Source: Isoetes taiwanensis (Eukaryota > Streptophyta > Lycopodiopsida > Isoetales > Isoetaceae). From it: a stretch of DNA of 64,000 nt. The stretch covers positions 10,480,109 through 10,544,108 of the forward strand of contig JAJEKV010000004.1 of the NCBI GenBank assembly GCA_021234155.1, written 5' to 3'. The notes under the pieces are model-generated. The model made no database searches. It saw only the letters and a list, made by a program, of their open reading frames with translations, and was not told the DNA's origin. Made by a program: the position numbers and the translations under genes. Below are positions 1 through 64,000 of the stretch, in pieces. Every line of letters starts with the position of its first letter. The stretch's first letter is position 1.

Positions 1-1717
1 TGAAGTATTCCTTTGAAAAATTCCAAAGGAACATATACAATCTGCGATTGTTGGGTCAAGAAAATAACCTTCATAGATGAACATCTACACATGGAATCTA
101 TAGTTTAAAAGTACTATAGCTAGAGATGCTAGCTAACGCATCTAGAGAATACAAGTTTCAGTACTGATAAGGTTGAAAACTTATCAGGTAGAAACTATAA
201 GAGTAATTGCAAAGCAACTTGTTAGTCATTTTAAGGGGTTCTTCTGGGAAGAGCACTTAAAAATAAATAAAGAAGCAAACGGATTCAACTAGGATCATAT
301 GGATGCATGCAATAGATTATTGTAGCGTTTGTTAAACTGATTTCAGAGGGTGTCTCTGGAAAGATGCCAAGGATGAATCAAGCTACAATATGATTGATTG
401 GACTGTCTAGTTCCATATAAACTCTACCTATGTTCAAACTAAGATACTGAGATTGGTTAGAAAATCTCAATATCTCTTGTTTGGAAACAAGAATGTTAGT
501 ATGAGTTAGGGGTTAGTACAACGGGAAGCTTTTGACGAGGTCAAGAAGCTGTGGTACTGGTGGACCAATTAAAGTTGTAGTTGACTTAGGTAAGTCATGT
601 GATGCAACCATAAGGGTTGTGCTATTGAGCAAAGTCGAGAATGACTTGGATTAGCTCTAAGCCAAAGCATGAAAAGCAAAGCTAGGCACAACAAGAACCC
701 CTAATGAGAGTTCTGGTGGTGGTATCATTTAGGAAGTGGTAGAAACCAAGGTCCATATAATTCTATAAGTTAGAGTTTGCAAGGCCAATTAGTCATGTTA
801 AAACTGAGTTGCTTGGTTTTTTTTGCATGAACTCTGTATTAACATCAAACACATATGTGTATAAATAGATATTGATTGATGTATGGATGGAGCATAATGA
901 TGCTTCACTTATGATGCAATGGTCCCTAGGAGATCGATGATGCCTATTGAAAAGATCATTTAGAGCTAATAATAACAAAGTCTAGTGACTTATGTCAAGT
1001 GAGAGAGTAGTTCCTTGATGAGAAATCTACTAGAATCATGATCTTTAAGAGTCAATATGGCATGAGCATCAAAGTACCCCACAAATTAAGCATGTAAGAG
1101 ACCTGGAAGTGATCTATGCCAATGCGTTGGTTGGGCTTGCAAATCAAATTTGGAATTGATGATACATTACTTGGGGTGTTAAGCTATGGAAACCAACAAA
1201 GTCAAGAAGTAAGGTAGTTAGAACCTGAGGCTGCGCAATAAGAGTATTGCAGAGTACTAGATCTTGTGGCAAGATCAGTCACTTCCCAAGGCCACATGGG
1301 AAAGTGAAGTGTACATGCAGCCAAATCCTCATCTGACTCAAAATCCCTTGATAACACGGAAGGATTAGTGGAGTCAATATGAGGTCAGTTACCTAAAACT
1401 AAAGAATTAGAGACTTGCATCAGGGATGGCAAGTAGGACGTCCGCTAAAGAATGAGCTATGAAACCATGATCACAGGGTGATCCAGGGAACGGGTTCTGG
1501 AAGGGACTAGAGGATGAAACCATGATCACAGGGTGATCCAGGGAACGGGCTTCTGAAGGGACGAGAAGACGAAACCATAATCACGAGGTGATTTAGGGAA
1601 AGGGTTTCAAATGGACTAGATGGTGAAACCATGGTCACCGGGTGACCTAGGGAATGGGTTTCAAGATACGCATACTCCCATGATCCTTGGGGACCAAGGA
1701 TTTGAAGGGGGGAGGTA
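1..1717 (+). mobile_element. Decayed 3' end of a Ty3/Gypsy chromovirus (chromodomain type)
   Basis: No ORF survives, but at 1228-1350 one frame reads like the end of a Gypsy polyprotein chromodomain: L-R-N-K-S-I, then E-Y, a stop, I-L-W, and A-T-W-E about a dozen residues later. That spacing is typical of the chromodomain of Tekay/Del chromoviruses, which targets integration to heterochromatin. Upstream (about 500-700), stretches such as F-D-E-V-K-K and C-D-A-T could be remains of the RNase H start, but this is weak. A purine tract at 1703-1717 runs straight into a TGTTACGA LTR start, which fixes the orientation. The 5' half of the element lies outside the window or is gone. Family level is inference; presence of a Gypsy remnant is fairly secure. 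Confidence 0.6.
1461..1678 (+). repeat. 55-bp tandem repeat, four copies
   Basis: Four head-to-tail units start at 1461, 1516, 1571 and 1625, each opening with GAAACCAT and carrying GATCA(C)xGGGTGAT. The first two are nearly identical and the last two are diverged. They sit between the chromodomain remnant and the polypurine tract, so they occupy the 3' untranslated part of the Gypsy element. Confidence 0.85.
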
Positions 1718-2860
1718 TGTTACGAACATAGGTTAGGCCCTAAGTCATATGTTATATACATATGTTGGTCCCTAGGTCATAGGACCATTAAACCTAAGGA
1801 TTAGAGGTTTAAGGGACAAGTGGCATAAGGAGACTCCAAGAGTCCATATGCATGCATGCATACATGTGGCGGCATGCCACAAGAGTAGGTACCCTATATA
1901 AGAGATCATGGATCTCAAGAAGGGGAGGCCATGGAGAATCGTTCTGGGAACGATTACAGAACTGCACGATGTTGCAGTATTGATCCAGGGGATCAACACA
2001 AGTCTGGCGTGGGGAGTCCAAGGGACTCGAGGAGTGGGGAATCCAGGGGGTTCATGGTAGCCAAACTTGGCCCCTTCCATGGCGTTGTAACACATGCCAA
2101 GGTGGCTCAAACATGCCAAGGTGGCTTCAACATACCACCTAGGCTCCAACATGCCAAGGTGGCTCAAACATGCCAAGGTGGCTCCAACATGCCACCTAGG
2201 CACAAACATGGCAAGGTGGCTCAAACATGCCATCTAGGCTCCAACATGCGCCACGTGGGCTCCAACATGCCACCTAGACTCCAACATGCCACTTAAGCTC
2301 CAACGTGCCAAGGTTGCTCAAACATGCCATCTAGGCTCCAACATGCCAAGGTGGCTCCAACATGCCCCTAGACTCCAACATGGCAAGATGACTCAAACAT
2401 GCCACCTAGGCTCCAACATGTCAAGGTGGCTCAAACATGCCAAGGTGGCTCCAACATGCCACCTAGGCTCCAACATGGCAAGGTGGGCCAAGGTCGCTCA
2501 AACATGCCACCTATGCTCAAACATGCCAAGGTGGCTCAAACATGCCATGCAGGCTCCAACATGCCACCTAGGCTCTAATATGCCAAGGTGGCTCAAACAT
2601 GCCACCTAGGCTCCAACATGCCAAGGTGGCTCAAACATGCCACCTAGGCTCCAACATGCCAAGGTGGCTCAAATATGCCAAGGTGGCTCCAACATGGCAC
2701 CTAGGCTTCAACATGCCAAGGTGGCCCAAACAATGTTCTCGATAAAATTTGAAAAAAATAAGGGAAAAAAAGCTCAAGTTACCCAGACCAAGGCAAAAGG
2801 GAAAAAAATATACATGTGCCAAATTTATAGTTTTCGATAAAAACGCAGTAAGGGCTTGAC
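1718..2860 (+). mobile_element. 3' LTR of the chromovirus remnant (right end uncertain)
   Basis: The LTR begins TGTTACGAACATAGG directly after the purine tract, a start typical of Tekay-like elements. A TATA box (CTATATAAGAG) lies near 1891. A 20-bp minisatellite fills 2093-2735. No second copy of the LTR is in the window, so the right boundary is a guess; sequence up to the A-rich stretch near 2860 may belong to it. Confidence 0.5.
2093..2735 (+). repeat. Minisatellite of about 20-bp units, partly palindromic
   Basis: About 32 units of roughly 20 bp alternate between two types. One contains CATGCCAAGGTGGCTC and the other CATGCCACCTAGGCTCC. GCCAAGGTGGC is an interrupted palindrome, and the second type resembles an inversion of the first around the CCTAGG core. 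Units are 80-95% alike with little length drift. Open frames across it are repeat artefacts (M-P-x-x-L-Q-H-A-K-V-A-Q-T periodicity). Confidence 0.9.
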
Positions 2861-2961
2861 CCTTAAAAACATCGGGTAATCTTAGAGGTTATAAAAAAAT
2901 GCTATGTATTTTTTTGTCGTGTGGCAATGCAAAAAAAAAAAAGGGAAAAAAAAAGGAGGGA

Positions 2962-6200
<3,239 letters not shown>

Positions 6201-6203
6201 TTA

Positions 6204-6631
6204 GGGCCTTTTCACACGGTGTCCTATAATATGGCTGTCCCATTTTATATAAGACATCAAATGTGACTCCAAAGCAAAAAATAAGACACACAAATATAAG
6301 TTGTTTTCACACTACAGGGTGTCTTATATAAATGAAACACTAACAAATACTAGTGTGAAAACCATCACAAAATAAGACCACCTATTATTTTGAATATGAC
6401 TGGTCAATAGAATAAAATATAATATAATAAGTCGTGTCTTATTTTATGGCGGGAGAAGCCCCCCTGTATAAAATAAGACTCCATTGCCCTTACCTAACCT
6501 ATCCGAACCTGCCCAAACCTAAATAAGACATGTCTTTATGGCTCCGTGTGAAAACCAATTCTTCTTAAATGTTGACATGGACCAATAGTATACCTTAATA
6601 TATAAGACACACTAGTCGTGTGAAAAGCCCC
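6204..6631. mobile_element. Tourist-like (PIF/Harbinger) MITE with TTA target duplication
   Basis: The 428-bp segment begins GGGCCTTTTCACACGG and ends with the inverted counterpart (GGGGCTTTTCACACGA on the other strand), and is flanked by TTA on both sides (6201-6203 and 6632-6634). A 3-bp TTA/TAA duplication with G-rich termini is the mark of PIF/Harbinger elements. The interior is AT-rich, non-coding and rich in TAAGACA and GTGTGAAAA motifs that repeat the TIR core. It must have been mobilised in trans. Confidence 0.8.
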
Positions 6632-7206
6632 TTAGACCTTGCCATGCGGCATGAATAGGGCATGCCAAACAGGAAAGACTTCCGCGCCACATGCAATTAG
6701 GGTTGTGCCATTTTGGACGCCAAGTGGGCCAATAAGGTTATGTCGGCATTGTGAAATTAGGGTGAAATCACACCATCGGATGCCCAAATTGCTTGTTTCA
6801 GAAGCTTGGCCAGGGGATTCAATAACCTCTAGTTCTGTTACCATATTCGCTCCGCCCAAAACGCTGCCGCGTCCTGTAATTTCGCGGCAAATCAGACTTG
6901 TTCATGGCAAAGCAACTCTCATAAGCAAATTTGACATGTTCAAGAACTCGACCTGTTCATAGCAAGCAACTCCTAATTATTTACGATTCTCTGATGATTC
7001 GGCAGCCGGACAAAACATTGGCGGGTGGAATCCCCCATCCAAGAATTTGGATGCCGGACAAGAAAATCTTGATTCTGGGTGCCCTTAGAGTGATACGAGA
7101 TTGACTGCCATCGCCAAATGGCAGACCTTTATTTGCTCTCTCCAATCTTGTGAGTTGGGCGTCGGGTGGTGTGATTCCACCCTTAGGGGCTCCAATATCG
7201 CTGATA

Positions 7207-7246
7207 AGAATAGAATAGAATAGATTAAATTTTTTAGCGTCCACGG
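7207..7246 (-). mobile_element. LINE 3'-terminal scrap with (TATTC)n tail
   Basis: On the minus strand CCGTGGAC is followed by an AT-rich spacer and then about 3.5 copies of TATTC. The same arrangement ends the LINE fragment at 58382. Only the extreme 3' end seems present; no RT-like sequence is visible upstream of it. Confidence 0.45.
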
Positions 7247-7537
7247 TGAATAGATTATAAGGGGCCCTCACAATTGGTGGGGATCCTATTTCTATTTAGT
7301 CTTGGTGCACGTTAAAAAATATCATTCATTCATTCCAAAAGCAAACATGCAAACGTGCAAAAATCCACATTCAACAAGCAAAAATGCCATGACATGATCG
7401 TGGGAACGTGCAAACCGCCTTAACAGCAAAAAAATATAGATATCAAATATGAGCACATTCCGAGCCAAATCGAGCTGTGAACCTGTTTCTTTTTGTGTAA
7501 AGTGTTTTAGGCTTGATTTAGTTCCAGTATTATGTAT

Positions 7538-7624
7538 GGGTTCATGGTATTTGGTCTGCCATTCTGGCAGTACTGGTGACCCTACTGGTACATGCCAGAA
7601 TGGCATCCCAAATACCATGAACCC
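7538..7624. repeat. 87-bp fold-back hairpin
   Basis: The two arms pair over GGGTTCATGGTATTTGG, skip two bases, then pair over TGCCATTCTGGCA, leaving a loop of about 25 nt that itself can pair partly. The stem is about 30 bp with very few mismatches. It could be a tiny fold-back element or a young small-RNA precursor; the sequence alone does not say which. Confidence 0.8.
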
Positions 7625-8367
7625 ACAATATGGTATTTGGGAAGCAAAATTTGCGTCTCCTTGTTGCGCCAGAGATTCTTTTGAGGCGTCAGAGCATTTT
7701 GGAGGTCCTGCGGCGATGGTGGCAAGCAGCACCTCTCTTCCTAGACAAGATGCGGTTGTTTGTTCTGTTTTCGGCAGCTTCTATTTGTTTTTATCGTCGA
7801 AATCTCATGTATTTGCAGAGATTCTTGCAAGGCATCGCCAGGTTTGAAGTTATGAGCGTCGGATTCAAGATCCATGCATGCGGCCATAACCGTGCTTACA
7901 AATTTGTAGATATAGTAACGGCCTTGCAAATGCATCCATGTATGACCTTAGCTTTCTTTGGCTTCTGCCTTTTATAGAAAACAGGTTTACAGCAGAGCAG
8001 ATCTCCGCCTCCACCAAATCTGGCCAAATCAGGCTTTTGCCTCGTATAAAAATGGTGTTTCGAAATATCAAAGGGTTGATTCATGGATTTCAGATGGCCG
8101 ATTCAGATGGATCAAGGTTGTTGTTGGTAGGGCGACATCAAACTAACTGAGCAGAAACAAAGTACTGTAGAAACCGAGCTCTTGAATTCTAAGCAGAGTA
8201 TTGTAGAAACAGAGCTCTTGAGACGTGGGTTATGTCATGAATTGGTTGAAATCAGGTTCATTGGTTTGATATTCAGGTTTTGGAGATCCTTGGCATTTGG
8301 ACGGTAACAGCTGGGCCCGGGCCTGATATCACTACTTAGTTTGCGTAGAATTGCAAAGAGCTTCAGA

Positions 8368-8937
8368 ATGTTCGGTGGTACAGAAGAAATCTATGATGAG
8401 AGTGATAAGTCCGACAATCTTATTTCTAAGAAAATGGCAAATATTTTATTCAAAAGTTCCTCAGATTCAGACAATGAGGCTAACATGGCTAATTCAGATT
8501 CAGACAGTGAGGCTAACATTGCTAAAAGTGAGATACATGATCTCGTGTTTGAAGAGAATGCAGATGGGCTTAATGAGTTACTATCTATTAACTCATTAAC
8601 AGCAGACGGAAACATGGGTCTCCTCAATGCCAAAGATTCTCGTGGTTGGACTCCATTGCACCGGGCTTGTATACAAGGCTCCGACCTCGTAGTGAAAATC
8701 CTTATCCATCATGGGGCTAATATCGACTTAGAAGAACCCATAACACCGTTGCATTTAGCCGTAGATTATGATCATGAATCCATAGTTCGGATCCTTTTCG
8801 AAAGTGGCGCAAACTTTCGAACAAAAATACACAGATCCGGATTTCTTGACACTCCACTGATGTCTGCCGTCATTAGGGACAATGCAAAGATTCTTGAATT
8901 GCTATTGCTTTATAACTCTGGAGATAGATCTTATTAA
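8368..8937 (+). CDS. Small ankyrin-repeat protein (189 residues, possibly truncated)
   Basis: The ORF opens with an acidic, serine-rich stretch (about residues 1-60, containing two S-D-S-D-x-E-A-N repeats) and then ankyrin repeats. Repeat signatures visible are G-W-T-P-L-H-R-A-C and G-A-N-I-D near residues 95-120, T-P-L-H-L-A-V and S-G-A-N-F near 130-155, and a degenerate repeat with T-P-L-M-S-A-V near 165. Ankyrin repeats bind other proteins; the partner is unknown. I take the ATG at 8368, because the frame upstream has only a TTG. Plant ankyrin proteins usually carry more repeats and often membrane segments, so this may be the 5' part of a broken gene; a further ankyrin-like exon lies at 9001. 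Confidence 0.5.
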   Translation: MFGGTEEIYDESDKSDNLISKKMANILFKSSSDSDNEANMANSDSDSEANIAKSEIHDLVFEENADGLNELLSINSLTADGNMGLLNAKDSRGWTPLHRACIQGSDLVVKILIHHGANIDLEEPITPLHLAVDYDHESIVRILFESGANFRTKIHRSGFLDTPLMSAVIRDNAKILELLLLYNSGDRSY

Positions 8938-9000
8938 ATCAGTGCACAAAAATAGACTTTATTCTTCTAACTAGATATTATCGTTTTCATTTTCATAGAT

Positions 9001-9264
9001 GCTGAAAGAAAAATGCACAACAACTCAAAACGGACCAAAAGTCGGAACAACTCAGGTGATATAAAAAATTATCAAGATGTAATGATATATGAGATGTATT
9101 CGGTGGATTGTCATACCACTCTCTTGCATCTTGCCGCTGAGCACAACAGCAATAAAGCAGCACAACAGTTGATTCTGATGTTATTCCAGGTTCTATTTCA
9201 ACCGAAGCTAACCGTTTCATTTGCCCGAACGATGGCGTCTCCAATCCCTTCAAAATTTTGCTAG
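9001..9264 (+). pseudogene. Ankyrin-like exon remnant
   Basis: A frame open after a TTTCATAG acceptor-like site contains T-T-L-L-H-L-A-A-E-H-N-S, a good ankyrin helix, then loses similarity before a stop at 9262. It probably belonged to the ankyrin gene just upstream, but no GT donor exists before that ORF's stop, so the joining is unclear. I consider it a broken 3' exon. Confidence 0.35.
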
Positions 9265-9820
9265 GTGTGTTGTATAGAATTGAGCCTTAGCTCCATGACA
9301 CTTTTAACTTGTTGATGCATCTCGAGCATTGAGATCTGGAATAGGCTAACTAAGGTTAGGATAATAGGATTTGAACTGGATAGTGCAGAAGTGTTATAGC
9401 AGGAAGATTGTAGCATGATCCATGTAAGTGATGATGGGATAATTACTGTTGATCCATTGTGGTCCTGTCCATGATTCTTACAGAGTTCTAATTGAAGGTG
9501 GAAGCTGATAGAAAGATGCTAATTACTTCATTGATGGACGAGAATTTTGCAAAAGATGCACCGAGATCTGCTCCATATTTTTATTGCATGATTTTTGGAT
9601 AATAATCTGGTATTTTATTGCATTCTTTTTGGATAATTCTTTTACAGAATCTTATTGGATAATTCTTCTACAAAATCTTATTTAAAGCTTATTCTTTTGT
9701 GGTACGAAATGGAGTTTACATTTTAAATTGCTTTGTGGATAGAGGCACGTGGTGTTCTGATCATATAACTTAATTCAAAATTTGCTAGACTTACACTTGA
9801 AAATATACGTACATTGAGTG

Positions 9821-10151
9821 CAGCCTTAACTGCGGAAGTTGAACCTGGTTCATTTTGGAGCATCGGGATCATAACTAGGATAAATAAGGTAAGATGTTAT
9901 TTGTATATATTATGGATGAACTCATGTACTATGGACTCTTGGCCGTCAGATGGAATGAAATTCTATGGGATATGCCACCCCTTACCAGCCTTAAACTGCA
10001 GAAGTTGAACCCTATTCATTTTGGAGCATCGGGATCATAACTAGGGATAAATAGGGTAATATGTTATTTGTATATATTATGGATGAACTCTATGTATTAT
10101 GGATTCTTGGCTGTTAGATGGAAGGAAATTCCATGGGATATGCCAAGGCAT
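9821..10151 (+). repeat. Tandem duplication, 165-bp unit, two copies
   Basis: Copies start at 9821 and 9986, both opening with CAGCCTTAA and ending near GGGATATGCCA. They differ at about a dozen positions, so the duplication is moderately old. No coding function is evident. Confidence 0.85.
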
Positions 10152-10186
10152 GGGATCCTAGCCCCTCATCAAAGCATTTGACCATC

Positions 10187-10264
10187 GTGGCTTCTTGCTG
10201 AAGCCTTGCAGCATCCGCCAGAGTTGTGGCTTCTTGCTGAAGCCTTGCAGCCTTTGCCAGAATT
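10187..10264 (+). repeat. 39-bp tandem duplication
   Basis: The stretch GTGGCTTCTTGCTGAAGCC recurs 39 bp later. Differences are confined to the second half of the unit (CATCCGCCAGAG versus CCTTTGCCAGAA). Confidence 0.8.
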
Positions 10265-10874
10265 GTGCTGCAGCACATACAATAAGAAGAGGCCGAGCCT
10301 GTCCTGCAGCACAAATAAAAAGAGAGGTAAACAAGCACAAATGAAAAAGAGGAGGCAACTCAGGCTAGAGGAATTGAACCCCTTGCGCATAGTGCAAGCC
10401 ATAGTCCCTTAGAGGGTCGAGGGCTATTTTGTTGCAACATGCAAATTCAAGCAATCAAAACTACAGTAAGTAATCCACACATCGGAATTCAGAAACAACA
10501 AGAAGTATAGAAATTTTTTAAAGCAGTTCCATATCCAATCGTGTTCTTCAGTCAAGCCTTTTCCACATATGCTTCAAGCCTCCATCAGAATAAATACTTG
10601 CAATCAAGCACCAACACAAGCAAACACCAACACCTAAATGCAACTTAGGTTGCATTCTACCGTATTTGCCAATGGCACGGAGTTTCTTTTTCGGAACTTT
10701 TAGCAAGCTCAACAGCGGCGGCTGTTCTTGAAGTTACCTTGCATTCTTGAGGATTTACTGAGAATTCTCACCATCTACCTCTCATTCCGATGCTTCTACC
10801 CCTGATTCTGAAGATTTTACCCTTGATGTCGGAGCTCCGGTGCAGAATGCAACCCAAGGTGCATCCAAGAATCA

Positions 10875-10936
10875 CAGTTTACTGCGCATTCTCAAGGAGG
10901 AAGCTTTGCTGCCGCGCGGGAATGCGCAGTAAACTG
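10875..10936. repeat. Perfect 17-bp inverted repeat
   Basis: CAGTTTACTGCGCATTC at 10875-10891 is repeated exactly in inverted orientation at 10920-10936, with a 28-nt spacer. It gives a stable 62-nt hairpin in otherwise featureless sequence. Confidence 0.85.
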
Positions 10937-11740
10937 CAATTTTTATATACAAGAAGCAATCAACTAAGCGGAAAAGAAATAACTAGAAACCTTTGAAAGG
11001 GTAAGATCCTCGAATGAAGGCTTTATTCTATTTGCAGAGTTTAAAGTTGATGTTACTATGTCTTTATAGTTTGTTCTAAAATATATTTTAAAAAAGAAAT
11101 CACGAATTATTTGGGATAAATTTGGATTTTTCAGATTGCTCACTATTGCCTTGCGCAAAATGATGCATGGATATGAAGCAAACTATTCAGGCATCATCCA
11201 GAGGCCATACCCCTTGGCCTGGTTCAAAAGGCCTCATTACTGTCTCGAAACAACCATGACATTGCTTAACAAACCAGATGCATAGAGCCCTCAAGCATTA
11301 TCTCATATGTATGCGTTGTTTGCCTATGGTCGAAGTTCAAAACGCATGTGGGATATTTTAAGCTCGGGAAATATGGGATATTTTGAAGATAAGGAAGACT
11401 CATATAGAACTCCGATGGCTAAGCCTTGCCGATCGGATCCTGCAAACCGAGTAGATATATAGATAGAGAAGAACAAGCAGTACACACAGAAGAAGTCTAA
11501 GTGCCAGATTGGATCGGATTCATGTGGAATTCGATGCCTGAGTTGTCGAAGAAACTCATTGCTACAGTAAATTGTTTGATGCCATTTGAACAGTGCTTTA
11601 CCATGATTTCTCTTAATGGTTGATAATTAAAATCTTATGTTGAGAAGATAAAGTTCAAGGGAAAGTTGTCTTTGAAATACTTCTATACAAGTGTGCTTAG
11701 AGTTATATTGAAATCATAGGAATAATCTTGTTTCTAACAC

Positions 11741-14513
11741 TGGTATCAGAGCCATGTCAAGCAGATTTGGAGCAGGCTTGCTAAACTCTATTGCTGTTTA
11801 TGAAGGCTTGCTAAACTCTATTGTTGTTTATGAAGGGGGCCCAGGCTTTCAGATTTGGAAAGAACAAATCAAGAATGTTCTTGAAAATGAGGGGCTTTGG
11901 GAATTAGTTCAAGGGACCAGTTTAAGTGGAGATGCAACTTCTGTGGTTGCAGGAGGAAGTGCCAGCTCTTCTGGAGAGTCTGGTGAAGTAGAGTCAAGCA
12001 AAAGTGGAAAAGATGAAGTTGTTAAGATTCGAGAAGCATATGGTATTCTGACTAGCAAAGTTGGAGCTTCAATTTTGCTGAAGATAAGGGGAAAGTCTCC
12101 TAGTGATATTTGGAGGTTCTTACTTAAGAACTATGAGGAAAAGTCATCTTCCCAGATTGATGTCCTTGATAAGGCACTTAGGATGTTAAGGGTTAAAGAA
12201 GGTGATGACTTGCCAAAGTTTTTCTCTAAATTTGATAACATTGTGGCAGATTTAGAAGGAGCTGGGGTCTTGCTGACTGAGCAGCAAAAATTATTGCATG
12301 TGGCAAGGGCTGTTGAAGGGAATAAGCAGTTGTCAACTCTGATTAGGAATGTAGCCAAAACTAGGGAATCTGCAGAAGAAATGATCCGAACAGAGTTCGA
12401 GCAAAACAAGGTAATGTATGAAAATGATACTGAAGATAATGTTGAAGTGTTGTATGCAGGTAAGGGAAAGGCCAAGTTCTCAGGTAAAAGTTCAAAGGAT
12501 AAGAGTGAAATTGGTCCTTGCTTTCATTGCAAAGCTAAAGGTTATTTGAAAGAAAATTGTCCTAAGTTAAGGGAGGTTGAGTGCTTTAATTGTGGAAGCA
12601 AAGGTCACTTTGCAAACAAATGTTCAAGCAGTAAAATAAATAGGGGCAGATCAAGCAGAGGGAGAAATTTTTCTAGAGGTCGAAGAAGAAATCCTGATGG
12701 GCAAAGGTCTGCTATAAATTTGGTACAAGATATTGAAGAGGAATCAAGTGAAGAAGATGAAGATGTTGAGGTAAGTAATCATAACATTTTGGTTGTTTCA
12801 AAAGAAAGTTCTAACAATGATGATGAAATGCTAATATTAGATAGTGGAGCAGAAAAATCCGTGACCAGTCCAGCCAAATTCTTCAAGGAGGGGAAAGAAG
12901 GAAGAATTAAGCATATCAAGCTGGGAAATGGGAAGTTGCAAGATGTTCAGTGCACAGGGATGTTAGAACTGTTTGATCTTCAAGGGAAAGCAGTAAACTT
13001 GAAAGATGTACCTTCACTAGTCAGAAATTTAATTTCTGTTGCACAGTTAGTAGATATGGGATATACTGTTGTGTTTGACAAGTATCAATGTAAAGTGCTT
13101 TTGGATAATGAAATCAAGTTTCTTGGTAAAAGATTTGGTAATTTGTTTGCATTGGATAGTAGTTGTGTGCCTTGTGTTAATTCTGTTATGATCCCTGACA
13201 TGGACACTTGGCATCAGAGGTTATGTCATGTTAAGCATAGCACTATAGACACCTTGGTCAACGAAAAATTAATTAAAGCAAAAAATGGAGTTGAAGGACC
13301 AAGAGTCTGCTTGTGCTGCATGTTAGGAAAACATGCAAGGCTGCTTTTTAAAAGGGCAAAAAGGAAAACCAAAGGAGTATTAGAATTAGTGCATACTGAC
13401 CTCTATGGCCCTCTTAATGTCAGAGGAATATCAGGAAAAAGGTATTTCATTACCTTTATTGATGACTTTAGTAGAAAGACTACATGCATGTGTCTTAGAA
13501 CTAAAGATCAAGCCTTTGAGGCTTATAAACTATTTGCTGCAGAAGTAGAATGAGAAACCGGGAAAAAAGTGAAATGTATTCGATCTGACCGTGGTGGAGA
13601 GTTTATGTCAACCGAGTTTATCAAATTTTGCAAGGTCAGGGGAATCAAAAGGCAGTTTACATGTAGTTACTCACCACAAACTAATGGAATTGCTGAAAGA
13701 AAAAACAGGACAATCTTGAATGCTGTTAGAGCTATGATAAAGCACACAGGGCTGCCCAATTACTTATGGGAAGAAGCTGTCTTGACAGCAGTGAAAGTTC
13801 AGAATATGTTGCCAAGCAAAGGACTCAGTGGAATGACACCAGATGAGCTATGGTCAGGGGTTAAACCAAACTATGAGAAGCTAAGAGCTTTTGGTTGTTT
13901 GAGCTTTGTTCATGTACCAAAGCAACAAAGGCTAAAACTGGATGATCGAGCTAGAATAGCTTTCCTTGTAGGATATGATCAAGAGTCCAAAGCATACAGA
14001 TTATTTGATCCACAAAGGAAGAAGATTTTAATTAGTAGGGATGTTACATTTGACGAATCCCAATGTTATAAGAACATCAAGTTCTTTTCTGTTAATTCTA
14101 AAGAAAAGGAGGTTCAGAAGTCAGATGCCAACATTATTGATGATGATGATGAAAAGGATGTCATCAAATTTAACACTCAACAAGTTAGCCTTGCAAATGG
14201 ATCAGATATTGCTGCAAGTTGATCAGATATTGCTGCTGATAAACTTGTTGGAAGAGATACCACAGGTAGAAGCAAAAGGTTGCAAAGTGAAGTAGCAAAT
14301 GTAAATCTTGTTGAGATTCTTGCCTTATTGGATACTGAAGTACCTAAATCATATAAGGAGGCTATAAATGTTGTTGATAGAGAAAAATGGAAAATTGCTC
14401 CATGATGAACTAGATGCTTGTAGAAGAACAGGAACATATGAGCTTGTAGATTTGCCAGAGGGTAGACATGCAGTAGGATGCAAATGGATATTTAACACTA
14501 GAGTTGTCCACTG
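11741..14513 (+). mobile_element. Copia-1: 5' part of a Ty1/Copia retrotransposon, truncated in RT
   Basis: A perfect initiator-tRNA-Met primer site, TGGTATCAGAGC, sits at 11741-11752, two bases after a plausible LTR end (...TCTAACA at 11739). The 5' LTR therefore lies left of this point, but without a 3' LTR its start cannot be set. The internal region runs gag, protease, integrase and the first residues of RT, then homology stops abruptly near 14513. RNase H, polypurine tract and 3' LTR are missing. Confidence 0.8.
11754..14513 (+). pseudogene. Copia-1 gag-pol polyprotein (interrupted)
   Basis: The first frame (11754-13553, 599 codons) holds gag, two zinc knuckles, the aspartic protease and the start of integrase. 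The first knuckle (near 12521) reads C-x2-C-x4-Y-x4-C, its His replaced by Tyr; the second (near 12583) is canonical C-F-N-C...G-H...C. The protease D-S-G-A is at about 12839. GAG-pre-integrase (H-Q-R-L-C-H, C-x2-C) and the integrase core (H-T-D-L, F-I-D-D-F-S) follow. A TGA at 13551, one C-to-T step from CGA, breaks the frame, which resumes at 13569 with the R-S-D-R-G-G-E and A-E-R-K-N-R motifs. Another TGA at 14220 lies in the linker. RT breaks off soon after its K-W-I-F-N motif. Confidence 0.8.
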
Positions 14514-15262
14514 GACCATCTGTAGTCCATGGGCCAGAATTGGTCCATCGTACCTCTGCCACTTAAACCCATATATCTAGAGAGAAACTTATCCATTTTG
14601 CAATCTACCACCACCTTTTGAATCTTCACTTGATTCTTTATGATCTAGAAGAATTTCATGACCAATTCACCCATATCTTGTGGTAATTGTCCAAACCGCA
14701 TACAATTTAGCAGTTTTCGTACTAGTCCAGAACTGCATTCTTCATATTTTCTAGCACAAAGGGGTCCAAACCTTGCTAAAATCAAAAGCAAATGATTTTT
14801 TTATGATAAAACATATTGATTTGTATGTTCCCAAGTTTTTTCACTATTATATGACATTAGATGAAGTCGCCATACCCAATTTTGCTCAAAAGAGTTGTTT
14901 GAGCGTATGAATTATTTCTCTCTTACTATTATAAGTTTTGGCCTAATTCTTGTGGTCATAAGTTGTTGATTCTAAGAGCTATAGTTTAATGTTTTTTTGA
15001 AGCATTCATAAGTTATGATGATTTCTCTTGTATAGAATCTCTTGTATAGAATTCAGGACAAAAATAAATCTAAAATGATTTAATAAAACTCGTATATCGT
15101 CTTTAAGAGTGTAATAAAAGATGCAGGCTATGCACTACACTTATATCTACGTAGATTATAATTTTATCAACCTAGATGTAGTAGTTAATCATGCATTCTC
15201 TACATTTGATTGTGTTTGTTACTACACGATATTGGAGTTTAGGTATACTAATTGTTCATAAA
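14514..15262. other. AT-rich spacer between Copia-1 and Copia-2
   Basis: This stretch has no ORF of note, no LTR-like start or end matching either neighbour and no obvious repeats. It may be old flanking DNA or filler at a deletion joint, since both neighbouring elements are truncated at its edges. Confidence 0.5.
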
Positions 15263-17672
15263 GATGGTTACAGGTATTCCCTCTCTGAAATGTGTCAAGC
15301 TTGAGTGTGCTGCATGCCATCTCGGAAAGCAACCTCAACAGCCTTTTCCACAGCAGGCTATTCATCGAGCAACTCAACCCCTTGAGCTGCTGCATTCTGA
15401 TTTGTGCTATATGCCTGATGTTTTGCTAGGTGGAAAGAGATATTTCTTGACCCTGATTGATGATTTCAGTAGGTACACTTGGGTGTATACTTTGCACTGC
15501 AAATCTGAGGTGCTTGGCAAGTTCAAGGCCTTCAAAGCAGCAGTCGAAAAACAGACAGGGTTAGTAATAAAAAAAATTGAGAAGTGACAATGGAGGTGAA
15601 TATGTTTCTAATGCCTTTGATGAGTTTCTCATGGAAGAAGGTATTGAAAGACAGTTAATCATTCCTTATGTTCATCCACAAAATGGTGTAGCTGAAAGGA
15701 GGAATAGATCTTTGCTTGATTTGGCAAGATCTATGATGAGTCACAAGCAACTGCCTGAATCTTTTTGGGGAGACGCAGTAGTGACAGCAGCATATTTGGC
15801 AAATAGGTCGCCTACTAAGGCAGTCCATGATGTGACTCCTTATGATGCATTTTGGAGAATGAAACCAGATGTGTCTCTTTTGAGGGTGTTTGGATGTTTG
15901 GCTTATGCTTCCATACCTGCTGAGAAGCTGAAAAAGTATGGGAAGTTGCATGACAGGGCTGTCAAAGCCATCTTCATTGGGTATCCAGAAAATCAGAAAG
16001 GTTACAAGTTGTATGATCCTTCAAACAAGCAGGTTATTGTAAGCAGGTCGGTTCAGTTCGTTGAAGATGCTGTGTATGATGGTATATCTTCGAGTGATTC
16101 TCTTGCAGTTCATAATGACAGCAGCTTGGATGTTGGAGATCTTATAGCAGCTGCTGGTAGACCTTTCTCTCCCTCTCTAGTGGTTTCTCCAGTAAACTCA
16201 CATTTGCATGAAGTAGTGGCACGGGATGATCCCAATCCCACTCGCCCTATGGTCCATGAGCAGGTTGGTTCCTTTCAGGGGGAGTCCAGCACACATGAAG
16301 GTACTGTAGCACCTGATCTAGCACCTGTTATAGCACCTATTGTAGCACCTGCTATACCTCCTGTTGTTGAACCTAGGAGATCAGCACGTCTCAAGGAGAA
16401 ACAAATTGTTGCAGAACCGGTTGCAACACCTGTTGTACCTTTTGTTGAACCTAGGAGATCAGCACGTCTGATGGAGAAACAGGAGAAGTCTAATGGATCA
16501 TGTAACCTTGCCTTAATGGCAAAGGTCCAGGATCATGTTGATCCACAAACCTTTCATGAAGCAGCTAGTGATCCGCAGTGGCAGCATGCAATGGAAGAAG
16601 AATACTCTCAATTGCAGAAGCAAGGCACATGGGAATTGGTTGAACTTCCAGCTGATAAGCAAGTTATTGGCTGTAAACGGGTGTTTAGAACCAAATTTCA
16701 TGCCGATGGGACAGTGTCAAAGCACAAAGCTAGACTTGTAGCCAAGGGTTTTGCACAGAAAAAAGGCTTAGATTACGATGAAGTCTTTGCTCCCGTAGCC
16801 AGAATGTCCACTATCAGATCAGTTATAGCTCTTGCTGCAATGAAAGGTTGGCCAATATTTCAAATGGACATTAAATCTGCTTTTTTGAATGGTAATTTGG
16901 AGGAAGAGGTCTATATGACTCAACCTCCAGGATTTGTTGTTCAAGGGAAGGAGCAGCTGGTTTGTCATTTGAAAAAAACATTTATTGCTTGAAGCAGGCT
17001 CCAAGATGTTGGCATGCGAAAATTAATGCTTTCTTTCTTGAGCAGGGGTTCAGCAGAAGTGCAGCAGACCCCAATCTTTATTACAAATCACATGAAGGCC
17101 GAATGTGCATTGTGGTTTTGTATGTTGATGATTTGATCATCACAGGAGATGTTGATGTGCTGATTTCTACATTGAAGTTGCGGTTATCTTCGTCCTTCGA
17201 GATGACTGACCTTGGCCTTATGCATTATTGTTTAGGTGTAGAAGTGTGGCAGCACTCAGATGGCATCTATCTTTCTCAGCAGAAATATATCAAAGAAATG
17301 TTACAGCAGTATCGTATGCAAGATTGCAAGGCTGTGGCAAGTCCTTTTGATCCAGGCACAAGGCTTGAGCTTGATTTCGATGGTGAGGAGTGTGATCCCA
17401 CACTCTATCGAAGCTTGGTAGGGGCATTGATATATCTCACAGTCACTAGACCTGATATCTCTTTTGCTGTGGGAGTGTTGAGCAGATTCATGAGCAATCC
17501 CAGGCAGTCGCACTGGAAGGCTGCTAAAAGACTGCTGGCATATCTGAAGGGGACTTTACAGGAAGGTCTCCTTTATCAGAGGTCCTCTGATTTCCAGCTG
17601 AAAGTCTTTGTTGATGCAGATCATGCTAGCTATCATGATAGCAGGAGGTCCACAACAGGGACGGTCACGTTC
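15263..17672 (+). pseudogene. Copia-2 integrase and reverse transcriptase
   Basis: The C-x2-C-H-L-G-K end of GAG-pre-integrase is near 15306. The integrase core follows with H-S-D-L-C-Y, L-I-D-D-F-S-R-Y, R-S-D-N-G-G-E-Y (15577) and A-E-R-R-N-R. A proline- and valine-rich linker with two R-R-S-A-R-L repeats precedes RT (about 16530 on), with Q-M-D-I-K-S-A-F-L-N-G and the catalytic Y-V-D-D near 17120, then the first part of RNase H (D-A-D-H-A). Two frameshifts, near 15565 and 16975, both fall in runs of seven or more A, so they may be sequencing errors or replication slippage. Otherwise the sequence is well preserved and looks recent. Confidence 0.85.
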
Positions 17673-17677
17673 ATAGG

Positions 17678-18262
17678 TGTTAGTCCTGTGCCTCCTGGTA
17701 CAGGACTATTCATGCATACGACGGACCAAGTCAAGGCCAAGGATCCACAACCAGGCACGGGTCAGTCGTCAAAGGCCACGCAGAAGACCACGCAGTCAAA
17801 GGGCGCGTCTGCCGTCAAAAGAAGGCGCTCAAACAAGTGACGGCCCGTCACCGCCTGCGTCAGCGTCAGCGAGATTCCAGGCATTTCAAGAGGCACCGCC
17901 AGCATTCCTGCAAATCAGGCCTCCTTCCAGGAGTCGGCACCGAAATCAGTCAGAGTGTCTATATTGGGCCAAAGGCCATTGTACTATATATATGAGTAGA
18001 GCTAGCGCTCTAGTTTTTAGATGAGTTTTGAGTCTTGTCTCACATTGGTTTTCTCTCGATTGCGAGAGCTCATGTATCTTCATTGACATCAAGGAAGTTA
18101 TTCTCATTATTGTGATCTCATTGTTCTCTTTTTGTCCTGTTCTCTTTTCCTTGTTCTTTTCTTGCAAATTCCGTGTGACATAGTCCCCGGATTCTCCTGT
18201 TAGATCCAAGGGTCCTCACAGAGGGCTGTCTTGCAGGAGTTCCCGAACCCAGACCCCAAACA
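17678..18262 (+). repeat. 5' LTR of the Gypsy element (585 bp)
   Basis: It begins TGTTAGTCC and ends CAAACA, matching 29729-30322 almost base for base. A TATA-like ACTATATATATGAG lies near 17982, followed by an AGTAG...TTTTAG region consistent with a transcription start. Compared with the 3' LTR it lacks 9 bp in the AAGACCA/GCAGACCA stretch. Confidence 0.95.
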
Positions 18263-18263
18263 C

Positions 18264-18280
18264 TGTCGCCGCTGCCGGGT
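18264..18280 (+). other. Primer binding site, tRNA-Asp type
   Basis: TGTCGCCGCTGCCGGGT, one base after the LTR, matches the complement of a plant tRNA-Asp 3' end (TGGCGCCGTTGCCGGGG) at 14 of 17 positions. The Asp primer is usual for Athila- and Tat-related Gypsy elements. Confidence 0.7.
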
Positions 18281-18309
18281 CTGATTCGAATTTCCTTTAT
18301 TCTGTTGCC

Positions 18310-20494
18310 ATGTCTGCACGAAACTTCACTCCAGAAGAACTTCTTTCCCAGATGGCATCTCGCTTGGAGCACCACCAACGACGGGAAGTTGTTCGCGACA
18401 TGTATGGATCTGCTTATGACATTGAGGGAGGCCACATTCGGTCTAGGGCTCAGTCAGCGCCACCCACCCCTTGTGTCCTGTCTCGTCCCAGTTCCCCGCC
18501 TCAAGCGTGCAAACATTGCTCATAGCCTCAGTCACCTCATCACTATCAGGAGCCCTATCAGGCTCAGCCTTCTCAACCTTACTTTCATAACCCAGAGCAT
18601 GCCTACATCCATCATTCTTCTGGCCATACACCTCTGCCTTCACAACCATCATCTCCTCCGGGCGGACAGGGATATCCACATGTCTCTTATGCTCCTCCCC
18701 AGGAATTTCCATTCCTTACATTTCCAACCGCTCTTCCTGTTTACAACCTTACCGACCTCAAAACCAATGATCAGGCACCTTCAGTACCTCCCCCTCAGGC
18801 ACCCCTTCATCAAGGTCTTTCAGGCACCATGCCACCTTCCACTCCGCCTCAATATAATCCTTATCCAGTTCCTGTACAACCAAGCACTTTCACCTCTACC
18901 TTTCAGACCCTAAAGCTGACTTATCCAACCTTTGGCAACACGAAAGGCAAACCTTTAGACCAAAGTGCTCAGGCCCACATGGAAGAATTTGAGGCTCTGG
19001 CTGCCCTGAATGGTCATGCACAACCTCAACTGAAATTCCACATCTTTTCCACCACACTACCTGGCTCTCCTCATCAATGGCTCATGTCCAACAAAAGCCA
19101 CTGGAAACAAGATTGGTCAGAAATGAAAACTGCTTTTCTTTCTCACTATGGAACCACGGATGATGATCAACTTCATCTCAAGCAACTCAATGACCTTCAA
19201 CAAGAGCCCACGGAGTCCGCCAGGGATTTTGCAGACCGACTTCACATACTGCTCAGCAAACTAAAGGAGTACCCGACACAGAGCCAGATCTTGGTCTGGT
19301 TTCTCCAAGGACTTCCTCCAGCTATCCGACTCATGACTGAATACCTGCGCCCGAAGACTTTGGAGCAGGCTATCGACATTGTCAATCACTCAGTCAATGT
19401 TTCCTCCCGTGGCGTGGCTCTTCAGGAGCTCCCTTTCATTCCACCGGTCATGGTTCCACAGACTGTTGTACAACCTCAACACGCCAATCAGCAGCGCAGT
19501 CAGATCTGGTGCCATATCTGTCAATACCAAGGCCACTTGGCAAATGAGTGCAACTCCACCAATGGCCCACCTCATTGTAAACAATGCAACATGTGCAATC
19601 ATGCCACGGAAGAGTGCACTCGCACTCATCCTACACCTTTCCGCACCAAGATGGTTTATCAAGTGCAAACCACACCTCAGCAACAATCGACATATCAGCC
19701 GCAACAACTGCAGGCTCAACCCACTCAACCTATCAGCAACCTCAGCAACAACGGGGACCAAGCACTCGCCCCCCTTTTGATCCTTCTAAAGCTCAGTGTT
19801 ATCACTGTCAAGAATGGGGTCATACCACCACGGCATGTCCTCAACTTCCACAAGTTCAGGTGCAGCTTCATGGCACCAATCAGACCACATCGGTCCGCCT
19901 CACGCTTACCAACTCTGGATTGCCAATGGCAAACAAGGCCCGCGTCCAGTTCTTCGGAAACCACCCCGCGTGCCTCAGCAATCACGCTATCAACCAGCTC
20001 CTGCCAATCAACCTCAGATGGATCAACAAGCACAGGAAAAAATTTTTCAGGCTCTTAATCCTCCAGTACAGCCGTCAAATTGGGTTGGTTTGGTTTCACG
20101 CCAGACCAGGGCGTCACGCCCCTTGACCATTATTCCTCATGGCACGCAACCTGCTTTTGCAGTCGACACGATCCCTCATGAAGAGGAAAAAAAGGTTCAC
20201 TTTGCACCTGACTTGGAGAAACTCATGCCTCATGTCATGCCTAAAGTACGCCAAAGCATTCTGAACCTCATGCAAGCTGCTGAAGGCCACACGTTGGCTA
20301 ATGTCCATGCCACCACCAGAGCTCAACAGCGTCAAGACGCACCTTCCACATCTCAACCTCCACGCTCTCAGACATATCTGAATATTGCTGCGGAGGTGGA
20401 GCTACTCAAAGAAGTTGCTGCTTCATTACCACGCACTCCAGCTCACGTGGATCCAGCAGATCCCTTTTCTCATGTGCCTCTGGAATTCCTTTAA
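18310..20494 (+). pseudogene. Gypsy gag (interrupted)
   Basis: The frame starts at the ATG at 18310, 48 bp after the LTR, and meets a TAG at 18523 before resuming. A proline/glutamine/histidine-rich leader precedes a retrotransposon gag (capsid) domain at about 18900-19400, with the W-x3-K-x2-W...F-L-S-H-Y and E-S-A-R-D-F-A-D-R-L motifs. Knuckle-like cysteine clusters (C-H-I-C, C-K-Q-C) lie at 19512-19610 and a cleaner one (C-Y-H-C...W-G-H...C) at 19798, in a different frame. The tail is read in a third frame to 20494. At least two frameshifts and one stop therefore inactivate it. Confidence 0.8.
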
Positions 20495-20496
20495 GT

Positions 20497-21246
20497 TTGG
20501 CAACAATTTTGAAACTGTGTCCTGCTCTCAAGGACCAGTTACCACTCCCGACAGTTTTGGTTGGGGCCGTCGCTACCTCTACACCCACGGTATATGCCAC
20601 GGTGGGCAATCAACAAGTCAATCATGTTCAAATTGACGGAGGTAGCGCTGTCAATCTCATCACGGATAAACTCCGCAAGCAAATGGGCATCAAACAACTC
20701 TATCGTGCCCCATATGACATCAAATTGGCTAATGGCCATATCACGCGACCTCAAGGCGTCACGCCTCTTCTTCACATCAACATTGGTGATCTCAGATTTC
20801 CCTTAGAATTTGGTGTTTGGAAGGCTAGAGAAGATCCAGGTGATTATGAAATGTTGGTCGGCAGACCTTTTCTCCGACAGGCCAAGAGTATCCATTACTG
20901 GGCCACGGATCAGTTAGTCATCACAGATGGTCACCTCAATGCCACTATGGACTTGGAAACCGGCAAGATCATTTCGGTCGACCATGCTGAACCCTCTCTC
21001 TCCGACACCGATTCTGAGGACGCCCAGAATATCTATCACGTTCAGGCTCCACCTGCGAGTCTGCCTCTGTCATCCTACCCCGAATATGCTGATCCTTGGG
21101 GAGAAATGACTCTTGATCAAGACCAGGCTGTGGCTGCTTTGCTTGACCCCTACCTGGCTCCTTGCAATCGCATCCAACGTGTTGATCACTTTTCAGATGC
21201 AGAACTTCCTCCTGATCCTGTTGATCTACACGCTGTCATGAAGCAA
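20497..21246 (+). pseudogene. Gypsy aspartic protease region, cut by a solo LTR
   Basis: The frame contains I-D-G-G-S-A-V-N-L-I near 20635, the active-site loop of Gypsy-type retropepsins, followed by G-R-P-F-L-R near 20860. It would mature the gag-pol precursor in the particle. The frame is cut after codon CAA at 21246 by the solo LTR; coding sequence resumes at 22834. Confidence 0.75.
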
Positions 21247-22828
21247 TGTGACGTTGCAGCATAATATACGCCCCAATACGTATATTATACTGCCACGTCA
21301 CACGTACATGTCACGGATGACATGTACTTGAGAGTAGGATAACGTTGCACCTAGGAGCTAAAGGTTGCACCTAGGGGGCAACCTTGGATGTTGGGTATGT
21401 AATTAAACATACACAACAAAAGGTTCCTTCTTCATCCATTTCCAAATGGCTTAAAGCCATTTGTCCATGTGGATGCCCTAACCTAGATAGGGTCTATATA
21501 AGGGCTAAAACCCTAGACCCTAGCTCCCCTTTCATTTTGCCAATTAGGGTTTTCTAGAGCTTCCTTTCCCTTTTCGTATTTAGGGTTCCCTTGGGCCCAT
21601 TCGGCCAAGGTAGGACTCGAAATCGCATTGCCAGGCTACGAAAAGCCGGATTTGCACAACAGGTTGTTGAGTAGCAGCCGTCTTCGGCAAGATCAGGAGT
21701 ATGGACGCCTTCCGAGGATCAGGAGCGAACCAAGGAGCAGGTATCTAGTTGTTCTGTTGTGCAAAACCGTCTTTGGGCGTGGCAATATGCCGATTTAGTA
21801 TGTTAGATCATCTCCAGAAGCCTTGTAGATCCCTAGATCTGGTACTCTAACGAACGAACCTAACATTGGATGTTAAGTAGATAAGATTGATGTGATTCTC
21901 TATTTCTGTTCTGTGATATTGCATGTATTCCACTCTGTGACCTCCTTGTATTGGGAAGGGGGGTAGAGACCTAAAGGCTGTGTAGTAGATGCTCCTAGCA
22001 TAGCACCTTAGTTCCCAAGTACTTGCGGCCCGCGGTACGAGGAGCCCCCCGGCCGTGGGTGAAGGGGCAAGGCCGGTTGATAAGGAGGAACTTGTCTCAG
22101 GGGGCCCGACCCCTCACGGTAGTAAAGCCTATCGGGGGTCTCTGCTGGCTAGGCTTAATGGCTTGTCACTGCGTGTGGGCAAGGCATGAGCTCGACACTC
22201 GTGGGGTGGTGAATATGACCTTCCAGTGAGTTCAAGTCGAATAAGGGCAGTGGCCCTCTAGCCGCCCGCGATGAGCATGGATGCCTCTGGAGGAGAGGCA
22301 ACTCTCTTCCTGCCTCATCGGGGCTGGGGAGATGCAACCCAGCAGTAGTAGCCCCTCTGGCTATTCACCCGGCAGGCTACGGTCAAGTCCCAACACTTTT
22401 CAGCCTACTCTGCAAAGTGTGCACGGGAGGGGCGGATGGAGTGGACTACCCTAAGCCATGTTCTAGGCCAGCCAAATCCATTGCCATGAATTCTGTCTGC
22501 AATGAACTCTGGAGACCTGGCCGTCAGTCATCCCCCTTGAGTCTGAGCCCTGGATAGGAACTCCCCTATGAAGGTATTGTTATCTCTGTGATGTTGCTAT
22601 CTCTATGGTGATTGTATATTGTTAGTTGTGCTCACGTTTGTTTATTCACGCTTCCGCAGATAGGTCGACCCGATGGAAGACGGGTGAATGACACATCCAC
22701 TCTTCCCTTGCTGGCTCTGCCCCATGGGAGTAGAGTCGGGTGGATGGCCCCTGCCAGGCAGCTGCCAGGGGGAATGCTCCTCCTTCGAATACGATGCGGG
22801 CATCGTATAAGGAGTAGGGGACGTCACA
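21247..22828 (+). mobile_element. Solo LTR (1,582 bp) inserted in the Gypsy protease-RT linker
   Basis: The insert begins TGTGACGT and ends ACGTCACA, a perfect 8-bp terminal inversion of TG...CA type, and is flanked by AGCAA on both sides (21242-21246 and 22829-22833). It has a TATA box (TCTATATAAGGGC near 21490) with a transcription-start-like region but no primer site, coding sequence or second LTR, so I read it as a solo LTR left by intra-element recombination. Its first 56 bp form a palindrome. A GC-rich block spans about 22020-22470. A non-autonomous LARD-like insertion is the alternative. Confidence 0.7.
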
Positions 22829-22833
22829 AGCAA

Positions 22834-24470
22834 CCTTTGCTTGATGACAATCGCAACCTCTCTTCTTCACCACGCAGAGTGCCACTCATCCTGTCATGCT
22901 TCAACCTCCTGCTCATATTGTTCAAGACACGGAAGTTATCCCACATATTCAGACTCCTGAAGTAGAGATTGTGGACGTTGGCAACAATCAGCCCGTCCGC
23001 ATTGCTGCCAATCTTCCGACACCCTATCGTAAAAGGGCAGTCACGCTGTTCAAAAAGTTCAAACACATTTTTGCTTGGAGCTACAGAGACCTTCGGGGGA
23101 TCAACAAAAACTTGGGGGAACTCACCATTCCTACCAAATCAGATGCACGTCCTGTTTAGCAACGACAGTACCGGCTCAACCCCAATTACCGTGATTGCGT
23201 CGAGGCAGAAATTGACAAACTCCTTGCTGCAGGTTTGATCTATGAGATCAAACATTCTGAATGGGTGAGCCCCATCGTCATTGCTCTCAAACACAATGGT
23301 AAGATCCGCATTTGCGTGGACTACCGAAAACTCAATCAGGCCACGGAGCGTGATCATTTTCCACTTCCCTTCACAGACCAGGTTCTGGAAGAGGTCGCTG
23401 GACATGAGATGTACTCCTTCATGGATGGTTTTTCTGGCTACAATCAGATCTCAATCAAAGAATCTGATCAACTCAAGACTACTTTCACCACCCCGTGGGG
23501 CACTTTTGCCTACAAGGTGGTTCCTTTTGGATTATCAAACTCTCCATCAACGTTTCAACGCATCATGCTTTCAGTTTTTCATGATTTTATGAAGGAAAAT
23601 CCCTTCCTGCAAATTTTTCAAGATGACTTCTCTGCCTACAGTTCCATGGCTGACCATTTGGATAAATTGGAACTCGTCTTTCAGAAATGTGATGAGTCCG
23701 GCATTAGTCTCAATCCCGAGAAATGCACCTTCTGCGTCACCTCCGGTGTTCTGTTAAGACATGTTGTCAGCAAAGCAGGTATCACCGCGGATCCTGCCAA
23801 AATCAGTTGTGTGCTCAAAGCTCACGCACCAGCCAATATCAAGGAGACACGCTCTTTCCTGGGTAAGGTAAATTATTACTCCACCTTCATTCCTGGACTC
23901 GCAGCCATTGCAGATCCCATCCATAAACTCACGGGTGATGAATCCACCTGGGCTTGGAATTCCCAGGCGGATGCTGCTTTCCAACAGTTGAAGCTTTTGC
24001 TTACTCAGGCCCCAGTTCTTGTTCCTCCTCAATGGGACAAGCCCTTTCATGTACATATTGATGTCTCGGCGTTTGCTATTGGAGCTGTTCTTTCTCAAGA
24101 ATATGATGCGCACACTGACAAACCCAACAGATATGCCAGCAGAAAACTCAATCCTGCTGAGCGCAACTACTCTGCCACGGAGCGCGAGGCCTTGGGTTTA
24201 ATTTTCTATGTCCAACGTTTCCGTCACTATCTCTTAGGCAGTCAGATCAAGTTCTTTGTTGACCACCAAGCACTCCTTTACTTGATCAACAAATCCACGC
24301 CCACGGGCGAATTGCTTTCGTTGGGTCCTTCTTACGCAAAATTGGCGCCTTTTGAAATTGTTCATAAGGCGGGGAAAATCTCATGTAAATGCGGATTATC
24401 TTTCACGCATTCACACAGATGATCCCTCCACGGGAGTTTCAGACGCATTTCCTGACGCTCAACTCTTTCT
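22834..24470 (+). pseudogene. Gypsy reverse transcriptase and RNase H
   Basis: Sequence from 22896 keeps one frame to 24420, apart from a TAG at 23157 where related elements carry Arg or Gln. RT motifs include C-V-D-Y-R-K-L-N near 23320, F-M-D-G-F-S-G-Y-N-Q, P-F-G-L-S-N-S-P-S-T-F-Q, and the catalytic box as F-Q-D-D (Tyr to Phe) near 23622. RNase H follows, with V-H-I-D-V-S-A near 24055, S-A-T-E-R-E-A and F-V-D-H-Q-A-L. A frameshift near 24380 ends the frame; the next residues continue in another. Between 22834 and 22896 the frame also differs from that of the protease, so another indel is hidden there. Confidence 0.85.
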
Positions 24471-24479
24471 GGTCACGGC

Positions 24480-25812
24480 CACGCCCCATTAGTTTCATAA
24501 CTTTCAGCAATATCTTCTCACTGGTGCTCTTCCTCCAGCCGATCGGCGCTCTCTCCGGACAAGCCGTTCGATCACCACCGATTTTCGAGAGAGGTCCGTG
24601 ACTATACCATGGTTGCAGGCCATTTGTACAAACGCGGCAAAGACATGGTCCTCCGTCGTTGTGTCCTCCCTCACGAGGTGCCCGATATTGTTCGACAAGC
24701 CCACGATGGGCTTGGTGGTGGTCATTTTAGTGGTGACGCCACGACCGCATAAAATTCTTCCGGCGGGATACTGCCGCCCGCTCTTCAAAGATGCCCACGC
24801 TTATGCGTGTGGCGACGCAGGACGCCCGTCGGCGTGGGAAAGCCGACGTGGCCGTGACGCCCGCCGATTCGGCCGCCCGCCACATCCCTTCAGCAAATGG
24901 GGTATGGATTTTGTAGGGCCCATGGACCCACCGGCGCGGCACACCCGTGCCCGCTATATTCTGGTTATCATGGATTATGCTACCAAATGGGTGGAAGCTT
25001 GTGCACTTCCAGACAACACTGCTGCCAGCACAGCCAAGGTTCTCTACACGCACATCATCACGCGTTTTGGTTGTCCCACGGAACTTGTTAGTGATCGTGG
25101 CGTGCACTTTGTCAATCATACTATCAAGGAGCTGACGGATTATCTTCACATCCAGCACCGGAAGAGTACACCTTACTATCCTCAAGGCAATGGCTTGGCT
25201 GAAAGTACCAACAAAACACTCATCACCGTTCTCAAGAAAATTTGTGGCGTTTCGCGAACAGATTGGCAGGACAAGTTGCCTACTGTTCTTTGGGCTTACA
25301 ACACCAGTTTCAAAATAGCTACTGGCCACACTCCTTTCAAACTGGTTTATGGTCAGGAAGCTCTCATGCCCTTTGAATACATTCTTCCAACTCTCCGTTT
25401 TCAACTAGCTACAGCCCATAATCCTCCTGCTGCACTCAAGGAACGGGTTTATCAATTGGAACAGTTGGATGAACTTAGGCGCGATGCTTACTTTCGTGTT
25501 CTTCATGGACAACAGTTGCAAAAATCTTTGCATGACAAACGTCTTAAGACAAAAACATTCAAAGAAGGTGATTTGGTTCTTCTTTATGATTCTCGTTACA
25601 AAAATTTTCCGGGCAAGTTAAAGTTTCGCTGGCTTGGTCCGTATCAAATCATTCAAGTTGTGCAACCCAGTGTTTTCAAGCTGGCCGAACTAGATGGCAC
25701 TCCATTACCTACACTAGTTAATGGCTTTCGCCTCAAACAATTTCATGCAACAAATACAGACAGTACTACACCAGATGCAACACCAGCAATTGACTCCCCA
25801 GATAGTGACTAA
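24480..25812 (+). pseudogene. Gypsy integrase
   Basis: The zinc-binding HHCC region is scrambled over 24590-24850 by frameshifts and a TAG, but the catalytic core is intact: M-D-F-V-G-P (24902), I-M-D-Y-A-T-K-W-V-E, S-D-R-G-V-H-F and Q-G-N-G-L-A-E-S (D, D, E triad). The C-terminal W-L-G-P-Y-Q-I motif (25630) is the GPY/F module. The frame ends at 25812 with no chromodomain. Confidence 0.85.
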
Positions 25813-25935
25813 AGGCGCATATTTATATTATAGAGGCAAATTTTTACAAAATGAGGGCAGAGCCCATCTAGTTCCGCTATGAGCATCGCTCTATGGGCAG
25901 TGCCCTATTTACAAAATCCTAAGGAGAAAAACCCT

Positions 25936-26202
25936 CTACTCCGGGTTTGGAGCAGAGGTGATGCGCATGATGTGGTAGTAGTTCTGCTCAGGATCCCAGC
26001 GCAGATGAATCACCACCTCCATCCCGTTGGTCAGGGGATCGGGATGCTCAGCCATCCCTACACACCACCCATCCATGGCAATGCCACGGTTGTGGCACCG
26101 CCAGAGGTCCAAGCAGTCCATCTTGCATGTTATCCACTCCAGGCAGTTAGACGGCATGGTGCACTTGTCGTGAAGTCCAGCAGCAGACATACTGAGCGCC
26201 AT
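25936..26202 (-). CDS. Antisense ORF of the Gypsy element (88 residues, unknown)
   Basis: The ORF lies on the strand opposite to gag-pol, in the gap between integrase and the long 3' ORF. From the ATG at 26202 it encodes a Trp-, Cys- and Met-rich protein (W-I-T-C-K-M-D-C near residue 23) with no frame damage. A TATA box (TATATAAG on the minus strand, 26232-26239) lies 30 bp upstream, so transcription would begin almost at the start codon. Antisense ORFs in this position have been reported in some Tat-lineage plant elements. I recognise no domain. It could be a chance ORF; the TATA box and undamaged frame argue against that. Confidence 0.35.
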   Translation of the reverse strand: MALSMSAAGLHDKCTMPSNCLEWITCKMDCLDLWRCHNRGIAMDGWCVGMAEHPDPLTNGMEVVIHLRWDPEQNYYHIMRITSAPNPE

Positions 26203-26733
26203 CGGGTGTCTCCGCTTCAACCACTGTTTCTCTTATATAGCCAACCGCGGACCTCCCTGTCGACGTGGACCAATCAGAAAATTCGCCAACGTATTCGCAA
26301 TGCAAGGCTCTTTCTAATTCCAGAATCTTTTCTCCCGCCGCATATCTAGCCATGGTACCTTATGACACCTTCGTTTTAATGATATCCCACTTCGAGTTGC
26401 CAGCATTAAATGACATTCCTTCTTTTCACGGCCGTCGAACATTAATGTGCGTCCTTTTGCCAGCTGTCACATCCGATCATTCCCTCACGTCTCATTGTCA
26501 CCGTTCACTGCATCTCCCTTTACCGTTTGGGGACTTAGCCAAAATTTTGCCCCTCAATCGCCTCCTTCGCATCTGTCGCCACCTGGCATCATCAACAGTT
26601 GCAGGTTCATCCTCCTCATGCCCCTTCGCCAACATTTGTGCGCCCTAAAACCTTTTCGCCTCTCTGCGTTTTCGTCTTCCGCTCTCCGCCTTCGCCACAC
26701 AGTTCTTCCTGCTCCTTTCCGACGCTTTTTGTC

Positions 26734-29728
26734 ATGGCTACTGCATCCAAATTTCCTACTCTTCAAGCTTCTGCTCCACGGGATCCGGCTGCTTTTGAGT
26801 CTGTGAGTTTCTTGACTCCCACCTTTTGCGAGGCCCTTGTCGGTCCGAGTCGAGAAGTGGCGGAACGCCAGGCGCTTTACGAATTTTCAAAGTTGGAACT
26901 CCCTGCCCCCAATCCGGAACAATTGAAGCAGTTCGTTGCTCATATCGTCAACAGCCCAGAAGGATATGCTACTGTGGTCGATGGCACCACCATTTTGCTC
27001 ACACAGCCCCTGATTTCTGAGGTATTCCATATTCCTTTGCAACAACCTTCTTTATCTTGGGCTGCCTTACAGGACATAGATGTCACTGAGTTCGGCGCTC
27101 CTGCTTATCAAGCAAACATGCATCGCCTCACCAACATTGCAAAGAGGCACGACACTTTTGTCAAGTTTCTGTGGCGCAAATTGCTTGGGTATTCTATCAA
27201 GAACACCCATATCAATAAGCCGTTCTATAATATGGTGATCACAGCCATCCGCTCCAACCACCATATTGATTGGCCACAGCTGTTGTTCTACCGCCTCCTT
27301 CATGAGGTCGACCGCATTCGGGCTGCCCCCTCCTCTGTCTTTGAAGCCTCAGTGGATGGCCATCTTCAAGCCATCATCCGTCGTTACCTTCCTCCCTCAC
27401 CTTCTGTTTCTCATGCTTCCACTCAGCAGTCCCTTCATTCCCTTCCTCACACTCAGCAAGCTACCCCTTCACACCCTTCTTCTCCTGGTCATGTTCAACA
27501 AAACGCCACGCATGTCACTGTCTCTTCTTCCTCCACTGAAACCGTGCCCTCCTCTTCCCGTCATGTCTCTCAAGCATCTCAGACAAGGCAGCAACAAGGC
27601 CCTGCTCCTCCACATCCTCGCCAGCTTCTGTATCAATACCAGCAGGATGTTCAAGCCGCCGCCCTGAAGCTCCAAGAATCATAGGACGCTCTCATGAATG
27701 GTGTCCAAGCGTCCCTGGAGGCCTCGGATGCCGTTCATCGAGACCTTCAAGTTGCCAACGCACATGTTCAAACTCTCGAGGATAAACTTCAAGAAAAGCA
27801 TGAGGCTCTGTTAGAGGCCCGTGAGGCTCTCAAGACTGCCCAAGATCAAAACAGCCTGCTTGCTGATCAATAGGCTCAGTTGCAAACCTCAATTCAGGAA
27901 TTGCTGGAGCACGTCAAAGCCAAGGATACCCTCTTGAGAGATAAGGAGAAAGACCTTGGGAAACTCAATACCTTGTATACTGAGCTTTCTCAGAATTACC
28001 GCCAACAAGTTCAAGACCTCACAGAGCGTGATACTCGAATCACCTATTTAGAAGCACAGCTGTCCACGCTGACCTCTCAGCTCACGCCTCTCCAAGATCA
28101 GCTTACGGAGGTGTTGATGACGCCGAGATTGCCACGCTGCGCCTCAACACTCCTGGGCAATCCTCTTCACATGCCACGCTTCCTCATAAACGGGTCCGTG
28201 ATCAGTCCCGCCTTCTGTTAGAAAAGGAGAACCGGATCCGTGACCTCGAACAACAGCTACAGCAAGCTGTTCAGTCTGCTGATGCGGCCCAAACCAAACA
28301 AGAAGGCTACATTAACATCGCCCTCAACCTGTCAGTCGACTTCGCTATTCCTTCCAGTTATCTCGATTATGTGGTTGCCCGCCGCCACCTCTTTCTTCTG
28401 AAGTGGTATGCGGCCGATGGTCCAGTTGATGTCCACCTGCGCACTGAGGATTTTCTTCGGATCTGGCCCGACCTCTCCGTTGAAGACAAAGGTTTACTCT
28501 GCGCCCTTTTAGTCTTCGACCTCATTCACTGTGAAGAGCCGGATTTCATCACCTTCAGAGTTGTTCAGCCGATGGCGTACATTTTCCATGACTTCTATCT
28601 GGCTGATACACAGGACAAATTTCGTGATGGGCCACATCAGAACTTTCAGGGTGACTCACAGGTTCAATGGTTGCTCTTAGACAACAACCCCTATCTGTCC
28701 GATCATGATCGGACACACGCTCTTCATCAGGAGTACATGCCTGAACTTGCTCATCATTTACCTCTATGGCAAGCCGAAACGCTGGAACGGGTGCGGAAGA
28801 ATCTTGGGCATCCCGAGGATCTTCCATTTGCCCAAGTTTATATGCAGCATTTGGCCGGCTATAATAAATTGCGTGCCCTTCTGGATAGCAAGACAGTACC
28901 CACGGGCTGGGATAGTCCTCCTGTATATACTCAGCTCTCTACTTCTGAGTGGGATCGGTGGTGCAAAGCTCTTGATCCCGACCTTGTTCGTGCATTCAGG
29001 GAGCAGGCTCAGTAGCCCACGCCCACGGGCATGGCTCCCTCTCCATATGCTTCACTGGGTGTCCCTCCACGCCCCCGGTTTCTCACCTCCGACTGGCGCC
29101 TTCCCTTTTGGACGAAGGTCATGGATGGACACGCTGGGTGGACTCCTCCCCAGATCTCGACGGATCTTCGGTGGGATCCCCGTTTTGTCAGATGCTCTGA
29201 GTGGGAAGATGGTGCCACCTTGGACCACACTGCAAATTGGATCTATATTGCTAATGAGCGTGGTTGGCAACGGCCCGCTGATGCTCTTCATGGCCTGGAT
29301 ACCTTCTTGCAGAATGCCGCCACCTCACCAGACCCTTCCGTTCACCGTCAAGCTGGTTTCTGTGCTGCTCTCAAATGCATCCTGGTAAGCTCTTTAAATC
29401 AACAGCGTCCCATCTTTTACTGCAACCCGAATGCCAGCGTCAGTGCCTTCGGTCTCCAGACCTGCCTTCTCATGGAATGCCAGTTTGTTCCTTCGGAAGC
29501 ACATGCTGCCCTGGAAGACATGGTCCGCTCCAAATTTCTCATTGATGCAGATTCTGCCCTTGGGCTCAACACTCCTGATGCTCTTCAGACACGCCAAGAC
29601 CTCATTGGCAATTATCACAATGGCGCCCGCCCTCATTCCCGTGAGGATCATTTTCAAACTGCTGGATTCCCGCCATCGGAAACGCTTCCTCCTTTTCTTC
29701 ACTCTGAGTGTCGTTTGGTGGGGGGGAG
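26734..29728 (+). pseudogene. Long extra ORF between integrase and 3' LTR (about 990 codons, function unknown)
   Basis: From the ATG at 26734 a coding stretch runs to the polypurine tract, broken by TAG at 27682, 27871 and 29013 and one frameshift between about 28110 and 28230. Three parts are visible. The first (residues 1-220) is globular with many aromatics, resembling plant-transposon domains of Athila/Tat-type ORFs. A Ser/Pro/Gln linker follows. Then come about 180 residues of coiled coil rich in Leu, Gln and Glu. The last part (28230-29728) is a second globular region rich in Trp, His and Asp. No signal peptide or clear transmembrane segment is seen, so it is not an obvious envelope protein. 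Its position is that of the third ORF of Athila/Tat elements. Confidence 0.6.
29716..29728 (+). other. Polypurine tract of the Gypsy element
   Basis: The tract GGTGGGGGGGAG directly precedes the 3' LTR start and would prime plus-strand DNA synthesis. Confidence 0.85.
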
Positions 29729-30322
29729 TGTTAGTCCTGTGCCTCCTGGTACAGGACTATTCATGCATACGACGGACCAAGTCAAGGCCAAGGATCCACA
29801 ACCAGGCACGGGTCAGTCGTCAAAGGCCACGCAGAAGACCAAGCAGACCACGCAGTCAAAGGGCGCGCCTGCCGTCAAAAGAAGGCGCTCAGACAAGTGA
29901 CGGCCCGTCACCGCCTGCGTCAGCGTCAGCGAGATTCCAGGCATTTCAAGAGGCACCGCCAGCATTCCTGCAAATCAGGCCTCCTTCCAGGAGTCGGCAC
30001 CGAAATCAGTCAGAGTGTCTATATTGGGCCAAAGGCCATTGTACTATATATATGAGTAGAGCTAGCGCTCTAGTTTTTAGATGAGTTTTGAGTCTTGTCT
30101 CACATTGGTTTTCTCTCGATTGCGAGAGCTCATGTATCTTCATTGACATCAAGGAAGTTATTCTCATTATTGTGATCTCATTGTTCTCTTTTTGTCCTGT
30201 TCTCTTTTCCTTGTTCTTTTCTTGCAAATCCCGCGTGACATAGTCCCCGGATTCTCCTGTTAGATCCAAGGGTCCTCACAGAGGGATGTCTTGCAGGAGT
30301 TCCCGAACCCAGACCCCAAACA
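29729..30322 (+). repeat. 3' LTR of the Gypsy element (594 bp)
   Basis: It matches the 5' LTR with five substitutions and a 9-bp insertion near 29846 (a tandem slip within AAGACCAAGCAGACC). It ends CCCCAAACA and is followed by the second ATAGG copy. Confidence 0.95.
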
Positions 30323-30748
30323 ATAGGGCCTAACGTGCTGACATGGTTGTCCAAAAGACAGTCTACAGTGTCAATTAGCACTACGGAGGCAGAATTCAAA
30401 GCACTCAGTGTTGGGATGCAGGAATTGTTGTGGCTTAAACATTTGTTGACAGATCTTGAGGTACCTCCATCCTCGGCTGTTATCTTGTGTGACAACACAA
30501 GTACCATCCATCTTGCGAAGGATGCTAAGTACCACCCAAAGAAAAAACACCTTGACACCCACTTGTGTTTTGTCCGTGAGCAGATCCAAATGGGATCTTC
30601 TCAACTTGTTCATTGCTCCTCACAGGATCAGTTTGCTGATGGCTTTACCAAACCATTAGTTGGATCTAAGTTCGTCAATGTGAAGGAGAGCTTGGGCATG
30701 AAGAAATTGCAGCTGAAGGGAGAGAAAGATTACCTTAGTTTCAACTGA
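30323..30748 (+). pseudogene. Copia-2 RNase H, C-terminal part
   Basis: The reading frame resumes right after the Gypsy target duplication. It contains T-W-L-S-K-R-Q, S-T-T-E-A-E-F-K-A-L, C-D-N-T-S-T-I and D-I-type C-terminal Copia RNase H features (H-I/L-D-T-H near 30552), and ends at a TGA at 30746. Joined to 15263-17672 it would complete the domain, so the split is due only to the insertion. Confidence 0.85.
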
Positions 30749-30784
30749 TTTGCTTCTGCTTAGTCAGCAACATTTAAGGGAGAG

Positions 30785-31127
30785 TGTTGGAATATAAATA
30801 TGCTGACTAAGCATAATGAAACAGCAGTGGTTCAGCACTTAGCACACAGGTGCTGAGAAGGTGCTGAAATGTACAGAAGGCAGCACTTTGTCAGCACTGA
30901 GCACCGACCCTAAATCAGTACCGTAATTAGTGGGCGGTGGTTAAACGGTAGACTACTATTCTTAGTCTCACCGGTTGTATATATTAATTATACGTAATGT
31001 ACTATGCAATGCTCAGAAGTAGAGATTGTATTTCCTGTTGCTTTTCTCAATAGATTTGTTCTTGCCTTCTATTCTATCTCTTGAGTCGATCTTGCGGGTT
31101 TGTGCTGGTTTTGCACTAGTTCTATCA
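30785..31127 (+). repeat. 3' LTR of Copia-2 (343 bp)
   Basis: A purine tract (AAGGGAGAG) precedes TGTTGGAATATAAATATG, and the segment ends TTCTATCA. It has several CAGCACT/AGTGCTG repeats near the start and a TATATATTAATTATA element near 30977. The base after it belongs to Copia-3 RT, so this is the true outer edge. Confidence 0.8.
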
Positions 31128-32230
31128 GGTAATATCTTGCATTGTGGAACCTAAAACAATAGAACAAGCCATGTCGGGGCCAGATGCGGAAATGTGGAAG
31201 AAGGCAATGGAAAGTGAATTGGATTCCTTCAAACGCACAGGAACTTATGATTTGGTAGTTCGGCCAAAGGGCAAAAACGTGGTAGGTAGCAGGTGGTTGT
31301 TCAAAACCAAAAGAAATGCTGATGGCTCAATAGAAAGGTACAAGGCTAGGCTAGTTGCGAAGGGATATATGCAGGAAGCAGGAGTATATTACAAAGATAC
31401 ATTCTCGCCCATTGTGAAGTTGACTAGCGTAAGGACTCTGTTGGCCCTGGCAGTACAGCAGAACATGGAGATAGAACATATGGATGTAAAAACCGCTTTT
31501 TTGAATGGAGGAAGAAATATTTATGGAGCAGCCGCAAGGATATGATTAAGGAAAGGACATGGTATGCAAACTAAAGAAAACAATATATGGCTTGAGGCAA
31601 GCATCCAGACAATGGTACTTGTGTATGAACAGATTTTTAGTATCTATCAGATTCAGGAAACTCAAAACAGAGGGCAATCTATACATGTGGAAAGAAAGGG
31701 ATAAATGTTTGATTATGGCATTGTACGTAGATGACTGTGTCATTGTTAGCAATGACAAGGACTGGGTAAATAAATGCAAGATGCTCTTGAAGAGGCGTTT
31801 CCAGATGACAGATGTGGGAGAGCTTAAAAAGCTATTGGGAATGGAGGTTAGAAGAAATCGGTCAAAGGGGGAGTTGTATTTGACACAGGAGTAGTACATT
31901 AAAAAAAATGTTGAGCAGATTCAGGATGGTAGATCGCAATCCTGCCAAAACTCCCATTGCGCCAGGCACGAGAATTAGTAGCAGAATATGCCCCACGTCT
32001 TCGTTGGAGATTCAGGAAATGAAGTCTAAACCCTATCGTGAGTTGGTTGGTAATTTGCTCTATGCTGCAAATTGCACCAGGCCAGACATCACCTATGTCG
32101 TCAACTTGCTCAACAGATTCAATAATAATCCAGGCATACAGCATTGGATAGCTGCTAAACGAGTGTTGGGGTATTTGAAGGGGACAATTAATCATGGCAT
32201 TCATTTCACTCGAAGTGAAAAGGTCGAGCT
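31128..32230 (+). pseudogene. Copia-3 reverse transcriptase, left copy
   Basis: The fragment starts within the linker before RT and reads through W-L-F-K-T-K, A-R-L-V-A-K-G, D-V-K-T-A-F-L-N-G, Y-G-L-R-Q-A-S and the catalytic Y-V-D-D near 31729. Relative to the right copy it lacks 8 bp near 31508, which shifts the frame, and it shares a TAG at 31892. It ends at Y-L-K-G-T...R-S-E-K-V-E-L, where RNase H should begin. Confidence 0.85.
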
Positions 32231-32546
32231 TGTTGAAATCAGCCTGTAATTGTACATGTGGCGTTGATGGGATTGACCCAAATGCACGGCCCTGATCATT
32301 CTGATCGAATCTGAACCGACACAAGGGTAACAGAAAAGGGCGAAAGCGAAACCCCAGAGAGTAGGAACGGAGCTTGGAAGGCATTTGCCAGGATCGATCT
32401 GTCTGCATCAGATCCGAAGGAGGCACAGCATCAGCAGCTCAAGATTGCTTGGGCTATCGGAATAAGAGGTCGGTTGGTTGAAGAGAGAGCCAGCCCATAT
32501 CTTATTGATAGTGTGGACCGAAGCCAGGGACTGCCCAGATTCATCA
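32231..32546 (+). repeat. LTR of Copia-3 (316 bp, complete)
   Basis: It begins TGTTGAAATCAGCC and ends CAGATTCATCA. An initiator-tRNA-Met primer site (TGGTATCAGAGC) follows at 32548-32559 after one spacer base. A truncated second copy, lacking the last ~90 bp, starts at 36406. Confidence 0.8.
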
Positions 32547-32580
32547 GTGGTATCAGAGCAAGGTTAATTGGCAAGCAGGG

Positions 32581-35500
32581 ATGGCGAGCAGATTGGCACT
32601 TACCTATCTGAATAGCACAGAAGTGTTTGATGGAGAAATCGAATTCCAATTGTGGAAGGCCAAGATCATGCATGCACTAAAGGTTGATAAGCTCTGGGAT
32701 CTGGTTGATCCGGAAAGATCAGGGCTGAATGTAAAAGGTAAGAAACCATCCACACCAGTAGCGCTCAAAATATCTGTGAAAACAGAATCAGGAAGCAAAG
32801 AGATAAAGGAGGAAGTTCTAGATGAGGAGAAAGAGGAGAGGGCAAGAGCCATAATCATGGCGAAGCTAAGTGGAGACATAATGCTGGAAATACAGAATTT
32901 ATCAGCAGCGGAGATGTGGATGTATTTGATTGAGAGGTACGAAGAGGTGACCTCTTCCCAAATAGATGTTCTAGAGATGAGAATGCGCACACTGCAGTAT
33001 CAGAAAGGGGATAAGGTAAATGAACTGTTTCAAAAATTCAGAATATTGTTACACGATCTTGAGGGAGCTGGAGCGGCATACTCTGAGCGAACTAAGGTAA
33101 ATGCTGTTGCGCGTGTCTTTCAAAATTCGTTTAAGGATATTGCTAGATTGACAAGGCGCACTGCGAAAACCTTGGATGAGGCAATAGAAACAATAAGGAC
33201 TGAATTAGAACAGGAAGAAGTGGCAGAACAAATCCAGAAGATACAAAGTGAGCAGCGACGAGGAAAAGATCAGCCAGTCGTATTGTATGCAGGTGAGAGA
33301 GGACGAGGCCGTGGAAGAGGCCGAGGCAGGGGGAGCATGACGGGCATACAGTGCTATGGATGTGAGGAATATGGGCATATAAAGGCAGAGTGTCCCAATA
33401 GAGGAAGATGGAACCGAGGGGGAGGATCACGAGGAAGAGGTCGAGCCTCGTGGGTGGCAAGCGTTAGTGGAGAATCTGGCAGTAAAGAGGACAAAAAACC
33501 AGTTGTTGGAGCGCTGACAGATGAGGAGATAAGTAAAAGTAAACCCAATCATGATTATGTAAATGCTTGCAACTCGAAGAAGGCTAACATCTTGACTTTA
33601 GATTCTGGAGCTGAAGTCTCCGTAGTAAATTCTCATGGACTATTAAAAAATGTTAAGTCTAGTGAAAAATCAAGGGCAGTACAGATGGGGAATGGTGCAG
33701 AGCAAACGGTGTCGGGGCGAGGGGAGCTAAAGTTGGCGAGGGGAGCTAAAGTTGTCAATTGGAGAAAAGAATGTTCTTAGAATTCCGGACACATTGTACA
33801 CGCATGGAATGCTATTTAATTTGGCGTCAGTAGCAAACATTGTGGACAATGGTTTTGATTTGTTTTTCCACAAATATGGCTGTAAGTTCATTAAAGATGG
33901 AGTGAAAGTATTTGAAGCACAACGTAATGGGAACTTGTTTCAGACAGATTTAAAATCCATTAACAAAGTTTGCTTGATGGATGATTTGCATTCATGGCAT
34001 TGAGATTAACGCATGCAGGATACAATAATATCAAGATAGCTAAAAAGCATGAATTATTGGAAGATCTGGTATTCAAAGATGAAAATCATAGAATCTGCGA
34101 AGCTTGTATGCTTGGAAAACAAACCAGATTGCCTTTTGAAAATAAAGGAAATCGTGCGTTGGGATTATTAGAACTGATTCATTCTGATGTATGTGGTCCT
34201 ATACAAGTCCAGAGCCTTGGAGGCAAGTCTTAATTTGCCACCTTTATAGATGACTTTAGCAGGCGCACGAAGTGCTATTTTCTTAAAACCAAGGATGAAG
34301 TGTATAAAGCCTTCAAGCTATTCACAGCAGAGGTAGAACGAGAGAAGTCATTGCAAGTGAAGTGCTTAAGATCAGACCTTGGGGGAGAGTATAGATCAGA
34401 TGAATTTAGGAAGTATGGTCAATTGCACGGTATCAAAAGACAGTACACTTGTCGATACACACCCCAGCAGAATGGAGTAGCTGAGCGGAAAAATCGAACC
34501 ATTATGAATGCGGCCAGAAGTATGCTTAAGCATGCGGGCTTACCCAATTATTTGTGGGGAGAAGCAGTTGCAACATCATGTTACATACAAAACAGACTCT
34601 CTACTGTGGCAGTAAGAGCTGTTGTACCAGAAGAAATTTGGACAGGTAAAAGGCAGTCAGTCAGAAGATTTAAGATATGTGGATGTCTAGCATACATGTT
34701 GGTTCCAGAAGAATTGAGGCAAAAACTTGATAGCAGAAGCATTTGCACGTTCCTGGTAGGATATGATGAAGAGACGAACGGATGCAGACTATATGACCCA
34801 ATCACCCGAAGGATCCACATAAGCAGGGACGTTGTGTTTGATGAAACTGTGTTGTATAAAAATAGGAAGGAATTAAACGGCTTGGAAATGAGGGAATGGA
34901 TACCTTTGGAATAGGCAGAAGATAATGAAAGACAGGAGCCTGAAAAGTTCATGGATGTACAGGTACATACTCCTATAGATGTAGGTGATGAGATGGACAT
35001 TGAACCGGATGAAGCACATGAGGTAATAGAGGCCGAAAGTGTGCTTCATGCACCGGAAAGAACACGTGAGGAGGTGCAAGAAGCTATAGATGCTGATAGT
35101 GCACCGAGTGTTGAGCGCGAAGAAGAGCTAGAAGTAGCAGCGGACAGAATTGAGGAAATGCATGCAGCGGAGGAAGAAATTGTTAAGACAAGACCTAGAA
35201 GTCGAAGCCATCGTAGAGAAGTTGAGCGCTTGAGGGCAGAGCTGCCCTTTGACACTGAACTCTATGGCGGAACAAAAAGGGAGCCAAAGCCGAAGGTAAT
35301 ATCTTGCATTGTGGAACCTAAAATAATAGAAGAAGCCATGTCGGGGCCAGATGCGGAAATGTGGAAGAAGGCAATGGAAAGTGAATTGGATTCCTTCAAA
35401 CGCACAGGAACTTATGATTTGGTAGTTCGGCCAAAGGACAAAAACGTGGTAGGTAGCAGGTGGTTGTTCAAAATAAAAAAAAATGCTGATGGCTCAATAG

Positions 35501-36405
35501 AAAGGTACAAGGCTAGGCTAGTTGCGAAGGGATATACGCAGGAAGCAGGAGTAGATTACAAAGATACATTCTCGCCCATTGCGAAGTTGACCAGCGTAAG
35601 GACTCTGTTGGCCCTGGCAGTACAGCAGAACATGGAGATAGAACATATGGATGTAAAAACCGCTTTCCTGAATGGAGATCTGGAGGAAGAAATATTTATG
35701 GAGCAACCGTAAGGATATGAACAAGGAAAGGACATGGTATGCAAACTAAAGAAAACAATATATGGCTTGAGGCAGGCATCCAGACAATGGTACTTGTGTA
35801 TGAACAGATTTTTAGTATCCATCAGATTCAGGAAACTCAAAACAGAGGGCAATCTATACATGTGGAAAGAAAGGGATAAATGTTTGATTATGGCATTGTA
35901 CGTAGATGACTGTGTCATTGTTAGCAATGACAAGGACTGGGTAAATAAATGCAAGATGCTCTTGAAGAGGCGTTTCCAGATGACAGATGTGGGAGAGCTT
36001 AAAAAGCTATTGGGAATGGAGGTTAGAAGAAATCGGTCAAAGGGGGAGTTGTATTTGACACAGGAGTAGTACATTAAAAAAAATGTTGAGCAGATTCAGG
36101 ATGGTAGATTGCAATCCTGCCAAAACTCCCATTGCGCCAGGCACGAGAATTAGTAGCAGAATGTGCCCCACGTCTTCGTTGGAGATTCAGGAAATGAAGT
36201 CTAAACCCTATCGTGAGTTGGTTGGTAGTTTGCACTATGCTGCAAATTGCACCAGGCCAGACATCACCTATGTCGTCAACTTGCTCAACAGATTCAATAA
36301 TAATCCAGGCATACAACATTGTATAGCTGCTAAACGAGTGTTGGGGTATTTGAAGGGGACAATTAATCATGGCATTCGTTTCACTCGAAGTGAAAAGGTC
36401 GAGCT
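32581..36405 (+). pseudogene. Copia-3 gag, protease, integrase and RT, right copy
   Basis: Gag starts at the ATG 32581 and includes one zinc knuckle (C-Y-G-C...Y-G-H...C, near 33352) after a Gly-Arg stretch; the protease D-S-G-A is near 33601. A 19-bp tandem duplication near 33720 shifts the frame. Integrase follows in pieces: H-S-D-V-C-G-P, a TAA at 34231, D-D-F-S-R, R-S-D-L-G-G-E-Y and A-E-R-K-N-R. A TAG at 34912 precedes an acidic linker. RT is as in the left copy, with a TAA at 35710 where the left copy has CAA. Gag resembles Copia-1 gag (shared S-S-Q-I-D-V-L and L-E-G-A-G motifs), so the two are related families. Confidence 0.85.
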
Positions 36406-37134
36406 TGTTGAAATCAGCCTGTAATTGTACATGTGGCGGTGATGGGATTGACCCAAATGCACGGCCCTGACCATTCTGATCGAATCTGAACTGACACAAG
36501 GGTAACAGAAAAGGGCGGAAGCGAAACCCCAAAGAGTAGGAACGGAGCTTGAAAGGCGTTTGCCAGGATCGATCTGTCTGCATCAGATCCGAAGGAGGCA
36601 CAGCATCAGCAGCTCAAGATTGCTTGGGCTATCGGAATATGGGCATATAAAGGCAGAGTGTCCCAATAGAGGAAGATGGAACCGAGGGGGAGGATCACGA
36701 GGAAGAGGTCGAGCCTCGTGGGTGGCAAGCGTTAGTGGAGAATCTGGCAGTAAAGAGGACGGAAAACCAGTTGTTGGAGCGCTGACAGATGAGGAGATAA
36801 GTAAAAGTAAACCCAATCATGATTATGTAAATGCTTGCAACTCGAAGAAGGCTAACATCTTGACTTTAGATTCTGGAGCTGAAGTCTCCATAGTAAATTC
36901 TCATGGACTATTAAAAAATGTTAAGTCTAGTGAAAAATCAAGGGCAGTACAGATGGGGAATGGTGCAGAGCAAACGGTGTCGGGGCGAAGGGAGCTGAAG
37001 TTGTCAATTGGAGAAAAGAATATTCTTAGAATTCCGGACACATTGTACACGCCTGGAATGCTATTTAATTTGGTATCAGTAGCAAACATTGTGGACAATG
37101 GTTTTGATTTGTTTTTCCACAAATATGGCTGTAA
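36406..37134 (+). pseudogene. Truncated Copia-3 LTR fused to gag/protease fragment
   Basis: The LTR runs from 36406 to GGAATA at 36634-36639, then continues as gag from the zinc knuckle (matching 33366 onward). GGAATA occurs in both parents, so the joint has 6-bp microhomology, and about 0.9 kb (LTR end, primer site, gag N-terminus) is missing. Protease D-S-G-A is at about 36869. This copy lacks the 19-bp duplication seen upstream, which identifies the duplication as the derived state. Homology ends at GTAA, 37134. Confidence 0.8.
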
Positions 37135-37317
37135 CACTATGATTTTAGGGTTGGAATCTAGAAGGTCACTAGGGCTTTGCCACATGGCAATGTAAGGCCA
37201 TATACACATGTTTACAAGAACATGTTTTCACGGTACATGCCATCGTAGTCGACATGCACTAGTGACGTGGTAGTATAATATAGGCATTTATATTGTATAT
37301 TATCCTGGAATGTCACA
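37135..37317 (-). mobile_element. LTR-end fragment related to the solo LTR at 21247
   Basis: Read on the minus strand from 37317, this begins TGTGACATTCC and goes on to ATAATATAC...TATATTATACTACCACGTCAC, paralleling the first 56 bp of the solo LTR including its palindromic design. Only about 180 bp remain; the left side is cut at the Copia-3 joint. Confidence 0.45.
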
Positions 37318-37429
37318 ATAATGTTCACTAAATTATAATACAATGATCATGTGACAAGAGATCATGCCTAATAAATGAGAATGTCATGCAAATAGATTAC
37401 AATTTAAATTTCTACCAATAACTAATCCA

Positions 37430-38860
37430 TATGCACAATGAGAATGTCACACTCTTTGATAATAGAATATTCTAGGAAATTTGATAGTTTTACACCTACG
37501 ATTGTCAGACAGGGAATAATGATATGTAATATATATATTTGCAATCTCATAGAGACTCTACGACCTAGGAGACGAAAAACAACAACAAAAACAAGGTGCT
37601 CTAGAAATGAGCATAGATTAGTCCACCACTGTAAAGACATCTCATGAACTTGCAGCATCTTCACAAAGAAAGATGCAAGTAATGCGAGGGTAGCCGAAAC
37701 ACTATATATGTACTTTGAAGAATAGACGCTTTAAATCCATGACGATATCTAATTGCCACACATGCTGGTCAAATGATTAGAAAATGTTGTTCACTTCCAC
37801 TTCGCGTGATCCACAAACTTTACACATTTCTAGGCCCTGGGGATTTGATGCCATCAAGCACACTTAATTTACAAGTGATGGGAGCTAACTCCCATCCGAC
37901 AAATCAAGTGTAAGTGTGCTCTAGGTAAATAGCCAAGAAGATACTGATGCATTGTGTAAATAACCATAGGATTAATATCTCGCTTATAGAATTCCACTTT
38001 TCCTCGTGTGTTTGCCCATAATTTATCAATAACTCTCGTTCCAATCCAATTCCCGATCGTTTCTGGTTTTGTAGGTGTATCTACCATTCAGATACTCCAA
38101 TGGCTCAACCATGTAACTCCTTTATGATACCAACCATTTTCGCGACTGCTTCTGATACTTTATGTGGCAGTATATCTGGCACTAGATATTGAACTCTAAG
38201 CACATAGCTCATGAATTGGCAAGGAGCCTCTCCCTCTAAAGGCAACATTACTGCTTCAGCAATATTAGATATGGTATTTGGAGTTTAACTCCAAGCTCAT
38301 CCATCAAAAAACTTTTCTGAACTGATCCCAAACATGGTATTTACACAATCACAGGTTGCACTAGTGCCTTATATAAATGTAAGCATATAGTCCAATCCCA
38401 TAATTGAATTTTATGACATTTTGCCTGCATTCTAAACAAAGCTCTCCTACCACCATTTACTCTTTTATTTACTACCATATTCCATGCGTAATTATCTATT
38501 ATCTCCAGGTCCAAATATCTGTAATTATGTAATTGTTCCACAGCTTGTCCCATGTAGTGCAAATTACATTCTTTTCTAGTACCAAATACCATTCATGCAT
38601 ACGCATAAAACCTTTACAATACACCTAAATGTTTTTGCAAGCCCGTCGCTGATCGTGCAAAAGAATAATGCCATCAGCATAGAGCAAACGCTGCAATAGA
38701 TAATCCACTATGAATGCCCCTTCCGGACAATTTTCTTTAAGCCGATCCTCAAGTTCGTCAATATATACACCAAAAAGGCTCGACGATGTTGGGCATCTTT
38801 GTTTTACTCCAACGCTACTAATACTTTGCTTACTGCATGTTGCTAATAAAGATGCCTATG
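37430..38860 (-). mobile_element. LINE-A: decayed non-LTR retrotransposon, RT to C-terminus
   Basis: On the minus strand, RT box G-V-K-Q-R-C-P followed by L-F-G-V-Y-I-D-E-L-E lies at 38735-38813. The catalytic box is L-L-Y-A-D-G-I-I-L-L (Asp to Gly) at 38641-38705, and the thumb (N-Y-R-Y-L, V-N-K-R-V-N-G-G-R-R-A-L) lies at 38341-38592. The C-terminal R-A-H-L-H-L-I-C-R segment is near 37900, and the zinc-binding C-K-V-C-G-S-x-E-V-E near 37810. Many stops intervene. The order and motifs match LINEs whose C-terminus resembles LINE-C at 58.4 kb. Neither the 5' part (endonuclease) nor a clear tail is seen. Confidence 0.75.
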
Positions 38861-40862
38861 CGGATAACATGCATCAAGGACCTCATTTAGGAATTTGCTA
38901 TGATACCCTTGGTAAGGAACCCAATTGGGTTGATTGGGTTGCAGAGAGTACCAACATTTAACTATTGGTTTGCATCTGAGAACCAAAGTATGGGACAAGG
39001 TTTACATCTAAAACCCATTTTTTGGGGAATGTTTTTCAGGAATATTCCTTGAATATCTCCTTTTTAAAGAAAGGCCTTATATAAGTTTTATTTATAGCAA
39101 TAAGCTTTATATAATTATACAGAAACATCTTTTTTTCACCAAAAAGGTCGAATCTTTTTTTGCCCCAATCTTTGGCGTCCATCAGGCTTCAGCGGCACAA
39201 CAGCCTCAGGCAATCCGCATCCGTTCATCATGCCATATGTATATTTCATATTTGTGCGATTGCAGATACAAATTTCTGCATCAATTTTCACCGACGACGA
39301 CTTGGAAGATAGAACGACAGAGTTGATTATGAAAATGGCTTATATGAAGCATTATTGATTTGATCTTTGGCACCTATTCTTGTAATAGTGGGATCAGTTC
39401 TTCCAGCATCACTATTTCTTAGTATGGTTAAGAGCATGCTGTTTTCTGATTGGAATAAGGCTTCTATATCAGTAGAAGAAGAAGATTGCATTGGAAGAAT
39501 AAACAAACAAGGCAAGGATAAAAAAAGGGATGGCGAAAGGGATAAGCTCTATGAGGAGCTCTTTGGAGCAGAAGAAACAGCAGATGATGAGACAACTTTG
39601 AGAAACCAATTGTGCTTGAATGCTTTGGATGCGAAAATATTTCTTAGAATTGAGTACCCATTACGGAAGGACGTCAATTGGGATGATGTATTTGAGACAT
39701 GGTCTAGTACTCATCATATAAGAGGTTGAAAAACCAAAATTTTGAAGATAGTTTGCATTGAAAAAACCAAATTTTGTAAGTAGGTTTGCAGTATATAACC
39801 AACATTATTTTGAAATTTGATCCCCATCTTCACCCCTTCAGTCTCCACCGCCTCAATGCTTGTCCGTCCCAGCATTCTCCAACAACCGCATCAAACCTCA
39901 GTACAACTAGGTTTACAGTCTTTCTATATTGCTTTCTCTATTTACCTTTCTTTGCATATGCCCTTATGATGAGAAGAGCTTGGGACAAAGCCTGTCCCAA
40001 GCTCTCAGACCAAGATGGTACTCATAAACACCTTATACAAGCTCCATGGTTCGATAATTTTGGTTCTATGGCTGGTATGCCAGATCTTCTAGACCAGGGC
40101 CCTTTAGAAGCGAGTTCTCTCACGGCTATCTCCAACACATTGGGACATCGTCTTGAGTAATTGGAAATGGACAATTCTTGTTGGCCCCATTGTTGTCCCA
40201 TTAGGCGACATACTGACCATTATTTCTATGAGTTCTTAGATTTGCAGATTGAAGATCTTGATAGGCAGCGTTGATGTTGAAGTCAAATTTTGGAAAAGGG
40301 AACTTATTTCGAAGTCAAACTATTCATTAGAAGACTATGGGTTGACTAAAGATTGAAGATATTTTATTGAGGATTGGAAGCCATCAAATTTGAAGTTTGG
40401 AAGACCTCATGTGATGGTACATTAATCCCTAGCATCTTTCGCCATTTTCACATCCATACCCAATTTCTATTTTACTTTGATCACCTAGCCATTTACTCCA
40501 TGCCTTTCGCCTTGGAATTTTCACCTATATCACCTTACCATCTACTATCCATATTGCCTTGTCATTTTTTACTTGCCAATTTCTATCTATATTGCATTGC
40601 CATTTTTACCTTAACCATAGTTTTCTATGTATTTTGCTACCTTGACCATTTCGCCATTGTCCTATGAGATTTTAACCTAAGTCACTGTATCATTTGCATA
40701 TCTATATTACCTTGTTATCTTTTTCTCATGCCATTCCATAAGTTTTGCCTTGTGAATTTTCACCTTACCACATAAAGCCATCCATGTTGACATAAAATAG
40801 CTGGCCATAGCCTTGTTGCAAATAAGCTTATATGATTCTATGAAAAGTTTCTATGGGAAGCT
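38861..40862. other. No gene recognised
   Basis: The longest ORF here (39367-39729, plus strand, about 120 residues, with a very charged middle: K-K-R-D-G-E-R-D-K-L-Y-E-E-L-F) has no recognised domain. It could be a decayed exon. From 40380 to 40800 the DNA is pyrimidine-rich with repeating CCATTTxxACCTT patterns and no coding signal. Confidence 0.55.
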
Positions 40863-40879
40863 TTGGCCTTGATATTTCT

Positions 40880-43499
40880 ATGGTTGGGGACCTTGAAGAT
40901 CTTTTTTACACCATATATTTCCTTCTTAAATACCTCAAAACCATGGGCAAAATCTTGGAAATATAATTGGGATTTCTTACACAAGGCTATGGAGTTTCTT
41001 GGTTTTTCACAGCAAGTAATCAATCTGGTCCTTGCTTTCAATAAGGATGCCAGATCTGCAGTCTTGGTTAATGGCTGCCCCTCCTCTTTTTTCCCTTGTA
41101 AAAGAGGAGTGAGACAAGGGTGCCCACTTGCCCCTTACCTTTTCCTCATAGTTGCTGAGATGGTGACCAAGGTTACACTCAAACTTCAGCAGAATGGACA
41201 GATCAAAGGCCTTCAGATGCCAAATGAAGGTAAGCCTCTATCTTTGATGCAGTATGCTGATGATACATTTATTTTTCTAGAGGATGATGGGAAAAGTATC
41301 TTCACCTTCTTATCTGCTATGGAGGTCTTTGGCAAAGCTTCAGGTGTGTTATTAAACAGATCCAAATGTACTATTCTTTTGGACTCCACTGAAAACAAAA
41401 TTGCAGATATCTCAATTTTGGAAAAAGGTATGGCCACCAAACTGTTGGGTCTTCCTCTTGCCCCAGATATGAGTCTCCATGGTCTTTGGTCTCCCATCAC
41501 AAACAAGATCAAGAGGAAATTTATGATGTATCCTGCTTCTCTTTCCTTGGCAGGTAGGGTGGAAATTGCCAATACGATAATTGCCAGCACACATATTTAC
41601 TTCTCGTCTGCAATTGTGGCAGACAAGCCAACTTATGGGGAAATTCAGACTGCCATTAGGAAATTCATTTGGTAGGGGGATTACAAAGTTGCTTGGCAGA
41701 ATCTCATTACTCCAAAGGATTCTGGAAGCCTTGGCTGCAAGGACCTTTTTCAAGCAAGCACAGGCCCTAGCTACAAAGTTGATCTGGCGTGCTCTTTGTT
41801 TTTCTCATAATTCTCCGGCTATGTCCTTCACCAGGTACTGGATCCAGCAATCTAAGTCTGTGGGAAGCAATTCAATTCAGCACCAGCTTCCAGACTCGGG
41901 CTTTTACCAACTAACAGCAGGTTCCCACACATCTTCTATCATGAGACGACTTTTGGAGGCATGGAATGAAGTCTCCCATTGTTTTCATGCAGATGACTTT
42001 CACAAGGTAAGCTCCAATTTCCATTTCTTTTGGCATCACAATTTGCTTCCTACAGAGGCCGGGTGTTTGGCCCTCAAACATCCAAGGAAATACAAAGAAT
42101 GAAGTGATGCAGGTTTTAAATCCATTGCTGACCTCAGATGCAATGAAGATGGCTTACCTGGCAGGAAATGGCAACAAAAATCAGTGACACACAAGCAAAT
42201 AAGAAGATTTTTTCTTCCACCTCTCGATCCCTGAGCAATTGGGAAGATTCACCAGTCCCTATTTCATGGAGCTGTGAAGGGATAAAGAGTTATAGTGTGT
42301 CCAGAATCTACAGAATGATCATCCAACCCTCAGATCTCAAGGTCACTACAAAATGGGGATGTTCACAGCAAGAGGCAATCAAAGTAATCATTGATGGTTG
42401 GCAGGCCTATTGTGCAAAAAAGATCCTCTTATTCAGATAGTTACTGTTGAACCAGAGTCTGTCCACCAATGACATAATAGCAAAATATAAGGCAGCTCAT
42501 TCCAATATCTGCCCTTTGGGCTGCCAGCTTCCAGAATCCAATTTGCATTTTTTTCAATGCCCTCGACTTCTGACTTTTTAGATCTGGGCCCAAAACCTCT
42601 GTATGGCCACTCCTGGTTCTTCCTCCCAGGAATTCTTTATCTTCTTGAATTTCCCAAGTGCCTTCTGTGGTACTTTGAGAACTCTGGCCCTTTGGTCCAT
42701 TTGGAAGCATCGAAACAGAATCCTTCATGATAAAAAAAGCATTCAACCTTAATTGGATCAAAGCCTGTTTTCAGTCCTTGCTGGTCGAGACGGCTATAGC
42801 TCATAGAAGATGCAAGGGCTCAGCATATGACAAAAATTGGGATTCTCTTGGGAATTACCATGGTTTTTATGCTTTTTTCAAATTGACTATTTCTGATGCT
42901 GATGTTGACAATGACAGATTTTGTGACCGAGCATTATGACATGGTCATCCCCCCTAGCCGTGGGAGATATGATCCGAAGCCGACCTTTGAGCAGTGGACA
43001 AGGGAGCAAATTAAAGCCAAGATGATTACTCTGAAGCAGCATATCTGGGCTCAGACGGCTCTTGGGGTCAGCCTGGAGTATGAGGATCTTTGGTGGTGGA
43101 ACGATTTGAAGATTCACTTTGCTGCCAAATGGGAAGAGCATTTTGATGTTACTTCAGAAATCATGCTGCAATTCATGGTCCACACCCCTTTGGATCTTGA
43201 TGAGCTTGAGACAGTATTCCATATTGTGCAGGTCGATACTAGAGTTTGCCCTGGGCTATGAATAGGGAATTGGAGGTCCGATTTTCTCTTTTGAACCATT
43301 ACAGGCATCTGACAATCTCTTTTTAATCAGTTGGTACAGCTAATTTTGCTTATCTAAGCTGTGCTTCTTTTTCAGTCCCTTCTTTGGGATAAGTAAGCAT
43401 TGCAAAGGTTTATTTTTCCTTTGCAACTGTTGTATATATTCATGTAAACTTTCTTTTGCATGTAATATCAAATCTGCCTTAACCTAAAAAAAAAAAAAA
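40880..43499 (+). mobile_element. LINE-B: L1-type LINE with poly(A) tail, 5'-truncated
   Basis: RT begins near 40950 (W-D-F-L...M-E-F-L-G-F) and includes V-L-V-N-G, G-V-R-Q-G-C-P-L-A-P-Y-L-F near 41107, and an intact catalytic Y-A-D-D at about 41254, then S-G-V-L-L-N-R-S-K and L-G-L-P-L. A TAG at 41673 and several frameshifts follow. A reverse-transcriptase-type zinc finger (C-P-L-G-C...H-F-F-Q-C-P) is near 42510-42560. The 3' end is a 15-A tail at 43485-43499. RNase H and endonuclease are absent; the break near 40880 is a typical 5' truncation. This is a different LINE lineage from LINE-A and LINE-C. Confidence 0.8.
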
Positions 43500-45540
43500 A
43501 TTTGAAAATATCAAAATACCACGGAAATACAAAAAACATACAAAAAAATACCCAATGAAGCTCACGATGGCCAATTCGAAATGCCCAACTTAAAACTAAG
43601 GCTTGAATCTCGATCTCCCGCCTTCCCTAGCTGCTTAAACCATGCTATCTCTGGATTCCCACCCTCTCTGATTCTAATGATGCTAAAAACAACCCCTAAG
43701 TCAAGGAACCACCAAAAATTTATATTATACATAGGTGCCATCGTTCTGGAAGGTTCAAAAAGGCCCAGAAGTTTGGAAATGCCCTTAAGTACTGCTGTGC
43801 ATGATTTCTTGAAGATCCCTGAGCTATCTGGCCATTCCTTGGTCATAGACATTGATTTATGGCTAAAAATTCTTTATAAATTATTTTCCAAGACTTATTA
43901 CCCGTGTTTATTGCTTGAATAGCATGAACACAACATGATTATGATTATTTTATTGATACATCAATGAAAATTCCCTGTCAAGTTTTCGAAAATTTGATCT
44001 TTCATTACTTTTGCAACTTTTTGCCACCAAAACGTTGTTATAGAGATGTTTTTCGTGATCCAAACTATTATTTTATCTTTTGTACATGATCTTAGTCCTA
44101 TTCAGATCTGTGCCAATTGAAATCATGCAAAAAGACCTTATAAAACTCAATATACAAAAATTTGTTTGCTGTTTTTTCTCTCTCTCCCTTTTTTTTGTGA
44201 CAGTTCATTGACAGATTTTTTGATAAACTTTGAACTCATTTTTCTTCCTCATTCCAGTTCTAAACCAGACCAAATTTTTGCTTACACGATCCTACAACTT
44301 TTCTATGATAGTCCTTTTAAAATTCAGCCAATATGCAGTAAAACTCGAGATATCCTCATTTGAGTGTGCAGAACTTTTTACTGTCTCCATGAAGTGCACT
44401 GGCCAAATTTTCTGGAACCCCATTTTCTCAATCATCCCAGATCCAAATTTAGCAAAAATTTTCCCACATCTCATCACAATTTTTCTCTGATTGTTCCTTC
44501 AAAAATCATTTGAAAAAGATTAGTAAAGCTCGAGATATTTAAATCTGAGTGCAACTGCCTCATTTTTCTTAAGGGATTCTAAAGTAATTGAACTTTTTTG
44601 CAAATTTTGCACCAAGATTGGTTGCCCTAAGCAACCTGGAGGTTCTAATTATGTAGAATCCACTAGGATTGATCCAAGTGCCAGGTTTTGGGTCAACACC
44701 CATTGTTCTATTCGAAGGGAAAGCTAATGGTTCTGGCACTAGTTCTGCTTTACTGCACAGTTCTAGAAGATTGCAACCCTTGTAATCCAGATCAACATTC
44801 ATCACTTAAAGAGGACTTATGTACTGATGCGGCCCTTCATACACCAGCCCCTGATCCCATAATGCAGACTCAAGATAAAGCTCCATGCACAGATGTCGCA
44901 GTTCAAACTAAAAAGCATCTGCCACGACTCTTCATCAACACAAGTCCCCAATGGTAGGAGATTGTTCAAGATAGCTTTCAAGTGCCAGAAATGGATCCAC
45001 CAGAGCATGACAAAGGCTTGAATTTACATATAGTGGGGGTCTAGGAAACATGTTCTTGTTTAGATATGGCTAAAGTGGCACATTTCTTCAAAGACAAGAT
45101 GCACATAAGAAGACTACGAGCTTTCATAGCACGAAGAGTGGGTGCTCAGAAACCAGACCGACCACGCTCTCTTGCAGTGCATTTTTCCACGTCAGAGAAC
45201 ATGCTGTACATCCTATATCATGGCAGTCACCTCAAGGGTATAAAGGTCTCTATGTAGGAGGAGTCCCTAATATAGTTAACCAGGAGTTATGCAAGGTGTG
45301 AGAGGTGAGGCTCCAGAAAAAGTGGGCAGTATAAAGGGGCGTTCAACTTTTATTTGTGATCAACGGCCTCAAAACCCTTGGTTGGGTTATCTTTAGTGCC
45401 TTCAACATTTGTACTCATCTTCTTTCTTTTCTTTCATATATTGGGTTGGGGCTTCATCCCCTAGTTCATTTTTAAGCTTATGCCCTTAGTTTTGTATTGT
45501 CCCATGACCCGCTGTGGTCTCTATGGACTTAAGAATTTCA
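43500..45540. other. No gene recognised
   Basis: The sequence is AT-rich with short ORFs only. A degenerate direct repeat built on CTCGAGATAT is visible (44346 and 44528). ORFs at 44688-44957 and 45066-45257 have plausible composition but no recognisable domain, no neighbour support and no clear splice partners. Confidence 0.6.
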
Positions 45541-46870
<1,330 letters not shown>

Positions 46871-47362
46871 ATGGCGACCTCTGTGCTCGAACACGCAGCT
46901 CCTAATCGATCCTTAGCTTCCCACCACTACCCTGCATACATGTCTACTATGATGGGGCAAACCCTCAACTCAATTGGATTTGGCAGCAACCAGAAATATC
47001 ACATATTGTCAGCAGTAAGGGAGGATTCATGGCATAATAGGATCTCCCAACCTGTCAGAGTAGAGAATTTAGTGCCAACCACTGCAATGGAGCTTAAAAA
47101 GAATGAGGCCATTGGCTTGGTAACTGGTTTGCATGCCAATTTTATGGTTGTGGTTGTGGAAAGAGCAGGACTGGATCACCACTGTAGTGCAGCTGATGGA
47201 GAAGTTGCAGATTATAAGGCTGGAACAAAATTGATATGCACCATGCAGAGGAAGGAGAGGAGGATTAGAAGCAGAAGGAGAATAGTTGCTGGTGACAGGG
47301 TCTTAATTTCTGGAATTATTTGGGTTGCCAAAAGGGGTCTCATAGAGGATGTTGTATTCTGA
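46871..47362 (+). pseudogene. N-terminal exon resembling plastid RsgA/YjeQ-type ribosome-assembly GTPase (orphan)
   Basis: From ATG 46871 the 163-residue frame has a Ser/His/Asn-rich, acid-poor leader of about 75 residues, suited to a plastid transit peptide. Then comes a block reading E-L-K-K-N-E-A-I-G near residue 80, A-N-F-M-V-V-V-V, G-T-K-L-I-C-T-M, and G-D-R-V-L-I near residue 140, W-V-A-K-R-G-L-I-E-D-V. This fits the OB-fold domain preceding the circularly permuted GTPase of RsgA-like proteins, which act in 30S subunit maturation. The frame stops at TGA 47360, where such proteins continue. No G1, G3 or G4 GTPase motifs were found in the next 2 kb. It is either a first exon with a very long intron or, more likely, a truncated copy. 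Family assignment is from remembered motif similarity. Confidence 0.4.
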
Positions 47363-49417
47363 GGGTAATTTGTGCCATGGACTAGCTAGCTCCATCAAGC
47401 TGGATGCCATTTTTGATATGGTGTTAAATGTTGTAGAGACCGCAAATTTTGAATCTGCTACTCTTGAGAAGGAAAACAGGCTTTGAGTCAGGGTTTAGTG
47501 ACAAAAAAAGGAAATTATTTTTATAGGTGCAATTGCTTCTCTTGGATTTTCCTTTTTTCTCGCCATCAGCACTAATAACAAGCACTAATAACGAATAAGG
47601 TATTGATAACAACCATGATATGTCATGAGAATCTGAGATAGCATGAGGACGATGCTGACCTTAAAATTATAGAGGAAAAGTATAAAAGGAGAAAAAGTCC
47701 TGTTAGATCCTCTTTTATGGCAAAGTTGATAAAATTAATCTTGTATGGTATTGCACCAACATAAGAGGGAGATGGGTCAAGGGTGGATTAAGCTAGCAGC
47801 AGGCAGGTTTTCCAAATTGTGGCCTTGACATTCTTATGCAATTGTGGCATTAAATGGTAAATGGTAAATGCCTTACATTGCTTTCGGAACAAATGGTGAT
47901 AAAATAAGCACTTAAACCAAGTCAAATTTTAGAAAAGGTGTTGCAGAAAGAACGAATAGAAACTATTACAGGGACGTTACTTTGTTCTTTGCTACTGCAT
48001 ACGTTTTACAGGAGGTTTAAAGATAGCCTTTTCATGGAGAGAAGGAAGTAGAAATAAAAGACTAACAGTTGTAGAGACTTAGTAGTGAAAAGTAGTTATG
48101 GATTACTAAGTTAGCCATGTTCGTTGCCGGTTATTTCTAAGAGCAAAATTTCCATAAGTACTCTAATATTTTACTTTTAAGGAGATGCTTTATAGGTGAA
48201 ACTTGTATTAAAAGTTGCTTGGATTTGACTCTGCATAACTCTTCGATCAAAAGACTAACCAGACTGAATATTGGATTCTAACATTATTGCGGCCATTAAG
48301 GATGACAAAAAAAAAAGGTTTCGAGACTATCGGTTCTTGACTTGGTCTTTTGTGTTAATATAAAAAACCCTATTGTTCAACCTTTGCAATAAGGACAAAT
48401 GTTAAATAACTCGTCACTAAAACTATATCATTCGCAACTAAGCTTTACATAAACTCTAAAGATCGTTTTTTATTTTGAAACTTCAATATATCAATCTAAT
48501 GGGAAATTAAATTTTACAATAGAGGGACAATCCTTTACAATAGAGGGACAATCCAAACCGTCTTCTGCGACTATAAGAATAGTATACACAAGCAAAAATT
48601 AAAGAGTCGTTATATATTAAGCTAGATAGAAAGGAAACTCTAGGTCGCCTAAAGAGTCGTTATATATTGAAAGGAAACTCTAGGTCGCCTTTGGTGCAAA
48701 TAGAGAAATTTGTCCTAGATAAAACATGTATTGTATATTTTGGAATAAATCAATAAATGGATATAGTGGCAAAAAGAAAGAAAAAGAAACTCTTTCCACC
48801 ACATTCTTTGCATAAATAAAGGGCGGCAAGTTTCCACAGCTTCCTCTTTTTCACAGCTTGTATTTTGTAGGTATCTTCATTCAAAGCCTATCTATAGGAT
48901 AACCATTGGGAAAAAAAAAAAACAACTGGCAACTCGCATATTAGACAAGATTTAAACAAGCGATGCATACTTGGCCAGAGTCTTTACTGTTCCATGATTT
49001 TATCAACAGCCTATTTTGGATTTGTCTTCACGGTCGGAGGCGAATCTTCTATGGATTCTTCAATGGAAATAACATCCATATGATCTACAAAATATTAGAC
49101 TTGCTTTTTTTTCTATTCATTGCACATTTTAAGTTTGCAAGAACACGAAGCTCTAGAATTTATATAAGGTCAACGCTACCAAGTGGACAAAAATTCCATT
49201 TGAAAGATAGCTAGATAGAATTAATGGCATGACTAAGGCAAGGCTAAGGCTACACGGCCGTGGGGACACTCACTTTTGATCTTTAAACACAACACTAAAC
49301 CCAAGGACAAGCTGAATTTTATAAGTACGTAAAAAACAGTTAAGAAGCATTCTGCTTTATCCTCTAATAGCGCGGCGCCACGTGGCATGTTTCAAATCCA
49401 AGAATGTTTCTGAAAAA
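47363..49417. other. No gene recognised
   Basis: The stretch is AT-rich. Small tandem duplications occur at 48519-48555 (TTTACAATAGAGGGACAATCC twice) and 48601-48690 (AAAGAGTCGTTATATATT...CTAGGTCGCC twice). No GTPase-domain exon matching the upstream RsgA-like exon was found. Confidence 0.6.
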
Positions 49418-49442
49418 GTAATACACGCCACCTTGGGATTAC
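49418..49442. repeat. Left terminal inverted repeat of the tyrosine-recombinase element
   Basis: This 25-bp repeat starts GTAATACACGCCACC and ends GGGATTAC; both ends read GTAAT/ATTAC, so each repeat is itself weakly palindromic, a shape common in tyrosine-recombinase core sites. Confidence 0.75.
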
Positions 49443-49519
49443 TGTTATTTTGCTCTCAAATTCTTTCTGATAATTTCATGTCAACCAGCATCTCAATTTT
49501 GCATAATATAATTTACAGG

Positions 49520-49640
49520 CAGATTATAAACACTGAAAGATTACAATATTACAGGATTACACTGAAGCTTTTCAACATTACACTGAAACATTCCAAGATT
49601 ACAAGATTACACAAACATTCCAAGATTACAAAAACAAAGT
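49520..49640. repeat. Left subterminal repeats (RATTACA)
   Basis: Seven copies of RATTACA-type motifs occur in about 100 bp, several as ATTCCAAGATTACA or ATTACACTGAA. The GATTAC core also ends the adjacent inverted repeat, so they may be recombinase-binding sites. Confidence 0.65.
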
Positions 49641-49699
49641 TAACTGCAAGGTTAACTCCAAAATTTGAAGGTTTATCCAAAACATTACAAAGAGTTTAT

Positions 49700-51767
49700 T
49701 CAAGATCGATTCTTATCCAAAGCATTACTGATCAGTCCTGCTAAAGCCTTGAGATCAACGCCACCAAAGTTGAAAGTGCAATTAGAAAACGTTCCTCGAT
49801 TGTTGATGACAGGACCAATAAACTTGCCAATTGCCTTTGCACTCTCGGGGTGCTCCTTGCTTAGAGTAGCATAGAAATCCTCATCAAATGGATCATCATC
49901 AATTTCAATACGGTTCGCGTTCACCATATGACTGTCTAATGCAACTGGCATCATTGCACAGTTTTTCGATTCCAATACAGAAACATCAGAATCCTTATTC
50001 TCCTTCCCAGAATCTTTTGCATCTACAACAGCTGGAATCAACAAAGAACTTCGACCGTAAAAGCAAGATTGCAATCAACCGTGCAAGAAAAGAACAAAGA
50101 TCTGTTATAGCAGAAGCTTGTTTACGCACTTCAGCTGCAAAACAAAACAAATAAATAAACAAAAGAAATAAACAAATAAATAAACAATTATAACTAGTTA
50201 CCTGCAAGGACATCTTTATACGATCGAGGTGAGCCATCTGGATTACATGGCTGTCCAATTATTTCCATACACGCATTGATTTTCGAATCGTCTGTTCTGT
50301 CATATCTGAAACAAAAAAACAGTGATCAATTGCAAAAGAACAGCAAAATAAAAATAAAAATAACTTACTTCAGGAACCCGTCTACGCTCTTATGTCCCGT
50401 AATTTGCATCCCAGCAACAGCAGGAACATCCGATGAAGCAAGACGTGTGACCAATGACACCCTACCAGACTTATTACAGATCTCTGTTTCAGGACTGACA
50501 ACAGAAGCCATCGTACGAAGCCACTTCCCAAGCGAATTAATACCAACAGGAGTAACTGCGTACCATACCTGCAATCCAGAAAGCATAAGTAAATTAACTA
50601 CAAAATTAATTGAAGAAATATGGTAATCTTACCATAGTTCTGTAATTATGGACCGGCTGAAGAAAGAAGTGACGCGTCTCATTATCCTTCTCTTTTGCAG
50701 GCAAATGACGGATATATTGCTTAAATGTAAGCACAAAATCTTTTTCATGTGTCCAAACTGGTTTTCTAAAGTGCTCATCATCATACTTGGTGATCGTAGG
50801 ACTATAATTCTTGCTAATCCTTTCCCCATATCTTACTAACTCCCCAAGCTCATCCTTATCCAAGCACATGTCACAATCTTTTACCTGATATAGCTCCTTC
50901 GATGCCCTGATACCAAATCTAGTTAACATGTAATAAACAAGACGTTTGATACAACCTGAAGGATGTGTTATTTGATGATCGATATCACACAGAATTTCCT
51001 TCTCAAGCTTGAACGTTATTACAGGAGCCTTTTTCTTCGCCTTATCGTAATTACCCTCCTTCCTTGACTTCTTCACCATACCAACAAAAGCCTCACGGCT
51101 CTGAGTAAACATCGCATCTGTCCTGATATTAAAAGGATGCTCACTAATGCTAGTCTCTCCAATTCTCTTCTCCTGCTCTCGTCTAACAATCCTGCCAACA
51201 GCTCTGAACAAAGAGCTAAGCCTACAATACAAAACCAGAAAACATAATAAATACTGGATTACAGTTAATGAAAACTTCAGAAAAAGATTAAACTTACGTG
51301 CCAGGTGGATAAAGCCTTCCATTTTTCTTCTTTGCCTATAAAATGAAAAGCAAGAAATCAGTAAAATTCCAGAAACAGAAAAAAAATTACAAAAAAAATT
51401 AAAAGGATAAAATTACCTGAATCAAGAACTTTGTAAGCATCTCGTTCAGAGTCTTCAAAGGCAGTTTCTCAATAGGAATATTAACCTGTTGTTTGAAATC
51501 CTTTCTCCACTGATCAAATCTGCGCCTAGCCCATGCATTAACTGACTTAGATCGATCTATTCCACCATTTAATGCCTCAGAAAGAACATCTTCATCGAGA
51601 GGCAGCCAATCATCCTTGGTGTCATATTCTTCACAATCACTACTGTTGTCATCAGATAACTGCGCTAATATTTCCTCAGTTTCTTCAACAGAAACAGGAT
51701 CATCACTCGTAAAATCTAGGGAACAGAGTGTAAATGATGGCTGTGAAGGGCCTGGAATTTCTGACAT
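49700..51767 (-). CDS. Tyrosine recombinase, Crypton/DUF3504-like, six exons, 537 residues
   Basis: Exons: 51417-51767, 51298-51335, 50633-51221, 50369-50568, 50202-50305, 49700-50031, all with GT-AG introns and matching phases. The N-terminus is acidic. Residues about 80-120 (W-A-R-R-R-F-D-Q-W) form a core-binding-like helical region. The catalytic domain shows R235 in R-F-G-I-R-A-S-K-E-L, a candidate Lys267, K359-x-x-R362 in place of H-x-x-R, H385 in I-T-G-H-K-S, and nucleophile Y394 in F-L-K-Y-D-R. R362 to H385 and H385 to Y394 match phage-integrase spacing exactly. The Y394 codon begins exon 5. The acidic C-terminal 110 residues have no recognised fold. An acceptor near 50135 could create a variant with a different C-terminus. 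Such enzymes cut and rejoin DNA through a 3'-phosphotyrosine link. It could be an active transposase or a domesticated relative. Confidence 0.7.
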
Positions 51768-51889
51768 TCTACTCAACAACAGAAAGACTATCAAAGAAAC
51801 ATTCATCTTCACTTCAAGAATGCTTATCAAAATCTCACACATACTCTGATTATAGCCCAAACTCTGCAAAGATCGCCTAAAGTGACCCA

Positions 51890-52320
51890 GAAACTAAAGA
51901 TCGGCTAAAGATAGGCCCAAACTCTGCAAAGATCGGCTAAAGGTCACAGAAACTAAAGATCGGCTAAAGATCAGCTAAAGGCCAGCAAATACTCGCTTTA
52001 CAAGTCGCAAGTTGCTTTAGGAGTCGCCACAGCCAACTTATCTACAGAAAACAGCAAGATAATCGCCAGAGCCAACAAATCCGTGCACTAGAAGTCGCCA
52101 AGATCACAACTAGAGTCGCCATACGACCAACTTATCTACGTAAAAGCAAGCAAGATAATCGCCAGCGCCAACAAATCCGTGCACTAGAAGTCGTCAAGAT
52201 CACAACTAGAAGTCGCCAAAATGCTTTACAAGTCGCCAAGATCCCAACCACAAGTCGCTATACCCAAATCATCAAACCTGTGCAGAAAACACTAAGATAA
52301 TCGCCAGCGCCATGGAAATA
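51890..52320. repeat. Right subterminal repeats upstream of the recombinase gene
   Basis: Next to the gene, AAAGATCGGCTAAAG-type units recur (51896-51985). Farther out, a unit of about 95 bp containing AAGATAATCGCCAG, CAAATCCGTGCACTAGAAGTCG and AGATCACAACTAGA is present twice (from about 52035 and 52130), with a third partial copy near 52292. The TCGCC core occurs over ten times. The region covers the probable 5' leader. Confidence 0.75.
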
Positions 52321-52466
52321 TTAACTAAAAACATGCACACAGACCTCTAGAATCCATTTCAGACGAAGCGCCAGCATTAGGAGAGCAAGCGCCATCACGG
52401 GAGCTCCGGCAACATCTCTGCATGCGCCATAGCCAGGAGCTCCGTCATCGAAAATGAAAAAAAAAA

Positions 52467-52476
52467 CTTTATAAAC
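52467..52476 (-). promoter_or_regulatory. TATA box candidate for the tyrosine-recombinase gene
   Basis: GTTTATAAAG on the minus strand lies just inside the right inverted repeat. Transcription from about 52440 would give a leader of some 670 nt, crossing the TCGCC repeats, before the ATG at 51767; that leader contains upstream ATGs, so a leader intron is likely. Confidence 0.4.
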
Positions 52477-52516
52477 CTTGCTGATGTGGCACCGACGTGG
52501 AGGACACGTCATGAAC

Positions 52517-52540
52517 GTAATCCCAGGTGGCGTGTATTAC
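52517..52540. repeat. Right terminal inverted repeat of the tyrosine-recombinase element
   Basis: GTAATCCCAGGTGGCG and following bases are the reverse complement of the left repeat with one base missing in the centre. Confidence 0.75.
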
Positions 52541-52544
52541 GCAC

Positions 52545-52636
52545 GGGAAAATGCCTCCACGAGATTTTTTTTAGGGGGATAATCCGGCTTCGGCGGCGCC
52601 GAAGCGGCCGGAAAACCGAAAGTGAGGCATTTTCCC
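52545..52636. repeat. 92-bp fold-back module abutting the right inverted repeat
   Basis: Perfect 13-bp arms (GGGAAAATGCCTC at 52545-52557, inverted at 52624-52636) enclose a GC-rich palindrome, CTTCGGCGGCGCCGAAG, near 52588. It starts four bases outside the inverted repeat. It may be a separate fold-back MITE or part of the larger element's end. Confidence 0.75.
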
Positions 52637-53103
52637 TTATACATTTTGTTCTGCGACGAGCTTCAAGAACGACTGTTCCGGCATTTCTATCCAGCATCCT
52701 CACGATTTACCCATCATTCCGGAGCTTTTACCATGCATTCCAAGAATCTACCAAGCATTCCAGACTTTTCACTTGCCGCAGAATGCTTCTTTATTACAAG
52801 AAAGGGGATCTACATGCCTTTCCTGTATACGTAAAGAGGGACTACTTTTTGCATGGTAAAGGCTACATTTAAGAAAGGCCTATCCTCCTACAATCTTGGT
52901 CATCAAAATGATCAGCAAATAAGAAGTGTGTATGACAGCATTGGAAGTGAGAAGTGAATAAAAAAATAGTATACATGTGGTAGTATACATGGTAAACGTA
53001 AAATTACAAACGTCGTGTGCTTAGCTTCCCAGTTTTTGGAAACTTGAATACTCTTATCATGCGTCGTTAAGTTTGTATAAAATGTTGTTGTTAGATCATA
53101 AGT

Positions 53104-55741
53104 TCAGCAAATTGATAAGCGCTCAGGGACACGAGGAGTTGCAATGACCATCAAAGGGTGGAGCTTATGGTTGGTCAAATAAACGGTGTCATGGAGTGAT
53201 TCCTTAGCGGGGTCGTGCGAGGGCAAGCTGAACTTAAAATGCTGCACAAAAGCTGCAAGTGTCAAGGGCACCATATACATGGCTTGAGTAATACCACCAC
53301 AGATTCTTTTTCCACCTCCAAAAGGCATAATTCTCATGTCAGTATATCCCATATCCAACTTCTCGTCCTTTAAAATCCTTAATGGATTCCATTCTTCTGG
53401 ATTCGTCCAAACCTTCTTATCGTGGTGTATTGCATGTATGTTCACAATTATCTGTCATCCAAAGCACGTCAATTACTTAGTTCAATCACTTACTTCAGGA
53501 ACTAGAATAGTGAATGCTTATGTAGTAATCTCAAGAAAAGCACTAACATTTGATCCTTTTGTAACAGTGTACCCGCCGAGTTCGACATCCTTGTGTACAA
53601 AACGTGGCGGTAGCATTGGTACTGGTGAGTATTTTCTCATTGTTTCCTTCACAACTGCCTTGAGAAAAGGAAGATTGGGTATATGGTCCTCTGTAACCAT
53701 CCGGCTACCAGCAACATCTTGGATTTCCTTGTAAACATGCTCCTGGAGTGAAGTTTGGTTAGCTTTCTTTTATTCCATTGTCTAAATTATTCACAGAATG
53801 ACAAAAGTAGACCTGAATATGGGGTTTCAATGCAAGCTCATAGAGTGCCCATTCTGTTGTTACTACAGTGGTATCAGAGCTTTCTATCAAAGGTTCCCAT
53901 ACCGACATGATTAGCTCATCCTCAGTTAGATGAGTATATTGTGTAAGCAAAATACTGCAATAGCAACTTGGAGAAACCTGCCAGCAAATAGCATGAGTTG
54001 TGTCTCTAAGAGAACAAACTGATTCCTATCATCAAACCTTTCCTTCTTCAAGTAGTTTCTTATGCTCGTCAATTAGGGCTCTTATTACTTGAGTTCTTCT
54101 GTGCTCTATCTTTTTCACATCCTCGACAAGTGTCTTATTGGGAATCCATTTCTTAATTGCTGGAAAAAAATCTCTCCAGTCAATCATTATAGCACCTTTC
54201 ATCATGTCATCCACAATGATCTGGGAAAGTTCCAGCCGCGTCATTCTTCCAACTTCAGGAAAATAGAAGTCATCAGGATCTCTTCCCATTATCTGTTCAC
54301 TAAAGAAGGTCACATGTCTGTATTGCTAAAATTTGTAGAAATATCTGGTGTGCATTAATAGAATATACCTGCTGCATTGCTAGGGAAAACATTATTCTGC
54401 TGATGTAGCTTCTAGCGTTGAGAGTTCCAGATGATTCCTGGAGACCTTCAAACATCATATCTAGAACTTTATTCAGCTGCGCCTCTCTCAGCTGCCGAAA
54501 TGATTTCTGCAATTGTATTATATTAAAAGAGGTGGTGCTATTAGAAAGAAATCATTGTCGAATACCTGTGGGATTTGACCAAGAAGGTTGTTTGTAACCA
54601 TCTTCCTGACATTCTTGTAAAAGTCTCCATAGTCTGACATTGCAACCATTGTTTTCTCCTTCGTAAGCAATGACAAGCTTGTTCCCAGCTCTCTGGTCGA
54701 AATTGACTCGTAATTGGTAACCAAAGCCTGTCTTTATCAGCATAATAAGTACAGATCAATAACTGGCAACAAAGTTAAGATGAAGACTATGAGTGCGCCA
54801 TTTTCCCTGGCAGTGATGTAGATCTATAAAATTCTTATGAGGGAGTTGTCAAAATATTTTCAGTAAATTCAGCTCATAGGTGCAGGGTGCTCTTGCATCA
54901 TCTAACGCTGCATGGAAGTTGGTTTTAGGACCGAGGATGAAGGGTGGTTAATCATCATATGCCATCAAACTTCTACAAATTACAAGCATATAGGCAGCAG
55001 ACAAGAAAACGCTGACAAAACAAATATATTAGCAACTACCTTTTTGAATTTTGTTGTGGGCATCCCAAACCATTTAAAAGTCAGATTAGAGAAAGCAGTC
55101 TGACTTCCTACTTAGGTATGATCCTTACAATGATTCAAAATTTTAGAGTGGCTCAATTTCGATAATCTGCCCATTACATAGTAATGCTTTGAGGTTCATG
55201 AATATTTGTTTCAAGATAAAATATGGCAAAAGTACATGCATAGTTTACATTAAAATTTTTTGACATCTATTGCAACATAACAAGAAGAATAGCGGTCCAA
55301 TAGCAGGAATAGATATAGCAAGCTATAGAATAGCGCATTGGTATATACCTCCTTGGCAACATCCGAGGAATTGATGATGACTTGTGTTGTCATTCCTGCA
55401 TGGATTCTATAGATAGGCCCATATTTTTCACTTAGTAATGTGAAGTAGTGGTGCGGTTTCTTACCTATCAGCTGTAGCAGGTTTCCAATAATTGGGAGAC
55501 CTGGCACAGCTGCATTTGGAAGAATGAAGAAAAATAAGCTCGGACAACTCAAGGAGGAAACATACGCTTAGTTTGGCAATTCACATAGCTTACCTGGAGG
55601 GAGTTTTCCTTTTTTCCTTTTCATCAGAACTACTAGCAGTAACAGCCATCCCAATCCGAATGCCAAAAGGGTAGAAAGAGCAGTTTCAAACTTGAACTTT
55701 CTGCTGAATATAGCTTCTGTATTTGATGTAAAACTACCCAT
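53104..55741 (-). CDS. ent-Kaurene oxidase (CYP701 cytochrome P450), eight exons, 523 residues
   Basis: Exons: 55594-55741, 55349-55509, 54566-54727, 54369-54506, 54038-54292, 53813-53977, 53548-53742, 53104-53451; all introns are GT-AG and phases agree. The enzyme oxidises ent-kaurene stepwise to ent-kaurenoic acid for gibberellin synthesis, held in plastid envelope or ER membrane by its N-terminal anchor (L-A-F-G-L-G-W-L-L-L, residues about 28-40). Then come the basic/proline hinge K-L-P-P, I-helix S-D-T-T, K-helix E-T-M-R and heme loop P-F-G-G-G-K-R-I-C-G-G. Motifs such as A-M/L-x-Q-x-M-G-R-D and W-I-P-N-K are KO-like. The PERF motif reads P-L-R-I, keeping only the Arg. I chose the ATG at 55741; an in-frame codon at 55834 would add 31 residues ahead of the membrane anchor. 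It appears intact. CYP701 fits best; another P450 in that clade is possible. Confidence 0.85.
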
Positions 55742-55834
55742 AGCTGAGGAAATGTTGCCAGATCGTACTGATACTTTACTCTGTAAACGAAGCCAAAAAG
55801 TGGATCGTGTATGTGCCGTTCTGTTCATAATCAA

Positions 55835-58381
55835 AGAAGTGAGGACTCAAAATGCAATTTGAAAAAAAAAAAAGGAACTGGCCATTCGCATTTTGATTCT
55901 GATGCTTATACAGGAAAAAAACCTGCAAAATTACATTTTGGGTTTGCTCAGGGGTTGCAAATGTAAAGCTTCATCCGTGGAGTGATCGACCAAAATGAAC
56001 CTAATGTACAAAAATGACACAGTAATAAAAATATAAAATTCTCGAGTGCAGGACGAGCAAAAGGACATACCCATAAGTTGCACTGCGTTGGAGAGCGTCC
56101 ATAGCATTTGAAGTATGGCCATCGAATGCATTATAAGAATCTCGGTAGGGTACCACCTTTAGAATGGTGCTCTTTGTTTTTCGATAAAGTTGATGGCGTT
56201 GGCGTGTCGAAATATCTTCTGAAAAGAACTGACAGAACCAGAAATGGAAGTCTTTTCATATGCAAACTGCAATCCCACAATATTCTTATTTTATTTTTAG
56301 CAGGCTTGCCTAACCCTCTACAACAATTTGCTGAAATTCTAGCCTATCAAGTTGCACTCCAGCTCATCTACTTTCGATTTCTGCCGTTACATCTACATCT
56401 ATGGCCAAGAAATTTAGAAAATCTAAGAAAATTGTCCCCTGCCATATCCTTATCCTTCGATCTCTTTTCTTTCTTTCCTCTTTTTTCTTTCCTTTGTTGG
56501 GCTTCACAATTGGCCATAGTCATGGAGTTACTCACTCTACTCGTTTTTTTCTTTCTCCTTCTTGCTCGTTTCTTGCGGGTATGTGGTTGGCTTCTAAGGC
56601 AGCAATATAGGTATTAAGGCCTTTTTTTTGAACACCCAGTTCTTAAATGTTTAACCATCTGCATCTTTCAAGATCAAGCTCTGTGTTCCATTTACTCATC
56701 CAGAGAAGCTTTTCTTCTATTCTGTTCTTTTGGGTTTGAGGTTTCCTTCCGAATTTATCTATAAAGATTATGGTCGAAATTCTTGGCTGATCATACACAT
56801 TTTGGAATTTGGGGGTGTGGCTTCTTACAGATTCTTTGGCATGCCTTTGTGGACGAATCATATAACATAAACTATGTGCACATCATGCTCAGAGGCTGAA
56901 GCTGCAGGGTCAAACAAACGAGACTCCCAAGCTCAGTGATGCAAAAGTCTTCATCTATGCTTTTCATGTATCCTAACTCAACCCATCTTTTCTCACTTGG
57001 TCTCAGTGGATAAAAAAGATCAATTCAATTGTCCTACATTCTATTCCTTCAAACCTCTTGGCCTATCCATCACCCCAAACCTGCCTTACTGCTAGTTGTT
57101 TTGTTTCGGGCAGTAAAATATCCAGGCTTAATATCATGTTGGTTCTGCTGATTCAATAGTTTCTGAATTATCATTTGCATTAATAATCTCTACAGAGCAT
57201 AAGAGATGGATGGTACTGGTATAGCACAGTTGGCCTAAAAGTTCTAAATTTCTTTTGAAGTTAAATGCTACTAATTTGACATTGTACATTGCCACTTCAT
57301 AGCTCTATGGTACATAATGGACATAACTAAAATAATTTCATTTCTATCATCCTCGACGATAATAGCTTGCTTCCATTTTGCACATCAAATCGAATTTATG
57401 TTCATCAACGCTAGAGCACTTCCTTGGGTTCACAAACAGTGCATGTGCAACATGTCAACAATGGCTTTTATTCAGCCATCATTAACATACAAAATGTTGC
57501 TATAAACTTTTGGGGATTCCCGAATCATGTGCTATTTAACTAATGCATTCTGCTTCATAGAAGAGCCTGGGGTAACCATTATGCATAAGCAACCCTTTTT
57601 TCCTTGCAAGGGATACTGTGTGCTCCTCCCAGCACCTTCAAAGACCTGCCTTACAAAAACATCCTTGTTTGATTCCATGGGTGGCACATATTGACCCAAG
57701 ATGTCACCATCCTATTAAGCAAAAAAACAATGGATGACACTCAAAATTCACTTCGCATATGCGAAAATCAACTTGGTAAGACCATCCTACCCCTGGACAT
57801 CGTTGCTCTATATAATGGCTCTTACTGGGATGCATTGATGCATTTCTTTAGCTTGGAAAAGGAAGCAAGCCCCTAAAATGTGTAGTAAATATGGCAATAA
57901 GTTGTATTGTATTCAAAGTTTATAAATTTGCACGTGGCAACTACTTTGGTGGTAGTTAAGTGTGGAGGAACATTGGCTTACAAAAGAACGCTTGGTATAG
58001 ATTGACAATAGTATGTGCAACATATTACAAAAGTGGCATTTAGATTTTTTACTACAATTTTAAAGCCCCTTATTGGTATTTGAATAAATTTTTTGACTAT
58101 TCAATGGTCAAATAGGACTTTGTATCATATGTTTTTGTAGACATTCATTTAAAATGTGCATTTGATCCCCTTTTTTTTTTGTTAATGGGTAATGTTTTAC
58201 TCAATGGTTGTTATGCAGGTTATTAAGTTGCAATGAACCCAATTCTTACGTAGGTTATTAAGCAAGTGTCAAACATCGCAAACATAAGTACAACTTTTAG
58301 GCATCCATAGTCATTTTGTATGTGGGTTGAGTTTCATCTTGGAATTCCTTGAAAAACATCTATATGGCTTGGTTGCATATT
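55835..58381. other. No gene recognised; upstream region of the P450 gene
   Basis: The first few hundred bases presumably hold the ent-kaurene oxidase promoter and leader; I see no clear TATA box at the expected distance. ORFs on the plus strand at 56108-56617 are hydrophobic and pyrimidine-driven, without homology I recognise. The rest is AT-rich. Confidence 0.55.
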
Positions 58382-59275
58382 GAATAGAATAGAATAGAAT
58401 ATGATTTTATCGTCCACGGAGACCAACTGGCCTATGGGACCCAAGTACAAAGAGAGAGCAGCAGGCGTATTACTACCAGGATTAAAAAACCCCCGCCCCG
58501 AAGGGTTTTCGGGGGAAAAATCTTAGTAGCAATAAGGATCTTCGACATACCGCACGATTATATACATAATCACAAGTATGCACGGTGAGGTTAATGTCGG
58601 ATGTGGGGCGAATCGAGTCCGCGATATCCATTACCTCCAGAAGGTAACGATCCCAACAAGCCTACAGAGGTCGTGCTCATTAGCTCATGCAAGGCGATGG
58701 GGGCACAACTATTAACTAATCGAAAGCATACCGGATATCTTTGATATGCCGGGACGACAGCACGGAGGGTGTGACTTTCATCCTCAATGGCTACTGCTGA
58801 CAAAGATCGGACGGACTCGGCCCTCACGCGCCCCTCGAATCCATCTCCCCCTGTCTCAATGCGGAGGTGGTGTGCACTGTCGCGAATAGAAGCAATCACC
58901 CTGGCGCTTTTCATGGGTAGATGGGTGCGCAGTAGTGGTGTGGGCCCCTCGTGAGATGGGATTAACCTGCTGTCGATAATTTGCCACCTTGACATGTGAC
59001 AGGGCCTCTGCATCCCAAAGCTTGGCCATGAAGCAAGCATCCGGGTATCGCTTCAAAGGCGTAGCGTTCCTTCGGTGTATGCATGGTCCACATCGTGTAT
59101 TCGCACATTCCATAACGAGAACCACTGGGCTTGCTTGTCTTTCCAGCAGGCTTTGAGTCGCTGCGGGCCCATCGCCACTGCCAAAGCAAGGTTGGGCAGC
59201 CGGGCTTCATCCATAGCCACCACCTTCTGGAAGTAAATAATGTGACGTTCCAGCGCAGCCCTCTGTAATGGATAG
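58382..59275 (-). mobile_element. LINE-C: C-terminal fragment with (TATTC)n tail
   Basis: Read on the minus strand, the fragment begins P-L-Q-R-A-A-L near 59265 and continues D-E-A-R-L-P-N-L-A near 59205. It then reads S-A-H-H-L-R-I-E-T-G near 58860 and A-I-E-D-E-S-H-T-L near 58790. Its zinc-finger cysteines are mostly lost (R-V-R-A-E-S-V-R where C-x2-C is expected). These match the C-terminal domain of the LINE-A type. The 3' end has a C-rich hairpin near 58490, then CCGTGGAC, an AT spacer and four TATTC repeats. The RT domain is absent, as in a 5'-truncated insertion. Confidence 0.7.
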
Positions 59276-61120
59276 GCTCTTGAAAGATATTCCCAATTTA
59301 ATGAGTTTTGAATAGTTGCTTATATCTATGTCATTTTTCGTCATAGTTTACTCCTATGTGTGTGAGCTAAGCTTGTTGCGAGTCAATCGATAGAAGGCTT
59401 GCCTTCATCTAGGTTTTAGGCTTCTGCTATACTAAACAATATCAAACGATAGAAGCCTTGCCTTCATTTAAGTGTTGAGGCGCAAGTTTAAATATGTGCT
59501 CTAAAATTTGTTGTAAGGCTATATTCTCGTGGCGCAAGTTTAAATAAGTGCTCTAAAATATGTTGTGAGGCTATATTTGTGCCATCTCTAAGATTCAAAA
59601 GAAGATGTGAGTAAGATGTGTGAAGCGTATGATTGAGACACTTCATCTGCTTTTTCTGGGATTCAAAGGCTACGCTCTTAGGATTCGTATAATTTGCAAG
59701 CATCTACATTGCCTTTATTCATATAATGCAACCACCTTGCATCAAATACTAATGTGCAAAAAAGGTTGAACAAATGCTAATGTAGTGACATAGTAGCATA
59801 GAACTCATAATTGTTGAAAGTTGGGTATTATGGGCAAAATGCACATCAGCAATGACTTCATTTGCTATTATGGGCAAAACTTTCATTCCAAATACAAAGA
59901 GAAACTCAGCATTCAATGTACGACTTTATTAGCTACTATGGGCAAAATGTCCATCCCAAATACAAAGAGAAGCTCGATACTCCTGTTCAATGCCGAATTT
60001 TGCATCCACCACTTTCTCTGTGTTAGTGCTCTCTCATAGACCAACTAAACTTGCATCTACCATATTTGCTCAAAAGCACGCTTCTTAAATGAAGCTTAAC
60101 TCTATCAAGACAAAGATGACTGTGAAACTGGATATGGAAAGGAAGAATTTTTAGTATAGAAAAGATATGGATCTAAACAAATGGATTAATCATTCACATA
60201 CAATATGAAAATGGCACCATAAGTGGAATACGTGTTTGGATCATGGATATTAGTTCTGATATATTAAAATCAGCATGTTTATAGCCTTTGGCCATTATCT
60301 ACCCTTATCGTTCTGCAGCTTTGTTTCTGGAGCTTCAATATCATTCACTATCTAATAAAGTTTTTCGTGTTATAACAAAATCCCTTTGGCCATTATCTAC
60401 CTTTATCGTTCTGCACCTTTGTTTCTGGAGCTTCAATATCATTCACTATCTAATAAAGTTTTTCGTGTTATAACAAAATCTGGAATATAAACTTACGAAA
60501 AGAGAAAAGGTTGCTTATGTAAATGCTGCAACAATATTACCAATATAGCATAGAACTTTCTCTCTATCTTTGTCTTTGTTCAGCTTCTAACCTGCAAGAA
60601 AATTAGTCAACGTTTTTTAACAATATTCATTGAAGTGCCCATGGACTTGAAATCACAATAAATGTCTTAAGTTGCTTACCGTCTAAGCCAAACACGAGAA
60701 ATAAGTTCAAAACTCTAACAAACAATGGACAATTGTCCAGCTCCAAATATAACATATAGCAGCTCATACCTCTGGATAGCTCTTCAAGTCTATGCCGCTT
60801 GTCAATAGTTTAAGAAAAAATAAACTTACCTAATTGCCATTATTCTTGCAATTAGTGCACAATAGCAATCATCTCTGTCTGAGCTACTACAATTTTATCT
60901 CCATGAAAGCCACTAAGTAAGGCACCTCATAGTGGTACGTGCTCCAACCTATTCTTCCACAGTTCACATGGACAATCGTCACTCAACATAGGCACATTTC
61001 GATTACATATAAAAACCATCTGAACACAGATCTGACTGTCTCAAATCTTGAAAACCTATGCTATATGGCAAAGTAATGAATTCACATCGGATTTCACACA
61101 ATTCATATTGACAATCTATG
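59276..61120. other. No gene recognised; several local duplications
   Basis: Direct repeats occur at 59480-59580 (GGCGCAAGTTTAAATA... twice, about 55 bp apart) and 59827-59990 (TATGGGCAAAA...CCAAATACAAAGAGAA twice). The sequence is AT-rich with only short ORFs. Confidence 0.65.
60286..60481 (+). repeat. 98-bp tandem duplication
   Basis: Units start at 60286 and 60384 with CTTTGGCCATTATCTACC and differ at only two or three positions over 98 bp, so the duplication is young. Confidence 0.9.
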
Positions 61121-61300
61121 GAGGAAGGAAGGAAGAAACTTTTAATGTCCACGGAACCCAATCGGGTTATGGGACCACAAGTACAAAACGGGACCGAAGT
61201 CCCTAACCAGAACAAGGACCGAAGCCCACAGAACAAACCATAATCACCATGGCCCAGATTAAAAACCACCTGGGAAAAAACTGTTGCCAGGATGACTACG
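61121..61300 (-). mobile_element. LINE 3'-end fragment with (TTCC)n tail
   Basis: On the minus strand the sequence CCCATAACCCGATTGGGTTCC leads to CCGTGGACATTAAAAG and then TTCC repeats. The CCGTGGAC plus AT spacer plus simple tail matches the 3' end of LINE-C, but the tail unit differs. Coding sequence is not recognisable. Confidence 0.5.
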
Positions 61301-61389
61301 CATCCAAAAATCCATGCTATTGCAAGAAGCAATAAGCATACCTCCAACAGACAAGACTTCACCAAACGCCTCGGAACCATGACCTCTTC

Positions 61390-61770
61390 ACAAGTGGTCT
61401 TTGGAAAACCGGCGCCCTAACGCCAATCGCCCCGTGATGGGCAGTGGAAGGCGGCGCTTGAGAAACCGCCCGAAATTGGAGGTGCCTCCTCACCAAAGCG
61501 CTCCACCGATCCGGGCATGCTCGATACGCGCTCAGCACGCCGCAGCAGGCGGCGCCACCCATCACCGCACCCCAGCGCCATCCATCACTACGCCTGAACA
61601 ATTAAGGGCCCAGGTATTTCAGGCCAGTAGGCCGAGGCCCGGCGCTTCAAAAGGCGCTACATGGATCCAGCACGCCTCTTCGCAGGAGCGCCACCACCCA
61701 TCACCTCCAGGCGCCATCCATCACTACGCCCAGACAACCCCTCGAGGGCCTAGGCCAGCAGCGCTTCGGC
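61390..61770. other. GC-rich block with internal duplication
   Basis: In an AT-rich setting this block is strongly GC-rich. A segment with GGCGCCA(C/T)CCATCAC and GCGCCATCCATCACTACGCC occurs twice, about 140 bp apart (from about 61548 and 61689). An ORF (61401-61805) spans it, but the composition of Arg, Pro and Ala looks like a repeat artefact. It may be the body of the adjacent LINE-like fragment. Confidence 0.5.
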
Positions 61771-64000
61771 ATGGAGGCAGAGGGCTACATGGAGGACATT
61801 CATGACATATACTGCCACAAACCTATGGGGAATTTTTTGATGCAGGCTGATCAGGGTCTATTTACATAGTCTGTAAGATGATTGATATCACTGTGATCCA
61901 GCCTCGAACAATACATCTACAACAAACAATAAATTAGTTCATAGCAATATTAGACAGCATACAGTTGTTCTTCTACCTCTACCCTTCTATCTCTCCTCTG
62001 TAAACAAAAGATGCATATTCTTGCAGAAATGCCATTGTCTAGATATCCAAATAAGCTTTTTAAGTTCTCTAGATGTTATTGACCATCCACGATAGTTGGA
62101 TCAAAACTTTTCAAATCATTGGAAATAGAAGATGCACAACTTGCAGGCATCTTTAACATTGTCAGTCTGATTTTTCCAACATCACTGAGATAAAGAAAAT
62201 CTATTGTATGGAATGCATCTGCTATAGCTTGTCTTGCTCTGCTAGATAACATCTAATCCATCTCACAGCTAGATATTGTTATGGATTTGGGAGGCCTATG
62301 GATTTTTTTGGGCAATAGCCTAAACAGATGAAACCTTCTATTCGCATGTATGAAACCATCACATACACAAATATTACTTCTGCAGTAGCCATGTAGAAAA
62401 CGTATTTTTCTGCATATGCTAGTGTCTACGTGTTACTTTAAGATTATTAATCTATGCTATAAAGCATGTCTGAGAGACACCCGCATAGTTAAAATCTACA
62501 TCAAAGCCTTAACTCACCTCATTTTCCTATGAAGATTTCGATTACAAAAAGGTGGATATGTCAGAATTTTGTTTGATCATCTAGAATCAAATGCTCTGCC
62601 ACCTCAGATCTTTATTTCAATGGCAAAAATATCACTGAATATCTGCAATGAATATAAAGCAAAGATACAATTATCCAAAGTATGCCAGAATCTTGTTCGA
62701 TCATCTAGAATCAAATGTTCTGCCACCGCAGATCAGAAGTAAAGATTTACCTTATACAGCTTATAGAAAAGGGCAGATCATTCTCCTAGATGCTTCTTCA
62801 CTAAAAGATCTGTGCGTGAAAGACAAATCCATTAAACAAGGCATGCCCTTAATTTGCGGAATGGATCCACATTTTTTGAATCTATCAAAAGAAAATATAT
62901 CAGCTCACACTGACCTATGCTAGCATGTCCCTGAATCTATGAAATGAAAATACATCAACTCACACTGATCTATGCAAGCTGATTGCACTCTTTATCTTAT
63001 GCTTAAATCATTAGAGGTCACATATGATCCACTTGAAAGCAACCCAGCAGTCCCCCTTATCAAAATATTACCTGGCTGGAGCGATGAGACCTATATTACC
63101 TGGCTGGAGCGATGAGACCTGGGGCTGAAGTAACCTTAGCATAACTGCAAGAAAATCCATGGAACTCCACATAAGAATCCCACCAGAGAAGCAGCTTATG
63201 TCCTTGCCATGGGAAAACCGTCTTGGGGTAAATGGCCATTTCAAATCTAGCCATTTCTTCTGCTCCAAAACATACGCAACAACAGAGCCTCCCATGCTTC
63301 TTGAACGATTCCTTCTCAAGGGTCTTGCATGCATAGCATGCAACCCAGCCATGAGAGAAGGACCTAAGGATTTGCATGCAACCAAGGAGCACCTAAATTC
63401 TGCAGCTCACATACCGGATTGGCATTAGCAGTAAGCCTGCTTACCTAAAACGGGACCAAAACGTGGCTCCCATGCCGTCCCATGCGACCAAAAATTGGGG
63501 ACGAATAGCCCTCCATGTAGTTGAATTTCGAGATCCTGAAAAGCCACAGCCCGATTTTTGGAAAAGCCACAGCCCGATTTTTGGAATACTGAAGAAATTT
63601 TCCGTCAGGCAAAAACCCCCACAACCTTAGAAAACTAACCTGAAAAAAAATTCCAAAAAGTTTTCCACTTGACGGAAAAACCAAATTTAAACAATAGAAT
63701 TGATTGATAAGAAGATAATAACAATGGTAATCATGTCTCTCCACTTTTTAGCAGAATTAAAAATGGAAGTCCATAAGCATATTTTGTTTTAGCAATTTCC
63801 TAACCAACTCAATACCACCACGTCGGTAATTGCCCCCAACCTGCACAAACACATTCTCTAATTTATACAAATGCACAGAATCATATTCCTCCATGACTGT
63901 GTAAGTGAATAATGGATCAAGTTGGAAGTACAAAGCGAAACCAATTAGAAATTGCATTGATGCTAACGTGGAATAGGAAATGGAAAGCAGCTCATAGATG
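61771..64000. other. No confident gene; local duplications
   Basis: A roughly 60-bp duplication carries GATCATCTAGAATCAAATG at 62575 and 62699. A 28-bp tandem copy (CCTGGCTGGAGCGATGAGACC) is at 63067-63122, and AAAAGCCACAGCCCGATTTTT occurs twice near 63540-63580. The minus-strand ORF 63068-63385 (105 residues) has natural composition and contains a CCAG/GTAATA donor that the 28-bp duplication has copied. It could be an exon of an unknown gene but has no recognised domain. Confidence 0.5.

What the first reader, a model, noticed from the sequence alone, without database searches (positions are those of the whole stretch)
49418..52540. Tyrosine-recombinase transposon bounded by terminal inverted repeats in a plant genome
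Seen: 24-25 bp inverted repeats 3.1 kb apart enclosing a single intron-containing gene whose product has R235, K359-x-x-R362, H385 and Y394 at exact phage-integrase spacing. Known: Crypton-type elements carry such recombinases (DUF3504-like) and are described mainly from fungi, oomycetes, algae and animals, usually without inverted repeats; fungal Starships are another recombinase-mobilised class. Inference: this is a distinct, possibly undescribed class of plant mobile element, or a captured recombinase now spread as a TIR element.
Basis: partly seen in the sequence, partly recalled or inferred. Interest (0 to 1): 0.92.

Follow-up and report, generated by a model that had tools for sequence, protein, structure and literature searches.

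The report
Plant recombinase transposon with foldable ends
In the genome of what is most likely a quillwort, a family of jumping genes carries a phage-integrase-like enzyme and has ends that, once joined on one DNA strand, are predicted to fold into a hairpin like the recombination sites of bacterial integrons, a way of moving that our paper searches did not find described in plants or other eukaryotes.

Summary
The finding is real, but its right boundary is wrong. The inverted repeats (49418-49442, 52517-52540) and the six-exon, 537-aa tyrosine recombinase (R235, K359, R362, H385, Y394) are confirmed. Many copies share the left end. On the right they continue about 100 bp past the repeat into a terminal hairpin ending TTATAC (52642), complete in 27 of 41 sequences. 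Empty sites for 4 insertions, the window's included, show that exactly GTAAT...TTATAC was inserted: no target duplication, no extra bases, no deletion. Recombinase dN/dS between subfamilies is 0.08-0.12. Hairpin arms co-vary within copies, as do the two repeats. With the ends joined on one strand, 18 of 18 copies are predicted to fold into one stem: paired repeats, a small loop beside the joint, then the hairpin. Two further families share the layout with other repeats. My reading: a Crypton-like transposon whose joined ends form an integron attC-like folded site. That mechanism is inferred, not shown. Host most likely Isoetes taiwanensis. Nine open-access literature searches listed no plant Crypton family and no such ends; Repbase was not searched.

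The parts
49418..52642 (-). whole element (3225 bp); the gene runs on the minus strand
   Evidence: shared ends across copies; empty sites of this very insertion: 8 of 30 spanning matches were fetched and aligned, none has a gap at the junction
49418..49442 (+). left end, inverted repeat L: GTAATACACGCCACCTTGGGATTAC
52517..52540 (+). right subterminal inverted repeat R1: GTAATCCCAGGTGGCGTGTATTAC
52541..52544 (+). GCAC, 5' side of the predicted internal loop
52545..52636 (+). terminal hairpin (GGGAAAATGCC...GGCATTTTCCC with a variable middle); damaged in the window copy, about 45 pairs and nearly perfect in L018 and L019
52637..52642 (+). right terminus TTATAC; insertion joint after the C
51417..51767 (-). 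recombinase exon 1
51298..51335 (-). recombinase exon 2
50633..51221 (-). recombinase exon 3 (holds R235; DUF3504-like stretch begins)
50369..50568 (-). recombinase exon 4 (K359, R362, H385)
50202..50305 (-). recombinase exon 5 (Y394)
49700..50031 (-). recombinase exon 6 (C-terminal FSNCTFNFGG region) and stop
52467..52477 (-). TATA-like motif (GGTTTATAAAG on the minus strand), about 40 bp inside R1; candidate promoter
   Evidence: read by eye; not tested

Best explanation
This is a copy, with an open recombinase frame, of a tyrosine-recombinase DNA transposon family in a plant, most likely the quillwort Isoetes taiwanensis. SHOWN from sequence: exact ends GTAAT...TTATAC; insertion with no target duplication, loss or extra bases; a recombinase gene under selection; a left inverted repeat matched by a right subterminal one; a terminal hairpin whose arms co-vary. 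PREDICTED by folding: on one strand, the joined ends form a single long stem in which the two inverted repeats pair (outer stem), a small internal loop (CAC on one side, TTATA on the other) follows, and the terminal hairpin continues the stem; the joint TTATAC^GTAAT lies at the edge of the loop. INFERRED: the recombinase excises or copies out a single-stranded circle, recognises this folded site by structure (as integron integrases recognise attC), and joins it at TTATAC^GTAAT to a loosely chosen double-stranded target (C|RTAAW preferred). One strand is exchanged and replication resolves the product, which would explain the exact, duplication-free insertions. Recognition, strandedness and circles have not been observed.
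For: Copies and ends. Empty sites for 4 of 12 joined-flank queries: L019 (4 of 4 spanning matches aligned), L009 (6 of 26), window (8 of 30), L027 (1 of 1). No length change at the junction, except that 2 of the 4 L019 empty sites lack one A in an A-run just to the right. Recombinase: dN/dS 0.08-0.12 between the window copy and 8 copies of the diverged subfamily; L017 has no stop or frameshift in the window's exon frame, 82% aa, all five residues; DUF3504 E=7e-4 over 218-346 and phrog_1 integrase E=0.0013 over 322-422 together span the catalytic domain. Hairpin arms: identity within a copy 0.825 against 0.714 permuted, 0 of 2000 reach it, n=27 of 41 sequences. L against R1: 0.936 against 0.900, 0 of 5000, n=18 of 41. 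Joined fold: 18 of 18 copies with 22-24 outer pairs, the first element base after the joint paired in 17 of 18; control joins 0 of 180 reach 18 pairs. Families B and C share the layout with different outer repeats. The distance from R1 to the right end runs from 97 to 204 nt, so the repeats reach a constant geometry only if it folds. Positions 1-5 of the left end read GTAAT in 22 of 23 left ends caught by an inner anchor, although targets there mostly read ATAAW, so no 6-8 bp overlap is seen converted.
Against: No circle, transcript, protein or reaction was observed. Co-varying hairpin arms can also come from hairpin repair or template switching without selection for recombination. The permutation tests ignore relatedness, and the 27 include at least one duplicated locus (L042/L043). 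Ends were found by similarity to the consensus, so the L-R1 pairing is partly favoured by the choice of copies; 14 of 41 sequences lack a recognised complete right end, and L011 and L020 lose it part-way. Outside the anchored set L020 and L024 (same flank, taken as one duplicated insertion) begin ATAAT and L011 is degraded: an A there could be a target base. Both Pfam matches lie below Pfam's curated cut-off, and KxxR stands where HxxR is usual in tyrosine recombinases (recalled). Closer pairs of copies show weaker constraint: dN/dS 0.35 for window-L009, 0.28 for window-L012 and up to 0.64 within the other subfamily. Of 16 other copies only 11 keep R235. The integron-specific I2 insertion was not looked for. 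The window copy's own hairpin is damaged. The only structure prediction attempted (exon 3 alone) was useless (pLDDT 33).
Confidence: 0.58

Rival explanations
1. Ordinary Crypton: double-stranded circle, integration by two-strand exchange at a short core (about 6 bp, CRTAAT) shared by element and target; repeats and hairpin are binding or regulatory sites.
For: Single tyrosine-recombinase gene, no TSD; the right flank prefers RTAAW, like the left end GTAAT, and C stands at -1 in 18 of 26 left flanks. Cryptons have 4-6 bp terminal direct repeats (PMC3212892, passages). L020/L024 begin ATAAT, which could be a target base.
Against: The window copy entered AAAAA|ATTTT, which agrees with TATAC|GTAAT at 4 of 10 positions and at neither base next to the cut. 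Left ends stay GTAAT (22 of 23 anchored), and the right flanks keep the target bases as in the empty sites, so no overlap of more than about one base is seen. Does not explain the hairpin.
Confidence: 0.22
2. Double-stranded lox-like site: in the circle the hairpin is extruded as a cruciform, bringing R1 and L together as the two arms of a normal recombinase site; both strands exchange.
For: Same geometry as the folded strand; uses canonical enzymology.
Against: A staggered two-strand exchange should leave mixed overlap bases, not seen in the 4 insertions with empty sites or in 22 of 23 anchored left ends.
Confidence: 0.12
3. Rolling-circle or HUH-type mobility (Helitron-like): 3' hairpin, no TSD; the recombinase is passenger or helper.
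For: A hairpin near the 3' end and insertion without TSD are Helitron-like (recalled; a passage of PMC4455052, mentions a terminal hairpin in Helitrons).
Against: Apart from the recombinase exons no open frame of more than about 130 aa lies in the window element (these frames were not searched against profiles), too short for a Rep/helicase; the recombinase is under purifying selection; the ends are not TC...CTRR with A|T insertion (recalled rule).
Confidence: 0.05
4. Standard TIR transposon of DDE type that captured a recombinase gene.
For: Inverted repeats of 24-25 bp.
Against: No TSD in 4 of 4 insertions with empty sites; the right repeat is subterminal; no long second open frame.
Confidence: 0.02

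Closest known systems
Cryptons (CryptonA/F/I/S, CryptonV)
   Same: DNA transposons whose mobility enzyme is a tyrosine recombinase; DUF3504 is Crypton-derived (PMC3212892: abstract, sections 5, 8 and 17 and passages read); weak DUF3504 match here.
   Different: Reported from fungi, animals and stramenopiles (PMC3212892 Table 1), with short direct repeats or no terminal repeats; the one with 16-bp TIRs there, MarCry-1_FO, is a fusion with a Mariner. Here: land plant, inverted repeats, terminal hairpin, exact insertion without a required shared core.
Bacterial integron cassettes and attC sites
   Same: Tyrosine recombinase; folded single-strand site; replicative resolution (PMC3053210 and PMC4792948, passages read; [quoted passage not shown]
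   Different: Here a eukaryotic transposon carrying its own recombinase; the site forms only when the two ends are joined; no attI known; the integron I2 domain was not looked for.
SE elements (strand-biased circularising integrative elements, Vibrio)
   Same: Tyrosine recombinases, terminal imperfect inverted repeats, a circular copy of one strand (PMC9345347, passages read).
   Different: SEs take 6 bp of flanking DNA into the circle; here no extra bases are inserted. Bacterial, larger, cargo-bearing.
IS200/IS605 and Helitrons
   Same: Subterminal hairpins and insertion without TSD (recalled).
   Different: HUH enzymes (recalled); none recognised here.
DIRS-like retrotransposons
   Same: Tyrosine recombinase plus, in some, inverted repeats (PMC4157794, passages).
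   Different: They encode reverse transcriptase; no frame long enough here. A land-plant TE review (PMC9033089, passages read) says DIRS elements have been found only in green algae and does not mention Cryptons.

Membership tests
Crypton | tyrosine recombinase with catalytic R, H/K-x-x-R, H, Y | tested here: met
   R235, K359, R362, H385, Y394 in the window. Among 16 other copies: R235 in 11, K359 in 14, R362 in 15, H385 in 16, Y394 in 14 (L040 lacks most of the gene). K replaces the usual first H.
Crypton | sequence relation to Crypton/DUF3504 recombinases | tested here: inconclusive
   PF12012 E=7e-4, 20.1 bits against a cut-off of 29.7; 17.2 bits for L017; no phylogeny made.
Crypton | DNA transposon without RT or DDE enzyme | tested here: met
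   by frame length: no other open frame above about 130 aa in the window element; other frames were not searched against profiles.
Crypton | 4-6 bp terminal direct repeats as crossover core | tested here: not met
   only an RTAAW preference at the right flank; the window insertion at AAAAA|ATTTT lacks it. Animal Cryptons are reported without terminal repeats, so the feature does not hold for all groups.
Crypton | no terminal inverted repeats | tested here: not met
   24-25 bp inverted repeat, co-varying between ends.
integron-type recombination | recombination site formed by a folded single strand with structure conserved over sequence | tested here: inconclusive
   predicted fold in 18 of 18 copies and in one locus of each of two further families, arms co-vary; no biochemical proof.
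integron-type recombination | one-strand exchange with replicative resolution | not testable with these tools
   exact TSD-free junctions agree with it.
integron-type recombination | I2 insertion domain of the integrase | not tested
   no usable model of the protein.
DDE TIR transposon | target-site duplication | tested here: not met
   4 of 4 insertions with empty sites.
DIRS | reverse transcriptase in the element | tested here: not met
   by frame length only.

The most novel reading that the evidence does not exclude
A eukaryotic transposon class that moves as a single-stranded circle, with a tyrosine recombinase acting on an attC-like site formed only when its two ends are joined: integron-type recombination outside bacteria, shared by several element families in a lycophyte.
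Probability: 0.45. Interest if true: 0.95.

Novelty: new variant of a known kind. Interest (0 to 1): 0.86.

Why it matters
In the papers that my searches listed, tyrosine-recombinase DNA transposon families are not described from land plants, and recombination of folded single strands appears only for bacterial integrons. Here a family with an open window copy and a second copy free of stops and frameshifts, exact ends, many empty sites and a ready folded-site hypothesis makes both points directly testable, and may offer a eukaryotic recombinase that inserts without scars and with loose target choice.

Tried and rejected
Ordinary TIR transposon: rejected (no TSD, right repeat subterminal). Boundaries at 49418 and 52540: left kept, right rejected. 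The hairpin as an unrelated MITE next to the element: rejected, because it follows R1 in copies with unrelated flanks and is absent from the empty sites. Bacterial or viral relatives: no protein match up to E=10 among the candidates scored in the large protein collection (7997, 87), no clear solved structure (one weak match each, E 0.28 and 0.99), no exact match to the end pattern in viral contigs. Structure prediction of exon 3 alone: pLDDT 33, not used. Host contamination: judged unlikely, because the element lies on a 31.8-Mb contig next to frames that read, by eye, as an intron-bearing plant-type cytochrome P450. Other recombinase families or DUF3504 genes of the host: searches did not complete.

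Row counts and dropped rows: 40 fetched loci plus the window, 41 sequences, were oriented. Left flanks 27, 26 after duplicates were removed, and right flanks 26, 25 after duplicates; sequences whose ends did not match the search words were left out. Hairpin test 27 of 41. L-R1 and joined-fold tests 18 of 41. Empty-site queries: 12 joined flanks sent of 15 prepared (L021, L025 and L026 not sent); 8 of the 12 (L010, L017, L018, L031, L032, L036, L047, L049) gave no spanning match, which says little, since only 40 candidates were scored per query (of 130 and 627) and repeats filled the lists. In the recombinase comparison 16 other copies were read (L013 and L014 dropped for length) and insertions relative to the window were ignored; 11 of the 16 carry stops, 4 (L009, L015, L023, L044) have frameshift-type differences without stops, and L017 alone shows neither; its stop codon was not traced beyond the aligned end.

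Full report
WHAT IS THERE. The gene is on the minus strand: exons 51767-51417, 51335-51298, 51221-50633, 50568-50369, 50305-50202 and 50031-49700, an open frame of 537 aa. The splices are predicted, not tested. Weak profile matches cover the catalytic domain in two overlapping pieces: DUF3504 at 218-346 (E=7e-4, below Pfam's cut-off) and a phage integrase family at 322-422 (E=0.0013).

HOST. The window lies in an assembly of 1,658,258,908 bases in 1110 contigs. The Isoetes taiwanensis paper (PMC8566536, passages read) gives 1658.30 Mb in 204 scaffolds plus 909 contigs, and its main text does not hold the word Crypton. The identification rests on this near match (1110 against 1113 pieces) and is an inference.

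COPIES AND TRUE ENDS. A search with 1501 bases of the left part gave 56 matches (40 of 165 candidates scored, so a lower bound); besides the window, 17 begin at exactly base 49418. The right end gave 40 matches (40 of 52 candidates scored). Forty loci were fetched in two rounds and oriented together with the window, 41 sequences. Apart from duplicated loci (L020/L024, L027/L033), left flanks differ right up to GTAAT. On the right the copies continue past the inverted repeat with GCAC, a long hairpin and TTATAC, and then diverge; L011 and L020 lose the hairpin part-way. A complete right end was recognised in 27 of 41. Eight full copies measure 3139-3490 bp and nine deleted ones 796-1351 bp; one locus has 142 bp between recognised ends.

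EMPTY SITES. Left and right flanks were joined for 12 copies and searched against the genome. Four have spanning matches. For L019 all 4, for L009 6 of 26, for the window copy 8 of 30 and for L027 its single match were aligned. In each the filled site differs from the empty one at the junction by exactly GTAAT...(T/A)ATAC; two of the four L019 empty sites lack one A in an A-run just to the right, and further away there are small differences. The window insertion is the clearest: CTGAAAAA|ATTTTG, where the base on either side differs from the element base that would allow the cut to slide. There is no target duplication, no loss and no extra base. That 8 of the 12 queries gave no spanning match says little, because only 40 candidates were scored per query.

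THE GENE IS USED. Between the window copy and eight copies of the diverged subfamily (L015, L016, L017, L018, L019, L021, L023, L044) dN/dS is 0.08-0.12 over 530-537 codons. Closer pairs show less constraint (0.35 for window-L009, 0.28 for window-L012, up to 0.64 within the other subfamily), as expected if single copies decay while the active lineage is kept. L017 has no stop or frameshift in the window's exon frame, with in-frame insertions, at 82% aa. Many other copies have stops, frameshift-type differences or changed catalytic residues: of 16 other copies, R235 is kept in 11, K359 in 14, R362 in 15, H385 in 16 and Y394 in 14.

ENDS THAT FOLD. In the 27 copies with a recognised right end, the two arms of the terminal hairpin are 0.825 identical within a copy, against 0.714 when arms are exchanged between copies (0 of 2000 permutations reach it). 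L018 and L019 have nearly perfect stems of about 45 pairs with different sequence. The left repeat and its right partner also match better within copies than between (0.936 against 0.900, 0 of 5000, n=18). These tests do not allow for relatedness. If the right end is joined to the left end on one strand, as in a circle, the 18 copies with both ends fold with 22-24 pairs between the repeats, and in 17 of 18 the base after the joint is the first one paired. Joining other 27-base pieces of the same elements never reached 18 pairs (0 of 180, highest 14). The result is one stem: repeats paired, a small asymmetric loop (CAC / TTATA), then the hairpin with a variable tip. The joint sits at the loop. 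The distance from the right repeat to the joint varies from 97 to 204 bases, so a fixed geometry exists only in the folded form.

OTHER FAMILIES. A search with the hairpin alone gave 89 matches, many of them both strands of one palindrome (40 of 43 candidates scored). Eight loci outside the family were read: five (B) and three (C) have quite different sequence left of ATTAC, yet nearly the same GCAC and first hairpin arm. The terminus was found in 5 of 8 (TTATAC in L063, L065, L067, L068; TTATAT in L062) and not in L061, L064 and L066. For one B and one C locus the left end was found; they are elements of about 0.73 and 0.90 kb without a recombinase-like stretch, with their own inverted repeats, and their joined ends fold the same way, B with a shorter, interrupted outer stem. 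Outer sequences differ, the design stays.

MECHANISM. The tyrosine-recombinase chemistry follows from the family. The exact junctions speak against the usual staggered exchange with a 6-8 bp overlap: targets have mostly A at +1 (17 of 25) where the element has G, yet left ends read GTAAT in 22 of 23 anchored cases, and the right flanks keep the target bases. Against this stand L020/L024, which begin ATAAT, and the degraded L011. Elements of the Tn916 type, which carry foreign coupling bases (recalled), and the Vibrio SE elements, which take up 6 bp (PMC9345347, passages), would have left extra bases; none are seen in the four insertions. Integron cassettes do what is seen here: a folded single strand, one-strand exchange, replicative resolution (PMC3053210 and PMC4792948, passages). 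I therefore favour an attC-like site formed by joined ends. Not shown: circles, strandedness, binding, catalysis. Arms may also co-vary because hairpins repair themselves.

NOVELTY. Kojima and Jurka 2011 (PMC3212892, abstract, three sections and passages) list Cryptons in fungi, animals and stramenopiles without inverted repeats, apart from a Mariner fusion. CryptonV appears as a group from cnidarians (a reference title) with some families specific for microsatellites (PMC8869645, passages). A land-plant TE review does not name Cryptons (PMC9033089, passages); another names them as a subclass in general (PMC11630846, passages). Repeat tables of two flowering plants list small amounts labelled Crypton, up to 0.05% of a genome. 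Nine searches of the open-access library showed, in the rows listed, no plant Crypton family, no Crypton with such a hairpin and no integron-like eukaryotic element. Repbase and most subscription journals were not searched, so a catalogued family may exist. Filed as a new variant of tyrosine-recombinase DNA transposons. Crypton membership is not claimed, because two features were tested and not met.

Noticed in passing
window 49342-52791: The element sits inside a short repeat whose own 14-bp ends (AAGAAGCATTCTGC / GCAGAATGCTTCTT, perfect inverted pair) would lie about 225 bp apart without it; 30 matches without the insertion span the joined flanks.
   Followed up: partly
L048 3903-3927 (oriented): The right end of one element directly abuts the left end of another (TTATACGTAATACACG): tandem insertion or head-to-tail product.
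   Followed up: no
L041 3862-3974 and L039 4026-4068 (oriented): Duplicated right termini, in L041 with the same start of flank after each: tandem duplication at the hairpin.
   Followed up: no
L017 3670, L018 3651, L041 3388; L019 1133, L023 1136, L044 1021, L049 2944 (oriented): Internal stretches resembling a right terminus (GTTTCCCTTATAC), with the same neighbours within each group: possible traces of captured older ends.
   Followed up: no
L009, L026, L027 right ends: A 2x2 mismatch about 15 bp into the hairpin stem in the folds (similar letters in the arms of several others), absent in L018 and L019; it might mark strand or orientation like extrahelical bases.
   Followed up: no
window 52021-52218: Imperfect tandem repeats of about 96 bp in the presumed 5' leader of the recombinase gene.
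   Followed up: no
window 53104-55846: Frames on the minus strand that read, by eye, as a plant-type cytochrome P450, perhaps ent-kaurene oxidase (recalled), about 0.5 kb right of the element.
   Followed up: no
window 11700-36600: Dense Copia- and Gypsy-like retrotransposon reading frames by eye, some duplicated.
   Followed up: no
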